The notes below the pieces were generated by a model. It was not told the DNA's origin, ran no database searches, and saw only the letters and a program-made list of their open reading frames with translations. This document shows, piece by piece, positions 1 through 64,000 of a stretch of 64,000 bases of DNA. Location: NCBI GenBank assembly GCA_937922655.1, contig CALAJH010000027.1, positions 1 through 64,000 on the forward strand. Reading direction: 5' to 3'. The stretch comes from an uncultured Bacteroidia bacterium. Its GTDB lineage: Bacteria > Bacteroidota > Bacteroidia > J057 > CALAJH01. How positions within the stretch are numbered: the first letter of the stretch is position 1; each line of letters starts with the position of its first letter. The translations under genes and the position numbers were made by a program.

Positions 1-145
<145 letters not shown>

Positions 146-203
146 TTAGAGCTCTTCTGCCCTCCCTATACGTCGCCCCATTTTTTTTGAATTTTTGATC
201 CAG

Positions 204-223
204 TAAAATAAAATAAAATAAAA
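204..223 (+). repeat. Pentanucleotide tandem repeat (TAAAA)x4 at a lipoprotein start codon
   Basis: Four perfect copies of TAAAA run directly into the ATG at 223; the last A of the repeat is the A of the start codon. A change in copy number would alter the leader or promoter spacing of the downstream lipoprotein gene without changing its frame. Whether it varies is unknown. Confidence 0.85.
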
Positions 224-546
224 TGAAATACGCATTATTTATCCTCTGTTTGGCGGGTTGTTTGACCCTCCAATCTTGCGGCGTATTGGGCATTCAAGGC
301 GCCCTCTACCAAGGTACAACCTTTCCTTCGCTCGACCTCGAAGTCCAATCCGACGCCAACGTCAAACCCTCCAAAACCGGAGAAGCCTCCTGTTCGAGCA
401 TTCTCGGCTTGATTGCCGTCGGCGATTGCGGAGTCCAAGCCGCCATGAAGGCCGGTGGAATTTCTAAAATTCACAGCGCCGACATCAAATACACAAATAT
501 TCTCGGCTTGTATGCCAAGCAAACCCTCATTGTTACGGGAGAGTAA
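223..546 (+). CDS. TRL-like family lipoprotein
   Basis: 107-aa exported protein. The N-terminus is a lipoprotein signal peptide with two possible lipobox cysteines (LAGC at Cys13 and LQSC at Cys19). The remainder fits the small TRL-like family: SCSSILGLIAVGDCG, then a GGISKIHSADIKYTN segment, then ILGLYAKQTLIVTG at the C-terminus. Family members are small envelope lipoproteins of unknown function. The gene lies 77 bp after the 16S end, inside what would normally be the 16S-23S spacer, and starts immediately after a (TAAAA)4 repeat. Family assignment is by remembered pattern; the lipoprotein nature is well supported. Confidence 0.8.
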   Translation: MKYALFILCLAGCLTLQSCGVLGIQGALYQGTTFPSLDLEVQSDANVKPSKTGEASCSSILGLIAVGDCGVQAAMKAGGISKIHSADIKYTNILGLYAKQTLIVTGE

Positions 547-633
547 GTTTTGTTTTCACCATGGGACGCTAAAATTTATTTAAAATTTATTTATTGTGAT
601 TTAATCAAAATTAATTCCCAAAATAAATTTAAA

Positions 634-978
634 ATGAAAAATCTTATAAAATATGTTGCAACCATTCTGCTCGTAATCTTTACGTCCCTTTCGATACAAG
701 GATGTTACGTTCACAGGCACGGAGTGGGCAATGCTTCGAGTTCCAGGGATTTCAATGGCAAAAAAGTCGCCTCGGCAAAAGCGGTATACCTTTTTTGGGG
801 ATTGATAACTTTAAATAATCCTAGTGTATCGGAAATGGCTGGAAATGCTAAAAATTATCAAATAAAAACCTCTTATAATTATATCGACTGTCTTATATCA
901 TCCCTTACCGGTGGTCTTTTTTCCACTCGAACCGTTAAAGTTTTTGTATCCAAAGAAGACTTAAAAAGAGTAGATTAA
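634..978 (+). CDS. Small Bor-like lipoprotein
   Basis: 114-aa protein starting at ATG 634; an upstream in-frame start near 550 would precede the signal peptide with an implausible leader. Residues 1-22 form a signal peptide ending in a lipobox-like IQGC. The pattern after it (VYLFWGLI..., NYIDCLISSLTGGLF, then TRTVKVFVSK at the end) resembles the Bor family of small surface lipoproteins, first known as a phage lambda serum-resistance protein; this is a weak, pattern-level match. The gene and its 5' flank (550-633) are clearly more AT-rich than the neighbourhood, which suggests separate acquisition. It sits between the TRL-like gene and tRNA-Ile. Confidence 0.7.
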   Translation: MKNLIKYVATILLVIFTSLSIQGCYVHRHGVGNASSSRDFNGKKVASAKAVYLFWGLITLNNPSVSEMAGNAKNYQIKTSYNYIDCLISSLTGGLFSTRTVKVFVSKEDLKRVD

Positions 979-1006
979 AGAAGGACAAACAATAACACAA
1001 AACTAA

Positions 1007-1080
1007 GGGCTTGTAGCTCAGGTGGTTAGAGCGCAACACTGATAATGTTGAGGTCCATGGTTCGAGTCCATGCAGGCCCA
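1007..1080 (+). tRNA. tRNA-Ile (anticodon GAT)
   Basis: A full cloverleaf can be folded. The acceptor stem GGGCTTG pairs with CAGGCCC (1073-1079, discriminator A1080), there is a normal D arm, and the anticodon stem CAACA/TGTTG carries loop CTGATAA with GAT at 1041-1043. The T arm is CATGG-TTCGAGT-CCATG. CCA is not encoded. tRNA-Ile(GAT) is the usual first tRNA of a bacterial 16S-23S spacer; here it is about 860 bp from the 16S and is followed by a terminator, not by tRNA-Ala and 23S. Confidence 0.97.
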
Positions 1081-1116
1081 CTTGGGAGTCGCAAAAACGG
1101 CTCCCAAGTCTTTTTT
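1081..1116 (+). terminator. Intrinsic terminator after tRNA-Ile
   Basis: Stem CTTGGGAGTC (1081-1090) pairs with GGCTCCCAAG (1099-1108), including one G-T pair, around an A-rich loop, and is followed by TC and T6. It begins directly at the tRNA 3' end, so transcription of the 16S/lipoprotein/tRNA unit should stop here. Confidence 0.9.
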
Positions 1117-1205
1117 ATCCCCTAGCTCCACAATCCGTTTCGATTTTTTTGTATAATCTCATGACCGTGCCGTAAGGCATGCTTTTTTTTTCGCGACGGC
1201 TTGCG

Positions 1206-1213
1206 TATTTTTG
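1206..1213 (+). promoter_or_regulatory. Promoter -7 box TATTTTTG for the T9SS cargo gene
   Basis: Matches the Bacteroidota -7 consensus TAnnTTTG. It ends 5 nt before the ATG at 1219, so the transcript would be leaderless or nearly so. I see no convincing -33 TTTG at the right spacing. Confidence 0.5.
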
Positions 1214-1218
1214 TACCA

Positions 1219-4200
1219 ATGAAAACGACGTCGATAGGGGTGGCGCTGACGGTGCTGACGGTCGGATTGCTTTGGGGACAATGCATGCCGGTAGCGGGCG
1301 GCTGCGTTCCTCAGTCGGGATTTTTTTGCCTTTCCAACGCCTTCGACGTGGCGACGGTGGGCGTGAACTATTCGCGCTCCGCACAATTTTTTCACGTCGG
1401 ATGGAAAATATTGCCGGGCGACGCCGCCGTGTATTTTCGTAAAATCCAAGTGGATTCGGTGTCCGGACTACCGTCGGGGTTGATTTTAACCATAAAAAGC
1501 CTCAACGCCGACGACGGCCCGCAAGGTTTGGTTTATCAAGGCGCCAACGGGCCGGTAAACCGTTCGATTTCCCGCGTCGGAAGTCCGAACGAGGGTTTTG
1601 CCGCCTGTTTCGCCGTTACGGGAAACCCCAACGTCGCCACCTACCTCCACGATTCGGTTACCGTTCACGTTACCCCTTATTACGCCGATTTGGACGAAGG
1701 CGAGGGTTTGCCCGACCTCAACGGCGTTTTTGCCCCCCGTCGTTATACATTCAAAGTTCCCGTCGTTTTCACTCCCGACGGGCAGTTTTATTTCGGTTTG
1801 GATACGCCGTCGGCGGAGTATTGTACGGGTCAATTTCTGCAGTTGAGCGCCTTCGCCGACCCGCCCAACGGGGTCAATTTCCGTTGGGAACCCGCCGAGT
1901 ACACTCAAAACCCCAACCTCGCCCAACCGATTGTTTTCCCGCCGTCGACCACCGTTTTCACCGTTACGGCATTCAACGAAGTCATCGAATATTCGGCGAC
2001 GGTAACGGTGCAAGTGTTTGAGTCGCCTTACGTCAATTTGGGGCCCGATTTGGTGCTCGACGAAGGGGAAACGCTCACGCTCGACGCCGGTCCTTACGGC
2101 ATGTATTACCAATGGAACACCGGCGCAAGCGAACGTTTTCTCATCGTGGACGCTCCGGGCGAATACGCCGTCGAAGTCGTTGCCCCCAACGGTTGTTGGG
2201 CCACGGACACCGTTCGCGTCTTTGCGGCGGGAGGCTTTTACATCGAAGCCCATCCGCCCGTACAAGTGGTTTGCGGAGCGTCCGTTTCCGTACAACTGAC
2301 CCTCGTTCCTTCGACGGCCAACGTATCCGTTTCATGGTCGCCGACCACGGGTGTAAATCCGCCCAACGCGCTTTCCGTCGTTTTGTCCCCCACCCAATCG
2401 ACCACCTACACCGTTACCGCAAGCGACGGACAAGCCTCTTTCCAAACGCAGTTGCAGGCAAACGTCGTTTCTCCGCTTCAATTGCCTGCCCAATTGACGT
2501 TTGTTCCCGGAGGGGCCGTCGTTCTTGACGCGGGGCCGGCCGCCGCTTATCGCTGGAATACCGGCGAAATCACCCGTTCCATCGTCGCCGACGAACAGGG
2601 CGATTTTTGGGTCGAGACCCAATACGAAAATTGTCCGCCGGGCCGAGACTCCGTCCGTGTGCGCGTAAACGGACACGTCGTTTCGGGGCGGGTGTATCGC
2701 GACGTCAATATCAATTCGACTTATGAAACCGGCGAACCCGGATTCAACCAAATCGTGGTGTGGGCCGTGGACGGCGAAAACAAGTTTTACGCCTCGACCC
2801 GTGCCGACGGCTATTACGAACTCTATTTGCCCGACGGAAATTGGTACGTCTCTTGCCGTTACCTCGATTATTTCGCTCAAACCCAGCCTTTTTCCGGCGG
2901 CTATTCTTTTGCTTTGTCGGGCGAAAACCAAAACATTCCGGGAACGGATTTTGGATTCGGGGACATTTCCGTTCCGTTTTCGGATTTGCGGGCGACGGTT
3001 TTTAGACGAACGCCCGTCCCCGATTTTCCCGCTCAAGAGCCGTCCCCGCTGGTCGTCGAGTATCAAAACGTTGGCAACCACGTGCAATCGGGAAGCGTTG
3101 AACTGTGGCTCGACCCCAAGACGACGTTTTTTTACGCCTCGCCTTATCCCGACGGACAACAGCCTTTGCGTTGGAATTTTCAAAACCTTGCGCCCGGCGA
3201 AAAGCGCCGTGTTCACGTCCAAATTTTGGGGGAGGCCGCCCAAAATTTTTACGAGCATTGGGTGGAAATTGCGGGTTTGGCTCAAGACCAAACGCCATGG
3301 AACAACGTTTCCGTTTGCCGTTATTCCACCGACGAGCCGGGCGAAGCCGGCGGTCTTCACCGTAGCGTCGCCGGCGCCGACAGCCTCAACGTGCAACTGG
3401 CGTTTTTTCACGACGGCCCCCAACCCAAGTTGAACGTCGTTTTACGGGACACGCTAAACGCCTTTACCCCGCCCGAAGCGATATGGAATTGGGTTTCGAC
3501 GCACGACGGCGAATTTCGGGTCAAGGGACGGGGAACGGTCGAATGGCGGTTTATGGGGGTGTTGTTGCCCGCTCGGCATGCCGAGGCGGGAACGGGAATC
3601 GGCGCGGTGCGTTATTCCATCGTCGCCGCGTCCGGCACGCGCTGTTCGCTTCCTTATTTCGCCGCCGCCGAAGTACGGATGGACGACGTTCTTGAAAACC
3701 AAAACACTTTTTTACCCAATTATTTCAATTCCATGCCCGAATTCGAGATTTCGACCCTCGATAGCGTCGAAGTCAATCGAAGCGTCGAATTTGCGGCGCA
3801 AATATCCGAAGGGGCGGAGGCGGCGTGGAATTTCGGCGCCGACGCCCAACCGCAAGCGGCGTATGGACCGGGGCCGCACGTGGTTAAGTTCGTCTCTCCC
3901 GGCCCCAAACCATTGGTTTTTTCCGTTTGGCGGGGCGTTTGCAGAACGGACAGCGTTTTCGGCGTCTTTGTCAAGGATACCGTCGCCGACGACACCGTTC
4001 CCAATTTTCGTTCACGCATCGAAGACGCGTACGAGTTTGTCGTTTATCCCAATCCCGTTCGCGACTATTTTTACGTAAAATGCCCAAATTCCGGTGCGCG
4101 TTGGGAATTGACGGACGTTGCGGGGAGGGTGGTTTCGACGGGAGTTTTGAACGGCGGGCCTATTGCGGCTCCGTCTGCGGGGATGTACGTCCTGTTCATC

Positions 4201-4239
4201 GAAGATAGAAAGGCGAAAGTGGTCGTTTCGCCGCGATAG
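1219..4239 (+). CDS. Large secreted protein with T9SS type A sorting domain
   Basis: 1006-aa secreted protein. The start is ATG 1219, because the six codons upstream (TTG at 1201) overlap the -7 promoter box and precede the signal peptide (about residues 1-21, ending LLWGQ). The body has several beta-sandwich segments typical of PKD/Ig-like adhesin repeats, including GEYAVEV..NGCWATDTV and STTYTVTASDG. A SdrD/CNA-B-like module at about residues 487-575 starts VSGRVYRDVN and contains GYYELYLPDG. After a short linker ending DTVPNFRS, the last 70 residues (VYPNPVRDYFYVK ... GRVVSTG ... AGMYVLFIED) form a type A T9SS sorting domain, which sends the protein through the outer membrane for anchoring or release. 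No enzymatic domain is visible, so a structural or adhesive role is likely. Confidence 0.85.
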   Translation: MKTTSIGVALTVLTVGLLWGQCMPVAGGCVPQSGFFCLSNAFDVATVGVNYSRSAQFFHVGWKILPGDAAVYFRKIQVDSVSGLPSGLILTIKSLNADDGPQGLVYQGANGPVNRSISRVGSPNEGFAACFAVTGNPNVATYLHDSVTVHVTPYYADLDEGEGLPDLNGVFAPRRYTFKVPVVFTPDGQFYFGLDTPSAEYCTGQFLQLSAFADPPNGVNFRWEPAEYTQNPNLAQPIVFPPSTTVFTVTAFNEVIEYSATVTVQVFESPYVNLGPDLVLDEGETLTLDAGPYGMYYQWNTGASERFLIVDAPGEYAVEVVAPNGCWATDTVRVFAAGGFYIEAHPPVQVVCGASVSVQLTLVPSTANVSVSWSPTTGVNPPNALSVVLSPTQSTTYTVTASDGQASFQTQLQANVVSPLQLPAQLTFVPGGAVVLDAGPAAAYRWNTGEITRSIVADEQGDFWVETQYENCPPGRDSVRVRVNGHVVSGRVYRDVNINSTYETGEPGFNQIVVWAVDGENKFYASTRADGYYELYLPDGNWYVSCRYLDYFAQTQPFSGGYSFALSGENQNIPGTDFGFGDISVPFSDLRATVFRRTPVPDFPAQEPSPLVVEYQNVGNHVQSGSVELWLDPKTTFFYASPYPDGQQPLRWNFQNLAPGEKRRVHVQILGEAAQNFYEHWVEIAGLAQDQTPWNNVSVCRYSTDEPGEAGGLHRSVAGADSLNVQLAFFHDGPQPKLNVVLRDTLNAFTPPEAIWNWVSTHDGEFRVKGRGTVEWRFMGVLLPARHAEAGTGIGAVRYSIVAASGTRCSLPYFAAAEVRMDDVLENQNTFLPNYFNSMPEFEISTLDSVEVNRSVEFAAQISEGAEAAWNFGADAQPQAAYGPGPHVVKFVSPGPKPLVFSVWRGVCRTDSVFGVFVKDTVADDTVPNFRSRIEDAYEFVVYPNPVRDYFYVKCPNSGARWELTDVAGRVVSTGVLNGGPIAAPSAGMYVLFIEDRKAKVVVSPR

Positions 4240-4391
4240 AAAAAATTTTGGGAAACCGACTCCCGATTCAAGTTTCGGACTTCTCGTTTTCGCTTGTGTG
4301 TGCGGCCTTGTCGCGCGCCGCCAAGCGTTGGGTTTTTTGTCGATTCCATCGGGTTGAAACCAGCGGACAAACTCCGTCGCCGGCTTGCTTA

Positions 4392-4399
4392 TATTTTTG
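4392..4399 (+). promoter_or_regulatory. Promoter -7 box TATTTTTG upstream of the YfhO gene
   Basis: TAnnTTTG match 28 bp before the ATG at 4428. No good -33 element at 18-21 bp, so this is supported only by the -7 box. Confidence 0.4.
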
Positions 4400-4427
4400 C
4401 TAATTTTACGCTTTGAAAGCTTAATCC

Positions 4428-7106
4428 ATGTTGAAAGACAAAGAATTTCGCGCTTCGTTGATAGGGGTGGCGCTGTTGTTGGCGGCGGCGTGTGCGTTTT
4501 TTTTTCCGTTGCTGACGGGCAAACAACTCGCCGCGTCGGATTACATCCTTGTTAAGGGCATGCAAAAAAACTTGGAGGATTATCGCGCCGCCCATCCCGG
4601 CGAAGACGCCCTTTGGTGTATGAGTATGTTCAGCGGTATGCCCGCGTATACGATACACGTCATGTTCGAGGGCAACGCCACGGACGCGGTCAGAAAATTA
4701 TTGACGCTCGGCCTGCCCGACCCCATTGGTCATTTTTTTACGGGGATGTTGGGTTTCTTTTTGTTGTTGCGGGTTTTTGGCGTGGGGGCGTTGTATTCGG
4801 TGGCGGGGGGGATGGCGTTCGGTTTTTTCAGTTACCACGTCATCATCACCGAGGCGGGTCACGGCAACAAATTGGCGGCGCTCATGCACGCGCCCGGCGT
4901 TTTGGCCGCGACGGCCTTCGCTTTTCGCTCGCGCCCTTTGTGGGGCGCGGCGCTTTTGTTTTTAACTTTGGCCCTCAACATCAACGCCAACCACCAACAA
5001 ATGACCTATTATTTGGCGTTTGTCGTCGTCGTTTACGGTGTTTACGAGTTGGTGCGGCATGTTTTGGAGAAGAAATGGGCCCGATTCGCGGTGACGGCGG
5101 GTCTGTTGGTCGTGGCGGCGGGCGGTGCGGTGGCCATCAACCTCAACCGCCTTTTGCCTATCTTGGAATATAAACAATACACCATTCGCGGGCCGAGCGA
5201 ACTCAAAAAAGAACCCGGCGCCGGCGCCCCGAACACCGCCATCGACGGTACGGGCCTCGACCGCGACTACGCCTTCGGTTGGTCCAACGACCGCGACGAA
5301 ATTCTCACCCTCCTCATCCCCAACTTCAAAGGCGGCAGCAGCAACGGAACCCTCGGCAAAAATTCCGAAATCTACAAACTCGTCGCCGCCAACCAACCCG
5401 GCGTCTCCGAACGCGAATTCAAACAACAAAAATGGCCCCTTTACTGGGGAACCCAAGCCTTCACCTCGGGACCGACCTACGCCGGCGCCGTCGTCTTTTT
5501 TCTTTTCGTTACCGGACTCTTGATTATTCCCGGCGGATTGAAATGGGCGTTGGGATACGCAACCTACCTCTTGGTTTTGCTTTCTTTGGGTAAAAATTCG
5601 TACACGCTCGTCGAAAGTCTTTTTCTTTTCGCGCTCCCGGTTTTGGCGTGGTTTGCGGCCAAAAAAGTCAAGCAAATACCGCCGGCGTTTACCTCGGTTG
5701 TGGTTTTCCTTGTCGGTTATTTGGCGCTAAATCTTGTTTCCGAAAATCCGCCGACGGGCTATCGGCTCACCGATTTTTTCTTTGAATACGTGCCGATGTA
5801 CAACGCCTTCCGGGCGCCGGCGTCGATTTTGGCGGCCACCAACGTCCTTTTTCCCCTCGTGGCGTTGTTGGCCGTCAAAGAACTGCTCAACAAAGAAAGG
5901 CCAATCCAAGAACGCTTGCAGGCGTTGTACGCCGGCGCAGGGGTTACGGCCTTGATTTGTCTGATATTTGCCGCCATACCCGAATTTTTTTTCGACAACT
6001 TCGAATCCCCCAACGACCGTTCGTTTGCCGACAACAAGGCTTTTTATCCCGCGCTTTTGGCCGACAGACGAGCGTTGTTGTCGGCGGATGCGTTTCGTAG
6101 TTTGCTCTTCGTTTTGGCGGGATTGGGCGTCGTATGGGCGACGATGCGCGGAAAAATCACCAACGCCTATGTTGCGGGCGCGGCGTTGACGGTCGTCGTT
6201 TTTGCGGACAACTTTTTCGTTGCGGGACGCTACCTGCCCCATTCCGAATTCGTTTCCAAGAACGAATTTGCGCAGGCGTTCGAACCCCGCCCCGCCGACG
6301 CGTGGATAAAACAAAACGACCCGTCTTATTTTCGGGTTTTCCCGCTTTCGCGCAACCATTGGAACGACGGACAAACCCCCTACACCCTCAACACCATCGG
6401 CGGTTACAACGCCGCCAAACTCAAACGTTATCAGCAAATGGGCGACAAATACATTCTCAACGGCCAACCCAACTTCAACGTCCTCAATATGCTCAACACC
6501 AAATACGTCATCTTTAACAAAAACGTCAATCTTCCGATTTGGCAGCCGATGACGCGGCAAGGGGACGAATTTGTGTATCAAAATTTGACGAACTTTGGTC
6601 CGGCGTGGATTGCCGAAGACGTCAAGGTCGTTCCCACGCCCGACGACGCTCTCGACGCCTTGGACACCACCAATTTGCGTACCGTCGCGATAGTCGAAAA
6701 CAAGGACGCCGACAAAATTCCCGCCGACCTCGTCCGCGACCTTCTCAACCCCGAAACCGAAAGCATTCGATTGACTTTGGCCGAAAACCGAACGATGAAA
6801 TACGAGTACAAGTCGCCGAAAAAGCGCTTCGTCGTTTTCAGCGAGGTGTATTATCCCAAGGGCTGGAAGGCCTACATCGACGATAAAGAGGTACCGATAA
6901 TTCATACGAACTTTGTTTTGCGGGGCTTGGTCGTGCCGGCGGGCGAACATAAAATCGTTTTTCGCTACGACCCCGAGGTCATGAAAACGGGTAAAACGTA
7001 TTCGGTTTTGGCCTCGTTGGGTTTGGGAATATTTCTTTTGGCGGCGGGCGGCGTGGAATTTGTGCGTCGCAAAAAGCCCGACGCCGCTTGGACCCAATGG
7101 TTGTAG
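4428..7106 (+). CDS. YfhO-family polytopic membrane protein
   Basis: 892-aa integral membrane protein of the YfhO family, which is related to GT-C glycosyltransferases and common in Bacteroidota. A membrane anchor at residues 10-30 is followed by a loop with SDYILVKGMQKNLEDYRAAHPGE and SMFSGMPAYTI, typical of the family's acidic first periplasmic loop. There are then roughly a dozen hydrophobic segments, a large soluble C-terminal region (about 620-850) and a final transmembrane helix followed by a basic tail. Some family members are involved in glycosylation of lipoteichoic acid or other envelope polymers; the substrate here is unknown. It heads a tight operon with pth (1-nt gap), rodA and yigZ, suggesting an envelope-growth context. 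Confidence 0.85.
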   Translation: MLKDKEFRASLIGVALLLAAACAFFFPLLTGKQLAASDYILVKGMQKNLEDYRAAHPGEDALWCMSMFSGMPAYTIHVMFEGNATDAVRKLLTLGLPDPIGHFFTGMLGFFLLLRVFGVGALYSVAGGMAFGFFSYHVIITEAGHGNKLAALMHAPGVLAATAFAFRSRPLWGAALLFLTLALNINANHQQMTYYLAFVVVVYGVYELVRHVLEKKWARFAVTAGLLVVAAGGAVAINLNRLLPILEYKQYTIRGPSELKKEPGAGAPNTAIDGTGLDRDYAFGWSNDRDEILTLLIPNFKGGSSNGTLGKNSEIYKLVAANQPGVSEREFKQQKWPLYWGTQAFTSGPTYAGAVVFFLFVTGLLIIPGGLKWALGYATYLLVLLSLGKNSYTLVESLFLFALPVLAWFAAKKVKQIPPAFTSVVVFLVGYLALNLVSENPPTGYRLTDFFFEYVPMYNAFRAPASILAATNVLFPLVALLAVKELLNKERPIQERLQALYAGAGVTALICLIFAAIPEFFFDNFESPNDRSFADNKAFYPALLADRRALLSADAFRSLLFVLAGLGVVWATMRGKITNAYVAGAALTVVVFADNFFVAGRYLPHSEFVSKNEFAQAFEPRPADAWIKQNDPSYFRVFPLSRNHWNDGQTPYTLNTIGGYNAAKLKRYQQMGDKYILNGQPNFNVLNMLNTKYVIFNKNVNLPIWQPMTRQGDEFVYQNLTNFGPAWIAEDVKVVPTPDDALDALDTTNLRTVAIVENKDADKIPADLVRDLLNPETESIRLTLAENRTMKYEYKSPKKRFVVFSEVYYPKGWKAYIDDKEVPIIHTNFVLRGLVVPAGEHKIVFRYDPEVMKTGKTYSVLASLGLGIFLLAAGGVEFVRRKKPDAAWTQWL

Positions 7107-7107
7107 A

Positions 7108-7680
7108 ATGAAGTACGTCGTCGTCGGATTGGGCAATCCGGGGCCCGAGTATTTCGCAACCCGGCACAACGTCGGTTTTCGGGTCGTGGACAAGGTCTTG
7201 GAACTTTTGGGCGGGGAAAACGCCGCGTTTCAACCCGCCCGCTACGCCGAAATCGCCGAGGTCAAACACAAAGGGAAAAAAATTCTTTTGGTCAAGCCCC
7301 AAACATACATGAATCTGAGCGGAAAGGCCGTCGCCTACTACCTCAACGAATGGAAAATCGAACGTTCGGCGCTCTTGGTCGTTACCGACGACTTGGCCTT
7401 GCGTTTTGGCGCCGTGCGCTTGCGAAAACAAGGTTCGGACGGCGGACACAACGGCTTGGCCGACGTCCAAAACGCCTTGGGTACAACCGAATACCCGCGA
7501 ATGCGCGTGGGCGTCGGCAACGACTTCCCCAAAGGACGGCAAGCCGAATACGTGCTTTCCCCGTTCACCGAGGAGGAGGCGCGGGCGCTTCCCGAAATTT
7601 TGACCCATTGCGCGAACGCCGTTCGGGCTTTCACCCTCGAACCCTTCGACCGCGTCGCCACCCAATTCAATAGAAAATGA
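7108..7680 (+). CDS. pth: Peptidyl-tRNA hydrolase
   Basis: 190 aa, the usual length for Pth. It hydrolyses peptidyl-tRNA released from stalled ribosomes in the cytoplasm. Family signatures are present in order: GLGNPGPEY at residues 6-14, the catalytic His in TRHNVGF, KPQTYMNLSGKAV, the catalytic Asp in VTDDLALRFG, and GGHNGL. ATG 7108 is chosen because the conserved MKYVVVGLGNPG begins there; it lies one nt after the YfhO stop. The stop overlaps the rodA start (ATGA, 7677-7680), so the two are probably translationally coupled. Confidence 0.97.
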   Translation: MKYVVVGLGNPGPEYFATRHNVGFRVVDKVLELLGGENAAFQPARYAEIAEVKHKGKKILLVKPQTYMNLSGKAVAYYLNEWKIERSALLVVTDDLALRFGAVRLRKQGSDGGHNGLADVQNALGTTEYPRMRVGVGNDFPKGRQAEYVLSPFTEEEARALPEILTHCANAVRAFTLEPFDRVATQFNRK

Positions 7681-8936
7681 GCAGGTTCGAATCCCGAATC
7701 GATTGGACGGTCGTCCTTATTTATTTAATATTCGTCGTTTGGGGGTGGATTGCGATTTATGCCGCCTCCGTCAAAAACACCGAAGCCTCCATCTTCAACC
7801 TCCATTTCAATTTCGGCAAACAACTGATTTGGATAGTGGTGGCGTTGGCGGTCGGAATCGTCGTGTTGTATACCGACTCGAAATTTATCGAATTCGTCAG
7901 TCCCGTGGTTTACGGCGCAAGCCTACTGTTGATGATTCTTACCGTCGTTTTCGGCAAAGAAATCAACGGCGCCAAAGCGTGGTTGGACGTCGGCGGATTT
8001 AGAATGCAGTCGTCGGAATTCGGCAAATTGGGAACGGCCATGTTTTTAGCCTCGTATATGTCCAGATTCAATTTTTCGTTCAAATACTTTCGGCACCGAT
8101 TGACGACGTTCGCCATCATCGTTCTGCCTTTTGCCTTGACGATGTTGCAAAAGGATACGGGAACGGCTTTGGTTTTCACCTCTTTTCTTATCATGATTTT
8201 TCGCGAGGGCTTGAATCCGATATATTTGCTGATATTGTTTGCCATGGGGCTTTCGGCCGTCTTGGGATTGGTGACCAATCCGGTTTTGTTGGTGAGCGGA
8301 ATTTTTTTGCTCGTGATTTTATCGTATTATTTTGTTTACAACAAAAAGTATTTGGGCCTGCACATCGCGATGGGGTTGTTGTTTTGTTCGACTTCCTTGG
8401 GCGTCGATTACGTCGTGGACAACGTCCTCAAACCCCACCAAAGAAACCGAATCTATGCCGCCCTAGACCCCGAAAGCGACCCCCAAGGCGTCAATTGGAA
8501 CACCCTGCAATCGAAAATCGCCATTGGTTCCGGCGGCTTTTCGGGCAAAGGATTTTTGCAGGGTACTCAAACCAAATTCGACTTCGTTCCCCAACAAGAC
8601 ACCGATTTTATTTTTTGCACCATCGGCGAAGAGTTTGGTTGGTTGGGAAGCACGGCGTTTTTGGCGTTGATGTTTGTCTTTTTATGGCAATTGACCCACC
8701 TTGCCGAAAACTCAAAATCCGCTTACGCCCGCATATTCGGTTACGGGGTCGTTTCGATATTGTTTTTCCATTTGACGGTCAATATTGGCATGACCATTGG
8801 TCTGATACCCGTCATCGGCATACCTTTGCCGTTTTTCAGTTACGGGGGGTCGTCGCTGGTTTCGTTTACGGTGATGATATTCGTCATGCTGAACTTTTAC
8901 GCCAATCGAACGAACGTTTTGGCGCCGCGGCGGTGA
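7677..8936 (+). CDS. rodA: Rod-shape SEDS glycosyltransferase RodA
   Basis: 419-aa SEDS-family peptidoglycan polymerase with about ten transmembrane helices. It works with a class B PBP (PBP2) and MreBCD in sidewall elongation. Family features include AKAWLDVGGFRMQSSEFGK, QKDTGTALVF, the extracellular FVPQQDTDFIFCTIGEEFGW segment and the C-terminal IPVIGIPLPFFSYGGSSL. It is RodA rather than FtsW by overall pattern and the WLDVGGF/QSSEF segment. It overlaps pth by 4 bp and yigZ by 1 bp. No mreB, mreC or pbp2 gene lies next to it in this window. Confidence 0.93.
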   Translation: MSRFESRIDWTVVLIYLIFVVWGWIAIYAASVKNTEASIFNLHFNFGKQLIWIVVALAVGIVVLYTDSKFIEFVSPVVYGASLLLMILTVVFGKEINGAKAWLDVGGFRMQSSEFGKLGTAMFLASYMSRFNFSFKYFRHRLTTFAIIVLPFALTMLQKDTGTALVFTSFLIMIFREGLNPIYLLILFAMGLSAVLGLVTNPVLLVSGIFLLVILSYYFVYNKKYLGLHIAMGLLFCSTSLGVDYVVDNVLKPHQRNRIYAALDPESDPQGVNWNTLQSKIAIGSGGFSGKGFLQGTQTKFDFVPQQDTDFIFCTIGEEFGWLGSTAFLALMFVFLWQLTHLAENSKSAYARIFGYGVVSILFFHLTVNIGMTIGLIPVIGIPLPFFSYGGSSLVSFTVMIFVMLNFYANRTNVLAPRR

Positions 8937-9499
8937 TGTTTACCTTGTCGGGGCCGTCGGAGGGGTTGTACAAGGAGCGGGGTTCGCGTTTTGTCGCTTA
9001 TGCCGCGCCCGTAAGAAACCGACACGAGGCCGAGGAAACGGTGCGTCGGTTGCGTGTCGAGCATCCCGATGCGCGGCACGTGTGTTACGCTTTTCGTTTC
9101 GGGGACGAAAAAATGTGTTCGGACGCGGGCGAACCCGCCCATTCCGCCGGCGACCCCATTCTTCGCGTGATTCTTTCGGCCAAGCTCACGCACGCGGTGG
9201 TGGTGGTCGTGCGTTATTTTGGCGGCGTGAAGTTGGGCGTGCCCGGTTTGATTCGCGCTTATTCCGCCGCCGCCCAAGACGCAATCGCAAACAATGCCCT
9301 CGTTCCTTTCGTTCCAACCCGTCTTGTGGAAATTTTTTTTGAATATTCGCAAACGGCGGCGGTCAAAAAACGCACGGACAAGTATAAAATCGTCGAATCG
9401 GATTTTTCCGAACGTTGTCGTTATGTTGTCGAAGTTCCCGAATCCGAATATTCGACGTTCGTCGACGCTTTGGCCGAGTCCCAAATCGAGGCTCGATGA
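8936..9499 (+). CDS. YigZ/IMPACT-family protein (UPF0029)
   Basis: 187-aa cytoplasmic protein. The IMPACT/YigZ N-terminal domain is recognisable from KERGSRFVAYAAPV, HVCYAFRFG, DAGEPAHSAGDPIL and VVVVVRYFGGVKLGVPGLIRAY, which carry the family-conserved GEP and YFGGxKLG motifs. A short C-terminal alpha-beta domain follows. The eukaryotic homologue IMPACT acts in the GCN1/GCN2 translational control pathway; the bacterial function is not established. The ATG at 8936 overlaps the rodA stop (TGATG), making it the last gene of the YfhO-pth-rodA operon. Confidence 0.93.
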   Translation: MFTLSGPSEGLYKERGSRFVAYAAPVRNRHEAEETVRRLRVEHPDARHVCYAFRFGDEKMCSDAGEPAHSAGDPILRVILSAKLTHAVVVVVRYFGGVKLGVPGLIRAYSAAAQDAIANNALVPFVPTRLVEIFFEYSQTAAVKKRTDKYKIVESDFSERCRYVVEVPESEYSTFVDALAESQIEAR

Positions 9500-9553
9500 T
9501 TGAACGAGGAAAACGTTGGGTGAAAATTCTTGCGGACCTTGACGGCGCCGCGT

Positions 9554-11404
9554 TTATTTTAGATGGATTTCGATTCTTCGGTTGAGGGCGCGTCCGGCGT
9601 AGGTGTCGTTGGAGGCGACAGGGTTTTGGTCGCCATAGCCGACGGCCGTCATTTTGGCGGCGGGAACGCCCTTGGAAAGCAGAAAGTTTCTGACGGCTTC
9701 GGCGCGGAGCCGGCTTAATTTCAGATTGTAATCCTGCGAACCCGTCGAAGAGGTGTAGCCTTGGATTTCGACGTTCCCGGGATAAGTTTTGAGTACGTCG
9801 GCCACTTTTTCGAGTTCGGCTTGGGACTCGGACTTGAGGTAATGACTGTCGTGTTCGAAGAAAATGGCGCGGAGGGTGAGTTTGGCGCCGGGAGCGGGGC
9901 GTTCGAGTTCGTATTCGCGCCATTTTCCCGAGTCGTCGTTTTTGTCCACGCTCAGCTGTTCGCTTTTGTGCAGGTAACCCTCTTTTTCAAAGAAAAGGAC
10001 GTAATTTTTTCCCGCGGGTAGGACGATGAGAAAGTCGCCGTCGCGCGACCGGGCGACGACGAAAACCGAATCGGTGGCGGTTTCTACGGCGGTAACTTTG
10101 ACGTTGTCGAGGGCTTTGCCGCCGCGTTCGCGTACTTTTCCCTTGACGAAAACAACGGTTTCGGGACGGTGGGCCTTGGGCATTTCAAACGAATAAAGAT
10201 CGGCTTTTCCGTAACCGCCTTTACGGTCGGAATTGATGTAGGCGCGGTTTCCACGGGCGTTGAGAAAAAAGTCCATGTCGTCGTAGGGGGTGTTGATGGG
10301 CGGCCCCAAATTGACGGGCGGCCCCCAGCGTCCGTTTTCCAGACGTTTGGACATGAAAATATCCTGACCGCCCAAGCCCGCGTGATGGTCGGAACAGAAA
10401 TAAAGCGTGTTGCCGTCGGGATGAATGAACACGTCGAACTCGTCGCCGGGCGAATTGACGTTCGGTCCCGCGTTTTTAACCGTCCATGTACCGTCGGGAT
10501 TTTTGTCGGCCTTCCATATGTCGTAACCGCCGTAACCGCCTTTTCTATTCGAACAAAAATAAAGGGTTTTTCCGTCGGCGGAAATCGAGGGCCAAGAGTC
10601 GCACGAGTGCGGGGTATTGACGGGCGGCGGCAGTTTGACGGGCGGCGCCCATTTGCCCGCAACGAATTCGGATTGATAAATATCGCAAACGTAGGGAACG
10701 ACGTATTTTCTGGGGTGTCTGCCGAAATAGACGGTTTTTCCGTCGGGGGCGAGGCAAAATTCTTTTTCGTGGTCGGGGGTGTTGATGGGTTCGGCGGGGT
10801 GTTCGGGCGGCGACCAGCCGTTTTTTCCCATTCGGCACCAGTAAAAGTCGGAGGCGTAACCGTTCATGACCCCGGTTTCATAACCGCCGACCGCGCCTTT
10901 TCTGTGGCTGTTGAAAACCAGGAGGCTGTCGTCGGCGGAGAGCCAAGCGTTATAGTCTTCGCCGTCGGAATTAACGTTGGGGCCAAGGTTTTCGAGGGAA
11001 AAGCTTCCCGCGGGGGCGGCGGAAAGGGCGAATTCCGCGTTTTTGATGCGTGCCCGCGCCCTGTCGGTCAAATTTTCGTTGGCGTCGGCGCCGCGCAAAA
11101 ACGACCGGTACCATTCGATGCAGTCGGCGTATTTTCCCTCCAAAAACGCGCATTCGCCCATGTAAAAGTCTACGGCGGTAAATCCCGGGGGACGCAAGGG
11201 GTGGGCCAAACGGAAGTATTTGCACGCCGAGTCGTTGTTTTCGGCGGCGTAATAACACAGTCCGGCCAAGAGCCGGGTCTCGAAAGTTGCAGGCCGAGTG
11301 CGTTTATAGCATTCGGCCGCCTCGGCGTAACGGCCTTCGTCGAACAACGCGCGGCAGTCGGCGGCCAACAAAGTTCCTCCTATCGCAATGATTGTTATCC
11401 ACAT
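9554..11404 (-). CDS. PorE-like OmpA family protein (TPR, PD40 propeller, CRD, OmpA)
   Basis: 616-aa envelope protein with signal peptide MWITIIAIGGTLLAA. Domains in order: TPR-like helices (about 20-130), PD40/WD40-like beta-propeller repeats (about 145-400, with recurrent SADGKTLYFCSNRKGG and DGNTLYFCSDH), a carboxypeptidase-regulatory-like beta-sandwich (about 405-490, KGKVRERGGKALDNVKV) and an OmpA C-terminal peptidoglycan-binding domain (QGYTSSTGSQDYNLKLSRLR to NRRIEIHLK). This four-part arrangement is that of PorE, which anchors the T9SS trans-envelope complex to peptidoglycan; paralogues with the same plan exist, so the T9SS role is inferred. The start at 11404 is 4 nt after a -7 box. 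It is divergent from the thioredoxin gene. Confidence 0.85.
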   Translation of the reverse strand: MWITIIAIGGTLLAADCRALFDEGRYAEAAECYKRTRPATFETRLLAGLCYYAAENNDSACKYFRLAHPLRPPGFTAVDFYMGECAFLEGKYADCIEWYRSFLRGADANENLTDRARARIKNAEFALSAAPAGSFSLENLGPNVNSDGEDYNAWLSADDSLLVFNSHRKGAVGGYETGVMNGYASDFYWCRMGKNGWSPPEHPAEPINTPDHEKEFCLAPDGKTVYFGRHPRKYVVPYVCDIYQSEFVAGKWAPPVKLPPPVNTPHSCDSWPSISADGKTLYFCSNRKGGYGGYDIWKADKNPDGTWTVKNAGPNVNSPGDEFDVFIHPDGNTLYFCSDHHAGLGGQDIFMSKRLENGRWGPPVNLGPPINTPYDDMDFFLNARGNRAYINSDRKGGYGKADLYSFEMPKAHRPETVVFVKGKVRERGGKALDNVKVTAVETATDSVFVVARSRDGDFLIVLPAGKNYVLFFEKEGYLHKSEQLSVDKNDDSGKWREYELERPAPGAKLTLRAIFFEHDSHYLKSESQAELEKVADVLKTYPGNVEIQGYTSSTGSQDYNLKLSRLRAEAVRNFLLSKGVPAAKMTAVGYGDQNPVASNDTYAGRALNRRIEIHLK

Positions 11405-11408
11405 ACGG

Positions 11409-11416
11409 CAAAAATA
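11409..11416 (-). promoter_or_regulatory. Promoter -7 box TATTTTTG (minus strand) for the PorE-like gene
   Basis: CAAAAATA on the plus strand is TATTTTTG on the minus strand, a TAnnTTTG match, ending only 4 nt before the start codon at 11404. A leaderless transcript is implied. No clear -33 element. Confidence 0.5.
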
Positions 11417-11533
11417 AACCGTTTCAACCGAAAATGCGAATGATTTTGCGCGAAAATTCCGTAACGGCACGCCCGCGTTCGCTCCGAATCCAACGAACGT
11501 TCGCCGGCGATTTTAAACAAATACGGCCCAAGT

Positions 11534-11565
11534 TTTGCAAAAAAATTTATCAATACTTATCTTTG
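11534..11565 (+). promoter_or_regulatory. Promoter TTTG-N20-TATCTTTG for the TlpA-like gene
   Basis: TTTG at 11534-11537, 20 nt spacer, TATCTTTG at 11558-11565: a full match to the Bacteroidota -33/-7 consensus. The -7 box ends 4 nt before the ATG at 11570, so the mRNA should start at or next to the start codon. Confidence 0.75.
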
Positions 11566-11569
11566 TGTT

Positions 11570-12049
11570 ATGAAACTTGCGGTAATACTGGCGTTCGTAG
11601 GTTCGTTCGCCTACGCCCAAAGGGAAATCCCTTCGGTAAAAATTAAGGACGTGGCCGGCAAAAGCGTTTCGTCGGACTTGATGACCAACGACGGCAAGCC
11701 GTTTATCGTCAGTTTTTGGGCCACGTGGTGCAAACCCTGCATCCAAGAACTCAACGCCATTCACGAAAACTACGAGGATTGGCGAAACGCGACGGAGGTC
11801 AAGGTCTTCGCCGTTTCGATAGACGACGCACGCAACAGCCCGAAGGTGGCCCCCTTTGTGCAGGGGCGCGGTTGGGAGTTCGACGTTTTCATCGACGAAA
11901 ATTCCGATTTCAAGCGCGCGATGAACGTCAACAACGTTCCGCATACCTTTGTTTTCAACGGTGCGGGAAAAATCGTTTCCCAACACACGTCTTTTGTGCC
12001 GGGCGACGAGGAAAAACTCTACCAAGAGCTGAAAAACTTGGTCAAATAA
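11570..12049 (+). CDS. TlpA-like thioredoxin-fold thiol reductase (exported)
   Basis: 159 aa: signal peptide MKLAVILAFVGSFAYA, then a thioredoxin fold with the redox motif WCKPC in FIVSFWATWCKPCIQEL (about residues 45-60) and the cis-Pro region NNVPHTFVFNGAGKIV. Members reduce disulfides of periplasmic partners such as apocytochromes, or act as periplasmic thiol-disulfide reductases; the partner here is unknown. The gene has its own consensus promoter, is divergent from the PorE-like gene, and its stop codon directly abuts the TTG start of the acyltransferase gene. Confidence 0.9.
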   Translation: MKLAVILAFVGSFAYAQREIPSVKIKDVAGKSVSSDLMTNDGKPFIVSFWATWCKPCIQELNAIHENYEDWRNATEVKVFAVSIDDARNSPKVAPFVQGRGWEFDVFIDENSDFKRAMNVNNVPHTFVFNGAGKIVSQHTSFVPGDEEKLYQELKNLVK

Positions 12050-12895
12050 TTGTATTTTTTGCTCAAAGCCCTGTTTTGGGGGTTGGGGAAACTGCCGTTC
12101 GGCGTGTTGTATACGCTTTCGGACGCGATGTGTTTTGTGGTCTACCGCCTCGTCGGGTATCGTCGGGCCGTTGTTTTCGACAACCTTCGCCGCGCTTTTC
12201 CCGAAAAAAGCGAAAGCGAAATTCGCGCCCTTGCCCGTGCGTTTTACCGCAATCTTTGCGACCAAATCGTTGAAACGGTTAAGTTGGCGGCGGCGGATTA
12301 TGCGACGATACGCCGACGCTTCGAAGCCGATTGGTCTCAAATCCCGCGTCCGAACTGCATTTTGGTCATGGGCCACCAGTTTAATTGGGAATGGGGCAAT
12401 TGGGTGGCGGCGCGCGAAATACCGATGACGCTCGTGGGGGTTTACGCGCCAATCAAAGCCTCGGCGTTTGAAAAGCTCATGTGGCAATGGCGCCGCAAAG
12501 GGGGAGGCGTGATTGTGCCGGGTAAAAATCTGCTTCACGAATTGTCGCATCGTCCGTCGTGTTTTACCGTCCTGATTGCCGACCAAAATCCGGGCAACCT
12601 TTCCAAAGCCCATTGGACGCATTTCTTTGGTCGTCCCGTGCCGTTCAACACGGGTCCCGAGCGTTTGGCCCGTTCGACGGGGCATCCCGTCGTTTTTTTG
12701 GAATTGATGAAAACGGCCCGGGGCCGTTTTACCGTTCGTTATCATACGGCTTTCGAGCGTCCGAAGTCCACGGCTACGGGCGAAATCACCGAGGCTTTCG
12801 CAAGGTTTATGGAGTCGGCCGTTCGACGACAACCCGAAAACTGGATGTGGAGCCATAAGCGTTGGAAACATACGGAAAAATTCCCGGGTGCATAA
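12050..12895 (+). CDS. LpxL/HtrB-family lysophospholipid acyltransferase
   Basis: 281-aa membrane-associated acyltransferase of the lipid A late-acyltransferase family. It shows the usual N-terminal helix and VVYRLVGYRRAVVFDNLRRAFPEKS region, the catalytic HX4E motif in GHQFNWEWGNW, and PENWMWSHKRWK at the C-terminus. The likely reaction is transfer of a secondary acyl chain onto Kdo-lipid A. The start is probably TTG 12050: the family-typical N-terminus MYFLLKALFWGLGKLPFGVLY begins there, while the next ATG (codon 28) would delete it. TTG follows the TAA of the thioredoxin gene with no intervening base. Confidence 0.9.
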   Translation: MYFLLKALFWGLGKLPFGVLYTLSDAMCFVVYRLVGYRRAVVFDNLRRAFPEKSESEIRALARAFYRNLCDQIVETVKLAAADYATIRRRFEADWSQIPRPNCILVMGHQFNWEWGNWVAAREIPMTLVGVYAPIKASAFEKLMWQWRRKGGGVIVPGKNLLHELSHRPSCFTVLIADQNPGNLSKAHWTHFFGRPVPFNTGPERLARSTGHPVVFLELMKTARGRFTVRYHTAFERPKSTATGEITEAFARFMESAVRRQPENWMWSHKRWKHTEKFPGA

Positions 12896-12968
12896 TTTCT
12901 CCCAAAACGATTTAAACCATACGTTGCCCGATGAAAAGCGAAACCGCGTCGTTAAAAAGCAAAAATAT

Positions 12969-13000
12969 TTTGGAAGCGTCGGTGGATTGACGTATTTTTG
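12969..13000 (+). promoter_or_regulatory. Promoter TTTG-N20-TATTTTTG for rpmI-rplT
   Basis: TTTG at 12969-12972, 20-nt spacer, TATTTTTG at 12993-13000; full consensus. It leaves a leader of about 20 nt before rpmI, containing GGGAGG at 13016-13021. Confidence 0.75.
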
Positions 13001-13015
13001 CGGCTTAATACAAAA

Positions 13016-13021
13016 GGGAGG
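13016..13021 (+). promoter_or_regulatory. Strong Shine-Dalgarno-like GGGAGG before rpmI
   Basis: GGGAGG with a 6-nt spacer to ATG 13028. It is the clearest SD-like site among the starts in this window. It can pair with the altered 16S tail UCUCCU through four Watson-Crick and two G-U pairs. Confidence 0.6.
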
Positions 13022-13027
13022 AATTTC

Positions 13028-13231
13028 ATGGGCAAAATGAAAACGCATTCCGGCGCAAAAAAACGTATGAAAGTTACGGGCGCCGGCAACGTCAAACACA
13101 AATCCACCAATTTGCGTCACCGCTTGCGCAAACGCGACAAAAAGCGCAAGCGTCATCTGAACATAGACGGCCTTATCAACTTTACCGAAATGCCGCGCGT
13201 TCGCCGCATGTTGCTTATCGCCAATTCATAA
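13028..13231 (+). CDS. rpmI: 50S ribosomal protein bL35
   Basis: 67-aa basic large-subunit protein. MGKMKTHSGAKKRMKVTGAGNV is the typical N-terminus, followed by HRLRKRDKKRKRHL. ATG 13028 is chosen over an in-frame upstream codon at 12998 because the latter overlaps the promoter and because the GGGAGG lies 6 nt before 13028. In many bacteria infC precedes rpmI-rplT; here infC is absent and rpmI has its own promoter, so IF3 must be encoded elsewhere. Confidence 0.97.
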   Translation: MGKMKTHSGAKKRMKVTGAGNVKHKSTNLRHRLRKRDKKRKRHLNIDGLINFTEMPRVRRMLLIANS

Positions 13232-13258
13232 TTGTTGAATTTTTTAATCCATCAATAA

Positions 13259-13600
13259 ATGCGTTCGGTTAACCACGTTGCCTCACGCCGTCGCCGCAAA
13301 CGAATTCTCAAGCTGGCGAAAGGTTATTGGGGCCGCAAAAAAAACGTTTGGACCGTTGCCAAGAACCAAGTGGAAAAAAGTTTGGGCTACGCTTACGTGG
13401 GCCGCAAACTTCGCAAACGCGACTTCCGCCGTCTTTGGATTCAACGTATCAACGCCGGCGTCCGAGAATACGGACTCAATTATTCCGGCTTCATCGACAA
13501 ACTCAAAAAAGCGGGTATAGACCTCAATCGCAAAGTCCTTGCGGACATGGCGATGAACCATCCCGCCGTTTTTGAAAAAATCGTCGCCGCCGTCAAATAA
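13259..13600 (+). CDS. rplT: 50S ribosomal protein bL20
   Basis: 113 aa, close to the standard length. bL20 binds 23S rRNA early in 50S assembly and in several bacteria represses its own operon. Recognisable segments are [41 protein letters not shown] and [10 protein letters not shown]. It follows rpmI by 27 nt and is closed by a strong terminator. The short rpmI leader leaves little room for a leader-based L20 control element. Confidence 0.98.
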
Positions 13601-13630
13601 TTCGTTTGCGACAAAACCTATGCTTTTGCG

Positions 13631-13654
13631 TGCCGCCTGCGGGCGGCATTTTTT
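13631..13654 (+). terminator. Intrinsic terminator after rplT
   Basis: Stem TGCCGCC (13631-13637) / GGCGGCA (13642-13648) with TGCG loop, followed by T6. It lies 30 bp after the rplT stop. Confidence 0.9.
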
Positions 13655-13672
13655 ATAGACCGCCGAAAAAAC

Positions 13673-13722
13673 ACATCAATTTTTCGGGGGAAAAACGCAT
13701 TTTCTCCCCCAAAAATTGATGT
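13673..13722. repeat. Long imperfect inverted repeat between rplT and the FN3 gene
   Basis: The arm beginning ACATCAATTTTT then GGGGGA (with one bulged C at 13685) pairs with TCCCCC then AAAAATTGATGT; an inner AAAA/TTTT stem closes on a CGCA loop. About 22 bp pair in total. There is no T tract, so it is not a normal terminator. It lies 19 bp after the rplT terminator and about 145 bp before ATG 13868. Confidence 0.8.
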
Positions 13723-13867
13723 TCGCAAGCGCCGTTTTGTGTTTTGCCTTCCTTGGTCTCCCGACGACCCTACTTTTTGTCCGTTCGTTTGGCGCAACCC
13801 AATATTTGTCGATAATGAACACGATAGTAAACGATAACAAATTAATTTTGCGTTCTATTGTTAAGAA

Positions 13868-15019
13868 ATGAAAGCGATATTGACGACGATGTTGGCGTTG
13901 GTTTTTGGGGTTTTCAACGCCCGGGGGCAAATCTGTTCCCCGCCCGAAACCGTTACGATAGTTAATCTTTCGCCCGGCGGAGTCGATTTGGTTTGGGACG
14001 CCGTAGCGGGCGCCGACTTCTACGAAGTAGAAATCCGCACCACCGACGCAACCACCGTTTGGGTCGAGGAGGCGACCGAAGGCTTTATGTCCGTCGACGG
14101 CTTGCTCCCCGAAACGGAATACATCGGTTTGGCGCGTTCGTTTTGCGGGCCGAACATTTCCGTTTATTACGAATTTACGTTTACGACTCCTGCGTCGAGT
14201 TGTCCAGCGCCGACGGGCGCCGCCGTTCTCAACGTTACCCACAATTCCGCTTTGGCCGTCTGGGACGCCACGCCCGGCGCCTTTTATTACCGTATCGAAA
14301 TTTATCGCGCCTCGGGAGAACAAATCGGCGGAGCCGAAACCGCAAACCATTCCTTTGCCATCACCGGGCTGACGCAGGGACGCGAATATTATTTTATCGT
14401 TCGCGTCGTTTGCGGCGACGGTTCGCCCTCCGGTTTTGCCGCGCCCGTGTATTTTACCACCGAAACCTTGTGTTCGACGGTAACGGGAATAGCCATTACG
14501 GATTTGGGTTTTACGACGGCCTCCTTTGCTTGGAACCCCGCCTTTCCCGACCCTGTAAGCTACCAGTTTCGTTGGCGCGTACAGGGAGCCGCAAATTTTA
14601 ATTTTGTCAATACGTCCGTGCCGTCGGTTACGCTTAACGGCTTGAACCCCAACACCAAATATGAGTTTACCATTCGCGCCACGTGTTCCGGACCGTTTTT
14701 TTCCGAACTTTCGCCCCTTGAAACTTTCCAAACCTTTGCCCTAGAACACGTTTGGCCCGGCGACGCCGACAACGACGGCGACGTCGACCTTACCGATTTT
14801 TACGTCGTCGCCTCGGGTTACGGTTTGACCGGCACGCCGCGTTACGACGAAGACCAATCCGTACTTTGGAGCGCATGGCCCGCCCGAGACAACTGGGCCG
14901 CATCCGTAAACGTCCGCAATCTTACCTTCAATCGAAAATACTCCGACGCCAACGGCGACGGCGCCATCGACCTCTTCGACCTTGCCGTTGCCATTCTCAA
15001 TCGCGGACTGACCCGATAG
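13868..15019 (+). CDS. Secreted FN3-repeat protein with dockerin-like C-terminus
   Basis: 383 aa. Signal peptide about residues 1-20 (MKAILTTMLALVFGVFNARG), then three fibronectin type III-like domains (about 22-110, 112-200, 203-290), each with the TGLTQGREYYFIVRV or LNPNTKYEFTIRA type of strand. The C-terminus has two calcium-loop repeats, DADNDGDVDLTDFYV and DANGDGAIDLFDLAV, resembling a dockerin or EF-hand-like pair. No T9SS sorting domain is evident at the end. Likely an extracellular or surface binding protein; ligand unknown. A TAATTTTG box lies at 13843-13850. The stop is 5 nt before the OmpA-family gene, so the two are probably one operon. Confidence 0.8.
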   Translation: MKAILTTMLALVFGVFNARGQICSPPETVTIVNLSPGGVDLVWDAVAGADFYEVEIRTTDATTVWVEEATEGFMSVDGLLPETEYIGLARSFCGPNISVYYEFTFTTPASSCPAPTGAAVLNVTHNSALAVWDATPGAFYYRIEIYRASGEQIGGAETANHSFAITGLTQGREYYFIVRVVCGDGSPSGFAAPVYFTTETLCSTVTGIAITDLGFTTASFAWNPAFPDPVSYQFRWRVQGAANFNFVNTSVPSVTLNGLNPNTKYEFTIRATCSGPFFSELSPLETFQTFALEHVWPGDADNDGDVDLTDFYVVASGYGLTGTPRYDEDQSVLWSAWPARDNWAASVNVRNLTFNRKYSDANGDGAIDLFDLAVAILNRGLTR

Positions 15020-15024
15020 CGTTC

Positions 15025-17421
15025 ATGAAGTTCTTTGCCGCCTTGGCTTGGGCGTTAATCCCAATTCGTACGGTTTATGCCCAACAGGAATGGATGGGCA
15101 TGAACGGATCCAATTACGCGGGAGTCGTCGGCTTGCATCTTCAGCCCGCATCCATCGCCGACAATCGGCTTTGCGTCGACGTTACCCTCGGCGCCTTTGA
15201 TTTCAGTCTCTACAACAACCTCGTCAAATTCAAACGCGCCTCGCTAACCGCCGACGGCGAAGATTGGCGGGATTACGTCGAATTCGACTATTCTTCGGGA
15301 GGAAAAAAGATGTTTTTCAACGCGGGAGTACAACTTCCCTCGTTTATGTTTTCCACGCCGAAGTGGGGTGCGGGGTTCACGACAAGATTTCGCACCTTCG
15401 TTACCCTTACCGGGCTTGGCGGCGAATTGGCCGAACTCCTCGTGTCCGAATTCAAAGAGGAACGGTTGTACAACGTCCTGCTCTCCAACCCCAAATTGAC
15501 CTTCAACGCATTGCCTTACTTTGAATTTGGATTGCCGGTTGGCGCGACGGTGTGGAAGTCGGGGGCGCATTTCGTCAAGGCGGGCGCCAAAGTAAAGTAT
15601 ATGGTCGGAATGCCGACGGCGAGCGTTCGCATTCAGTCGTCGGATTACACTTTCCTTTCCAAAGACGAGGTGACGCTTCCACGAGGTACGGAGGTGTATT
15701 TTGCGGGTTCGTTGGGTTTCGATTTCAACAACGTCGCGGGCGAACTGACTTTGCAACCCGGTCCGTCGTTCGGTTTCGATTTTGGCGCGGTATACGAGTG
15801 GCGTCCCAAGCCTGATTCCGTTTATCGTTACGACATGGACGGAAAAACCGGACTTGTGCGTAAGGATTTAAACAAATATCGGTTTCGCGGCGGGATTTCG
15901 CTCATCGACTGGGGTTGGGTGCGTTATAAAACGGCGTTCAACCGGGGCTATGGCGTCGTTCCCAACGCCGAACGCGCGGGGGTTCCCGCCGATTGGCATT
16001 ATTGGAACATCGCCAATCTTTCCATTGACGGAATTGAAGAGTTGGATTCGGTATTGCTTTCGCGTTTCGAGCGGCTTCACGCTTCCGAAGGCCTGACCGT
16101 ACCTTTGCCCGCCGTCGTCAGCTTGCAAGCCGATTGGAACGTCATGGACGTCAAAGGCTTGTATTTGGGATTGACGACGGTGCATCCGTTTCGGATGTCG
16201 AGATGGGCGCCGCGCGGTTTTCATACTTTTACCCTTGCGCCCCGATTCGAACACAAGTGGGTCGGAGCCGCCCTACCTTTGACCCTCAACGAAATGGGAC
16301 AAGCGGACGTCGGTTTGTCGATGATGTTGGGGCCGGTGTTGTTGGGTACCCATTCGCTCAACGGACTATTTGCCGCCAAAACCAACCGGGTTCACGTTTT
16401 TGCCGCCGTGCGCATCCCCATTCCCTACGCAACGCCGCGCGACAGGGACGGCGACAAGGTTTCCAACCGTAAAGACAAATGCCGCAACGAACCCGGTTTG
16501 TGGGAAAACCGGGGTTGCCCCGAAGCTTTGAGCGTCGTTCGCGACCGCGACGGCGACGGCGTTTTGGACGACGAAGACCGTTGCCCCGACCTACCCGGAA
16601 TTGCCTCGGCGCAAGGCTGTCCCGACAAAGACAAGGACGGCGTTGCCGACATCGACGACGAGTGTCCCGACGACTACGGCCCGGCGGCAATGCGAGGCTG
16701 TCCCGACACCGACGGCGACGGAATCATCGACAAAAACGACGCTTGTCCGCGCACTCCGGGTTTGGCGCCATTTTTGGGATGTCCCGACACCGACGGCGAT
16801 ACCGTTCCCGACAATCAAGACGAATGTCCCAACAAGGCCGGCGACCCGTTACACGACGGTTGTCCCGACACCGACGGCGACGGCGTTTACGACCATCGCG
16901 ACCGTTGTCCCGAAGAGCCCGGAAGTCGGCAAAACCTTGGTTGTCCCGACGATATCCCCGTTGCTACGGACGACGCCGACGGCGACGGTGTCATTGACCG
17001 ACTCGACGACTGTCCGCTCACCCCGGGCGTCGCGGAAAACAAAGGTTGTCCGCCTTTGCCGAAAGAAGACGCCGAAATTCTCAAAACCGCCTTCGAAAAC
17101 CTAGAATTTGAAACGGGAAGGGCCGTCATTAAAAACGAATCTTTGGACGAACTCAAAAAATTGGCCGAACTGCTTTTGCGAAAGCCCGAATATCGTTTGC
17201 GTGTTTCGGGACATACCGACAACGTCGGGGACAAAGCCTTCAATCAACGTTTGTCGTTGGAACGTGCCAATGCCGTTAAAACCCGTCTTATGGAATACGG
17301 CGTTCCCGAAAGCAGAATATTCACCGAAGGCTATGGCGACTCGCTCCCCGTCGCCCCCAACACCACGCCCGAAGGCCGGGCCAAAAACCGACGCGTCGAA
17401 CTCAAATTGTTGCGCTTCTAG
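15025..17421 (+). CDS. Outer-membrane DUF5723 barrel - TSP3 repeats - OmpA domain protein
   Basis: 798 aa. ATG 15025 opens a signal peptide (MKFFAALAWALIPIRTVYA, cleavage before QQE) and lies 5 nt after the upstream gene. Residues about 25-465 look like a DUF5723 outer-membrane beta-barrel (SNYAGVVGLHLQPASIADNR near the start). Residues about 473-674 carry seven thrombospondin type 3 calcium-binding repeats of the form DxDGDGxxDxxDxC. From about 680 an OmpA-like peptidoglycan-binding domain follows (VSGHTDNVGDKAFNQRLSLE ... NRRVELKL). Likely role: a barrel tethered to peptidoglycan by a rigid calcium-dependent linker, perhaps displaying or assisting the FN3 protein upstream (inference from operon position). 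Confidence 0.88.
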   Translation: MKFFAALAWALIPIRTVYAQQEWMGMNGSNYAGVVGLHLQPASIADNRLCVDVTLGAFDFSLYNNLVKFKRASLTADGEDWRDYVEFDYSSGGKKMFFNAGVQLPSFMFSTPKWGAGFTTRFRTFVTLTGLGGELAELLVSEFKEERLYNVLLSNPKLTFNALPYFEFGLPVGATVWKSGAHFVKAGAKVKYMVGMPTASVRIQSSDYTFLSKDEVTLPRGTEVYFAGSLGFDFNNVAGELTLQPGPSFGFDFGAVYEWRPKPDSVYRYDMDGKTGLVRKDLNKYRFRGGISLIDWGWVRYKTAFNRGYGVVPNAERAGVPADWHYWNIANLSIDGIEELDSVLLSRFERLHASEGLTVPLPAVVSLQADWNVMDVKGLYLGLTTVHPFRMSRWAPRGFHTFTLAPRFEHKWVGAALPLTLNEMGQADVGLSMMLGPVLLGTHSLNGLFAAKTNRVHVFAAVRIPIPYATPRDRDGDKVSNRKDKCRNEPGLWENRGCPEALSVVRDRDGDGVLDDEDRCPDLPGIASAQGCPDKDKDGVADIDDECPDDYGPAAMRGCPDTDGDGIIDKNDACPRTPGLAPFLGCPDTDGDTVPDNQDECPNKAGDPLHDGCPDTDGDGVYDHRDRCPEEPGSRQNLGCPDDIPVATDDADGDGVIDRLDDCPLTPGVAENKGCPPLPKEDAEILKTAFENLEFETGRAVIKNESLDELKKLAELLLRKPEYRLRVSGHTDNVGDKAFNQRLSLERANAVKTRLMEYGVPESRIFTEGYGDSLPVAPNTTPEGRAKNRRVELKLLRF

Positions 17422-17524
17422 CCTACACGAACGCCGTCGGATGAATTAACGCGATAAAAGGAAAACGTTTGACATTGGTCGAAAGACGTTTTTTCTTTGA
17501 CGCGATGAACGTTTTCGAGACAAG

Positions 17525-18928
17525 TTATTTTCCTTTTGCACCCAACACCGTTCCTATGGTCAGCAACAATATTTTGAAGTCGAGGGCGAAGGAGATGTTT
17601 TCGATATACAACAAATCATAGCGCATGCGTTCGATCATCTGGTCGATGTTTTCGGCATAGCCGTAGCGAACTTGGCCTAAGGACGTGATGCCGGGTTTGA
17701 CTTTTAAGAGATGCCGATATTCGGGGGCGCGGGCGACGATTTGGTCGATAAAAAACTTGCGTTCGGGCCGCGGGCCGACCAAACTCATGTCTCCGACGAG
17801 AACGTTGTAAAATTGAGGGATTTCGTCGAGGCGGGTTTTTCGTAGAAACCTTCCGACTTTGGTGATTCTAGGGTCGCCGTCGAAGGCAAGTCGGGGGCCT
17901 GCGGCTTCGGCGTCGGTGCACATGGTACGGAATTTGACGATGCGAAAAACTTTTCCACCTCTGCCGACGCGCTCTTGACGAAAAAACACGGGGCCGCGCG
18001 AATCCAATTTCACGGCAAGGGCCACCGCCGCAAACAGCGGCAAACACGCGAGCAGACCGGCGGCGGCAGCGGCCAAATCGAGCATACGTTTGGCCGTTCT
18101 TTCCCACGGCGCCAAGAGTCGCGGATAAATTTCCACCAGCGGTGCGCCCCAAACGCCGTTGATTTTGACGCTTCCGATGAGAAAATCGCGCACGGCCGGA
18201 ATGGCTTTGATGTTCACACCCGCGCGTTCACACGCGGCCAAGGCCGCCAAAAAACGTTCTTTTTCCGTAGCGTCCATGGCGATGACCGCGTCTTCGATGC
18301 CACGGGTTTTGACGACGTTGGGCAAATCGTCCGTATTACCCAGTCGTTTGAGCTTTCCGAAGAGCGGAGAAGATTCGTCGCGTTCGGCCACGTATCCGAC
18401 GACCCAGTAGCCCGTGAAGGTTTTGGGGTTGTTGAGCAGGCGCCAAAGTTCGAACGCCGACGGTCCCGAACCTACGATAACCGTTCGATACCCTCCGCGC
18501 CGCCCCGCCAATCGAACCCGGAAATAACTCGTCAACAGCAACCTTGCGCCGCCGACCCAAAAAATTTGAGCGCCCGCATAACCCAGCAACATCGTGCGTA
18601 CGGCCGGCGGCGTTATGGGGTCGTCCAAAAAAGTGGACAGCCCGACGATGGCCGTTCCCGCCAACGATGCGCCAATGAGCCGCCACAAATCCATCAACCG
18701 CGAACGCCGATAGAGCGCGTCGTATTGGCCCCACAGCCAGTACCACAGTATCCAAAACGCCGAAACCAACCCCGCCTTTGCCCACAAACCCGCGGTATAA
18801 ACGTCGTCCAATACGCCCGGTTGGTTTTCGATGAGGCGTTTGCGCACCCACCAAAAACACAGCCATGCGGCGGCGGCGGCAAAAAACTCTACCGCAATGT
18901 AAATCAATCGATAGCGGTTGCGGCGCAT
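17525..18928 (-). CDS. Polyprenyl glycosylphosphotransferase (WbaP/WcaJ type)
   Basis: 467-aa membrane enzyme that transfers a sugar phosphate from a nucleotide sugar to undecaprenyl phosphate, the first step of exopolysaccharide or O-antigen repeat synthesis. Four to five N-terminal transmembrane helices are followed by a CoA-binding-like Rossmann domain (RTVIVGSGPSAFELWRLL, about 160-270) and the catalytic C-terminal domain, with RVGRGGKVFRIVKFRTM, KTRLDEIPQFYNVLVGDMSL and VGPRPE. ATG 18928 (MRRNRYRL) is preferred over an upstream TTG that would read through the palindrome at 18941-18970. No other polysaccharide genes are adjacent. Confidence 0.9.
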   Translation of the reverse strand: MRRNRYRLIYIAVEFFAAAAAWLCFWWVRKRLIENQPGVLDDVYTAGLWAKAGLVSAFWILWYWLWGQYDALYRRSRLMDLWRLIGASLAGTAIVGLSTFLDDPITPPAVRTMLLGYAGAQIFWVGGARLLLTSYFRVRLAGRRGGYRTVIVGSGPSAFELWRLLNNPKTFTGYWVVGYVAERDESSPLFGKLKRLGNTDDLPNVVKTRGIEDAVIAMDATEKERFLAALAACERAGVNIKAIPAVRDFLIGSVKINGVWGAPLVEIYPRLLAPWERTAKRMLDLAAAAAGLLACLPLFAAVALAVKLDSRGPVFFRQERVGRGGKVFRIVKFRTMCTDAEAAGPRLAFDGDPRITKVGRFLRKTRLDEIPQFYNVLVGDMSLVGPRPERKFFIDQIVARAPEYRHLLKVKPGITSLGQVRYGYAENIDQMIERMRYDLLYIENISFALDFKILLLTIGTVLGAKGK

Positions 18929-18940
18929 GGACGGCTTATG

Positions 18941-18970
18941 CCCCAACCAAGCCCTAGGGCTTGGTTGGGG
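18941..18970. repeat. Perfect 30-bp palindrome upstream of the glycosylphosphotransferase
   Basis: CCCCAACCAAGCCC-TA-GGGCTTGGTTGGGG is a perfect inverted repeat ending 12 bp from the start codon at 18928. It could form a very stable RNA hairpin in the minus-strand mRNA close to the initiation site, or act as a DNA operator. It has no T tract on the minus strand; on the plus strand T-rich sequence follows after about 14 bp, but no plus-strand gene precedes it. Confidence 0.9.
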
Positions 18971-19077
18971 CCGCAAATTAAGTTCTTTTTTGTTTTATGC
19001 ATACGCAATCGGGCTCGGCAACGCTCCGTATCGGCAAATATCCACGGTGCGCCGGTCGAATCCTTGTTGAAAAAAGT

Positions 19078-19989
19078 CTAATCGTTAAATATTAATGCAC
19101 GCGTCTTTCCCGAGGCGTCTTTGAAGGCACGATACATCCCGCGGGTGTTGAAGAAGGCGGCCGGGCGGCCTTGTCCGTCTATGGCGATAATTCCTCCTTG
19201 CGCCCCTTGTTTGTCGAGTTTGGCAAGCACGGTTTTGACCGCCTCCTCCACCGTCAGCCCTTTGTAATCCATGAGGGCGGCGATGTCGAAGGCGACGGCG
19301 TTGCGGATAAAAAATTCTCCGTGGCCCGTGGTCGAAACGGCGACCAAACCGTTTCTGGCGTACGTGGAGGCGCCGATGATGGGCGAATCTCCCACCCTGC
19401 CAATGCGCTTGTTCTGCATTCCGCCGGTGGAGGTGGCGGCGCAAAGATTGCCGTTTTTATCGAGCGCCACCGCGCCGACCGTACCGTATTTGTGGGGGGA
19501 AAGTTCGTAACTCGGGTCCCAGCCGTCGGTGATTTTTTGTCCTTTTTCGCCGTCTTTGGTTTTGTTGAGAAAATAAGCCGAGGATTTGAACTCCAATCCC
19601 GCTTCGCGGGCGACCATTTCCGCGCCCTCGCCCAACATCAGCACGTGCGGCGTACGTTCCATAACGGCGCGGGCGGCGGAAACGGGGTTTTTTATTCTTT
19701 TTACGCCCGCCACCGCCCCGGCCAAACCCGTTTTTCCGTCCATAAACGCCGCGTCCATTTCGATTTTACCCGCGGCATTGGTTACCGAACCGCGACCGGC
19801 GTTGAAATGCGGCGAATCCTCCATAAGTTTGACCACCGTTTCGACCGCATCCATTGCCGACGCGCCCGATTCCAACATTTGATACCCGGCGTCGAAAATT
19901 TTCGTCAAAACTTCGCGAACGATTTGCTGTTTTTCGGCGCTCATGTTTTCGGGACTCATCGAACCCGCACCCCCGTGGATAACCAACAT
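19078..19989 (-). CDS. Isoaspartyl peptidase / L-asparaginase (N-terminal signal peptide out of frame)
   Basis: 303 aa as an open frame. Ntn-hydrolase family that cleaves beta-aspartyl peptides and L-asparagine; autocleavage exposes the nucleophile Thr in HKYGTVGAVALD (about residue 168). Other signatures are VIHGGAGS, NAGRGSVTNAAGKIEMDA and STTGHGEFFIRN. The frame upstream of the ATG at 19989 still reads as protein (CTAQNKV before MLVIHGGAG), and an ATG at 20056 overlapping the htrA stop (ATGA) begins MKTLFFVFFF. The two halves are out of frame by one base at a T10 tract (20026-20035). With nine T's the product would be a normal signal peptide fused to the enzyme. As read, translation from 19989 would give an unexported enzyme. 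Confidence 0.9.
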   Translation of the reverse strand: MLVIHGGAGSMSPENMSAEKQQIVREVLTKIFDAGYQMLESGASAMDAVETVVKLMEDSPHFNAGRGSVTNAAGKIEMDAAFMDGKTGLAGAVAGVKRIKNPVSAARAVMERTPHVLMLGEGAEMVAREAGLEFKSSAYFLNKTKDGEKGQKITDGWDPSYELSPHKYGTVGAVALDKNGNLCAATSTGGMQNKRIGRVGDSPIIGASTYARNGLVAVSTTGHGEFFIRNAVAFDIAALMDYKGLTVEEAVKTVLAKLDKQGAQGGIIAIDGQGRPAAFFNTRGMYRAFKDASGKTRALIFND

Positions 19990-20025
19990 AACTTTGTTTT
20001 GTGCCGTGCAAAACAGCGGAATGAT

Positions 20026-20035
20026 AAAAAAAAAA
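20026..20035. repeat. A10/T10 homopolymer within the signal-peptide coding region
   Basis: Ten consecutive A's on the plus strand (T's in the minus-strand gene) between the putative start at 20056 and the enzyme frame. Loss of one base restores a continuous frame giving a signal peptide ending FCTAQ. Candidates are a phase-variable tract, transcriptional slippage, or a sequencing/assembly error. Confidence 0.85.
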
Positions 20036-20052
20036 TACGAAAAAAAGCGTTT

Positions 20053-21534
20053 TCATTTTTTAACGGAGTAATACGCTTTTTCCCCTTTGTTTTTGTAACC
20101 TTCGATGTATATCAAATCTTCGGCTTCGTTGATGCGTCCGGCCAAATCTTCAATGGTTTTGACGACTTTTTTGTCTATTTTGGTAATGATAAAGCCCGAT
20201 TCAATTCCGACTTTATAAAATTTGCCGTTGCGTTTGACGTCCGTAACCATCACGCCGTAATCAAGCCCGCGCTTTCTGAGTTCGGCGATTTCGGGTTGAA
20301 CGAAGGAGGCGCCGTAATCGGCCAATTCGGGATAACGAGCGGACGAAGGAACGACACTCGTCGTCGAACCGTTTCTGCTCCGCAAAACCACGGGTAAATT
20401 TAGGCGCTCTTTTCCGCGTACGATTTCGATATGGACTTTGTCGCCGGGTTTGTAGAGGGCGATGCGTTCTTGAAGTTCGGAGGCCGAAGCAATTTTTTTG
20501 CCTTCGACGCCGACGATGACGTCGCCGACGCGCACTCCCGCTGCAATAGCCGCGCCGCCCGCGGTCAGGTCGGTAACCAACGCTCCCGAGAGCGTCGCCA
20601 GTCCTTTTTCGCGTGCCGTTTTGGCATTGATGTCGTTGATGGATACGCCGATAAAACCGCGTTGTACCGTGCCGTATTCTATTAAGTCGGTGACGACTTT
20701 TTTAACCAAATTCGAAGGAATGGCAAAGCTGTAACCCGCGAATACGCCCGACTCGGTGGCAATGGCCGTATTGACCCCGACGAGCTCGCCCGACAAATTG
20801 ACCAAGGCCCCGCCCGAATTGCCCGGATTGACGACCGCGTCCGTTTGAATGAAGGATTCGATGGCAAAATCCGACGACGCGCCCAACTCCGTGTGCAATA
20901 TGCCGATGTTCCGGGCCTTGGCCGAAACGATGCCCGCCGTCACGGTGGAAGTTAAATTGAGGGGGTTGCCCACGGCCAACACCCATTGCCCGATTTCGAC
21001 GGCGTCGGAATTGCCGAAAACGATGGGCGGCAAACCTTGCGCTTGAATTTTAATGACGGCCAAATCCGTGTTCGGGTCGGCGGCAATTAAATCGGCCTCG
21101 TACTCCGATTTGTCGTTGAGCGTAACGACAATTTCTTTGGCGTCCTCAATGACGTGGTTGTTGGTGATGATGTAACCGTCCTCGCTGATAATTACCCCCG
21201 AACCCGTACCGAGCCGGGGAACGTTGAGGATTTGGTTGAAGCCGAAATACGAGTTTTTGTCGGTGATTTTGGTGCCGATATAGACGACGGAGTTGAGCGA
21301 GGCGGCGGCGGCGGCCTCGAAATGGGTGGCGGGTTCGAAGTGTGGGCGATTCGAGGCGGGGGCATAGGTGGGACGCACCGAGGCCCGCAGCCACGACGCC
21401 GCCCGTACCCTTTCGATTTGCTCGTTCGCCACGTACGCCGACACCGCCGCGCTGACCAACATTCCCAGACCGATTAGGGCCAAGTACGTGCCCCATCGCC
21501 GTATTTGTCCGTGTTTGTTTGGGCGTTTTTCCAT
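20053..21534 (-). CDS. HtrA/DegP-family periplasmic serine protease
   Basis: 493 aa. Start ATG 21534 (MEKRPNKHGQIRRW), followed by an N-terminal membrane segment (TYLALIGLGMLVSAAVSAYV) that acts as an uncleaved anchor or signal. The trypsin-like domain has all three catalytic residues: His in ITNNHVIED, Asp in NTDLAVIKI and Ser in VNPGNSGGALV. A PDZ domain follows (GFIGVSINDINAKTARE ... AGVRVGDVIVGVEGKKI), and a second, more divergent PDZ-like region ends near VKTIEDLAGRINEAED. It degrades or refolds misfolded envelope proteins. It is cotranscribed with the isoaspartyl peptidase gene downstream, with an ATGA overlap to that gene's probable original start. Confidence 0.95.
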   Translation of the reverse strand: MEKRPNKHGQIRRWGTYLALIGLGMLVSAAVSAYVANEQIERVRAASWLRASVRPTYAPASNRPHFEPATHFEAAAAASLNSVVYIGTKITDKNSYFGFNQILNVPRLGTGSGVIISEDGYIITNNHVIEDAKEIVVTLNDKSEYEADLIAADPNTDLAVIKIQAQGLPPIVFGNSDAVEIGQWVLAVGNPLNLTSTVTAGIVSAKARNIGILHTELGASSDFAIESFIQTDAVVNPGNSGGALVNLSGELVGVNTAIATESGVFAGYSFAIPSNLVKKVVTDLIEYGTVQRGFIGVSINDINAKTAREKGLATLSGALVTDLTAGGAAIAAGVRVGDVIVGVEGKKIASASELQERIALYKPGDKVHIEIVRGKERLNLPVVLRSRNGSTTSVVPSSARYPELADYGASFVQPEIAELRKRGLDYGVMVTDVKRNGKFYKVGIESGFIITKIDKKVVKTIEDLAGRINEAEDLIYIEGYKNKGEKAYYSVKK

Positions 21535-21555
21535 CAATAAAACGATAGTCGGCCG

Positions 21556-21586
21556 TAAAAATAGCATTTTCTTTGCAAACGACAAA
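21556..21586 (-). promoter_or_regulatory. Probable promoter of htrA (TTTG-N19-TATTTTTA)
   Basis: On the minus strand: TTTG (21586-21583), 19 nt, TATTTTTA (21563-21556), one mismatch to TAnnTTTG. It lies 21 bp before the htrA start, back to back with the serS promoter. Confidence 0.45.
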
Positions 21587-21598
21587 ACGTGTCAAATG

Positions 21599-21627
21599 TT
21601 GAATAACGCACGGAATGTTTAATTTTG
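21599..21627 (+). promoter_or_regulatory. Promoter of serS (TTG-N18-TAATTTTG)
   Basis: TTG at 21599-21601, 18 nt, TAATTTTG at 21620-21627. The -7 box ends 6 nt before ATG 21634, implying a leaderless or nearly leaderless mRNA. Confidence 0.6.
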
Positions 21628-21633
21628 CGGGCT

Positions 21634-22932
21634 ATGTTACAATTGTCATTTTTGCAACGGGATAAGGCCGGGACTTTGGAGCGTTTGGCCAAACGCGGCG
21701 GCGAGGATTTTTCATCCCTTGTCGAAGCGGTGCTTGCCGAAGACCAAAAACGACGCGAAGGTCTCTCCGAACTTGAACGCCTGCGTGCCGAATCGAACAA
21801 AATCGCCAAAGCCGTCGGCATAGCCATGGCCAAGGGCGATGCCGGCGCCGCCGACGAGGCCCGCAGGCAAACCGCCGAGCTCAAAGCCGCTATTGCCGAC
21901 CTCGAAAAAGTCGTTAAGCAAACCGAAGACCGCCTCCACGAGCAACTCGTTCGTTTGCCCAACCTTCCCCACGAATCCGTTCCCGCCGGCAAATCCGCCG
22001 ACGACAACCTTGTGGTTCACGAGCGTTTACGCGAACTTCCCCTTTGGGCCGAACCCCAACCCCACTGGGACGTGCTGGCAAAACTCGGCACGATAGACTT
22101 CGAGCGCGGAGTCAAGCTGACGGGTTCGGGCTTTCCGGTCTACGTTGGCGCGGGCGCCAAACTTCAACGCGCCCTTATACGTTTTTTTCTCGACCGCGCC
22201 GAAGCCGCCGGCTACCTCGAAATTCAACCGCCCCACCTCGTCAACGCCGATTCCGCCTTCGGCACCGGACAACTGCCCGACAAGGAAGGCCAAATGTACT
22301 TCGTCGGCGCCGACAACCTTTACCTCATTCCCACGGCCGAAGTGCCGATTACCAACCTTTACCGCGACGAAATCCTTGCCGAAGAGCGTTTGCCGATAAA
22401 GTTGTGCGGCTATACGCCGTGTTTTCGGCGCGAGGCGGGCTCTTACGGCAAGGACGTGCGCGGGCTTAACCGCGTGCATCAATTCGACAAGGTAGAAATC
22501 GTGCAAATCGTGCGTCCCGAGGACGCCTACCCTACGCTTGAAGAAATGACTCGATACGCCGAATCGTTGTTGGACGATTTGGAACTGCCTTACCGCAGGC
22601 TTTTGCTTTGCGGCGGGGACATGGGTTTTGCCTCGGCCAAAACCTACGATTTGGAGGTGTGGTCGGCGGGGCAAGAGCGATGGTTGGAGGTGTCGTCGGT
22701 GTCGTGTTTCGAGAGCTTTCAATCCCACCGATTGAAGTTGCGCTACCGGCCCGCAACGGGTGGCAAACCCGTTTTGGCATATACGCTCAACGGCAGCGCC
22801 CTCGCTTTGCCGCGCATCGTTGCCGCCCTGCTCGAAAACCGCCGACAAGCCGACGGTTCGGTGTCCTTGCCGCCGTGTTTGCATCCTTATTTCGGCGCCG
22901 AACGTTTGCAGCCCGGCGACAAAACGCTCTAA
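21634..22932 (+). CDS. serS: Seryl-tRNA synthetase
   Basis: 432-aa class II aminoacyl-tRNA synthetase charging tRNA-Ser. The N-terminal coiled-coil arm (about 30-100) is rich in Glu/Lys/Ala. Motif 2 is visible in CFRREAGSYGKDVRGLNRVHQFDKVE, and motif 3 in the C-terminal NGSALALPRIVAALLENRR; DMGFASAKTYDLEVW is also conserved. ATG 21634 is used because the TTG at 21625 is part of the -7 promoter box. The gene is monocistronic and divergent from htrA. Confidence 0.97.
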   Translation: MLQLSFLQRDKAGTLERLAKRGGEDFSSLVEAVLAEDQKRREGLSELERLRAESNKIAKAVGIAMAKGDAGAADEARRQTAELKAAIADLEKVVKQTEDRLHEQLVRLPNLPHESVPAGKSADDNLVVHERLRELPLWAEPQPHWDVLAKLGTIDFERGVKLTGSGFPVYVGAGAKLQRALIRFFLDRAEAAGYLEIQPPHLVNADSAFGTGQLPDKEGQMYFVGADNLYLIPTAEVPITNLYRDEILAEERLPIKLCGYTPCFRREAGSYGKDVRGLNRVHQFDKVEIVQIVRPEDAYPTLEEMTRYAESLLDDLELPYRRLLLCGGDMGFASAKTYDLEVWSAGQERWLEVSSVSCFESFQSHRLKLRYRPATGGKPVLAYTLNGSALALPRIVAALLENRRQADGSVSLPPCLHPYFGAERLQPGDKTL

Positions 22933-23425
22933 TTAAATAAAACAAGTAAGTATGCGGCGAATCTTGGCCCACCACAATCGTTTGTGGAAACACGTCGAAT
23001 AACCAATAAAGCAGCCGGCGTTTTCGGGACCCGTAATCGATTTTATCCGATTGCAATTTGTACGATTGTCCGCGAGTCGGAAAAGTGGAAAATCGACCCC
23101 TTGCCGTGTTTTTTGATAAAATTATACGTTATGGCGCTTGATCAAGCGTCGTACGCACTTTTTCCGCTTGACGCACCCGACGAAATTTATTGACGAGCCT
23201 CGAATTCTCAAACTCAGCCAAGTCGCCGCGCGAATCCACGCCCTTTTGGGGCCGGAATGACAAAAGGTTCTTTGGGACGTGCGAATTTATCGGATTTGTC
23301 GAAAAAAATCGTTATCTTTGTGGCGGAGGCGGCCCGCGTGGCGTCTTGAAAAATGACGGTGCAACGCGCAAGCAAAATCGCCGTCATCGGTTGCACAGCG
23401 TGATTTTTTAAGTTTTTGACTTGCG
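22933..23425 (+). other. 493-bp intergenic region with promoter and ftcD leader
   Basis: No confident gene. The first half holds short open frames, one ending ILKLSQVAARIHALLG before a stop near 23260, which looks like a possible decayed coding remnant but is not identified. A 14-bp palindrome (CGCTTGATCAAGCG) is at 23135-23148. TATCTTTG at 23313-23320 is a plausible -7 box. It would give a leader of about 100 nt before ftcD containing two mutually exclusive 7-bp stems (23353-23359 with 23381-23387; 23359-23365 with 23390-23396), followed by T6 at 23403-23408. Confidence 0.5.
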
Positions 23426-24475
23426 ATGGACAGAATTTTGGCTTGCGCGGTGAACATAAGCGAGGGCCGGGACGCGGCGACGATAGCGCAAATCGAGGGG
23501 GCGATCGCCTCCGTCACGGGCGTGTACGTCTTGCACGTCGATGTGGGCAAAACGGCCAATCGCACGGTCATCACCTTTGCGGGCGAACCCGAGGCCGTGG
23601 TGCAAAGCGCTTTTTTGTGTTTTCAGGCCGCCGCCCAATGGATAGATATGCGCAAACATACGGGCGCCCACCCGCGCATAGGGGCGGTGGACGTTTGTCC
23701 GCTCATTCCGATTCGAGGGGTCGAGGTAGTCGAAGCCGTGGCTCTGGCCCGTAAGTTGGCGCAACGCGTCGGCGAGGAGTTGAAAATTCCCGTTTACCTC
23801 TACGAACACGCCGCCACCCGCCCCGAACGCAAAAAACTTGCCAACATCCGCAACGGCGAATACGAAGGCTTTTCCCGAAAAATTTATTTGCCCGAATGGG
23901 CGCCCGACTACGGCCCTAGCGTCTACAACCCCGTTTCGGGACAAAGCGTGATTGGCGTGCGAGACGTGCTTGTTGCCTACAACGTCAATTTGTACACCAA
24001 AGACGTGGAAGTCGCCAGAGCCATCGCCGCCGAAGTTCGCGAAAGCGGAAAGCTTGTCAAAAAAGACGGCGCCGTCATGTTCGATTCGGACGGCAAACCG
24101 CTTCGGCAAGGGGGGATGCTCTTGCACACCGCCGCCATCGGTTGGTATATCGAAGAGTACGGCATGTGTCAGGTTTCCATGAATCTGATGAAAGTGGACG
24201 TCACCCCCATTCATCTGGCTTACGACACCGTTCGGCTCTTGGCGCGTCGGCGCCATGTCGAGCCGGGCGGTTCGGAAATCGTCGGCCTCGTTACCCTTGA
24301 ACCTATGCTTGAATCGGGACGTTACGCCCGACGGCTCAACGGTTTGCCCGACACCGAAGACGAAACCGAACTGCTCAAAAGCGCCGTCGACTACCTCGGC
24401 CTCGACGAGCTTTATCCCTTCCGTCCCGCCGAAAAAATATTCGAATACATCATGACGCTTCGCGCCGTCGCTTGA
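23426..24475 (+). CDS. ftcD: Glutamate formimidoyltransferase
   Basis: 349 aa. Single-domain formiminotransferase that moves the formimino group from N-formimino-L-glutamate to tetrahydrofolate, the last step of the formiminoglutamate branch of histidine degradation. Recognised by ACAVNISEGRD at the N-terminus, ANRTVITFAGEP, KHTGAHPRIGAVDVCPLIPI (with the catalytic-region His), YLYEHAATRPERKKLANIR and QVSMNLMKVDVTP. The cyclodeaminase domain of bifunctional FTCD is absent, and no hut genes are near. It may have a structured leader. Confidence 0.93.
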   Translation: MDRILACAVNISEGRDAATIAQIEGAIASVTGVYVLHVDVGKTANRTVITFAGEPEAVVQSAFLCFQAAAQWIDMRKHTGAHPRIGAVDVCPLIPIRGVEVVEAVALARKLAQRVGEELKIPVYLYEHAATRPERKKLANIRNGEYEGFSRKIYLPEWAPDYGPSVYNPVSGQSVIGVRDVLVAYNVNLYTKDVEVARAIAAEVRESGKLVKKDGAVMFDSDGKPLRQGGMLLHTAAIGWYIEEYGMCQVSMNLMKVDVTPIHLAYDTVRLLARRRHVEPGGSEIVGLVTLEPMLESGRYARRLNGLPDTEDETELLKSAVDYLGLDELYPFRPAEKIFEYIMTLRAVA

Positions 24476-24530
24476 CGGCCGTGTTATCGTCGCCCGCGTT
24501 TCGGACGCGGTTTATTTTGGGCGCAAAAAA

Positions 24531-24561
24531 TTGTGAATGCGCAAAAAGCGGCGTATCTTTG
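24531..24561 (+). promoter_or_regulatory. Promoter TTG-N20-TATCTTTG for the T9SS type B cargo gene
   Basis: TTG at 24531-24533, 20-nt spacer, TATCTTTG at 24554-24561. Its position inside the long open frame that starts at 24472 argues that translation begins downstream, at the TTG at 24580 or the ATG at 24604. Confidence 0.65.
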
Positions 24562-24579
24562 CATAATAAGCATCGCCGT

Positions 24580-27381
24580 TTGAAAACCGTACTTTTCGTG
24601 TGGATGGCGTTGTGGTCTTGGCTCGAAGTTCGCGCCTCCCACAACCTTGCCGGACAAATTACTCTTTGTCGGCTTACCCCGTCCAATTCCGACGTCCATG
24701 AATACGAAATTTTATTGACGACGTACACCGATCCGACGGCGGCCGGGGTCGACCGTTGCAACGCCGACTTTGAAATCTGGGGTGTGGCGGGCCAACAAAA
24801 GGCGCTCGTCGCCCGCATCGACGACGTGCCGCGCGAAAACGGCCCCCTCGCCGGTTGCGCCCGCAACATCGACCACTTCGGCATTTTCATAAGACCCAGA
24901 ATCAAGCGCAACTATTATCGCACCCGGTTCACTTTTCCCGGCCCCGGCAATTACGAAATCCGCTACTACGACATCGCCCGCGTAAACAACGTCGTCAATA
25001 TTCCGAATTCGGGCAACGTCGCTTTTTACGTCGAAACCCGGCTGTCCATCAACCCTTTCATGGGCATCAACCGTTGCACGCCCCAACTGCTCAACGACCC
25101 CATCGACGACGCTTGTACGGGCAAACTCTGGACCCACAACCCCGGCGGTTACGACTCCGACGGCGATTCGCTCGTTTATTCGCTTATCGCCTGTCAAGAG
25201 TACGACCCCGACCGCAACATCACCGTTCCCATCGTCGTCAATGGTTTCGTCATGCCCGACGGCCCCGGCGGCGGCGCCATGACCATCGACCGGCGAACGG
25301 GCATCGTTACGTGGGAAACCCCGCAACGCATCGGCGTCTACAACGTCGCGATTTTAATCGAAGAATATCGTGCGGGCGTGAAAATCGGTTACGTCATTCG
25401 GGACATGGCCATTTTTGTTTGGCCGTGCCGCAACGACCCCCCGGTCATCGTCGCTCCCGAAGACACCTGTGTTTTCGCCGGCCAAACCCTCCAATACAAC
25501 GTCGTTTCCTACGACCCCAACGTCCAAGACAGCCTCTATTTTTATTTGAACAACAACCTCGACTACCGTCCGAACGGGCCTTTTGCCGTAGACAGCAATC
25601 CGGCGGTGGTCGTTCCGCCCACTTCCTTTCCCATACGCGTACGCATGCCCTCGGAAGTGATTCGCACCGTTCGTTGGAAAACGGGATGCGAACACGTACG
25701 CAGCGCGCATTATCAGGTCGATTACCACGCCCACGACAACATCCGCAACGACCCGACGCTTTCGGCCAACAAAGCAACGACCATCACCGTTCTGGCTCGG
25801 CCCGTCGAGAATCTTAAAGCCACTCCGGGTTCGGGCTTCATTGCCCTCGAATGGGAACGGCACGAATGCGAGCAGGTCGTGGGTTATGAAGTTTACCGTT
25901 CGGAAATAGGGATAATTCCCGCCGATTCGGTGTGTTGCCGGTTTCCGGGGGCGGGTTATCGGCGCGTGGCGTTCGTACGCGGACGCGACGTTACCCGTTT
26001 TACCGACGCCGGTTTGCGTTTCAACGTTCGTTATTGTTACCGGATTGTCGCTTTGTTTTCCGACGAGGCCCGAAGCTGTCCGTCGAAAGACACGTGTTTG
26101 CGGATATTGCGGGATTTGCCCGTGCTGACCAACGACTCGGTGCGCGTTACCGAGCGCGAAATCGGTGAAATCGGCGTGGTTTGGGCCAAGCCCGATACCG
26201 CCCGCATCAACAAAATCGCCTTTCCCCCCCCGTACAAATACCGCGTTCGTCAAGCGGCCGAAACCGACGGCTCTCCGCGTAACGAAAGCGTTTTCGACGG
26301 TCGCGTTCCCCCCTTGACCTATACGCCTGTTTCAGACTTTATCGCCTTTGCCGACACCGAATTTGTCGCCTCGGGATTGAACACCGTTTCCGCAAGGTAT
26401 TGGCATCAAATTGAGATGTACGACGGCGAAGACAAACTCGTCGGGCGTTCCGACCCCGGTTCGAGTATATACTTGTCTTCGATTACCGCCGACAGGGCCA
26501 TACGTTTGCGTTGGGCGGAAACCACCCCGTGGAAAAACTACGAATATCGCATCTTCCGCGCCGAACGGAAGGAAGGGCCGTACGACAGCATCGCCACCGT
26601 CGTTTCCGACGGCGCGCCCAAAGCCTATCGCGCCTATTTGGACCGGGGGCTGCAGGTCGGCAAGGAATATTGTTATTTTGTGCGAGGCGTCGGCTCGTAC
26701 GACGAAGAAGGAATCAAAGACCCGCTTTTCAACGACTCGAATATCGTTTGCGACACACCGACCGACACCATCCCGCCGTGTTTGCCCGGCCCCGATTCGG
26801 TTTTCGTCCGCGACGACTGTGAAAACTTTCGCTTTCGATTGGTGTGGTTGCGGCCCGATACCCTTTGCGGAGACGACGTCGATTTTTTCACCGTCTTTTT
26901 CCGGCGCAACGCCCGCGACGAATACCGGTTCTTGGAAAGCGTTGCCGCCCGTAAACCCGACGGAAGCGTCAAGGACAGCATCGAATTCGTCCGAGCGGGC
27001 GACGTTACGCGCGAACTCGGCTGTTACGCCTTCAACGCCACCGACACCTTGGGCAACGTCAGCAAACTTACCGCCGACTTTTGTATCGACAATTGCCCGG
27101 TCGTCGTTTTGCCCAACGTTTTCACACCCAACGGCGACGGAATCAACGACGTGTTTCGCGCCTCGCAATACCGTTCGGTGCGGAGCCTGAAATTCAAGAT
27201 TTACGACCGTTGGGGCGTGTTGATTACCGATTCCGAAGACCCGATGCGCCTCTGGGACGGTAAAACCCGTTCGGGCGCACAAGTACCCGTCGGCCAATAT
27301 TTTTACGTCATGGAAATCGTTCCCGACAACGTCGCCGGCGTAAAAATCGTTCGTACCGGAAGCGTTACCCTCTTGCGCTAA
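24580..27381 (+). CDS. Large secreted protein with T9SS type B (gliding-associated) C-terminal domain
   Basis: 933 aa if started at TTG 24580, giving signal peptide MKTVLFVWMALWSWLEVRA and mature start SHNLAGQITL, which resembles the ASHxxGGE start of many Bacteroidota surface proteins. An ATG at 24604 is the alternative. The body has beta-sandwich domains: a PKD/Ig-like N-terminal half with GGYDSDGDSLVYSL, then two or more FN3-like segments (KATPGSGFIALEWERHE, ITADRAIRLRWAE). The C-terminus is a CHU_C/type B sorting domain: LPNVFTPNGDGINDVF, FKIYDRWGVLI, WDGKTRSGAQVPVGQYFYVM. The protein should be exported by T9SS to the cell surface; ligand unknown. Confidence 0.85.
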   Translation: MKTVLFVWMALWSWLEVRASHNLAGQITLCRLTPSNSDVHEYEILLTTYTDPTAAGVDRCNADFEIWGVAGQQKALVARIDDVPRENGPLAGCARNIDHFGIFIRPRIKRNYYRTRFTFPGPGNYEIRYYDIARVNNVVNIPNSGNVAFYVETRLSINPFMGINRCTPQLLNDPIDDACTGKLWTHNPGGYDSDGDSLVYSLIACQEYDPDRNITVPIVVNGFVMPDGPGGGAMTIDRRTGIVTWETPQRIGVYNVAILIEEYRAGVKIGYVIRDMAIFVWPCRNDPPVIVAPEDTCVFAGQTLQYNVVSYDPNVQDSLYFYLNNNLDYRPNGPFAVDSNPAVVVPPTSFPIRVRMPSEVIRTVRWKTGCEHVRSAHYQVDYHAHDNIRNDPTLSANKATTITVLARPVENLKATPGSGFIALEWERHECEQVVGYEVYRSEIGIIPADSVCCRFPGAGYRRVAFVRGRDVTRFTDAGLRFNVRYCYRIVALFSDEARSCPSKDTCLRILRDLPVLTNDSVRVTEREIGEIGVVWAKPDTARINKIAFPPPYKYRVRQAAETDGSPRNESVFDGRVPPLTYTPVSDFIAFADTEFVASGLNTVSARYWHQIEMYDGEDKLVGRSDPGSSIYLSSITADRAIRLRWAETTPWKNYEYRIFRAERKEGPYDSIATVVSDGAPKAYRAYLDRGLQVGKEYCYFVRGVGSYDEEGIKDPLFNDSNIVCDTPTDTIPPCLPGPDSVFVRDDCENFRFRLVWLRPDTLCGDDVDFFTVFFRRNARDEYRFLESVAARKPDGSVKDSIEFVRAGDVTRELGCYAFNATDTLGNVSKLTADFCIDNCPVVVLPNVFTPNGDGINDVFRASQYRSVRSLKFKIYDRWGVLITDSEDPMRLWDGKTRSGAQVPVGQYFYVMEIVPDNVAGVKIVRTGSVTLLR

Positions 27382-27475
27382 CGGACTTCAATGTTTTCTT
27401 TTTTGCAATACCTTTGCGTAAAGATTAAGTTGTGGCGATGTGGCAAGGGATGAAAAAATCCTTTTCGCCTATGCA

Positions 27476-27491
27476 TATTTTTGTAATTTTG
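27476..27491 (+). promoter_or_regulatory. Two abutting -7 boxes (TATTTTTG, TAATTTTG) before the aldehyde dehydrogenase gene
   Basis: TATTTTTG at 27476-27483 and TAATTTTG at 27484-27491 are both TAnnTTTG matches placed back to back, 22-38 bp before ATG 27514. The -33 region is poor (TTTT at 27462-27465 suits the second box). Confidence 0.5.
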
Positions 27492-27513
27492 GGGTTCAAA
27501 CCAACCGGATTGA

Positions 27514-29055
27514 ATGATGACTACGGTATACAGCCCGGTGGACGGGAAAAAACTTTACGACGTGGCCGACGGCAACGTTGAGGAGGCCTATGCGCGGGCG
27601 AGAAAATTCGCCCCCAAAGTTGCGGAAATGTCGCCCCGGCAACGTGCCGAATACTGCAAAAAACTGCAGTATTATATTGCGGAAAATCGCGAGTCGATTC
27701 TCGACCGCGTGATTGCCGAAACGGGCAAGTCGCGTTTCGACGCGTTGAGTTCGGAAATTTTCGCCACCCTCGACGTTATTCATTACTATTCGCTTCACGG
27801 CCCCAAACTGCTCAAAGACCGCAAACTGCCGTTTAGTTTGGCGTTCATGGGCAAAACGTCCAAAATTTATTACGAACCCTTGGGGGTGGTCTTGGTCATT
27901 TCCCCGTGGAACTATCCGTTTTATCAGGCCGTCGTACCTTTGGTGAACGCTTTTATCGCGGGCAATGCCGTGGTGTACAAACCCTCCGAGGTTACGCCGC
28001 TCAAAGGTTTGGTTGAGGAGGTGTTGGAAAAGTCGGGTTTTCCCGCCGAGGCGATGCAAATCGTTTACGGCGGCAAAGAGGTGGGGCAAAGGTTGGTCGA
28101 GTTCGGAGCCGACAAAATATTTTTTACCGGCAGCCGTAATACCGGAAAAAAAATCATGGAGGCCGCCGCCAAAAAACTCACCCCCGTCGAACTCGAACTC
28201 GGCGGAAAAGACCCGATGATAGTTTTCGAGGACGTAAACATCGAACGGACGGTCAACGGGGCGTTGTGGGGGGCGCTCACCGCCTGCGGCCAAAGTTGTA
28301 CCTCCGTCGAGCGTCTTTATGTTCACCAATCGATTTTCGAGCCGTTCAAAAAAACGCTCGAAGAGAAGTTGGTCAAATTACGCACCGCCGTTCCGGGCGA
28401 GGAGGTGGTTAAAAATTTGAACCTTGACGTCGGTACGATGACGGCCAAGTTCCAGAGCGCAATCGTCTCGGAACAGGTGGCGGCGGCCGTGCACGCGGGC
28501 GCGGCGATATACATGCCGCGCGACCATTATTCGGACTTGCATCTTTCGCCCGTGTTGCTTACGCGGGTAACCCACCAAATGGAGGTCATGGTCGAGGAGA
28601 CGTTCGGTCCCGTATTGCCGATGACGAGTTTCAAGACCGAGGCCGAAGCCGTCGAAATGGCCAACGATTCGCCTTACGGATTGAGCGCCAGCGTTTGGTC
28701 GAAGGATTTGGTTCGGGCCGAGCGCGTGGCGCGTGCCATCAAAACCGGCAACGTCTCCATCAACAACGTTATGTACACCGAGGCCAACCCCGGACTGCCC
28801 TTCGGCGGAACCAAAGACAGCGGCTTCGGACGCTATAAGGGCGAATACGGCCTTTACACCTTTTGCAACGTCAAATCCGTGTTGATTGACCAACAAAGCA
28901 ACAAAATCGAACCGCATTGGTACCCGTATACGCCCGAAAAATACGCCGCGCTCTCGAAGTTGATAGACGGCATGTTTTCGCGCGGCGCCTCGTTGCTCAA
29001 ATTCATCTCCGCCGGTTTGCGCATCGAATCCTTGGCGCAAAAACAAAAACTGTAA
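27514..29055 (+). CDS. NAD(P)-dependent aldehyde dehydrogenase family protein
   Basis: 513 aa, standard for the ALDH superfamily, which oxidises aldehydes to acids. Visible motifs: YEPLGVVLVISPWNYPFYQA (cofactor-binding loop), KPSEVTPL, FTGSRNTGKKIM, ELGGKDPMIV (general-base Glu), the catalytic Cys in ACGQSCTSVERLYV, EETFGPVLPM and the C-terminal GGTKDSGFGRYKGEYGL. About 50 residues after the core end in a hydrophobic/amphipathic stretch (LSKLIDGMFSRGASLLKFI), which may attach it to membranes as in fatty-aldehyde dehydrogenases. Substrate not predictable. Monocistronic, closed by a strong terminator. Confidence 0.93.
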   Translation: MMTTVYSPVDGKKLYDVADGNVEEAYARARKFAPKVAEMSPRQRAEYCKKLQYYIAENRESILDRVIAETGKSRFDALSSEIFATLDVIHYYSLHGPKLLKDRKLPFSLAFMGKTSKIYYEPLGVVLVISPWNYPFYQAVVPLVNAFIAGNAVVYKPSEVTPLKGLVEEVLEKSGFPAEAMQIVYGGKEVGQRLVEFGADKIFFTGSRNTGKKIMEAAAKKLTPVELELGGKDPMIVFEDVNIERTVNGALWGALTACGQSCTSVERLYVHQSIFEPFKKTLEEKLVKLRTAVPGEEVVKNLNLDVGTMTAKFQSAIVSEQVAAAVHAGAAIYMPRDHYSDLHLSPVLLTRVTHQMEVMVEETFGPVLPMTSFKTEAEAVEMANDSPYGLSASVWSKDLVRAERVARAIKTGNVSINNVMYTEANPGLPFGGTKDSGFGRYKGEYGLYTFCNVKSVLIDQQSNKIEPHWYPYTPEKYAALSKLIDGMFSRGASLLKFISAGLRIESLAQKQKL

Positions 29056-29083
29056 TTTTTTCCCGCCGACTTTGCTTATTTTA

Positions 29084-29114
29084 GCGGTTCGGTTTGCGAA
29101 CCGCATTTTTTTTT
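29084..29114 (+). terminator. Intrinsic terminator after the ALDH gene, ending 4 nt before purB
   Basis: Stem GCGGTTCG (29084-29091) / CGAACCGC (29097-29104) with a 5-nt loop, then A and T9. The T tract ends at 29114 and the purB ATG is at 29119, so the hairpin also forms the immediate 5' flank of purB. Confidence 0.9.
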
Positions 29115-29118
29115 CGAC

Positions 29119-30486
29119 ATGCACCCTCTTGCCGCCGTAAGCCCGATAGACGGAAGGTATCATAAAATTTGCGCCCCGCTTTCCGATTATTTTTCGGAAA
29201 GCGCCTATTTTCAATATCGCTTAAAGGTCGAGGTCGAATATCTTTTGGCGTTGGAAAGGGCGTTGGGAACGCCCGTGCCCGAAAACGTCGCACAAAGCCT
29301 GCGTTCGTTGTACGAAAATTTTACTTGCGAAGAATGCCAAAAAATCAAAGAGATTGAACGCACGACCCAACACGACGTCAAGGCTTTGGAGTACTTTTTA
29401 CGAACGGCGATACTGAACATGGACGGCGTTGGCGACGAAAGCGGGCGGCGTATGGCCTCTCGGGTGCATTTCGGACTGACCTCCCAAGACGTAAACAACA
29501 CCGCCTTGTCGTTGATGTTGCGCGCGGGCCTGCAAAACGTTTGGCGGCCCGCGCTGTGCAATCTCGTTTCGACGCTGGAAGAACTTTCCCGGCGTTGGGT
29601 CGACCGGCCGATGATGGCCCGCACCCACGGCCAACCCGCCACGCCCGTAACCGTCGGCAAAGAACTCAAAGTCTTTTACGACCGGCTCACAAGCCAGCTG
29701 GCCGTTCTCGACGCTTCGCCGCATTGCGCCAAGTTCGGCGGCGCCACCGGCAACTTCAACGCCCATTGCGTCGCTTTTCCACACATCCGTTGGGACAAGT
29801 TCGCCGACGAATTTTTGGCAAAAGCCTTTGGTCTTGTTCGGCTCAAAACCACCACCCAAATCGACCCGTACGACCGGTTTTCCGAAAAGTTCGACGCCCT
29901 CAAACGCATCAACGTCGTTTTGACCGACCTTTGTCGGGATTTGTGGCATTACATTTCCCTTGATTATTTCAAACTCAAAATAGAGCCGGGGGAAGTCGGT
30001 TCCTCGACTATGCCCCACAAGGTCAATCCCATCGATTTTGAGACGTCCGAAGGCAACTTGGGGGTTTCCAACGCGCTTTTGACCCATTTGAGCGAAAAGT
30101 TGCCGATTTCCCGTCTTCAGCGCGACCTGACCGATTCGACGGTCGTGCGCAACCTCGGCATACCTTTGGCCCATTCGCTCATTGCCTTGAAATACATGGT
30201 TTCGGGTTTGAAGAAGCTGGAAATCAACGTCGAAAAAATCGAAAGCGATTTGTCCGAACACGCCGAACTGCTGACCGAAGCCGTACAAACGGTCATGCGG
30301 GCCTACGGCGACGACCAAGCCTACGAAAAACTCAAGGCCTTCAGCCGTACGGGCGGGAAACTGTCGTTGGACAAACTTCGGCAATTCGTTGAAACGTTGT
30401 CGTTGCCCGACGAAGCCAAACGCCGTTTGCTGGACTTGACGCCGCGCGACTACGTCGGATTGGCGCCCGAGGCGTGGAAGCAATGA
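29119..30486 (+). CDS. purB: Adenylosuccinate lyase
   Basis: 455 aa, of the E. coli PurB length class. It cleaves SAICAR and adenylosuccinate in purine synthesis. Diagnostic segments: LAAVSPIDGRYHKICAPL at the N-terminus, TTQHDVKALEYFLR, VHFGLTSQDVNNTA, ARTHGQPATPVTVGKEL, and the fumarase-superfamily signature loop GSSTMPHKVNPIDFE with the catalytic Ser. Its start lies 4 nt beyond the T tract of a strong terminator, and I see no ordinary promoter between. Its stop overlaps lpxB (ATGA). Confidence 0.97.
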   Translation: MHPLAAVSPIDGRYHKICAPLSDYFSESAYFQYRLKVEVEYLLALERALGTPVPENVAQSLRSLYENFTCEECQKIKEIERTTQHDVKALEYFLRTAILNMDGVGDESGRRMASRVHFGLTSQDVNNTALSLMLRAGLQNVWRPALCNLVSTLEELSRRWVDRPMMARTHGQPATPVTVGKELKVFYDRLTSQLAVLDASPHCAKFGGATGNFNAHCVAFPHIRWDKFADEFLAKAFGLVRLKTTTQIDPYDRFSEKFDALKRINVVLTDLCRDLWHYISLDYFKLKIEPGEVGSSTMPHKVNPIDFETSEGNLGVSNALLTHLSEKLPISRLQRDLTDSTVVRNLGIPLAHSLIALKYMVSGLKKLEINVEKIESDLSEHAELLTEAVQTVMRAYGDDQAYEKLKAFSRTGGKLSLDKLRQFVETLSLPDEAKRRLLDLTPRDYVGLAPEAWKQ

Positions 30487-31583
30487 AAACGGTTTACATT
30501 GTTTCGGGCGAGGCGTCGGGGGATTTGCACGCCGCCAATTTGGTTCGCGAACTCAAAATCCTCATGCCCGAACTGCGATTTCGCGGCGTGGGCGGAGACC
30601 GCATGGCGGCGGCGGGCGTGGAAATTTTTCGCCACATCCGCCAAACCAATTTTATGGGTTTTGCCGAGGTGGCGGCCAATTTGCATAAAATTTTGCGTCT
30701 TTTTCGGGACGTCAAGCGGGACGTCGTCAATTGTCGTGCGGATTTTGCGCTTTTGATAGACTATCCGGGCTTTAATTTGCGCATGGCGCCGTTTTTTCAC
30801 AAGCGCGGCGTTCCCGTTTACTATTACATCGCGCCGCAATTGTGGGCATGGAAAAAGGGGCGGGTCAAGATATTTAAAAAACACGTCGAACGTTTGTACG
30901 TGATTTTACCGTTTGAAAAAGAATTTTTTTTAGGCGAGGGCTTGGAGACCGAATACCACGGGCATCCGATATTGGACGTTGAGGCGGTGTGTTCGGCGGC
31001 GCCGATGCGTCAAGCGGGGCCGATAGCCCTTTTGCCCGGCAGTCGTCCGCAGGAGATACGCAAACACTTGCCCGTGATGCTGGAGGCGGCCCGGCCCTTT
31101 GCGGGGCAAAGAGCGGTGGTTGTGGCGGGGGCGCCCGCCGTGGCGCCCGAATTTTATACAACGTTCGTGGAAAAGCATCGTTTTGCCGAGCTTTGGCACG
31201 GGCGTACGCACGAACTCTTGAACGCGGCATGCGCGGCCTTGACCGCCTCCGGCACCGCCACCCTCGAAACGGCGCTTTTCAACGTTCCTCAAACCGTATG
31301 TTACAAGGCCGGCGCCGTTTCGTATTTCTTGGCCAAACGCTTGGTCAAGGTGCCGTTTATTTCTTTAGTCAATTTGATATTGGGCCGAAGGGCCGTTTCC
31401 GAACGCATACAATACGACGTTACCCCCCAAATACTCTCCGCCGAACTCGAAGCCTTGCTTTTCGATTCGGAAAAACGCCGCACGCTCGCCGACGACTACA
31501 ACGAACTGCGCGAGCTTTTGGGCGGCGTCGGCGCTTCTCTTCGTGTTGCCGAGTCTTTGGCCGGACGTTGGCGGCAAACATAA
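30483..31583 (+). CDS. lpxB: Lipid-A-disaccharide synthase
   Basis: 366-aa GT19 enzyme joining UDP-2,3-diacylglucosamine and lipid X to form lipid A disaccharide at the inner membrane. Typical features: VYIVSGEASGDLHAANLV at the N-terminus, FRGVGGDRMAAAGVE, IDYPGFNLR, YYIAPQLWAWKKGRVKIFKK and IALLPGSRPQEIRKHLPVM; the C-terminal half has ALTASGTATLETAL and ISLVNLILGRRAVSE. ATG 30483 overlaps the purB TGA, so the two genes are probably translationally coupled. Confidence 0.96.
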   Translation: MKTVYIVSGEASGDLHAANLVRELKILMPELRFRGVGGDRMAAAGVEIFRHIRQTNFMGFAEVAANLHKILRLFRDVKRDVVNCRADFALLIDYPGFNLRMAPFFHKRGVPVYYYIAPQLWAWKKGRVKIFKKHVERLYVILPFEKEFFLGEGLETEYHGHPILDVEAVCSAAPMRQAGPIALLPGSRPQEIRKHLPVMLEAARPFAGQRAVVVAGAPAVAPEFYTTFVEKHRFAELWHGRTHELLNAACAALTASGTATLETALFNVPQTVCYKAGAVSYFLAKRLVKVPFISLVNLILGRRAVSERIQYDVTPQILSAELEALLFDSEKRRTLADDYNELRELLGGVGASLRVAESLAGRWRQT

Positions 31584-31633
31584 CGACAAAAGGTTTTGAA
31601 AGTCAATTTTGGCGCCTAACTTTACGTCCAAAT

Positions 31634-32866
31634 ATGCGGCACGGATTCTTTGTGCGCTTGGCCCGAATTTTGGCCCAACCACAAACCCTTCTTTGGGTTT
31701 ACATACTTGCTTCGGCGGCGGTGGCCGTACAGCGTTACGTTCAACCCGTTAGAGACGGCTGGACGGGTTACAACAACTTTTTGATTTTTCGGGAATCGTT
31801 TTTTCATTTAATCAAAGGCTGGAATTTGTACGTTCCTTATCCGGACGCACATCAAGATTTGTTCAAATACAGCCCGACGTTTTCGATGTTCATGATGCCG
31901 TGGGCGCTTTTACCCGATTTGCCCGGCGTGATACTTTGGAACGTCTTTAACGGCGTGATGGTCTATTATGCGTTGCGAAACCTGTGGGGTATGGCCTATG
32001 CGTTCAAGGCGGCGGTCTTGTGGATGGTGTTGATAGAGGCGCTGACCTCGGCGTTTCAAACCCAAACCAACGGCATGGTCGCCGCCTTGATGATTATGTG
32101 CTACAATTCGGCGGAATCGGGTTTGTTTCGGCGTTCGGCGTTTTGGGCCATCGCCGCCGGTTTCATTAAAATATTCGGCGGTATCGCGGGCGTTTTGCTT
32201 TTGCTTTACCCCCAACGCTTCAAAGCGCTGGGATGGGGCGTTTTTTGGGGTATGGTACTGTTGTTTTTGCCGCTTTTGGTCATTTCCCCGGCCGAACTCG
32301 CGGCCCAATATGCGGGTTGGCAAAAAATTATCGGCCAAGATTATTTGTCCACCGGATATATTTCCGCCATCGGCATGGTCGAAATGTGGGTGGGGGAGAC
32401 CCTGCCCGCCGACGGACGCATCGCCGTACAACTTGCCGCATTGGTCGTATTGGTTTTGCCGGCGCTGCTGCGGCCGCGCATGCGCGAACGCCGTTCGTTT
32501 CGGCTCATGTATTTGGCCGTAACTTTGATGTGGGTTATCCTATTCAACCACCGAAGCGAATCGCCGACTTACGTCATCGCCGTTTGCGGCGCGTCGATTG
32601 CGTATTTTGCCCTTCCGCGGCGCACGCGGCTTTTGACGGCTTTGGTCGTGTCGATGATGATATTGACGGTATTGTCGCCGACGGACGTTTTTCCGCGTGC
32701 GTTGCGCGAGGCGTACGTTTACCCTTACGGACTCAAAGCTTTGCCCGTAACCTTGATTTGGTTGTATTGCATGGTGGAGATGTTTGTTGCGCCGTTTCCC
32801 GAGGACGCGGAAACGGCGCGTTTGCAGGCCTTTAATATTGAAGTTCCGCCCCGCATCGCCCCTTAG
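31634..32866 (+). CDS. GT87/DUF2029-like polytopic membrane glycosyltransferase
   Basis: 410-aa membrane protein with about ten hydrophobic helices. The first periplasmic loop after helix 1 reads DGWTGYNNFLIFRESFFHLI then NLYVPYPDAHQDLFKYSPTF, the acidic and aromatic pattern of GT-C/GT87 (DUF2029) polyprenyl-dependent mannosyltransferase-like proteins. ATG 31634 begins MRHGFFVRLARIL before helix 1. A weak promoter (TTTG-N18-TAACTTTA, 31595-31624) sits just before. Donor and acceptor unknown; an envelope-glycan role is likely but inferred. Confidence 0.78.
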   Translation: MRHGFFVRLARILAQPQTLLWVYILASAAVAVQRYVQPVRDGWTGYNNFLIFRESFFHLIKGWNLYVPYPDAHQDLFKYSPTFSMFMMPWALLPDLPGVILWNVFNGVMVYYALRNLWGMAYAFKAAVLWMVLIEALTSAFQTQTNGMVAALMIMCYNSAESGLFRRSAFWAIAAGFIKIFGGIAGVLLLLYPQRFKALGWGVFWGMVLLFLPLLVISPAELAAQYAGWQKIIGQDYLSTGYISAIGMVEMWVGETLPADGRIAVQLAALVVLVLPALLRPRMRERRSFRLMYLAVTLMWVILFNHRSESPTYVIAVCGASIAYFALPRRTRLLTALVVSMMILTVLSPTDVFPRALREAYVYPYGLKALPVTLIWLYCMVEMFVAPFPEDAETARLQAFNIEVPPRIAP

Positions 32867-33041
32867 CGCAAATTGCGCAAAAACGCAAGCGATTTCAACG
32901 GGCAAACACAAGCCGTTTTGGGCGCGATAAAATCAACAGACAATCGCGGATTCCGGTTTGCCGTTTTTTGAAAAAATTTCCGTTAATCGTCGGGCGGTTT
33001 TCACGGGAAGCGTATAGACAAGCGTCCCGTCGGAAAAATCG

Positions 33042-33049
33042 TAAATTTG
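33042..33049 (+). promoter_or_regulatory. Promoter -7 box TAAATTTG for the SGNH hydrolase gene
   Basis: TAnnTTTG match 55 bp before ATG 33105 in an otherwise gene-free 238-bp gap (32867-33104). No clear -33. The gap also holds a small hairpin CGAGGC-ATTC-GCCTCG at 33071-33086. Confidence 0.4.
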
Positions 33050-33104
33050 CGAATGTAAGTCGTTTTCATCCGAGGCATTCGCCTCGGGATTTAATTTCAA
33101 TCCC

Positions 33105-34457
33105 ATGCTTAGGATGGTTTCATTCGTTGCGATGCTTGCGCCGAGCGTTTCGGTTGTTTGGGCGCAGTGGCCGCAGGCGCCCGCCTCCGCGCTGTTTATC
33201 GGCAACAGCTATACGTTTTACAACGATTTGGCGGGTATGGTGCGTCAAATGGCCGCCGCCGCCGGCCACGACTTATACGTCGAATCCTACGCTCCCGGGG
33301 GATACACGTTTCAACAACATTCGTCGGACGCGACGACATTGTCCAAAATACGTTCGCGGGCGTGGGATGTGGTCGTTTTGCAGGAACAGAGCCAACGTCC
33401 GTCGTTTCCGCCGTCGCAAGTGCAAAACGAGGTTTATCCGTTCGCAAGGATTTTGGCCGACAGCATACGTGCCAATCATCCCTGTACCCGCATCGTTTTT
33501 TACATGACATGGGGCCGCGAAAACGGCGACCCACAAAACTGTCAGTTTTATCCTCCTTTGTGCACCTACGGGGGGATGCAGGAGCGTTTGCGTTCGAGTT
33601 ATATCGAAATGGCGGAGGAGAACGCGGCGTGGACGGCGCCCGTCGGGGCGGCGTGGCGCGAAGTCCGCGCCCAACATCCCGAAATCATGCTTTACGCCGG
33701 CGACCAAAGCCACCCTTCTTTGGCGGGGTCGTATTTGGCCGCATGCGTCATCTATTCGACGATTTTCGGTTCGCCCGAATACCTTTACACTTCGTCCCTT
33801 GACGAGGCCGTTTATCAGCCCCTGCAAAACGTCGCTCGAACCCTCGTTTTCGACAGCTTGGGCGTTTGGAAAATCGGCGCCTTCGACCCCCGTGCTTTCG
33901 CCGACTTTACCGTCCACGGCGATTCCGTTTCGTTTCAAAATCTTTCCGTTTTTTCCGACCAATTTTTATGGGACTTCGGCGACGGCAATCAGTCGTTTGT
34001 CCCTTTGCCGTCCCACGTCTACGCTTTGCCCGGTAATTTTACCGTTACCCTCACCGCGGGCAACGCTTGCCTTTCCGACGTTTACACCTTTACCGTAACC
34101 ATCGACACCGTTCCGACCGACACCGTTCCGACCGACACCGTTCCAACCGATACCGTTCCAACCGATACCGTTCCAACCGATACCGTTCCAACCGATACCG
34201 TTCCCAACTTCCGTGCGGACGTTCGACGGAACGGTGCAATACACCTTTACAAGGAAAACGGGATGTATTGGGTATGGAAATCGAAATCCGAGGATGTTCG
34301 TGTGAGGGTTTATATTTACGATGCAAAGGGAAGAAAGTTGGCGACGCTTGACGATTATCATCCTCGGATGCGGGCGGACGAGTTGCCTTCGGGGTTGATG
34401 TTTTGGTGCGTTCCGGGGAGGGGATACGGTCGTTTGACGAATACATATGAAAAATAA
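33105..34457 (+). CDS. Secreted SGNH/GDSL-like hydrolase with PKD domain, DTVPT repeats and degenerate C-terminal domain
   Basis: 450 aa. Signal peptide about residues 1-20 (ending SVVWA). The SGNH hydrolase domain (about 25-240) has block I ALFIGNSYTFYNDL with the nucleophile Ser, VVVLQEQSQRPSF, and the C-terminal Asp-x-x-His pair in YAGDQSHPSLAGSYLA; members are esterases or lipases, often on carbohydrates. A PKD domain (about 260-330, FLWDFGDGNQSF ... HVYALPGNFTVTL) is followed by seven DTVP units and about 80 residues resembling a worn T9SS type A sorting domain (VRVYIYDAKGRKLATLDDYH). ATG 33105 or 33114 both fit. It overlaps the DUF4350 gene by 11 bp. Confidence 0.82.
   Translation: MLRMVSFVAMLAPSVSVVWAQWPQAPASALFIGNSYTFYNDLAGMVRQMAAAAGHDLYVESYAPGGYTFQQHSSDATTLSKIRSRAWDVVVLQEQSQRPSFPPSQVQNEVYPFARILADSIRANHPCTRIVFYMTWGRENGDPQNCQFYPPLCTYGGMQERLRSSYIEMAEENAAWTAPVGAAWREVRAQHPEIMLYAGDQSHPSLAGSYLAACVIYSTIFGSPEYLYTSSLDEAVYQPLQNVARTLVFDSLGVWKIGAFDPRAFADFTVHGDSVSFQNLSVFSDQFLWDFGDGNQSFVPLPSHVYALPGNFTVTLTAGNACLSDVYTFTVTIDTVPTDTVPTDTVPTDTVPTDTVPTDTVPTDTVPNFRADVRRNGAIHLYKENGMYWVWKSKSEDVRVRVYIYDAKGRKLATLDDYHPRMRADELPSGLMFWCVPGRGYGRLTNTYEK
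34104..34205 (+). repeat. 15-bp in-frame tandem repeat encoding DTVPT
   Basis: Six and four-fifths copies of a 15-bp unit (GACACCGTTCCGACC type, with GAT/CCA variants in the later copies) encode a Thr/Pro linker in the SGNH protein. The last five copies differ at only one or two positions, indicating recent expansion. Copy number changes would keep the frame. Confidence 0.92.
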
Positions 34458-35766
34458 GTTCGGCCCGTTGATTTTGGGGCTTGTTTTTGCGTTGTTGCTT
34501 TACGGAATGGGTGCGGGTGGGGATTCGTCGAAAAATCAAGATTTTTTTTCTGCCCGCAACCGCGAACCGTTGGGATACTACGCCGTTCACGAACGCATAG
34601 GCGACGTTTTGGGCGCCAAGCCCCAAGACGTTCGTTACAATCTTTGTCACCGCCTTCTTCAAATTATGGGCGTTACCCAATTCGGCGGAAAAATCGGCGA
34701 AACGAAGTACTACGCTTATCCTCATCCCAACGAACCCAAAATCGTTTTTGAAACCGACGAGCTCGTTGCCCTCGGCGACACAATCGTTGAATATTGGGAG
34801 GGGGACGATTCCCGCCCAAGCCTCGACGCGAACGTCGTCGTGATGGCGCCGCGTTTTGCCCCCGGCAACGTGGAAATGCAAATCATTCGCCGGTTCGTCG
34901 AACTTGGCGGAAACGTTTTCGCTTCGGCCAAAACCTTCAGCCGTTCCATGCTTTTGAAATACGGCATATTCGCTTCGCTCAAAGATTCTTTTCCCCTCGA
35001 CAAAACCCTGCTTTACGCCCGGTATTCGGAATTGCGACTGAACGGACGACCGGAAAAAGTACGCGTGCCGGACTTCGGCTCTTTTTTTTATTTTGAGCCC
35101 CGGCTTTCCGCCGCGCAAACGTTGGGAACCGACGAGCGCGGAACGGCCAATTTCGTTGCCATCGACATAGGTAAAGGGCGATTGGCATTGCATTCCGCGC
35201 CCCACGCTTTTGCCAATTATTATTTTTTGCGCGGGGAAAAATACGCGGCGGCGGCGTTGAACGCCATTTCCCCCGCCTCCACGCTTTTGTGGGACGATTC
35301 GCACAACAACGTCTATTCCGATTCGATACTTCGGGTCGTGACGGCCGATGCAAAACTCAAAACCGCATGGTATCTGTTGATTTTCGGGGCGGCGGCTTAT
35401 CTTTTTTTCGCCGGACGGCGCGTTACCCGCGTCATCCCCGTCATCGAACGCCCCCGCAACACAACCGTCGAGTTTGTCGAAACGCTCGGCAAACTTTATT
35501 ACCACCGAGGCGACCACGCCAACATCGCCCGCAAACGCATCGAGGCTTTTCGATTTTTTATTCGTGAAAACTTTTTCCTAAACACCGTTCAAGCCGACGA
35601 CGCATTTTTTTCCCAACTGAGTCAAAAAACGGGCGTGGACATAACGCAAATTCAAAATCTGTTCGCGTTCATCCATGAAATCGAAAGCCAAGACCCGGTT
35701 TCGGAGGAGGACTTGGCCCGGCTCAACAAAAACATCGAAAGTTTTTATTCCAAAATTCAATCGTAA
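34447..35766 (+). CDS. DUF4350 domain-containing membrane protein
   Basis: 439 aa. An N-terminal transmembrane helix (PLILGLVFALLLYGMGAG) and a second at about 305-322 (YLLIFGAAAYLFFAGRR) flank a periplasmic region that fits DUF4350: LGYYAVHERIG, RRFVELGGNVFASAK, NFVAIDIGKGRLALHSAPHA and LLWDDSHNN. A helical cytoplasmic C-terminus follows. In Bacteroidota this family is commonly encoded beside MoxR ATPase and DUF4129/DUF58 genes; none is present here. It overlaps the previous gene by 11 bp and directly abuts the GT4 gene. Function unknown. Confidence 0.75.
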   Translation: MKNKFGPLILGLVFALLLYGMGAGGDSSKNQDFFSARNREPLGYYAVHERIGDVLGAKPQDVRYNLCHRLLQIMGVTQFGGKIGETKYYAYPHPNEPKIVFETDELVALGDTIVEYWEGDDSRPSLDANVVVMAPRFAPGNVEMQIIRRFVELGGNVFASAKTFSRSMLLKYGIFASLKDSFPLDKTLLYARYSELRLNGRPEKVRVPDFGSFFYFEPRLSAAQTLGTDERGTANFVAIDIGKGRLALHSAPHAFANYYFLRGEKYAAAALNAISPASTLLWDDSHNNVYSDSILRVVTADAKLKTAWYLLIFGAAAYLFFAGRRVTRVIPVIERPRNTTVEFVETLGKLYYHRGDHANIARKRIEAFRFFIRENFFLNTVQADDAFFSQLSQKTGVDITQIQNLFAFIHEIESQDPVSEEDLARLNKNIESFYSKIQS

Positions 35767-36870
35767 TTGCAGAAAAAAAAACAAAAACGGGTGGTCATGG
35801 CGGTTATCAACGACCTTTCGTGCGACCGTCGGGTGGATAGAATCGCCACCACCCTCACCGACGCCGGTTATGAGGTAACGGTTATAGGCCGAAAGACCGC
35901 CGACGCCCCCGAACTGGCCCCTCGTCCCTACCGTACGCGTAGATTGACGTGTCGTTTTAGCAAGGGCAAGGCGTTTTACATCGAATTTATGTGGCGCTTG
36001 TTTTGGGAACTGCTTCGGCAAAAGACGGACGTGGTCGTTGCCAACGATTTGGATACGCTCGGCCCTTGTTTTTGGGCCGCCAAAATCCTCGGCGCCTCAC
36101 TCGTTTACGACACCCACGAGTTTTTTACTCAAACTCCCGAACTCGTTCGTCGTCCGCTCGAACAAAAAATTTGGACGCTCTGGGAACGCTTCTATTTCCC
36201 ACGCCTCAAAAACGTCATGACCGTCAACGAACGCATCGCCGACGCTTATCGAAAACTTTACGGCAAAAAAATAACGGCGGTGCGCAACGTGCCTTTTCGC
36301 ATTCCGCCCGATTCTTTACCGCAAAGTCGAAATCCGGTTGTCGTGTACCAAGGGGCGGTCAACGAAGGACGCGGCGTCGAAAAAATGGTGGACAATTTGC
36401 CGTACATGGAAGGCGAATTGTGGATAGTCGGGGGTGGGGACGTGTTCGACGACGTCAAAAAACGTTCGGAGCGTTTGCCCGTCGGCGCCCAAAGCCGGCT
36501 CAAACTTTTCGGACGTTTGCCGATGGAAAAATTACCCTCTTTGACCGTAAGGGCGCAAATCGGGTTGAGCATCGAAGAGGACAGGGGCCTTAATTATCGT
36601 TACGCCACGCCCAACAAGGTGTTTGATTATTTGCAGGCGGGGGTGCCGGTGGTGGTTTCGCCGTTGCCCGAAATGGCGAAAATCGTTGTTAAATACGGTG
36701 CGGGCGTGGTCATGAACGACCACAGCGGAGAAGCGCTGACGGCGGCGGTTTATTTTCTTCGCCGCGCGGTGTATGAAAGCGCGCGTACGGGCGCCCGAAA
36801 AGCGGCCGAAGAGTTGTGCTGGGAACGCGAATCGAAAATATTACTCGACTTTTATCGTTGCCTTGATTAA
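35767..36870 (+). CDS. GT4-like (GT-B fold) glycosyltransferase
   Basis: 367 aa. Two-Rossmann GT-B protein. The N-terminal strand RVVMAVINDLSCDRRVDRIA and VVVANDLDTLGPCFWAAK, SLVYDTHEFFTQTPEL are typical of Bacteroidota GT4 enzymes; the C-terminal domain has VVYQGAVNEGRGVEKMVDNL, ELWIVGGGDVF and the donor-binding region GLNYRYATPNKVFDYLQAGV. The start is taken as TTG 35767, which directly abuts the upstream TAA, because the first beta strand (KRVVMAVIND) needs residues before the next ATG at 35797. Sugar and acceptor unknown. Its 3' end overlaps rnz on the other strand by 30 bp. Confidence 0.88.
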   Translation: MQKKKQKRVVMAVINDLSCDRRVDRIATTLTDAGYEVTVIGRKTADAPELAPRPYRTRRLTCRFSKGKAFYIEFMWRLFWELLRQKTDVVVANDLDTLGPCFWAAKILGASLVYDTHEFFTQTPELVRRPLEQKIWTLWERFYFPRLKNVMTVNERIADAYRKLYGKKITAVRNVPFRIPPDSLPQSRNPVVVYQGAVNEGRGVEKMVDNLPYMEGELWIVGGGDVFDDVKKRSERLPVGAQSRLKLFGRLPMEKLPSLTVRAQIGLSIEEDRGLNYRYATPNKVFDYLQAGVPVVVSPLPEMAKIVVKYGAGVVMNDHSGEALTAAVYFLRRAVYESARTGARKAAEELCWERESKILLDFYRCLD

Positions 36871-37806
36871 GTCGGGTTTGGGGGTTGAAGTTTTGCCGAT
36901 GGAAAATATTTCTCCGTCGCGTGCGGGGTGGGAATCGGGAAAAATGGCGCAGGCCTCGTTTCGGTGGCCTTCCAGCCCGGAGTAACGTGCGGAAAAATGA
37001 CCCATGACGAGCCGTCCGACGCGTGCGTCGCGGGCGAGTGTGGCGGCTTGGGCGGCGGTCGAATGCCCGGTTTCTTCGGCGCGGGCGGCAAGATCGTTCA
37101 AAAACGTGGCCTCGTGATAAAGCAGGTCCACGCCTTCGATGGTTTCGACCAACTCGGGAAAATAGCGCGTATCGGAGCAGTAGGCGTAGGAAAGCGGCGC
37201 TTCGGCCGCGCCCAGATAATCGGCGGCGCAAAACTTGTCCATGCCCGCGGGTTGAACGTCCACGCCTTGTTTAATGAGTTGGAAGTATTCGACGGGAATG
37301 CCGTCGCGTACGGCTTTGGCGTATAAAAACGGCGGGCGCTTGGTTTTTTCTCGGAAAAGATAGCCGTGGCAAGGAACGGTGTGCCGCAATGGAAAGGCGG
37401 TAACCGTTATACTGCGGTTTTCGTAAACCGTTTGCGGCGGCGCGTCGGCTTCGATTTCCCGCACCTTTAATTCGTAGCGTAAAAACGAGTCTGTGGCCGC
37501 CAGCGTACGTTTAAGATAATCCTTGACGCCGACGGGAGCGACGAGTTCGAGGGCTTCGGTGCGATTGTTCATGCTCAGCGTGGTGAGCAGACCGGGCAGG
37601 CCGAAAAGATGGTCACCGTGGAGGTGGGTGATGAATACGGCGTCGAGTTGTTTGAGTTTGAGGTCGAAACGACGCATTTGCATTTGCGTGCCTTCGCCGC
37701 AATCGACGAGCATCAGGCGATGCCAATGCACGACCGCGTGTGCGCTGAGTCCGCGCCCGAACGCCGGCATCGCCGACGACGTCCCAAGAATATGAACGTT
37801 GAACAA
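36841..37806 (-). CDS. rnz: Ribonuclease Z (tRNase Z)
   Basis: 321 aa, the short-form length. A metallo-beta-lactamase-fold endonuclease that removes 3' trailers from tRNA precursors lacking encoded CCA. Features: MFNVHILGTSSAMPAFGR, DCGEGTQMQMRR, the zinc-binding ITHLHGDHLFGLPGLL, YCSDTRYFPELVE, DLLYHEATFL and VMGHFSARYSG. The tRNA-Ile in this window lacks CCA, consistent with a need for this enzyme. It is separated from sdhB by 7 bp, so it is probably cotranscribed with it. Confidence 0.96.
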   Translation of the reverse strand: MFNVHILGTSSAMPAFGRGLSAHAVVHWHRLMLVDCGEGTQMQMRRFDLKLKQLDAVFITHLHGDHLFGLPGLLTTLSMNNRTEALELVAPVGVKDYLKRTLAATDSFLRYELKVREIEADAPPQTVYENRSITVTAFPLRHTVPCHGYLFREKTKRPPFLYAKAVRDGIPVEYFQLIKQGVDVQPAGMDKFCAADYLGAAEAPLSYAYCSDTRYFPELVETIEGVDLLYHEATFLNDLAARAEETGHSTAAQAATLARDARVGRLVMGHFSARYSGLEGHRNEACAIFPDSHPARDGEIFSIGKTSTPKPDLIKATIKVE

Positions 37807-37813
37807 TTATTTA

Positions 37814-38584
37814 TTATTCGTACTGTTTGGGGGCAAAGGAGGCGGCAATGAATTCGCGGTTGAGCATGGCGATGTTGGTCAGCGAAATGCCTTTGGGACA
37901 TTCGGCTTCGCAGGCGCCGGTGTTGGTGCAGGCGCCGAAGCCTTCGGCGTCCATTTGGGCAAGCATGTTTCGGACGCGCGAACGGCGTTCGGGTTCGCCT
38001 TGGGGAAGCATGGCCAAATGAGCGACTTTGGCGCTGACGAAAAGCATGGCCGAGGCGTTTTTGCAGGCCGCGACGCATGCCCCGCAACCGATGCACGCCG
38101 CCGCCTCGAACGCCCGGTCGGCTATGGGCTTGGGTATCGGGATGGAATTGGCTTCGGGCGCCGAACCCGTGTCCACCGAAACGTATCCTCCCGCCGCCAT
38201 GATGCGGTCGAACGCCGAACGGTCGACGACAAGGTCTTTAATAATGGGAAAGGCTTTGGCCCGCCACGGTTCGATGTATATCGTTTCCCCGTTTTTGAAG
38301 GCCCGCATGTGTAGTTGGCAGGCCGTCGTGCCGGGCCACGGGCCGTGCGCACGCCCGTTGATGTACAAATTGCACGAGCCGCATATCCCCTCCCGACAGT
38401 CGTGGTCGAAGGCCACCGGTTCCTTGCCCTCTTTTATTAATTTTTCGTTGAGAATGTCGAGCATTTCCAAGAACGAGGCCTCCTGCGGAACGTCCGAAAC
38501 CGTGTAGCTTTCCATTTTCCCCGGCGATTTCGCGTCTTTTTGGCGCCAAACTTTTAGGTTCAAGGTCAATTTTTCTTTAACCAT
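37814..38584 (-). CDS. sdhB: Succinate dehydrogenase / fumarate reductase iron-sulfur subunit
   Basis: 256 aa. Electron-transfer subunit of complex II. The [2Fe-2S] ligands are in CREGICGSC (with a later Cys), the first 4Fe-4S motif in [15 protein letters not shown], and further cluster Cys in [15 protein letters not shown]. The length and the [14 protein letters not shown] start match the Bacteroidota Sdh/Frd B subunit, normally last in an sdhC-sdhA-sdhB operon. Here the upstream side is a 300-bp AT-rich gap with its own minus-strand promoter and then a helicase gene on the other strand; sdhC and sdhA are not in the window. Confidence 0.96.
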
Positions 38585-38605
38585 CGGTCTTTTGTAAAAT
38601 TTTCA

Positions 38606-38637
38606 CAAACATAATTAAAACAATCCATCCCGGCAAA
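38606..38637 (-). promoter_or_regulatory. Promoter TTTG-N20-TATGTTTG for sdhB-rnz
   Basis: On the minus strand TTTG (38637-38634), 20-nt spacer, TATGTTTG (38613-38606), a full consensus match 22 bp before ATG 38584. It shows that sdhB can be expressed independently of sdhCA. Confidence 0.7.
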
Positions 38638-38884
38638 TGGTGCATCCGGCCAACAAATATAACCAAAAAAGACGACTCAACTTGAAAAATTTTATTTTCC
38701 CATCAATAAATTTTTGAAATATTTACTATAAATTTTATTCAATATTTCTGTATTTACAACGTATTCCAAGCAATACCGAGCAAAAACGAAAAAATTATAG
38801 TCGTATTTCTTTCAGTCGTCTATCATTGAACTTCAAATCGCTATATTTGCAAGCCTGATTTTCAACGATAAGCGAAAAACAAAT
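38638..38884. other. AT-rich intergenic region between divergent sdhB and helicase
   Basis: No gene seen. The stretch 38680-38780 is strikingly AT-rich compared with surrounding DNA. TATATTTG at 38842-38849 is a -7 match for the helicase, 35 bp before ATG 38885, without a good -33. The composition suits a junction with transferred DNA. Confidence 0.5.
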
Positions 38885-41800
38885 ATGCCCACCATATACG
38901 ACAACATAGAAAATTATTTGCACGAAGAGCTAAACCGGGAGATTCGCGGCGCTTATGCGGTCGATTTTTGCGTCGGTTATTTTCGCATGAGCGGTTGGGA
39001 CCTCATTTCCGAGGCCATCGACACGCTCGAGGGCGGAAAGAACAAACAATGTCGCTTGCTTATCGGAATGCCTTTCGCCGAAAACGACCGTCCCAAACAA
39101 CGCGACGGTTATCTGTCCAAAAGCGAAGCCTTTCAAATCAAAAGCAGTTTGAAATTTCGTTTGCGCAGACAACTCGAAAACGAAAGACAAACCCTTCAAA
39201 GCGAAACCACGCTCCTCAAACTTCAAAATCAACTCAAGAACCAAAAACTCGTCGTCAAAGTCTACACTCCCGAACCGCTTCATGCCAAACTGTATTTGTT
39301 GTATCGCAACGAATCGAAAGCCAAAATCGTCGGCTATTTGGGCAGCAGCAATTTGACTTTTTCGGGTCTGAAGATGCAAAACGAACTCAACGTGGACATT
39401 CTTGAACAAGACGCCGCCCAAAAGTTGAGCTTGTGGTTCGAAAAGCGGTGGAACAACCTATATTCTCTCGAAATTACGGACGACCTCATCGAGATGATAG
39501 ACGAAAGTTGGGTGTACAATCAACGGCCTTTTTGGGTATACATGAAAACCGTATACCATTTGTGCACCGATATTCGCGAAGGCGCCAAACTCGATTTGCC
39601 CGAACAATTTCAAAACGTTCTTCTTCCTTTTCAACAAGACGCTTTCAGACGGGCGGTCGTCAAAATGGAAAAAGGCGCGATGGGCGCAATGATAGGGGAC
39701 GTGGTCGGTTTGGGAAAAACCGTTACGGCCTCGGCCATTGCCAAATACTACGAGGAGATACACGACGCGCAAGTGATTGTTTTTTGTCCCCCCAACCTCG
39801 TCCAAATGTGGAATAAGTACAGCGCGGAATATAAACTCAAAGCCAAAGTTTTTTCCCATGCCGTTTCCAAAAAAGAAATGGAAGAAAACGAATTGGACAA
39901 AACCGGCGACTTTATCATCATCGACGAAAGCCACAACTTCAGAAACATCAAAAGCAAACGTTACGAAGTCATTTCGGCATATATTCAAAAACGGCGCAAC
40001 GCCAATGTAAACACGCGCGTGCTTTTGCTTACCGCCACGCCTTACAACAAGGATTATTCCGACCTTTACGCCCAACTTTCCTTAATTATCAACCCCGATG
40101 AACGTCTGCCTTTCAAACCCGACGCGGAAATCAAGTTACAGGGCGGCGAGTCGTTCTTCAAACAAAAAAACAAGTTTGAAGGACGAATCGATTCTTTGGC
40201 CGCTTTTGCCAAAAGCGAGCAACGAGAAGATTGGAGGACGTTGTTGCACGAATTTTTGATACGTCGAACGCGTTCTTTTGTCAAATATTCTTGCGAAAAA
40301 GACGATTCGGGAAAGCATTATCTCAAGGTCGCCGGTAAAAAAATGTATTTTCCCGAACGCATTCCCAAAAATCTGACTTATTCCTACGACCGGCTTTACG
40401 CCAAATTGTTTTCCGAAGAATCCGTCGAGTTGATAGCAAGTTTGCATTTGCCGCGTTACGCACTGGGCACCTATCTTCTTGACGATTTCAAATTTAAACT
40501 CAACTCCGAAGAACAGGAGCTCGTCTCCGACCTCAAACGTGCCAAAACCCGGCTCAAAGGATTTTGCAAAACCAATTTTTTCAAACGTCTTGAAAGTTGC
40601 GGCCATGTTTTCAAACTTTCTTTGGAACACCACTTATTAAGAAATCAAATCTTTTTATACGCTTTAAATAAACACGAATCCGTGCCCATCGGTACGCTTG
40701 AACTGGACGTCGAAGAATCGAGCGTCGATAAAGACGCCGAAAGTTACGCCAATGAAGGCGTTTTTATCGCCGAGCATCGTATCGAATTCAAATTTTCCGA
40801 AATTCTAAAAAACAAGCATAAATTTCGATGGGCGCCCGTCAAATTGTTTGACAATTCGCTTAAAGAACACCTTGAATACGATTGTCAAGTGATTGGGAAG
40901 TTGTTGGAAATCGCAAGGCAATGGGACCCGAAAAACGACCAACAACTTATCGCTTTGCATCGATTGGTGACGCAAATTCACCCCGACAAAAAAATACTCG
41001 TCTTTTCCCAATTTGCGGACACCGTTGAATATTTGGCGAAGAATCTTAGGGAAATGGGCGTTAAAGATTTGGCCGGAATTACCGGCGATACCGACAACCC
41101 GCTCGAAATCGTCAAAAATTTTAGTCCCAAAAGCAACTCGCATTCTCCCAAACCCGGTGAAGAGATTCGTATACTTATCTCTTCCGACGTATTGAGTGAA
41201 GGCCACAACTTACAGGATTGTCATGTCGTTGTAAACTACGATTTGCCGTGGGCCATCATTCGTTTGACCCAACGTGTGGGACGGGTCGACCGAATTGGAC
41301 AAAGTTCCGATACCGTGTATTGTTACTCCGTCGTTCCCGAGGACGGTTTGGAAAATTTAATCAAACTTCGCGCAAGACTGCAACACAGATTGAGTGTGAA
41401 CGGCGAGGTTATCGGCACGGACGAAGTCTTTTTTGAGGACGACATTGATAGGTTAAACTCGCCCGAGGCCCGTGCTTTTATGAATTTATACGCGGAAAAA
41501 GCCGACGCTTTGGAATCCCAAGAAGGCGAAGAAAACGATTTGGTTTCGGAGGCCTACAAAATATGGACGCATTGGACCGAAAACGGTACCATAAAAGACC
41601 TTGAAAAACAACTGAAAAATATGCCTATGCGTTCGAATTCGTGCGTTTCGGGTTCGCCGAAAGGGGTGATTGTTTACGTGTATTCCGAAAACGTGGACGC
41701 GTTGAGGATGTTCGATATTGAAGGGAGGCCTACCGGTATATCGCCCGGCGTTCTGCTCAAAAAAATGCAATGCAAACCCGAAGACCCGCCCCTTCAACGT

Positions 41801-42154
41801 TTTTCCAATCATCACGAATTGGTGGAACTGGCCGTTGCAAAATCCGGAGATTACGTCGGAGAACCCGGGGGAATCAAAGGTTCCACTGCCAATCGTGTAT
41901 ATGAAAAATTGAAGCCTTTGTTGGAAAACTCGCTTTTTGCAACATTGGAAGAAAAACAAGCTTTAGACGATATTTATCGCAAACCCCTCACCCCCGAAGC
42001 CAGAAATACATTGCGCTTGTTGCTGAATTTGAAGTTGAACCCCGAGGTATTGTTGTCAAAAGTGAAAGAATTGTATCGAAAAGGCAAATTGACGTTTGAA
42101 GAAGATGAGATGGAAGAAGAGATTCGGGTGGTCTGTTCGATGGGTTTGGTGTAA
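38885..42154 (+). CDS. PLD-family nuclease fused to SNF2-type helicase
   Basis: 1089 aa. The N-terminal HKD phospholipase D-like nuclease region (about 1-200) has the motif HAKLYLLYRNES followed by GYLGSSNLTFSGL at about 134-165. A SNF2/DEAD-type helicase follows: LLPFQQDAFRRAV, Walker A GDVVGLGKT (about 271-279; DVVGLGKT instead of the commoner DEVGLGKT), Walker B IIDESHNF (about 343-350), TATPYNKDYSDLY, then the C-terminal RecA lobe with KILVFSQFADTVEYL, SSDVLSEGHNLQDCHVVVNYDLPW and QRVGRVDRIGQ. Such HKD-SNF2 fusions are an uncharacterised family often found among accessory genes; a role against foreign DNA is an inference. It stands alone, is AT-richer than its neighbours, and its stop directly abuts the ABC gene stop. 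Confidence 0.9.
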   Translation: MPTIYDNIENYLHEELNREIRGAYAVDFCVGYFRMSGWDLISEAIDTLEGGKNKQCRLLIGMPFAENDRPKQRDGYLSKSEAFQIKSSLKFRLRRQLENERQTLQSETTLLKLQNQLKNQKLVVKVYTPEPLHAKLYLLYRNESKAKIVGYLGSSNLTFSGLKMQNELNVDILEQDAAQKLSLWFEKRWNNLYSLEITDDLIEMIDESWVYNQRPFWVYMKTVYHLCTDIREGAKLDLPEQFQNVLLPFQQDAFRRAVVKMEKGAMGAMIGDVVGLGKTVTASAIAKYYEEIHDAQVIVFCPPNLVQMWNKYSAEYKLKAKVFSHAVSKKEMEENELDKTGDFIIIDESHNFRNIKSKRYEVISAYIQKRRNANVNTRVLLLTATPYNKDYSDLYAQLSLIINPDERLPFKPDAEIKLQGGESFFKQKNKFEGRIDSLAAFAKSEQREDWRTLLHEFLIRRTRSFVKYSCEKDDSGKHYLKVAGKKMYFPERIPKNLTYSYDRLYAKLFSEESVELIASLHLPRYALGTYLLDDFKFKLNSEEQELVSDLKRAKTRLKGFCKTNFFKRLESCGHVFKLSLEHHLLRNQIFLYALNKHESVPIGTLELDVEESSVDKDAESYANEGVFIAEHRIEFKFSEILKNKHKFRWAPVKLFDNSLKEHLEYDCQVIGKLLEIARQWDPKNDQQLIALHRLVTQIHPDKKILVFSQFADTVEYLAKNLREMGVKDLAGITGDTDNPLEIVKNFSPKSNSHSPKPGEEIRILISSDVLSEGHNLQDCHVVVNYDLPWAIIRLTQRVGRVDRIGQSSDTVYCYSVVPEDGLENLIKLRARLQHRLSVNGEVIGTDEVFFEDDIDRLNSPEARAFMNLYAEKADALESQEGEENDLVSEAYKIWTHWTENGTIKDLEKQLKNMPMRSNSCVSGSPKGVIVYVYSENVDALRMFDIEGRPTGISPGVLLKKMQCKPEDPPLQRFSNHHELVELAVAKSGDYVGEPGGIKGSTANRVYEKLKPLLENSLFATLEEKQALDDIYRKPLTPEARNTLRLLLNLKLNPEVLLSKVKELYRKGKLTFEEDEMEEEIRVVCSMGLV

Positions 42155-43042
42155 TCAGGCGGGAATTTCTTTGGCGGTGGCAATGAATATTTCACGCAGA
42201 CTCGGCGCCTTTCTGACGAATTTTATTACAAGTTGTTTATCGGAAACGGCTTGATAAAGGGCGGCGGGGTTGTCTTCCACGCGCCAAGTTCCTCCGTAAG
42301 CGTGTCTTGAAATTTCTCCGGGAAACGAAAATTCGGGGGGGAGTTTGGTTTCGGTTTCGAGGTCGAAAATCGGTTGGGCGTGGCGCATCAACAACTCCCG
42401 AATCGGGCCGTCGATGACCAGTTTGCCATCTTTAATCATAAAGATGTGTTCGCAAAAGCGTTCGGCCTGTTCCATTCTGTGGGTGGAAAACAATACGGCC
42501 GCGCCCTCGTTTTTGAGTTCAATCATCATCTCCTCGACGATTTGGGCGTTGATGGGGTCGAGTCCGGAAAACGGTTCGTCGAGTACGACCAAGGGAGGTT
42601 TGTGGGCCACCGTAGCGATGAATTGCACTTTTTGTTGCATTCCTTTGGAGAGTTCGCCGACTTTTTTGTTGCGCGTATCGGCGAGGGCGAAGCGTTCGAG
42701 CATGAGGTGGGTTTGTGTGCGTGCCGTGGTTTTGTTCATGCCTTTGAGCCGCAGAAGATATTCCAGATGTTCTCCGACCTTCATTTTTTTGTAGAGTCCG
42801 CGTTCTTCGGGCAAGTATCCGATGCGTCGTTGGGCGGCGGCGTCCAACGGGCGACCTTCAAAAAAAATTTGACCGGAATCGGGCAGGGTGATGAACGTTA
42901 TCATTCGGATAAAGGTCGTTTTTCCCGCGCCGTTCGGCCCTAACAAACCGTATATTTTTCCGCCGTCCACGGACAGGCTCAATCCGTCCACCGCCCTTTT
43001 TTCCCCGAAACGTTTGAAAACTTGTATCGTTTCCAGAATCAT
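42155..43042 (-). CDS. ABC transporter ATP-binding protein (ABC-2 type exporter)
   Basis: 295 aa. Nucleotide-binding subunit with Walker A GLLGPNGAGKTTF, Q-loop region, signature GELSKGMQQKVQ, Walker B LVVLDEPFSGLDP and switch His in FSTHRMEQAERFC. A C-terminal DUF4162-like extension (about 215-295) is typical of NatA/YhaQ-type exporters. ATG 43042 overlaps the stop of the upstream exported protein (ATGA); an in-frame ATG at 43060 is the alternative. The partner permease, usually encoded next, is missing: the helicase on the opposite strand ends at the adjacent base. Confidence 0.92.
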   Translation of the reverse strand: MILETIQVFKRFGEKRAVDGLSLSVDGGKIYGLLGPNGAGKTTFIRMITFITLPDSGQIFFEGRPLDAAAQRRIGYLPEERGLYKKMKVGEHLEYLLRLKGMNKTTARTQTHLMLERFALADTRNKKVGELSKGMQQKVQFIATVAHKPPLVVLDEPFSGLDPINAQIVEEMMIELKNEGAAVLFSTHRMEQAERFCEHIFMIKDGKLVIDGPIRELLMRHAQPIFDLETETKLPPEFSFPGEISRHAYGGTWRVEDNPAALYQAVSDKQLVIKFVRKAPSLREIFIATAKEIPA

Positions 43043-44157
43043 GGTTTGCTTTTTTGACATTTTAATTTCAACGTCAGACCTTTTCGATACAGGGCCTCGT
43101 CGGCGTCGGGGTCTCGGTTTTTGGCCGTCCATCGCATTCGTCCGTTGACCGTTCCGTTTTCGACGCATCCTTCGGTAAATTCCAAGAGCGTCAAGTCGGC
43201 GGATATTTCCGCCAAACCCGCTTTTTTTTTCGTCCAACGCGAGTGTTTGAGGGAAGCCGAACGTTTTTTCATGGTTTTCGACCATTGTTTAAAGAACAAA
43301 TCGGGCGTTACGGTGTATTTTCCTTTTTCGTATTTGCCGCCCATGAGCGCCATGTTCCATTCCAAGACGTTCTGTGGGCGGCTGAGAATGAAGGTGATTC
43401 TTTTGAAGGCGACAAGGGCGGCGGTGTAATATTTGGTCGTATCGCCGACGAAGGTTTGCCGCGGAGGCGTGTTTTGAGTCTCGAATTTGCGGTCCCAAAA
43501 ATAGGCGCGATTAATGCTCAAACCGCGCGAGTGCATCGCGGCGTCGTCGGCCGCCAGCGCCAAATAAGATATGGTAAGTTGATAGTCGTAACTTCGGTTT
43601 CGGGTTCCGCACTCGCCGCTTTTACAATCGAATCGGGCGAAAACCGATACGTCGAAGTTCATCGAGCTGTCGCTTCGCGAATAAAAGCCGTCGCCGACGG
43701 ATATCGAAAAGCGTTCGATTTGGTCGGGTTTTTCCCTGCACGTCAAGTCGAAACCCGAAAGAAGTACGACGTATTTGTCTGCGCCTCGGGCTTCGGGAGG
43801 CAACGGGACTTTGACGGTGTGTTCGGCGTTGACGATTTGTCCGTTTTTTCCGCGCAGTTCGAAGGCCAAAAGCCCGGGCAGCGCCGTCACGCCGTTGGCC
43901 GAAACCACCGAATAAAACGAGCGAAAGCCCGTTGCATCGGGGCGTTTTGCCGACGCCGACGAATGTTTAAGACGCGCCGCGCACCCGTCGCCCTTGCATT
44001 TGAACCATTCGATGTAGTCGCCGATGCGGGCCGGGGGATGGTTGTAGGTCCAGCGATGCTGGAAACCCTGCCATACGACAAACGAACTTTCATACATTTG
44101 GGCCGACGCCGAGGGCGAGGCAAGCCAAAATCCAAGAGCGGCAATGACGACGTGCAT
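43039..44157 (-). CDS. Exported protein of unknown function
   Basis: 372 aa. Signal peptide MHVVIAALGFWLASPSASA (start ATG 44157; an in-frame ATG at 44220 would put 21 extra residues before it). The mature part is soluble and rich in aromatic and beta-forming residues, with four Cys in two pairs (CKGDGC, and CKSGEC near the middle) that may form disulfides. Many segments suggest beta-sandwich folds (KYVVLLSGFDLTC, YDYQLTISYLALA). I do not recognise a family. It lies between lysC and the ABC ATPase and overlaps the latter by 4 bp, suggesting translational coupling. Confidence 0.75.
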   Translation of the reverse strand: MHVVIAALGFWLASPSASAQMYESSFVVWQGFQHRWTYNHPPARIGDYIEWFKCKGDGCAARLKHSSASAKRPDATGFRSFYSVVSANGVTALPGLLAFELRGKNGQIVNAEHTVKVPLPPEARGADKYVVLLSGFDLTCREKPDQIERFSISVGDGFYSRSDSSMNFDVSVFARFDCKSGECGTRNRSYDYQLTISYLALAADDAAMHSRGLSINRAYFWDRKFETQNTPPRQTFVGDTTKYYTAALVAFKRITFILSRPQNVLEWNMALMGGKYEKGKYTVTPDLFFKQWSKTMKKRSASLKHSRWTKKKAGLAEISADLTLLEFTEGCVENGTVNGRMRWTAKNRDPDADEALYRKGLTLKLKCQKSKP

Positions 44158-44219
44158 GGACAAAAAACGGGGCGGATACGCGTCGAAAAGCCCCGGTTCA
44201 AAGTTACGATTTTTGTGCA

Positions 44220-45464
44220 TTAGTCGGGCAAAACGGCGTGTATCGCCCGTTCGTTGAGCTGGATTATCAATGCGCCTGCGGGAACGGAGAAGTCCCGGGG
44301 GTAAAGGCGCGTTTGCAACGACAGGCCCGAGGTCGTTTCGGTCAAAAATTCGTCGGTGAGCGGGGAAACGACGTCGCGTATGGTTTCGGCCGCGTCGTCG
44401 ACGCACACCGTCAGCGACACCGCCGAACGTTGCACCAAATTAATGTTTAGTTTGCGCAAGGCGGAAAATATTCTTTGGAGCCTGCCCTCGTCCATAAAGG
44501 AAAAGTCTCCGGGCCTTAGGGTAATCAGGGCTTGTTTGGATTTGTGTAAAATCATGGGGGGGGGATTTTCGGCGGGGGTATATCCGATGAGCGTGCCCTC
44601 GGCTTCGGGATTCACAAACGAGCGCACCTCCAAAGGTATGCCTTTGTTTTGTATGGGTTTGATGGTTTTGGGATGGATGACGGTCGCGCCGTAGAACGTC
44701 ATTTCCACCGCTTGGTCGTAGGATAGACGGGGCAAATGAACGGCGTCGGGGTATTTTCTTGGGTCGGCGCTCATGACTCCCGGTACGTCCTTCCATACCA
44801 CGACTTTTTTCGCATTCAAGGCGTGGGCCAAAAGCGAGGCCGTGTAGTCGGAACCTTCGCGGCCCAGCGTGGTTACCCGTCCGTCGGGCGTGGCGGCGAT
44901 GTAACCCTGTGTAACGACGATTTGTTCTTTCAACGGCAAAAGCGTCTTACGTATGGCCTCTTCGGTTAGGTGACGGATGACCTCGGCGCCTTTGTACGTC
45001 GCGTCGGTAACGATGATTTTTCGCGCGTCCACCTTCGTTACCGACGGCAATATTTCCCGCAAATGTCGGTACAATACGACCGAGGACAACAGTTCTCCGA
45101 AGGCCATGATGCGGTCGAAAATCCTTGGAGGCGAGTCGCCCAAAAGCAGCAGACCGCGCACGATTTGTTCGAGTTCGGTGAAAAGGTCGTCGAGTTCGCT
45201 CAAGACGAGCAATTTTCGGTCGCCAAAAAGCTCTTCGACGGTCCGACAATGAAAATCGCGAATGCGGTTGAGTTGTTCGGCTGCGTCTTGGTGTTTTCCC
45301 GCCACGGCCAACGCGGCCAATTCTTCGAGGGCGTTGGTGGTTTTGTCCATCGCCGAAACGACGACGACGGGGGCGTCTTCGGCGTATTGTGAAACGATGC
45401 GTCCGACGTTGCGCACGCCGTCGGCGTTTTTCACCGACGCCCCCCCAAATTTCATCACTAACAT
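44220..45464 (-). CDS. lysC: Aspartate kinase (monofunctional)
   Basis: 414 aa. Phosphorylates aspartate, the first step toward Lys, Thr, Met and diaminopimelate. N-terminal kinase domain: MLVMKFGGASVKNADGV, VVVVSAMDKTTNAL, TLGREGSDYTASLLA and WKDVPGVMSADPR. Two C-terminal ACT domains follow (about 285-414), for example LRKLNINLVQRSAVSL, which usually mediate feedback inhibition. There is no homoserine dehydrogenase fusion. ATG 45464 follows a -7 box by 8 nt. Downstream on the same strand is the unknown exported protein. Confidence 0.95.
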   Translation of the reverse strand: MLVMKFGGASVKNADGVRNVGRIVSQYAEDAPVVVVSAMDKTTNALEELAALAVAGKHQDAAEQLNRIRDFHCRTVEELFGDRKLLVLSELDDLFTELEQIVRGLLLLGDSPPRIFDRIMAFGELLSSVVLYRHLREILPSVTKVDARKIIVTDATYKGAEVIRHLTEEAIRKTLLPLKEQIVVTQGYIAATPDGRVTTLGREGSDYTASLLAHALNAKKVVVWKDVPGVMSADPRKYPDAVHLPRLSYDQAVEMTFYGATVIHPKTIKPIQNKGIPLEVRSFVNPEAEGTLIGYTPAENPPPMILHKSKQALITLRPGDFSFMDEGRLQRIFSALRKLNINLVQRSAVSLTVCVDDAAETIRDVVSPLTDEFLTETTSGLSLQTRLYPRDFSVPAGALIIQLNERAIHAVLPD

Positions 45465-45472
45465 GGCGGGCG

Positions 45473-45480
45473 CAAAGTTA
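45473..45480 (-). promoter_or_regulatory. Promoter -7 box TAACTTTG (minus strand) for lysC
   Basis: CAAAGTTA on the plus strand is TAACTTTG on the minus strand, 8 nt before the lysC ATG. Leaderless or near-leaderless transcript expected; -33 not convincing. Confidence 0.5.
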
Positions 45481-45684
45481 CGGCGAATCCCGAATTTTTG
45501 CGTCCAAGCGTGTGAATTTGGGCGGGAGGAATTGCGTCGAATGCAAGGCGCGTTTGTCGGGCCAAGCGCCCGCTTTTGTCCGTTCAACCGAAAGGTGCGC
45601 GGGCAATCAACGTGGGCCAAAGGAATGATTTTTTGGGGTAAAGCGCGGAAAAAAATCGTACCGGCGATAATTTTGTGAAAAAGT

Positions 45685-45717
45685 TTTGGAACTAATGCGG
45701 GAGAATTGGTAACTTTG
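45685..45717 (+). promoter_or_regulatory. Promoter TTTG-N21-TAACTTTG of the str-S10-spc-alpha cluster
   Basis: TTTG at 45685-45688, 21-nt spacer, TAACTTTG at 45710-45717. It would give a leader of about 200 nt before rpsL. Confidence 0.65.
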
Positions 45718-45920
45718 CGCCTCAATTTGGTGGTTCTACGGCGAAAGCCCACCGCCCGCCGGAAACGGCCGAACGTCCGTTTGATTCGTTTCGCCCACTT
45801 AACGCCGTTTTCGCCGAAAAAAAGAGTTGAATTTTATTTTATTTGCAAATAAAGGCGTAACTTTGCGCCCGCTTTGTGACGCGGCCGCGCCGCCGTGCAT
45901 CAAATTGCGATAGACCACGT
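45718..45920 (+). promoter_or_regulatory. Structured leader and second promoter upstream of rpsL
   Basis: Contains two small stems with GAAA tetraloops: GGC-GAAA-GCC inside an outer GGTGG/CCACC pairing, and CCG-GAAA-CGG just after. An AT-rich stretch and a second -7 box TAACTTTG at 45858-45865 follow. Could be a ribosomal-protein autoregulatory leader; no known family is assigned. The stretch 45481-45684 shows nothing else recognisable. Confidence 0.45.
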
Positions 45921-46343
45921 ATGCCAACGATACAACAGCTCGTCCGATTGGGAAGGACGGCCAAGACCGACAAAAGCAAGTCGCCCGCGCTCGACTCCTG
46001 TCCGCAGCGTCGCGGCGTGTGTGTGCGCGTGTACATTACCACGCCGAAAAAACCCAATTCCGCCCAACGCAAGGTGGCGCGGGTCAAGCTGTCGAACAAT
46101 AAGGAGGTTATCGCCTACATCCCCGGCGAAAAGCACAAGTTGCAGGAACACTCGATAGTTTTGGTACGCGGGGGCCGGGTGAAAGACCTTCCGGGCGTTC
46201 GCTACCATATCGTTCGGGGGGCGTTGGATACCTCGGGCGTCGAAGGGCGCAAACAGGCACGCTCCAAATACGGAGCCAAGAAAAACGTTAAAGTCGCGGC
46301 CAAAGGCGGAGCTCCGGCCAAAGCCCCGGCCAAAAAGAAATAA
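45921..46343 (+). CDS. rpsL: 30S ribosomal protein uS12
   Basis: 140 aa. Decoding-centre protein. MPTIQQLVR start, then [20 protein letters not shown] and [18 protein letters not shown], containing the two lysine regions (E. coli K43 and K88) where streptomycin resistance changes occur; both are the sensitive-type residues here. A C-terminal Ala/Lys-rich tail of about 15 residues extends beyond the E. coli protein. ATG 45921 is chosen by homology; 15 upstream in-frame codons overlap the leader. First gene of the cluster. Confidence 0.98.
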
Positions 46344-46348
46344 TCGCA

Positions 46349-46816
46349 ATGAGAAACAGAAAAGCGCCCAAACGTATCGTATTGCCCGACCCCAAGTTCG
46401 GTTCGCAGCTCGTTTCCACGTTCGTGAACAAGCTTATGGAACGCGGTAAAAAAAGTTTGGCCTACAACATCTTCTATCAGGCGATGGACATCGTCGAAAA
46501 GAAGACGAACCAAAACGGGTTGGAGGTTTTTCAGGCGGCGTTGAACAACGTTTCGCCGGTGGTTGAGGTGCGCAGTCGACGTGTCGGGGGGGCCACTTTT
46601 CAAATTCCCACCGAGGTGCGTCCCAAGCGCAAGCAATCGTTGGGAATGGGATGGCTTATTCTTTACAGTAAGCGTCGCGGCGAAAAAACGATGAAGGAGC
46701 GTTTGGCCAACGAAATCGTTGCCGCCGCCAAAGGCGAAGGCGCCGCCGTCAAGAAAAAAGAGGACACCCATCGCATGGCCGAAGCCAACAAAGCCTTTTC
46801 CCATTTCCGTTTCTAA
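46349..46816 (+). CDS. rpsG: 30S ribosomal protein uS7
   Basis: 155 aa. Primary 16S 3'-domain binder that nucleates head assembly. MRNRKAPKR start, KLMERGKKSLAYNIFY, VSPVVEVRSRRVGGATFQIP and a C-terminal HRMAEANKAFSHFRF. It lies 5 nt after rpsL. In E. coli S7 represses the str operon by binding the S12-S7 spacer; the spacer here is too short for such a site, so any control must use another region. Confidence 0.98.
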   Translation: MRNRKAPKRIVLPDPKFGSQLVSTFVNKLMERGKKSLAYNIFYQAMDIVEKKTNQNGLEVFQAALNNVSPVVEVRSRRVGGATFQIPTEVRPKRKQSLGMGWLILYSKRRGEKTMKERLANEIVAAAKGEGAAVKKKEDTHRMAEANKAFSHFRF

Positions 46817-46863
46817 AATTTAACCCAAGATAGTTCGAGACCGGCTCTCGCGCCGGACCATCA

Positions 46864-48966
46864 ATGAAAAAGGTAGACCTTCAGCACACCCGCAACATCG
46901 GCATCATGGCCCATATCGATGCGGGAAAAACCACCACCACCGAGCGTGTATTGTATTACACCGGCATCGTCCATAAAATCGGCGAAGTCCACGAGGGAGC
47001 CGCGACCATGGACTGGATGGAGCAGGAACAGGAACGCGGTATCACCATTACCTCCGCCGCCACCACCACCTTCTGGAAATACAACGACGAGGACTATCGT
47101 ATAAACATCATCGACACCCCGGGGCACGTGGACTTCACCGTTGAAGTCGAACGCTCGCTTCGGGTTTTGGATGGCGCCGTGGCGCTGTTCTGTTCCGTAG
47201 GCGGCGTGGAACCCCAATCCGAAACCGTGTGGCGTCAAGCCAACAAATACAACGTCCCGCGTTTGGCGTTCGTCAATAAAATGGACCGCGTCGGCGCGGA
47301 TTTCTTTAATGTCGTCAAACAAGTTAAAGAGCGCCTCGGCGCCAACCCCGTCCCTTTGCAAGTCCCCATTGGAGCCGAAGAAAAGTTCAAAGGCGTGGTC
47401 GATCTTGTAACGGGCAAAGCCATCGTCTGGAACGAACACGACAAAGGCATGACCTACGAGGTCATTCCCATTCCCGAAGAGCTTAAAGAGGACGTCAATT
47501 TTTGGCGCACCAATCTCATCGAGTCCGTGGCCGAGTTCGACGACTCGCTCATGGAAAAATACTTCGAAGACCCGGATTCGATTTCCGAAGCCGAAATGAA
47601 GGCGGCGATTCGCAAAGCGACGCTGGCTTTCAAAATTACGCCGATGATGTGCGGTTCGTCGTTCAAAAACAAAGGGGTTCAGGCGATGTTGGACGCGGTT
47701 TGTGCCTATCTGCCTTGTCCCGAGGACGTTCCCGCGATTGAGGGCGTCAACCCCAAAACCGGCGAAACCGAAGTGCGCAAGGTTTCGCCCAACGAGCCGT
47801 TTACCGCTTTGGCCTTCAAAATCATGACCGACCCTTACGTCGGACGATTGGCCTTTTTCCGCGTTTATTCCGGTTCGCTTGAAGGCGGCTCCTACGTACT
47901 CAACACCCGCACCGGCGAGAAAGAACGCATCAGCCGCATCATGCAGATGCACGCCAACAAGCAAAATCCCATCGACAAAGTCGATACCGGAGACATTGCC
48001 GCCGCCGTCGGTTTCAAAAACATTCGCACGGGCGATACGCTCTGCGACCTCGACCATCCGATTGTTCTCGAATCCATGACCTTCCCCGAACCCGTTATCG
48101 AGAAGGCCATCGAACCCAAAACGCAGGTCGACGCCGACAAACTCTCCAACGCCCTGAGCAAACTCGCCGAAGAAGACCCGACCTTCCGCGTGAAAGTCGA
48201 TGAAGAATCGGGGCAAACGATTATCGCGGGTATGGGCGAACTTCATCTTGAAATTATCGTAGACCGCCTTAAACGCGAGTTCAAGGTCGAAGTGAACGAA
48301 GGCCAGCCCCAAGTCGCCTATCGCGAAACGATTACCAAAAGCGTCGACCATCGGGAAAAATACGTCAAACAAACGGGTGGACGCGGTAAATACGCCGATA
48401 TTCACGTGGAATTTTCGCCGTTGGAAGGCGGTGGATTTGAGTTTGTCAATGAAATCAAAGGCGGGGTGATTCCCAAAGAATACATTCCGTCCGTGGAAAA
48501 AGGCATCAAGTCGGCGTTGAGCGACGGTATTTTGGCCGGTTTTGAAGCCGTGGGTATCAAAGCTCGTCTTTACGACGGAAGTTTCCACGCCGTAGACTCC
48601 GACTCGTTGTCGTTTGAATTGGCGGGACGTTACGCTTTCCGCGAGGCTTGTCGCAAAGCCGCCCCCATCATTCTCGAACCGATAATGAAAGTAGAGGTCG
48701 TTACCCCCGAAGAATATATGGGTCCTATCGTCGGCGACCTGAATAAACGTCGCGGACAAATCAATTCGATGGATGCCCGCGGCAATGCCAAAGTGGTTTC
48801 CGCGCTTGTGCCCTTGTCGGAAATGTTCGGTTACGTAACCCAACTTCGGACGCTGTCTTCGGGCCGTGCCTCCTCGACCATGGAATTTTCCCATTACGAA
48901 CAAACCCCGCGCAATATCCAAGACGAGGTCGTCGCCAAGTCCAAAGGCGTTCTGGAAAAAGCCTAA
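46864..48966 (+). CDS. fusA: Elongation factor G
   Basis: 700-aa translocation GTPase. G1 [16 protein letters not shown]2 [13 protein letters not shown]3 [13 protein letters not shown]4 [10 protein letters not shown]. Domains II-V follow, with [18 protein letters not shown] and [13 protein letters not shown] in III/IV and [15 protein letters not shown] in V. It lies in the usual str-operon place between rpsG and rpsJ; tuf does not follow. There is one canonical copy in this window. Confidence 0.98.
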
Positions 48967-48980
48967 TTCCCAAGATTAAC

Positions 48981-49286
48981 ATGCGTCAAAAAATTCGAAT
49001 CAAACTCAAATCATACGACCATAACCTGGTGGACCGTTCCGCGGAGCGCATCGTTAAAACGGTGAAGGCTTCGGGCGCCGTTGTCAGCGGCCCTATTCCC
49101 TTGCCCACCGAAAAAATGATCGTTACCGTCAACCGTTCGCCTCACGTCAATAAAAAATCGCGTGAACAGTTTCAAATCTGCACCTATAAACGTTTAATCG
49201 ACATTTACAGCTCCAATCCCCGGACGGTGGACGCGCTCATGAAGCTCGAACTGCCTACGGGCGTGGATGTGGAAATTAAAGTATAA
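48981..49286 (+). CDS. rpsJ: 30S ribosomal protein uS10
   Basis: 101 aa; first gene of the S10 section, 14 nt after fusA. Head protein of the small subunit. [41 protein letters not shown] and the C-terminal [11 protein letters not shown] are conserved. The SRExF loop at the A-site side is intact. No separate promoter is visible, so the str and S10 sections are probably cotranscribed. Confidence 0.98.
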
Positions 49287-49291
49287 TCGTC

Positions 49292-49912
49292 ATGGCCGGC
49301 ATATTAGGAAGAAAATTGGGAATGACGAGCGTATTTGACGAATCGCGTCGCAACATCGCCTGTACCTTGGTTGAGGCGGGGCCGTGCTTTGTTACGCAAG
49401 TCAAAACGAAGGAAACCGACGGCTACGAGGCCGTACAATTGGCCTTCGACGAAAAAAAAGAAAAAAACACCACCAAGCCCATGGTGGGCCACTTCCGTAA
49501 AGCGGGGATTAAGCCTATGCGCTTGGTGCGAGAGTTCAAGCTCAACCCCGCCGAGTACAAACCCGGACAGGAAATTCGTTTGGAAAACGTTTTTGACGTG
49601 GGCGACTTCGTCGACGTGGTCGGTTATACAAAGGGACGAGGATTTGCGGGGGTCGTTAAACGACACAATTTTGCGGGCGTGGGCGGCCAAACCCACGGCC
49701 AACACAACCGCCTTCGTCACCCCGGTTCGATGGGCGCGTGTTCGTTTCCTTCGCGGGTCTTTAAAGGCAAGCGATTGGCCGGGCGCTACGGCAACGAGCG
49801 CGTAACCATTCAGAATCTTCGGGTCATTCAGATTATTCCCGAAAAGAACGTTTTGGTCTTATCCGGCGCCGTTCCCGGACCGAACGGCGGTTATTTAATC
49901 ATCAACAAATAG
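49292..49912 (+). CDS. rplC: 50S ribosomal protein uL3
   Basis: 206 aa. Early assembly protein near the peptidyl-transferase centre. MAGILGRKLGMTSVFDE start, GYTKGRGFAGVVKRHNFAG, then the extended loop GGQTHGQHNRLRHPGSMG and VFKGKRLAGRYGNERVT. The loop sequence is of the Bacteroidota type, differing from the E. coli glutamine-methylation region. It lies 5 nt after rpsJ and 1 nt before rplD. Confidence 0.98.
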   Translation: MAGILGRKLGMTSVFDESRRNIACTLVEAGPCFVTQVKTKETDGYEAVQLAFDEKKEKNTTKPMVGHFRKAGIKPMRLVREFKLNPAEYKPGQEIRLENVFDVGDFVDVVGYTKGRGFAGVVKRHNFAGVGGQTHGQHNRLRHPGSMGACSFPSRVFKGKRLAGRYGNERVTIQNLRVIQIIPEKNVLVLSGAVPGPNGGYLIINK

Positions 49913-49913
49913 G

Positions 49914-50537
49914 ATGCAAGCCGCAGTTTACAACGCCGACGGCCGTGAGGCGGGGTCGGTCGAACTTTCCGATTCGGTGTTCAACATTGAACCGTGCCAA
50001 CACGCCGTTTATTTGGATGTTCGTCTGATATTGGCCAATCGTCGTCAAGGCACGCACAAAACCAAGTCGAGGGGCGAGGTCAGCGGCACGACGCGCAAAC
50101 CCTACCGTCAAAAAGGAACGGGCAACGCCCGTGCGGGGCATATGCGCAGTCCGCTCATGCGTCACGGGGGAACGATATTCGGCCCCGAACCGAGGGATTA
50201 TTCTTTCAAAATCAATCGCAAGGTTAAGGCCCTTGCCCGCAAAAGCGCCCTTACTTACAAAGCGCAGGACAATGCGCTTACCGTCGTCGAGGATATTCGG
50301 CTCGCGGATTTCAAAACCAAAGACTTGAAGTCCGTTTTGCAAAAACTCAGCCCCAACACTAAGCGGGTTTTGATAGTTACGCCCGAAAACGACGTTAAGC
50401 TCTACAAATCCGCGTCGAACCTTCCGGGAGTGGAAGTGTTGGAAGCACGCAATCTCAATACCTACGCCATCATGAAAGCGCATCGTTTGGTCATTCTTAA
50501 AAAAGCCGTGGACGCTATCCACGCCGTACTTTCCTAA
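49914..50537 (+). CDS. rplD: 50S ribosomal protein uL4
   Basis: 207 aa. Exit-tunnel protein. The extended loop (about 40-95) includes RQGTHKTKSRGEVSGTTRKP, YRQKGTGNARAGHMRSPLMR and GGTIFGPEPRDYSFKIN. In E. coli L4 represses the S10 operon; no equivalent leader is adjacent here because the section is fused to the str genes. ATG 49914 is 1 nt after the rplC stop. Confidence 0.98.
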   Translation: MQAAVYNADGREAGSVELSDSVFNIEPCQHAVYLDVRLILANRRQGTHKTKSRGEVSGTTRKPYRQKGTGNARAGHMRSPLMRHGGTIFGPEPRDYSFKINRKVKALARKSALTYKAQDNALTVVEDIRLADFKTKDLKSVLQKLSPNTKRVLIVTPENDVKLYKSASNLPGVEVLEARNLNTYAIMKAHRLVILKKAVDAIHAVLS

Positions 50538-50540
50538 GCC

Positions 50541-50846
50541 ATGATTCCCGAAGAAATTATTATCAAGCCCCTTCTTACCGAAAAAGAAACCAAAAAAACG
50601 GAAAAAAGCGGCAACAAACAGTACGCGTTCGTCGTCGTCGAAAGCGCCAACAAAATTGTTATCAAAGAGGCGATAGAACGCAAATACGGCGTCGAGGTCG
50701 CATCGCTTCGTACGGTTATCGAAACGGGAAAGGTCCGTCGTCGTATGACGAAGTCCGGAGTAATTTACGGTAAGACGTCTCGTCGTAAAAAGGCGTTCGT
50801 TACGCTCGCCCAAGGCAAGGAAATCAACTTTTTTGAAGAGAGTTAG
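50541..50846 (+). CDS. rplW: 50S ribosomal protein uL23
   Basis: 101 aa. Tunnel-exit protein that docks trigger factor and [22 protein letters not shown] start, [20 protein letters not shown], and the loop [20 protein letters not shown]. Standard length. It lies 3 nt after rplD and 2 nt before rplB. Confidence 0.97.
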
Positions 50847-50848
50847 TC

Positions 50849-51679
50849 ATGGCGGTGAAAAAAATGAAGCCGACGACTCCGTCGCAACGCTTTACCAGCT
50901 TTACCGACCGGAGTATGTTGAGCAAGGAAGGCCCCGAAAAGTCGCTTGTACGTCCGTACAAAAAATCCGGCGGACGCAACAACGACGGCAAACGCACCAT
51001 GCGTATGATTGGCGGCGGCCACAAGCGCAAATACCGCATCATAGATTTCAAACGCGACAAGGACGGCATGGCCGCGACGGTTGTACGTTTGGAATACGAC
51101 CCGAACCGGACGGCGTTTATCGCCCTGTTGGAATACGCCGACGGCGAAAAACGCTATATTTTGGCGCCGGAAAAACTGAAGCCCGGCATGACGGTGCAAT
51201 CGGGCGAGGGCGCCGAGCCGGCGGTGGGCAATTGTCTGCCCTTAAAAGACATGCCCATTGGTGCGTTTGTACATAATATCGAGATGTATCCGGGACGTGG
51301 CGGGGCTATCGCTCGAAGCGCCGGTACCTACGCCCAGCTTTCACAGAAAGAAGGACGCTACGTGGTACTCAAAATGCCTTCCGGAGAAATTCGGCGGGTG
51401 TTGGCGGTCTGTCGCGCGACGATGGGTGTGGTCGGCAACTCCGACCACGAAAACGTAACGTTGGGCAAAGCGGGTCGCAACCGTTGGTTGGGACGTCGTC
51501 CGCGGGTTCGCGGGGTGGCGATGAACCCCGTAGACCACCCGATGGGAGGCGGCGAAGGCCGCGCCTCCGGGGGATTGCCGCGTTCTCGCAAGGGCCAATA
51601 CGCCAAAGGCCTCAAAACCCGCAACAAGAAAAAACATTCCAATCAGTTCATTATTTCGCGAAAGAAAAAGTCGAGGTAA
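50849..51679 (+). CDS. rplB: 50S ribosomal protein uL2
   Basis: 276 aa. Universal protein needed for subunit association and peptidyl-transferase integrity. [15 protein letters not shown] start, [36 protein letters not shown] and the C-terminal [19 protein letters not shown], which carries the conserved His near the catalytic centre. Confidence 0.98.
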
Positions 51680-51721
51680 CCGTCTCATACACACAACCTA
51701 ATTTATTTTTTAGATTTTGCC

Positions 51722-52006
51722 ATGCCGCGTTCGTTAAAAAAAGGACCGTTTATCGACCTGAATTTGGAAAACAAGGTCCTTGCGATGAACAAAAAGGGGG
51801 AGAAAAAGGTCGTCAAAACTTGGGCCCGCCGCTCGATGATTTCGCCGGATTTCGTCGGCCATACCATTGCCATTCACAATGGAAAAAACTTTATCCCCGT
51901 TTATATTTCCGAGAACATGGTGGGGCATAAGTTGGGCGAGTTTGCGCCGACGCGCATATTCAAAGGCCACGCCGGACAAAAACAAGACAAGGGCAAAAAG
52001 AAATAA
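51722..52006 (+). CDS. rpsS: 30S ribosomal protein uS19
   Basis: 94 aa. Head protein contacting the A-site tRNA and bridge B1a. [19 protein letters not shown] start, [20 protein letters not shown] and [20 protein letters not shown]. The 42-nt gap before it is AT-rich but has no full promoter match. Confidence 0.98.
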
Positions 52007-52007
52007 G

Positions 52008-52475
52008 ATGGAAAGAAAACTTACGCGCAAAGAAAAGGTGGCCCAAGGCATTAAGAAGTCGTACGAAGGCAATCGTAAGGCGAACAAAGCCCGGATCATC
52101 AAGGAGGAAAAAAGTAAAATGGCTTTCGCCGTCTTGCGGCGCCAACCCTCTTCGCCGCGCAAGATGCGTTTGGTTGCCGATATGATTCGCAACCAACCGG
52201 TGGACAAGGCCCTCAATTTGCTTGCCGTCACGCCTCGTGCGGCGGCCCGGCCTTTGCGTAAACTGCTGCTTTCGGCTTTGAACAATTGGGAGCAAAAAAA
52301 TCCCGACTTCACCGAAGCCCTCTTGAATACGGTATACGTTCGAACCATCACCGTGGATTCCGCGGCGATGATGAAGCGGGTGCGCCCCGCGCCGCAAGGT
52401 CGTGCTTACCGCGTTCGCAAACGTTCCAATCACGTAACCATCATCCTCGACGCCGAAGCCAAAGAATTGAAATAA
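52008..52475 (+). CDS. rplV: 50S ribosomal protein uL22
   Basis: 155 aa from ATG 52008, 1 nt after rpsS. Tunnel-lining protein; the core runs [20 protein letters not shown] to [20 protein letters not shown]. The first 37 residues are a Lys/Glu-rich helical extension ([17 protein letters not shown]) before the usual start of the fold. Macrolide-site loop present ([12 protein letters not shown]). The stop overlaps the rpsC ATG by one base. Confidence 0.95.
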
Positions 52476-53338
52476 TGGGACAAAAAACGCATCCCGTCGG
52501 GCTTCGGCTCGGCATCATCAAAGGTTGGGAATCGAATTGGTTTGGCGGCAAAACCTTTGCCGACAAGCTCATCGAAGACGAAAAAATACGCGAGTATCTT
52601 AACGCGCGCCTTCCCAAAGGAGGCATATCGAAAATCGTTATCGACCGCACGCTCAAGCGTTTGATTATCACGATTCACACCGCCCGTCCGGGCATCGTCA
52701 TCGGCAAACAAGGACAGGAGGTCGAACGCTTGAAGCAAGAAGTCAAAAAGATTTCCAACAAGGACGTTCAAATCTACATCAACGAGGTAAGACGTCAGGA
52801 AACGGACGCCTACTTGGTGGCCGAAAACATTGCCCAACAATTGAAAGCGCGCATCTCTTTTCGCCGGGCAATGAAGTCGGCGATAAGCGGCGCGATGCGC
52901 ATGGGCGCCGAAGGTATCAAGGTCGTGTGTTCGGGACGCTTGGGGGGCGCGGAAATGGCGCGTATGGAGCAGTACAAAGAAGGCCGGGTGCCGTTGCAAA
53001 CCCTTCGCGCCGACATCGATTATTGCGCATACACCGCCCACACCATCTACGGGGCCATCGGCATCAAGGTGTGGATATTTAAAGGGGAAAAGTTCGGCAA
53101 GGTTGAGCTGGTGGAAGATACGAGCGCGGCGCGTGCGGCGCGGCCGTTCCAGCCCGGCGGCGGCGAGCGTCCGTTCCGCGACCGTGAACGCGGTTCGCGC
53201 GGCGAACGTTCGTTCAATCGCGGTGAAGGCGCCGGCGAGCGTGCGCCCCGCGGCGATCGGCCGTTCAATCGCGACGCAAAAGGCGGCGGCAACAAAAAGC
53301 CGTTTTTCAACAAAGGCGGAGGAGGAAAAAAACGATAG
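52475..53338 (+). CDS. rpsC: 30S ribosomal protein uS3 with long RG/F-rich C-terminal extension
   Basis: 287 aa. mRNA-entry and helicase-site protein. [20 protein letters not shown] start, KH domain with [20 protein letters not shown], and a C-terminal domain with [20 protein letters not shown] and [21 protein letters not shown]. coli uS3 ends about 15-20 residues after this; here about 65 residues follow, rich in Gly, Arg and Phe with recurring RPF/RSF units, probably disordered and RNA-binding. ATG 52475 overlaps the rplV stop. Confidence 0.97.
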
Positions 53339-53344
53339 ACAGCC

Positions 53345-53764
53345 ATGTTACAGCCAAAACGAACCAAATATAGGAAGCAACACAAGCAGTGGATTAAAGG
53401 CAACGCCACGCGCGGACAAGAATTGTCGTTCGGCTCCTTCGGCATCAAATCTTTGGATGCGGGATGGGTGACGGCGCGTCAGATTGAAGCCGCAAGGGTG
53501 GCCATGACCCGTCAGCTCAAACGCGAAGGAAAAGTGTGGATTCGCATTTTTCCCGACAAGGTCATGACCCGCAAACCCGCCGAAGTACGTATGGGTAAAG
53601 GCAAAGGGGCGCCCGAATTTTGGGTCGCGCCCGTTAAACCCGGACGCATTATGTTTGAATGCGAAGGCGTGAGCCTCGAAGACGCCCGCACGGCCCTTCG
53701 CTTGGCCGCCCAAAAACTTCCCGTCAAAACCAAAATTGTCATTCGCAGGGATTTCGCTTATTAA
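53345..53764 (+). CDS. rplP: 50S ribosomal protein uL16
   Basis: 139 aa. Sits by the A-site tRNA elbow and 5S r[22 protein letters not shown] start, [40 protein letters not shown] and [20 protein letters not shown]. The GKGKG loop is where Arg hydroxylation occurs in some bacteria. It lies 6 nt after rpsC. Confidence 0.98.
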
Positions 53765-53765
53765 T

Positions 53766-53966
53766 ATGAAAAGCCGGAACGCCGACGATATTCGTCAATA
53801 CACCGACGACGAAATCTTGGAGAAAATCGCAGAAACCAAAGCGTTGATTAACGAAATTCGTTACAACCACACGATAACGCAGGTTGAAAACCCGGCGCGT
53901 ATCCGCGTCTTGCGTCGCGACGTGGCCAGAATGTATACCGTTTTGACCGAACGAAAAGCCAAGTAA
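53766..53966 (+). CDS. rpmC: 50S ribosomal protein uL29
   Basis: 66 aa from ATG 53766, 1 nt after the rplP stop; an earlier in-frame codon lies inside rplP and is not used. Two-helix protein near the tunnel exit. [20 protein letters not shown] and [20 protein letters not shown] match the family, including the R-x-x-R-R-D-I/V-A-R-motif. Confidence 0.96.
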
Positions 53967-53970
53967 CAGC

Positions 53971-54243
53971 ATGGAAAACAGCACTACGGACAAACAACCG
54001 GTACGCAAAGAGCGGGTAGGGGTGGTGGCCAGCGCCGCTATGGACAAGACGATTATCGTCGTCGTCGAAAGGCGTATGAAGCACCCGATATACGGTAAAT
54101 TTATTAAGAAGTCTAAGCGTTTTGCCGCGCACGACGAGCGCAACGAGGCCAACAAAGGCGACACCGTATTGATTGCGGAAACGCGGCCGCTGAGCAAAAC
54201 CAAACGTTGGAGGTTAAAAACGATATTGGAGAGGGCGAAATAA
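53971..54243 (+). CDS. rpsQ: 30S ribosomal protein uS17
   Basis: 90 aa. 16S 5'-domain binder with an OB fold. [60 protein letters not shown] and LSKTKRWRL are the expected segments. It follows rpmC by 4 nt. Confidence 0.98.
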
Positions 54244-54244
54244 G

Positions 54245-54613
54245 ATGATACAACAAGAATCGCGCCTGAAAGTTGCGGACAACACAGGCGCCAAGGAACT
54301 GCTTTGCATTCGTGTTTTGGGCGGCTCGGTGCGTCGCTACGGTTCGATAGGCGACACCATTGTCTGTTCGGTCAAACAAGCCGCGCCCAATGGCACGGCG
54401 AAAAAAGGCGACGTGGTCAAAGCCGTCATCGTGCGCACACGCAAAGCCGTACGACGCCGCGACGGCTCCTACATCCGCTTCGACGACAACGCCGCCGTCA
54501 TTATCAACAACGCCGGCGACCCGCGGGGTACGCGCATCTTCGGCCCCGTGGCCCGCGAGCTGCGTGAACGTCAATTTATGAAAATACTCTCGCTTGCGCC
54601 CGAGGTACTCTAA
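54245..54613 (+). CDS. rplN: 50S ribosomal protein uL14
   Basis: 122 aa, exactly the common length. Located at the subunit interface. [20 protein letters not shown] start, then [36 protein letters not shown] and [17 protein letters not shown]. It is 1 nt after rpsQ. Confidence 0.98.
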
Positions 54614-54625
54614 TTTTTCACAGCC

Positions 54626-54976
54626 ATGCGAAGAAAATACAACGAAATTCCCAAATTGCATATTCGCTCCGGCGACGAGGTCGTGGTCATTTCGGGCAAA
54701 GACAAAGGCACGAAAGGACGGGTCCTGCGCGTGTTTCCCAAAAAACGCAAAGCCATCGTCGAAGGCGTGAACATGATAAAAAAGCACTTGCGTTCGCAGG
54801 CGCAGGGCGCCCCCGGGCAAATTTCCGAGCGCGAAGCCCCTTTGCCCGTGGACAAACTTATGCCGCTCGACCCCGTCAGCGGCAAACCCACCCGCATCGG
54901 TCGCAAACCGACCGAGGACGGATGGGTCCGTTACGCCAAACGTTCCGGTAAAATTTTAGAAACCCGTACACGATGA
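54626..54976 (+). CDS. rplX: 50S ribosomal protein uL24
   Basis: 116 aa. Assembly initiator with a KOW motif: [40 protein letters not shown]. The C-terminal part has [20 protein letters not shown] and RYAKRSGKI. The stop overlaps the rplE ATG (ATGA, 54973-54976). Confidence 0.98.
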
Positions 54977-55542
54977 GCTACGAACCCCGCTTAGAAACCA
55001 TATACAAAACGCAAATCATCAAGGAAATGCGCGAAAAATTCAACTACCGCAACGTTATGCAAGTGCCGCGGTTGGAGAAAATCGTGCTTTCCCGAGGCAT
55101 CGGCGGCGCCGTCGCCGACAAAAAACTGCTCGAAAACGCCGTCAACGAATTTACGCTCATTGCCGGTCAAAAGGCGGTCGTTACCAAGTCCAAAGTGGAC
55201 GTATCGAACTTTAAGTTGCGCAAGGGCATGGCGATAGGTTGCAAGGTAACGCTTCGACGCGACCGGATGTACGAGTTTCTGGACCGTTTTATCAATATTG
55301 CCATACCGCGTACGCGCGATTTCCGCGGTTTGCCCGACACGGGTTTCGACGGACGCGGAAATTATACGCTGGGCATCAAAGAGCAAATTATTTTCCCGGA
55401 GATTGACGTGGATAAAATCTACAAAATCGCGGGTATGGACGTTACTTTCGTTACGTCGGCGCCGACCGACGAGGAGGCGCTTCATTTGCTCAAATGCTTC
55501 GGTCTGCCTTTCAAGGGTTCACAAGACAACCGTTTGGTATAA
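54973..55542 (+). CDS. rplE: 50S ribosomal protein uL5
   Basis: 189 aa. Binds 5S rRNA and contacts P-site tRNA. Typical parts: [58 protein letters not shown] and [16 protein letters not shown]. Its start overlaps rplX by 4 bp, indicating translational coupling. Confidence 0.98.
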
Positions 55543-55545
55543 AGA

Positions 55546-55815
55546 ATGTCGAAAAAATCAGTTATCGCCCGCCAAATCAAACGCGCCGAAATGGTCGAGC
55601 GTTATAAAGAGCGTCGGCAAAAGTTGAAAGACGAGGGAAAGTGGTTGGAGCTGCAAAAGTTGCCGCGCGACTCTTCTCCCGTACGATTGAAAAACCGTTG
55701 CCAACTTACGGGCCGTCCCCGGGCGTACATCCGTAAGTTCGGTCTTTGCAGGGTGAAGTTTAGAGAGTTCGCTTTGGCGGGCAAAATACCCGGAGTAACA
55801 AAAGCTAGTTGGTAA
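55546..55815 (+). CDS. rpsN: 30S ribosomal protein uS14 (zinc-independent form)
   Basis: 89 aa, the long form. [20 protein letters not shown] start and [40 protein letters not shown] end. The CxxC zinc pairs of the short form are absent, so no zinc ribbon. It lies 3 nt after rplE. Confidence 0.97.
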
Positions 55816-55819
55816 AAAA

Positions 55820-56224
55820 ATGTATACGGACCCGATAGCGGATTATTTGACCCGCATAAGAAACGCCATTCAAGCCAAGCATCGCATCGTTTCGGTTCCC
55901 GCTTCGAAGGTTAAGCTTGGAATCACGAAGGTGCTCATGGACAGCGGCTATATTACGAACTTTAAGTTCGTTCCCGACCCCGTGCGCAAACAGGGCGAAA
56001 TAAAAATTGCTTTAAAATACGACAAGGTCAGCAAAACGCCCGCAATTATGAAAATCGTTCGTGTAAGCCGCCCGGGTTTGCGCAGATATACTTCGAGCGC
56101 GAACATTCCCCGCGTGCTTAACGGCATGGGTATTGCCGTGCTTTCGACCTCTCAAGGCATCATGACGGGAAAAAAAGCCAAGGAATTGAACTTGGGTGGT
56201 GAAATATTGTGCTACGTTTACTAA
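55820..56224 (+). CDS. rpsH: 30S ribosomal protein uS8
   Basis: 134 aa. Central-domain 16S binder; in E. coli it represses the spc operon. MYTDPIADYLTRIRNAIQAK start, KVSKTPAIMKIVRVSRPGLR and the C-terminal GIAVLSTSQGIMTGKKAKEL with GGEILCYVY. It follows rpsN by 4 nt. Confidence 0.98.
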   Translation: MYTDPIADYLTRIRNAIQAKHRIVSVPASKVKLGITKVLMDSGYITNFKFVPDPVRKQGEIKIALKYDKVSKTPAIMKIVRVSRPGLRRYTSSANIPRVLNGMGIAVLSTSQGIMTGKKAKELNLGGEILCYVY

Positions 56225-56252
56225 ATTTGCGCCCTATTTGCCAAGGTAAGAA

Positions 56253-56813
56253 ATGTCAAGAGTAGGACGTTCGCCGGTGGAATTTCCCAAAGGCGTAAGC
56301 ATGAATTTCGACAAGGGCGTGCTGACCGTCAAAGGTCCCAAAGGCACGCTTTCACAAACGATAAAGGAGGGATTCGACTTGAAAATAGACGGCACGGTTT
56401 TAACCGTACACCGCCCCGACGACTCGAAGACGAACAAGTCGCTCCACGGATTGTATTCGGCTTTGATTAAAAACATGGTCAAAGGCGTTTCCACGGGCTA
56501 CGAGGTGGCGATGGAATTTGTGGGCGTGGGCTACAAGGTTGAGGCCAAAGGCCAGCTTCTGGACTTGGCTTTAGGATACTCTCACGGTACGGTTTTTTAT
56601 CTTCCCAAAGAGATTAAAGCGGAGGTGGAGGTTGTCAAAGGACAGAACCCCAAGCTGATATTGCGGGGGATAGACAAACAATTGATTGGTCAGGTGGCGG
56701 CCAAAATCCGTTCCATTCGTCCGCCCGAGCCTTACAAAGGCAAAGGAATACGGTTTGTGGGAGAGGAGGTGCGTCGCAAGGCCGGCAAAGCCAGTGGTAA
56801 AGGCAAAAAATAA
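56253..56813 (+). CDS. rplF: 50S ribosomal protein uL6
   Basis: 186 aa. Lies near the factor-binding site. MSRVGRSPVEFPKGVSMNF start, VLTVKGPKGTLSQTIKEG, and the C-terminal signature PEPYKGKGIRFVGEEVRRKA. The Lys-rich end is extended by about six residues. A 28-nt gap separates it from rpsH. Confidence 0.98.
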   Translation: MSRVGRSPVEFPKGVSMNFDKGVLTVKGPKGTLSQTIKEGFDLKIDGTVLTVHRPDDSKTNKSLHGLYSALIKNMVKGVSTGYEVAMEFVGVGYKVEAKGQLLDLALGYSHGTVFYLPKEIKAEVEVVKGQNPKLILRGIDKQLIGQVAAKIRSIRPPEPYKGKGIRFVGEEVRRKAGKASGKGKK

Positions 56814-56825
56814 TTGGACAACGAA

Positions 56826-57179
56826 ATGACGAGTAAAGATTCGCGCCGTTTGCGCGTGAAAAAAGGCATACGCAAAAAAGTATACGGTACCCCCGAGCGT
56901 CCCCGGCTAACGGTATATCGTAGCAACGAAAACATTTACGCTCAAATTATTAACGACGACGAAGGGAAAACGATAGTGAGCGCTTCGTCGCGTGTCAAGG
57001 CTTTTGCGGAGTTTTCGGGGACGAAATCGCAAATGAGCGAGGCGGTCGGTAGAATGTTGGCCGAAAAAGCCAAAAGCGCGGGTGTGGAAAAAGTGGTCTT
57101 CGACCGCAACGGATTCAAGTATCACGGACGCGTCAAGGCCTTGGCGGACGGCGCACGTGCCGGAGGGTTGGATTTCTAA
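56826..57179 (+). CDS. rplR: 50S ribosomal protein uL18
   Basis: 117 aa from ATG 56826. Binds 5S rRNA. RLRVKKGIRKKVYGTPERPR, LTVYRSNENIYAQIINDDEG and the C-terminal FDRNGFKYHGRVKALADGAR match the family. A TTG at 56814 directly abuts the rplF TAA in frame and could add four residues; the ATG is preferred because the conserved part starts later. Confidence 0.96.
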   Translation: MTSKDSRRLRVKKGIRKKVYGTPERPRLTVYRSNENIYAQIINDDEGKTIVSASSRVKAFAEFSGTKSQMSEAVGRMLAEKAKSAGVEKVVFDRNGFKYHGRVKALADGARAGGLDF

Positions 57180-57194
57180 TTTTTTTATTGAACA

Positions 57195-57716
57195 ATGGCT
57201 ACAAAACCTAAAAAGGTCAAACCCTCGGAATCGGAGTTGCAAGAGAAGTTGGTGGCGCTCAACCGCGTGGCCAAAGTGGTTAAGGGCGGTCGTCGTTTTA
57301 GTTTTACGGCGATTGTCGTTGTCGGTGACGGCAACGGCGTGGTCGGCCACGGTTTGGGCAAGGCGGGCGAGGCGACCAACGCCATCGCCAAAGGCTTCGA
57401 GGACGCGAAAAAAAACTTGGTGAAGATTCCGATTATCAACGGTACGGTGCCGCACGAAATCGAGGTTCGTTACGGCGCGTCGAAAATTATCTTAAAACCC
57501 GCCGCGCCCGGCACGGGCGTGTTGGCCGGCGGCGCGATGCGTTCGGTACTCGAAAGTGCGGGCATCAAGGATGTATTGGGCAAGTCCCATGGCTCCTCCA
57601 ACCCCCACAACGTCGTCAAAGCCACCATTAAGGCGCTCACGCTCATGCGCGACGCTTATACGATTGCCCGCACGCGCGGCCTTACTTTAAAACAACTGTT
57701 TGGTCATGAAAGTTAA
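57195..57716 (+). CDS. rpsE: 30S ribosomal protein uS5
   Basis: 173 aa. Accuracy (ram) protein at the mRNA entry. [40 protein letters not shown] and the C-terminal [20 protein letters not shown]. Residues of the spectinomycin loop (around VVKGGRRFS) are of the usual type. It overlaps rpmD by 11 bp. Confidence 0.98.
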
Positions 57717-57882
57717 AGTTACCCAAGTTCGGAGCCTTATCGGCCGTCCCGAACGTCAAAAAAGAACGATTCAGGCCTTGGGGTTGGGAAAAATCAATCG
57801 CACGGTCGTCAAAGAGGTGTCGCCCCAAGTGTTGGGGATGATACGCAAGGTTTCACATTTGGTATTGGTAGAGGAGGTATAA
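57706..57882 (+). CDS. rpmD: 50S ribosomal protein uL30
   Basis: 58 aa from ATG 57706, inside the end of rpsE (11-bp overlap). [20 protein letters not shown] and [20 protein letters not shown] are diagnostic. Small 23S binder, absent in some bacteria but retained here. Confidence 0.96.
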
Positions 57883-57883
57883 A

Positions 57884-58351
57884 ATGACGATTGGACTTCA
57901 CAATTTACAGCCGGCCAAGGGCGCGACCAAAGAGCGCAAGCGTATCGGCCGCGGTCAAGGTTCGGGGCGCGGCGGAACGGCGACCAAAGGTCATAAGGGC
58001 CATGCCTCACGTTCGGGTTTTTCGATGCGTCCGGGCTTTGAGGGCGGCCAAATGCCGATTCAACGCCGTTTGCCGAAGTTCGGGTTCAAAAACCCGTTTC
58101 GTAAAGAGTACAACGTCGTTACGCTCGAACGCTTGACGTCGTTTCTGGAGGCCCATCCCGGCGTTACGGAAATCACGCTCGAAACGCTTTTGAAACATCG
58201 GGTGGTGCGAAAAAAGAACCTGCCTTTGAAAGTGCTTTCCAACGGAGGCATCGAAAAGGCGATAAATATTACGGTGAATAAAATTTCCGCTTCGGCAAAG
58301 GAGGCCATAGAAAAGGCCGGCGGAAGCGTGCAAATTTTGGAACAAAAATAA
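57884..58351 (+). CDS. rplO: 50S ribosomal protein uL15
   Basis: 155 aa. Late assembly protein. IGLHNLQPAKGATKERKRIG start, the Gly/Arg-rich RGQGSGRGGTATKGHKGHAS, GFEGGQMPIQRRLPKFGFKN and the C-terminal ISASAKEAIEKAGGSVQIL. It is 1 nt after rpmD. Confidence 0.98.
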   Translation: MTIGLHNLQPAKGATKERKRIGRGQGSGRGGTATKGHKGHASRSGFSMRPGFEGGQMPIQRRLPKFGFKNPFRKEYNVVTLERLTSFLEAHPGVTEITLETLLKHRVVRKKNLPLKVLSNGGIEKAINITVNKISASAKEAIEKAGGSVQILEQK

Positions 58352-58378
58352 ACGGCGGGCCGTGCGTCCGCAACTAAA

Positions 58379-59731
58379 ATGAAAGAATTTTTAGAAAGAT
58401 TTTTCACCCCGTTCCGAAACATTGCCAAAATTCCCGAGTTGCGCAATCGTATATTGTACACGCTGGGTTTGCTGGCCGTATTTAGATTCGGTTCGTTTAT
58501 TATCCTGCCGGGGATTGATTCGACGGAATTGACCCGACTTTTTGCCTCGGGGCAGGGGAGTGGTTTGCTTGGGCTCTTGGACAGCTTTGTCGGCGGGGCG
58601 TTTGCACGCGGGTCAATATTCGCTTTGGGCATCATGCCCTACATTTCCGCGTCCATTATCGTTCAGCTTTTAGGAACCGCCCTACCGAGCATACAAAAGT
58701 TGCAAAAAGAAGGGGATTCGGGAATGAAGAAAATCAATCAGCTCACCCGGTACTTGACCATTCTCATCACCGCCGCCCAATCCGCGGGGTACGTCGTCAA
58801 TTTGCGTTCACAATACAGTACGGCCATCGTCGCCGACAGCGGCCTGTTTTGGCTGACGACGGTTTTCGTCTTGACGGCGGGGACGATGTTTTTGGTATGG
58901 CTTGGCGAACGCATCACCGAGCGAGGGATAGGCAACGGCGTTTCGTTGATTATCGCCATCGGCATTATCGCCGATTTGCCTTCGGCTTTGGCGGGAGAAT
59001 TTCAGACCACGCCGGGCTTGGTGTTTTTCTTTGAAATTCTTGCCCTTGCCGTGGTCACGATGGGAGTAATTCTTTTAACCACGGCTACGCGAAAGATACC
59101 CGTCAATTACGCCAGAAGAATGGTGGGAAGCAAGATGATGGGTGGCACAACGACGACCAACGTTCGTCAGTACCTGCCGCTGAAAATCAATGCCTCGGGG
59201 GTCATGCCGATTATTTTCGCGCAAGCGATGATGTTTCTGCCAACGACCATCGCCCAGTTTTTCCCCGACTCGGACTTTTGGAGCGCGACGGGTTCGACCT
59301 TCAACGATTTTACCAGCGTAGGCTACAACATCGTCTTCGTAGCGCTCATCATCGTCTTTACGTATTTTTATACGGCCGTGGCGGTCAATCCTCGGGATAT
59401 GGCCGAGCAGTTAAAGCGTTCGGGCGGTTTTATTCCGGGCATCAAGCCGGGCAACCCAACGTCGGAATTTATTGACGCGACGCTGACGAAAATTACGTTG
59501 CCGGGCGCCCTGTTTCTGGCCTTGATTGCGGTCATGCCCGCGATAGTGGCGCGTTTCGGGGTTTCGACGCAATTCGCCTACTTTTTCGGCGGCACGAGCC
59601 TGCTTATCATGATTGGCGTGGTTTTGGATACGCTTCAGCAAATCGAAAGCTATCTTCTTATGCGCCATTACGACGGATTGATGAAGTCGGGCCGGGTACG
59701 CGGTCGTACGCAGATAGGCGCGGCGGTTTAA
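58379..59731 (+). CDS. secY: Preprotein translocase subunit SecY
   Basis: 450 aa, ten transmembrane helices. Central channel of the Sec translocon, which also feeds T9SS, lipoprotein and outer-membrane substrates seen here. Signatures: ALGIMPYISASIIVQLLGTA (after the plug region), GERITERGIGNGVSLIIAIG, LKINASGVMPIIFAQAMMF and RVGVSTQFAYFFGGTSLLI-like end (RFGVSTQFAYFFGG). The stop overlaps the map start by one base. Confidence 0.98.
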   Translation: MKEFLERFFTPFRNIAKIPELRNRILYTLGLLAVFRFGSFIILPGIDSTELTRLFASGQGSGLLGLLDSFVGGAFARGSIFALGIMPYISASIIVQLLGTALPSIQKLQKEGDSGMKKINQLTRYLTILITAAQSAGYVVNLRSQYSTAIVADSGLFWLTTVFVLTAGTMFLVWLGERITERGIGNGVSLIIAIGIIADLPSALAGEFQTTPGLVFFFEILALAVVTMGVILLTTATRKIPVNYARRMVGSKMMGGTTTTNVRQYLPLKINASGVMPIIFAQAMMFLPTTIAQFFPDSDFWSATGSTFNDFTSVGYNIVFVALIIVFTYFYTAVAVNPRDMAEQLKRSGGFIPGIKPGNPTSEFIDATLTKITLPGALFLALIAVMPAIVARFGVSTQFAYFFGGTSLLIMIGVVLDTLQQIESYLLMRHYDGLMKSGRVRGRTQIGAAV

Positions 59732-60528
59732 TGAGCGCAAGACTTATCGTTAAGACCGACGAACAGGTCGAACTTATACGGCAAAGTTGTTTGTTGGTGG
59801 GCAGAACGTTGGCCGAAGTGAAAAAGCACATTCGTCCGGGCGTCAGTACGAAGGTTTTGGACAAAGTAGCCGAGGATTTTATTCGTTCCCACGGCGGCGA
59901 ACCGGCGTTTTTGAACTACGCTCCTTCCAACCACAAGCCTTTTCCCGCAACGATTTGCGCCTCTCCCAACGACGTTGTCGTGCATGGAATTCCTTCGGAA
60001 AACGTAGTGTTGAAAGAAGGGGATATTATCTCGGTCGATGTGGGCGTGAAAATGAACGGCTGGTACGGTGACTCGGCTTATACCTTCACCGTCGGTGAAG
60101 TTGCCCCCGAGGTTCTTCGGCTTTTGCACGTTACCAAAGAGTCTTTGTACAAGGGCGTCGAGCAGGCGTACGCGGGAAGTCGGGTGGGCAACATCAGTTA
60201 TGCCGTTTCGAGTCATGTTACGGCCCACGGTTACAGTGTGGTTCGAGAAATGGTCGGGCACGGCTTGGGGCAAAACCTTCACGAGGAGCCTTCGATACCG
60301 AACGCGGGCGTCAAGCGCGGCCATGGAGTCAAACTATTGGAAGGTTTGGTCATTGCCATCGAGCCGATGATAAACATGGGTACGGCAAAATTAAAGATAG
60401 ATTCCGACGGTTGGACGGCCCGCGCCGCGGACGGTAAGCCCTCGGCGCACTTTGAACATACGGTCGTGGTTCGCCGCGGCAAGCCGGAAATTCTTACGAC
60501 GTTTGAGTTTATCGAATCCTTGTCGTAA
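59731..60528 (+). CDS. map: Methionine aminopeptidase, type I
   Basis: 265 aa. Removes the initiator Met from nascent proteins. Metal ligands lie in [19 protein letters not shown] (two Asp), [16 protein letters not shown] (His) and the C-terminal AIEPMINMG and [11 protein letters not shown] (two Glu). The substrate His is in GHPxxx-equivalent [14 protein letters not shown]. Start TAATG overlap with secY. A promoter for infA lies within its 3' end. Confidence 0.97.
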
Positions 60529-60533
60529 TTTTG
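60502..60533 (+). promoter_or_regulatory. Internal promoter TTTG-N20-TAATTTTG before infA
   Basis: TTTG at 60502-60505 (inside map), 20-nt spacer, TAATTTTG at 60526-60533 spanning the map stop; a full consensus match 18 bp before the infA ATG. It could give extra transcription of infA-rpmJ-rpsM-rpsK-rpsD-rpoA-rplQ. Confidence 0.65.
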
Positions 60534-60551
60534 CACCCGAATTCAAGAATA

Positions 60552-60770
60552 ATGGCAAAACAAGCGCCGATAAAAGTTGATGGAACGATAGTCGAAGCCC
60601 TGCCGAATGCGATGTTTCGCGTTCAGTTGGAGAACGGCCATAAGGTTTTGGCTTACATTTCCGGGAAAATGAGGATGCACTACATCAAAATACTTCCCGG
60701 AGACCGGGTGAGTATCGAAATGTCGCCTTACGACCTGAGCAAAGGCCGCATTGTTTTCCGTTATCGCTAA
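60552..60770 (+). CDS. infA: Translation initiation factor IF-1
   Basis: 72 aa from ATG 60552 (seven in-frame codons upstream overlap the promoter). OB-fold protein of the 30S A site: [40 protein letters not shown] and [20 protein letters not shown]. It sits between map and rpmJ as is usual. Confidence 0.97.
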
Positions 60771-60791
60771 ATTTTATATCGAAAAAATATT

Positions 60792-60908
60792 ATGAAGGTA
60801 CGAGCATCGGTTACCAAACGGTCGGCGGACTGTAAAATTGTCCGCCGAAAAGGACGCATCTACATCATTAACAAAAAGAATCCTAAGTTCAAACAACGTC
60901 AAGGATAG
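60792..60908 (+). CDS. rpmJ: 50S ribosomal protein bL36 (zinc-less form)
   Basis: 38 aa: begins [20 protein letters not shown] and ends NPKFKQRQG. Only one (Cys14) of the four zinc ligands of canonical bL36 remains; the first Cys is Ser, the third is Asn and the His is Phe, so zinc is not expected. It lies 21 nt after infA and 3 nt before rpsM. Confidence 0.96.
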
Positions 60909-60911
60909 ACT

Positions 60912-61289
60912 ATGGCAAGGATTGCCGGGATAGACATACCCAAAAACAAACGCGGCGAAATTGCGTTGACCTATATTTACGGCATTGGGCGAAGTACGGC
61001 GAAAAAAATACTCGAACGCGCGGGCGTCGACCCGAATATTCGCGTACAGGATTGGACGGACGACCAAACGAGCGAAATACGCGCCATCGTTGCCGACAAT
61101 TACAAAGTTGAAGGGCAGTTGCGCGGCGAGGTGCAAATGAGTATCAAGCGCTTGATAGACATCGGGTGTTATCGGGGTCTGCGTCATAAAAAAGGTTTGC
61201 CCGTCCGGGGCCAACGCACTCGTACCAATTCGCGCACCCGCAAAGGCAAACGCAAAACGGTTGCGGGCAAAAAGAAGGTAACCAAGTAA
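60912..61289 (+). CDS. rpsM: 30S ribosomal protein uS13
   Basis: 125 aa. Head protein contacting P-site tRNA and bridge B1. [20 protein letters not shown] start, [40 protein letters not shown] and a Lys-rich tail. Start of the alpha section. Confidence 0.98.
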
Positions 61290-61315
61290 TTTTAATTATT
61301 ATTTATTTCGGACTT

Positions 61316-61699
61316 ATGGCAAAATCGGCCAAAGCAAGAAAGAAAATCAAGGTCGCTCCGGAAGGGATGGCGCATGTTACCTCGTCGTTTAACAACATTA
61401 TTGTTACGATGACGGATTTGTCGGGTAATACGATTTCGTGGTCGTCGGCGGGCAAGGCGGGCTTTCGCGGCTCAAAAAAGAATACGCCGTATGCGGCGCA
61501 GGTGGCGGCAACGGAATGCGCCAAAGAAGCGTATGATTTGGGATTGCGTCGGGTGGCGGTTCACGTCAAAGGCACGGGCTCGGGCCGCGAGGCCGCTATT
61601 CGCGCCATCAATGCCGCGGGCGTTGAAGTAACGGTGATTCAAGACCAAACCCCCATACCCCACAACGGCTGTCGTCCTCCGAAAAAGAGAAGGGTTTAA
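61316..61699 (+). CDS. rpsK: 30S ribosomal protein uS11
   Basis: 127 aa. Platform protein beside the E site. [60 protein letters not shown] and the end [18 protein letters not shown] (with the NGCRPPK motif) are all present. A 26-nt AT-rich gap precedes it. Confidence 0.98.
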
Positions 61700-61710
61700 G
61701 ATTAACATTC

Positions 61711-62316
61711 ATGGCAAGATATACAGGCCCCAAACAAAAGTTGGCGCGCCGCTACCGCGAGCCGATATTTGGACCTTCGAAGGCGTTGGAGCGTAAAGGC
61801 TATCCCCCCGGCCAACACGGTAAAAACAAGCGGGGAAAACTCTCCAACTTTGGCGTTCAGCTTTTGGAAAAGCAAAAGGCAAAGTTCATTTACGGGATAC
61901 TTGAGCGTCAATTCCGTCGGATTTTCGCCAAAGCCGCACGTATGAAAGGCTCGACGGGCGACAATCTCATCAAGTTGTTGGAAGCACGCTTGGACAATAC
62001 GGTTTATCGACTCGGCTTTGCCACCACCCGTCGCGGTGCGCGTCAGTTGGTCGGCCACAAGCATATCGTCGTCAACGGCCGGGTGATTAACATACCGAGT
62101 TATCAGCTCAAAGCCGGAGACGTGGTTGAGGTACGCGAATCCGACAAATCCCTTCAAACGGTAACCGAAGCCCTTTCGGCGTCGCGGGCCAAAAATTACT
62201 CGTGGCTCGAACTTAACAAGCAAGAGCTCAAAGGCAAGTTTTTGCATTTTCCGGAACGCGCGGACGTTCCCGAAAATATTCAAGAACGTTTGATTGTCGA
62301 GTTGTACTCGCGCTAA
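61711..62316 (+). CDS. rpsD: 30S ribosomal protein uS4
   Basis: 201 aa. Primary 16S binder; in E. coli also the repressor of the alpha operon. MARYTGPKQKLARRYREPIF start (no N-terminal CxxC zinc pair), GYPPGQHGKNKRGKLSNFGV, LEARLDNTVYRLGFATTRRG and the S4 domain ARQLVGHKHIVVNGRVINIP. Standard Bacteroidota form. Confidence 0.98.
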   Translation: MARYTGPKQKLARRYREPIFGPSKALERKGYPPGQHGKNKRGKLSNFGVQLLEKQKAKFIYGILERQFRRIFAKAARMKGSTGDNLIKLLEARLDNTVYRLGFATTRRGARQLVGHKHIVVNGRVINIPSYQLKAGDVVEVRESDKSLQTVTEALSASRAKNYSWLELNKQELKGKFLHFPERADVPENIQERLIVELYSR

Positions 62317-62328
62317 ACAAAAAAGATA

Positions 62329-63330
62329 GTGAATAATCGAACAACATTATTGGAATTTACCATGCCCGAAAAGGTGGTCATGGAGCGGGTCAAAGACCAC
62401 CACGGTAAATTCGTATTTCGTCCGTTGGAAAAAGGGTTTGGAACGACGGTGGGCAACGCTCTTCGCCGCGTGCTCCTGTCCAATTTGGAGGGCTACGCCA
62501 TCACTTCGATGAAAATTCCCGGCGTCGAGCACGAGTTTTCCGTCGTTCCGGGGGTGAACGAAGACGTCGTGGAAATTATACTCAATCTTAAAGGCGTGCG
62601 TCTGCGTCGTTCCTATGAAGGTGAAACCAAAATTTTTATTTCCATTGCCGGACCCCACGAGTTCGTTGCCGGAGACATCGCCAAATTTACCGGGGCGTTC
62701 CAGATAACCAATCCCGACCACTTCATCGCTTATATCAACGAGGGGGTGATATTGGATATGGAATTGTCCGTGGGCAGGGGGCGTGGTTATCGTTTGGCCG
62801 AAGACAACAAATATCCCGACATGCCCTTGGGTGAAATCGCCATCGACTCGATTTTTACACCCATAAAAAACGTCAGTTTTTTGGTCGAGGATACGCGTGT
62901 CGAACAACGCACGGACTACGAACAGCTGACGCTTGAGGTGGAAACCGACGGTACAATCGACCCCGAAACCGCACTCAAAGAAGCGGCTTCCATTCTCATT
63001 TCCCATTTCTATCTCTTTTCCGACGAAACGATACAGCTTAAAGCGGTGGAGTTGCCCGTCGTCAAGGAGGTGGACGAAAACTATCTGGCTATGCGCAAGC
63101 TGCTCAAGACCAATTTGAGCGACCTCGATCTTTCCGTACGCGCCTATAACTGTCTCAAAGCGGCGGATATTCGCACGCTTGGGGATTTGGTCAGCTACAA
63201 TATTCCCGATTTATTAAAATTTCGTAATTTTGGCAAAAAATCGCTGAGCGAATTGGAAGAGCTCGTGGCATCGAAAAATCTTTCTTTCGGCATGGACGTG
63301 AGCAAATACCGCTTGGACGACGAAGTATAA
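62329..63330 (+). CDS. rpoA: DNA-directed RNA polymerase alpha subunit
   Basis: 333 aa. GTG 62329 is taken as the start because the conserved first strand (LLEFTMPEKVVMER) begins before the first ATG at 62362. N-terminal domain: GKFVFRPLEKGFGTTVGNAL, RRVLLSNLEGYAITSMKIPG, HEFSVVPGVNEDVVEIILN. The C-terminal domain (about 255-333) has DLDLSVRAYNCLKAADIRTL, GDLVSYNIPDLLKFRNFGKK and SLSELEELV, the DNA/UP-element and activator contact region. Confidence 0.97.
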   Translation: MNNRTTLLEFTMPEKVVMERVKDHHGKFVFRPLEKGFGTTVGNALRRVLLSNLEGYAITSMKIPGVEHEFSVVPGVNEDVVEIILNLKGVRLRRSYEGETKIFISIAGPHEFVAGDIAKFTGAFQITNPDHFIAYINEGVILDMELSVGRGRGYRLAEDNKYPDMPLGEIAIDSIFTPIKNVSFLVEDTRVEQRTDYEQLTLEVETDGTIDPETALKEAASILISHFYLFSDETIQLKAVELPVVKEVDENYLAMRKLLKTNLSDLDLSVRAYNCLKAADIRTLGDLVSYNIPDLLKFRNFGKKSLSELEELVASKNLSFGMDVSKYRLDDEV

Positions 63331-63336
63331 TAAGAC

Positions 63337-63798
63337 ATGAGACACCGCGTAACCGACAATCACTTAGGCCGTACGGTCAACCACCGGGCCTCGCTTTTGG
63401 CCAACCTTTCCAACGCGCTTCTTATACACAAGCGCATACGTACCACTTTGCCCAAGGCCAAAGCCCTGAGAAAATACATCGAACCGCTGATTACCAAGTC
63501 AAAGTCGGATACGGTGCATTCGCGCAGAACCGTTTTTTCCTACTTGCAGAACAAGTATGCGGTTAAAGAACTTTTCACGCAAATTGCGCCGGAAATCATG
63601 GAACGTCCCGGCGGTTATACGCGTATATTAAAGCTCGGACCTCGTCAAGGGGATGCGGCGGAAATGGCCCTAATTGAGCTGGTGGACTTCAACGAGTTCT
63701 ATGACGCCAAATTGGGAGCTTCCAAGCAACGAAGCGCCAAGCCCCGGCGGCGCAGAAAGAAAAAGGCGGCCAATCCCGCCGGCGAATCGGCCCAATAA
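63337..63798 (+). CDS. rplQ: 50S ribosomal protein bL17
   Basis: 153 aa. [20 protein letters not shown] start (typical MRHxxxxxxLGR), [20 protein letters not shown] and [29 protein letters not shown]. About 30 basic residues extend the C-terminus ([17 protein letters not shown]), as in other Bacteroidota. Last gene of the cluster; followed by a strong terminator. Confidence 0.98.
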
Positions 63799-63806
63799 TA
63801 AATTTA

Positions 63807-63840
63807 CGGCGTTTGCGATTCGCAAACGCCGCCTTTTTTT
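63807..63840 (+). terminator. Intrinsic terminator of the ribosomal cluster, abutting the next start codon
   Basis: Stem CGGCGTTTGCG (63807-63817) / CGCAAACGCCG (63821-63831), 11 bp with an ATT loop, then CC and T7 (63834-63840). The next ATG is at 63841 with no gap. Confidence 0.93.
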
Positions 63841-64000
63841 ATGGATCCTTTACTGCAATATCCCAAGCCTTTGGTGGGCAAGCGTTTGCCCGCAAACACG
63901 CTTGCCGAATTGGTACAGTCCCAAGACCTAATTATATTACAATTTTTGCGGCATCTGGGATGTATATTTTGTAAAAACACCGTCGACGGTTTGTATCGAA
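63841..64000 (+). CDS. AhpC/TSA_2-like thioredoxin-fold protein (partial, runs off the end)
   Basis: Only the first 53 residues are in the window. LIILQFLRHLGCIFCKNTVD resembles the thioredoxin-fold peroxiredoxin-like (AhpC-TSA_2/SelL-type) family, whose motif is FxRxxGCxFCR, with a CxxC redox pair. No signal peptide, so probably a cytoplasmic redox enzyme. The start at 63841 directly follows the terminator T tract; a possible -7 box variant TAAATTTA lies before the hairpin (63799-63806). Confidence 0.7.
   Translation, partial: MDPLLQYPKPLVGKRLPANTLAELVQSQDLIILQFLRHLGCIFCKNTVDGLYR

Follow-up and report, generated by a model that had tools for sequence, protein, structure and literature searches.

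In CglI and NgoAVII, a PLD nuclease, an SF2 ATPase and a methyltransferase are combined in restriction systems with ATP-driven communication along DNA (PMC4267653, PMC5737866); homologues in which the PLD nuclease and the ATPase are fused have been mentioned, and fused PLD-ATPase restriction proteins are a known kind (PMC4267653). SauUSI, a type IV enzyme, carries the PLD nuclease, the SF2 motor and a C-terminal part in this order on one chain (PMC7913695). Its target domain is an SRA, it cleaves methylated DNA, and it works without a partner methyltransferase. In Type-2 BREX-related systems, DISARM and PbeABCD, an HKD-SNF2/SF2 fusion or separate PLD and SNF2 proteins occur together with DNA modification (PMC12839542, PMC10853773). 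In defence databases, HKD-SNF2 fusions are listed as single candidate genes.

The window analyzed here, a stretch of 64,000 nucleotides from an uncultured Bacteroidia bacterium, contains an intact gene for such a fusion, and the sequence-only reading of this DNA had presented it as a candidate for a stand-alone, single-gene defence system. Comparison with its relatives argues for a different assignment, in which the protein (R) likely serves as the subunit for cleavage and translocation in a two-gene, ATP-dependent restriction-modification system and is unlinked from its Eco57I-type methyltransferase (M). The features in the window are as follows.

37814-38584, minus strand: sdhB (iron-sulphur subunit), flanking gene outside the system, no sdhA adjoining
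38585-38884, plus strand: AT-rich (70%) upstream region, from the sequence
38842-38849, plus strand: TATATTTG box, possible Bacteroidota-type -7 element (weak), from the sequence
38885-42154, plus strand: HKD-SNF2 protein, proposed R (restriction/translocation) subunit, intact ORF of 1089 aa
38960-39451, plus strand: HKD/PLD nuclease domain, residues 26-189, from Pfam (PLDc_2, RE_NgoFVII) and invariant residues
39281-39289, plus strand: HxK motif, H133-A-K135, from the alignment
39341-39352, plus strand: GSSN motif, residues 153-156, from the alignment
39695-39721, plus strand: Walker A, GDVVGLGKT, residues 271-279, from sequence and alignment
39923-39934, plus strand: Walker B, DESH, residues 347-350, from the alignment
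40952-41299, plus strand: Helicase_C lobe of the SNF2 motor, residues 690-805, from Pfam
41462-42151, plus strand: family-specific C-terminal region, residues 860-1089, ending in the conserved CSMGL, from the alignment
42155-43054, minus strand: ABC ATPase, flanking gene outside the system, its stop abutting the R stop with 0 bp between

Open reading frame, Pfam matches and alignment agree with the earlier description of a 1089-aa protein with an HKD nuclease (HxK, GSSN) and a full SNF2 motor containing DVVGLGKT. The nuclease domain matched PLDc_2 (residues 26-189, 4.5e-9) and the PLD domain of RE_NgoFVII (4.6e-8), and the motor matched SNF2-rel_dom (3.9e-11), ResIII (2e-9) and Helicase_C (2.3e-17). 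In an alignment with 26 homologues, the catalytic HKD residues are present, and the invariant Walker A, Walker B and motif V/VI residues are retained together with CSMGL; E167 is found in the HKD domain besides H133-A-K135 and GSSN, and the acidic (D/E) position of HxK(x)4D is non-acidic in R and likewise in its close homologues. Because R keeps the family-invariant HKD and helicase positions, a chance ORF is out; the gene is real and intact, and probably functional. The AlphaFold model of R reached a pLDDT of 75.9 from 43 sequences (a poor 53 from 6 sequences), with values of mostly about 60-94 in the HKD domain. The top Foldseek matches of the model were SNF2 remodellers such as SMARCAD1, Chd1 and ISW1, plus RapA, and the best 50 matches of the PDB fold search consisted entirely of SNF2 motors, as the motor dominates the score. 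Residues 860-1089 gave no Pfam or PDB sequence match, and a divergent fold is still possible there.

The genomic context of the homologues revealed a recurrent partner, a large DNA methyltransferase. An Eco57I-type adenine methyltransferase of about 1100 aa, or a remnant of it, is paired with R in all 38 informative loci, 36 of which were at 32-44% identity to R and two (G067 and G193) at 28%. These comprise chromosomal loci (G266, G094, G174, G036, G236, G105, G186, G067 and G193; G638, G442, G506, G663, G522, G523, G678, G504, G433 and G601), 13 plasmid loci (Pelobacter, Picosynechococcus, Anabaena, Dolichospermum, two from Synechocystis, Microbacterium, three from Rhodococcus, Pseudarthrobacter, Gordonia and Paenarthrobacter) and viral contigs (L112-L116), while three further loci (G357, G141 and G349) were left out as uninformative, their contigs stopping at the R gene. 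In 12 of the 15 chromosomal pairs measured, M followed directly downstream of R, with a spacing of -11 to +12 bp. The M proteins of the R-linked loci are of the Eco57I type and match the PADLOC model PDLC03628. Furthermore, a search of the class with the M fragment of this genome (on contig C33, see below) as the query returned M in 8 of 395 genomes, all eight of which also encode R (hypergeometric 3e-15), and the four viral contigs returned by an M scan were all R-bearing. The claim of a stand-alone, single-gene system is thus not upheld, as the informative relatives are paired with M or its remnant and M is present elsewhere in this genome.

Some of these pairs are disrupted. One genome (G433) has two R-M copies, both broken, and in Synechocystis PCC 7339 R and M were parted by a rearrangement that looks like an inversion, leaving M some 3 kb off. 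On the Dolichospermum plasmid (L056 9892-14100), only 285 aa of M are left, and R has HVD and GANN in place of HxK and GSSN, an apparent co-decay of M and the HKD motif as judged from these sequences; in contrast, the R of the window retains the HKD motif. As a separate observation, a short gene encoding about 150-215 aa lies downstream of R-M in L042-L044, L046, L048, L081, L086, L112, L115 and L116, the one in L116 being DprA-like (DNA_processg_A, weak match), and a macro-domain gene is found in some R-M islands (L046 by Pfam, L044 similar).

In the genome studied here, a whole-genome search with a relative's methyltransferase as the query identified one M homologue of the family, at the end of contig C33 (45% identity, 5.7e-139), and a matching M C-terminus was found at the end of a separate contig, C74. 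The C33 fragment retains DPTCGSGAF and GNPPY, and its best PADLOC model is PDLC03628, that of the Synechocystis partner, which scored far ahead of any other model (495 versus 120 bits). R and M are therefore unlinked in this genome, contrary to nearly all relatives, and R looks alone because its partner M lies outside the window. Both proteins are similarly outlying, with a mean identity to the family of 0.41 for R and 0.40 for M and tip lengths of 1.30 and 1.28, respectively (M tree built with FastTree). Based on the family M in the genome, the co-occurrence in eight of eight genomes and the similar divergence of R and M, the methyltransferase on C33/C74 is the probable partner of R in trans. 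The GC3 of R (0.53) differs from that of M (0.67), which would fit separate acquisition of the two genes.

In the assembly, M does not read through as a single open frame: the frame changes at a run of cytosines and the contig then ends, so that M is only putatively intact.

12038-12048 of L064 (contig C33): 11-C run at the frame change of M, from the sequence

This run could reflect phase variation or an assembly error. Seven poly-C tracts of at least 10 were counted in this genome versus about ten expected from base composition (our own estimate), and because such tracts are not in excess, the 11-C run is only suggestive of phase variation. A trans-split system in which the poly-C tract switches M, and thereby the whole defence, on and off is a tentative and rather improbable elaboration. 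If this were true, the OFF state would be safe for the host, since R would depend on M for locating its site, and R could persist alone in the genome. A 9-G run was also noticed in the window at 44556-44564, in frame in the aspartate kinase gene region.

The fragmented M bears also on the foremost alternative, that R is an orphaned relic left after M was lost or scattered and is now inert, which we consider unlikely. M is in pieces in the assembly, R and M both sit on long tip branches, and such systems are decaying in Dolichospermum and Synechocystis PCC 7339, all of which this explanation would accommodate; on the other hand, the 1089-codon frame of R is open with its catalytic, ATPase and C-terminal motifs all retained, and M keeps DPTCGSGAF and GNPPY.

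For the two-gene restriction-modification system that we favour, a possible mechanism is proposed. M would recognise a short asymmetric site and methylate the host copies at N6-adenine; target recognition probably resides in M, since no recognition domain was detected by sequence in the C-terminal region of R. At an unmethylated site, M, or M together with R, may load R, whose SNF2 motor would then travel along double-stranded DNA until two HKD domains, dimerised or joined by convergence, could cut both strands. As the two genes are unlinked, R (C27) would act with M (C33, putative tail on C74) supplied in trans. Type ISP enzymes possess a gamma-class m6A methyltransferase, as does the M described here, but are one polypeptide with a PD-(D/E)XK nuclease, in contrast to two genes and an HKD nuclease. 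Like the proposed R-M pair, the type ISP enzymes LlaGI and LlaBIII combine a motor with an asymmetric site (PMC5737866), and a one-strand methylated asymmetric site together with a motor is used by both type ISP and type III enzymes. Translocation followed by collision is proposed by analogy with these two groups (PMC5737866, PMC7913695), the R-M family being distant from every biochemically studied enzyme. The unlinked R raises the question of whether targeting is M-dependent, in the style of type I and ISP enzymes, or relies on site recognition by R itself.

The closest known counterpart of the proposed pair is found on plasmid pSYSX of Synechocystis PCC 6803, where R is SGL_RS01585, 38% identical to the R of the window, and M is SGL_RS01600, of the same family as the C33 M. 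There, R and M lie in one cluster with VapC and DUF2513 genes, in contrast to their unlinked state here. Of the two methyltransferase loci annotated on pSYSX, one encodes the type I enzyme M.Ssp6803V, which by elimination leaves M.Ssp6803IV as the expected identity of the M linked to R. M.Ssp6803IV is reported to be slr6050 and to be essential (Hagemann et al. 2018). The M.Ssp6803IV motif is GA(m6A)GGC, 99.6% methylated (PMC7296061, PMC6604393). Of the features of an Ssp6803IV-like family, a full-length R with intact motifs and a family M in the genome are found here; M beside R, usual in the family but not necessarily required, is not; its absence counts against a canonical locus and leaves the proposed mode of action unaffected.

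Compared with CglI and NgoAVII, in which nuclease and ATPase are separate, B3 and Z1 domains occur and the methyltransferase is of the 5mC type, the present system has a fused nuclease and motor, an SNF2-like motor and an Eco57I-type methyltransferase. Z1 (PF10593) was absent from this genome, with a control match in C. glutamicum, as was the DUF499 ATPase (PF04465) of Type-2 BREX-related systems, with a control match in T. maritima, and neither DrmA/DrmB nor ABC ATPase-DndE neighbours were recognised in the loci read. R matched the PADLOC HKD+Snf2 model C3a139 (3e-45, positions 4-759 of 948), for which no curated cut-off is given. Two candidate assignments were rejected, DISARM DrmD (148 bits on NF038317, cut-off 610) and the NCBIfam family phospholipD_antiphage (146 bits on NF042964, cut-off 1100). 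In the literature searched, itself limited, no description of the HKD-SNF2 plus Eco57I-type M two-gene architecture was found.

The domain order of PLD, SF2 ATPase and C-terminal region is shared with SauUSI (PMC7913695), and no methyltransferase lies beside R in the window, so that a type IV enzyme of the SauUSI style, standing alone and cutting modified foreign DNA with no need of a methyltransferase, was weighed. Neither an SRA nor another modified-base domain was detected in R by Pfam or PDB sequence matches, every informative homologue comes with a methyltransferase or its remnant, and a family methyltransferase is present in the genome, which makes this explanation improbable, slightly more so than an inert relic.

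The distribution of R is patchy. The closest full-length relatives show 38-44% identity, and R was found at E < 1e-160 in 10 of the 395 class genomes, this one included, with ten further genomes below 1e-70 in a phylum sample. Homologues occur on plasmids of Thermodesulfobacteriota, Cyanobacteriota and Actinomycetota and on five phage-like contigs (L112-L116). A single-protein scan of assembled genome contigs gave only a 61-residue edge match (L015, Haliscomenobacteraceae MAG) and one weak match, and an initial scan of viral contigs with the single R protein gave no matches. As read from these matches, the spread is the pattern of a mobile defence gene, unlike that of a housekeeping gene, and vertical inheritance in a fixed housekeeping context was not seen among the relatives examined, which are patchy and paired with a methyltransferase. 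The HKD and SNF2 domains and the horizontal spread are in line with the proposed nuclease coupled to a DNA translocase; of its suggested action on foreign or damaged DNA, foreign DNA is the most likely target. That R is instead a RapA-like housekeeping SNF2 protein of repair or transcription recycling, as the appearance of RapA in the sequence and fold searches with the motor might hint, is very improbable in view of its presence in 10 of 395 class genomes at E < 1e-160, the homologues on plasmids and phage-like contigs, the HKD nuclease and the methyltransferase partner.

As had been noted from the sequence, R is AT-richer than its neighbours, with a GC of 0.451 and a GC3 of 0.526 versus 0.51-0.58 and 0.59-0.71 in 15 genes nearby; the 300 bp 5' of R have 30% GC. 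Apart from the low GC and GC3, codon choice was not markedly foreign. R does stand alone between orphaned housekeeping genes, with no operon partner: sdhB is without sdhA, and the ABC ATPase, convergent with R, is without its permease, a homologue of which is on contig C63. Because the ABC ATPase and permease are also apart, the unlinking is not special to the R-M system. Operons such as sdhB/sdhA and ABC ATPase/permease appear scattered in this genome. At the borders of the R gene, no direct or inverted repeats beyond chance and no nearby tRNA were found. In an empty-site comparison, the genes near sdhB and the ABC ATPase turned out to be shuffled within the order, with sdhB followed by the ABC ATPase in G007 and the ABC ATPase convergent with rnz in G001.

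Remote relatives of R on viral contigs (25-30% identity) occur in two cassettes, one with an Eco57I-type M and the other with DUF4391, an N6_N4 Mod and a type III Res. Among the aligned viral loci, all 10 with an Eco57I-type M retain an intact HxK, whereas none of the 28 with the type III cassette does; the count is not corrected for relatedness, and five of the ten Eco57I-type loci are close relatives. Since Res supplies its own nuclease, cleavage in loci lacking Res probably falls to the HKD. On the proposed reading, a large HKD-SNF2 subgroup becomes one definable ATP-dependent restriction-modification class with a separate Eco57I-type methyltransferase, linked to a recognition motif that is probably already known and with natural covariation suggesting HKD as its cutting centre. 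DUF4391 came up in a single paper of the literature searched. The cassette of SNF2 (with a degenerate HKD), DUF4391, Mod and Res is widespread on the viral contigs L120-L190, where the dead-HKD SNF2 protein may serve a type III system as an accessory motor.
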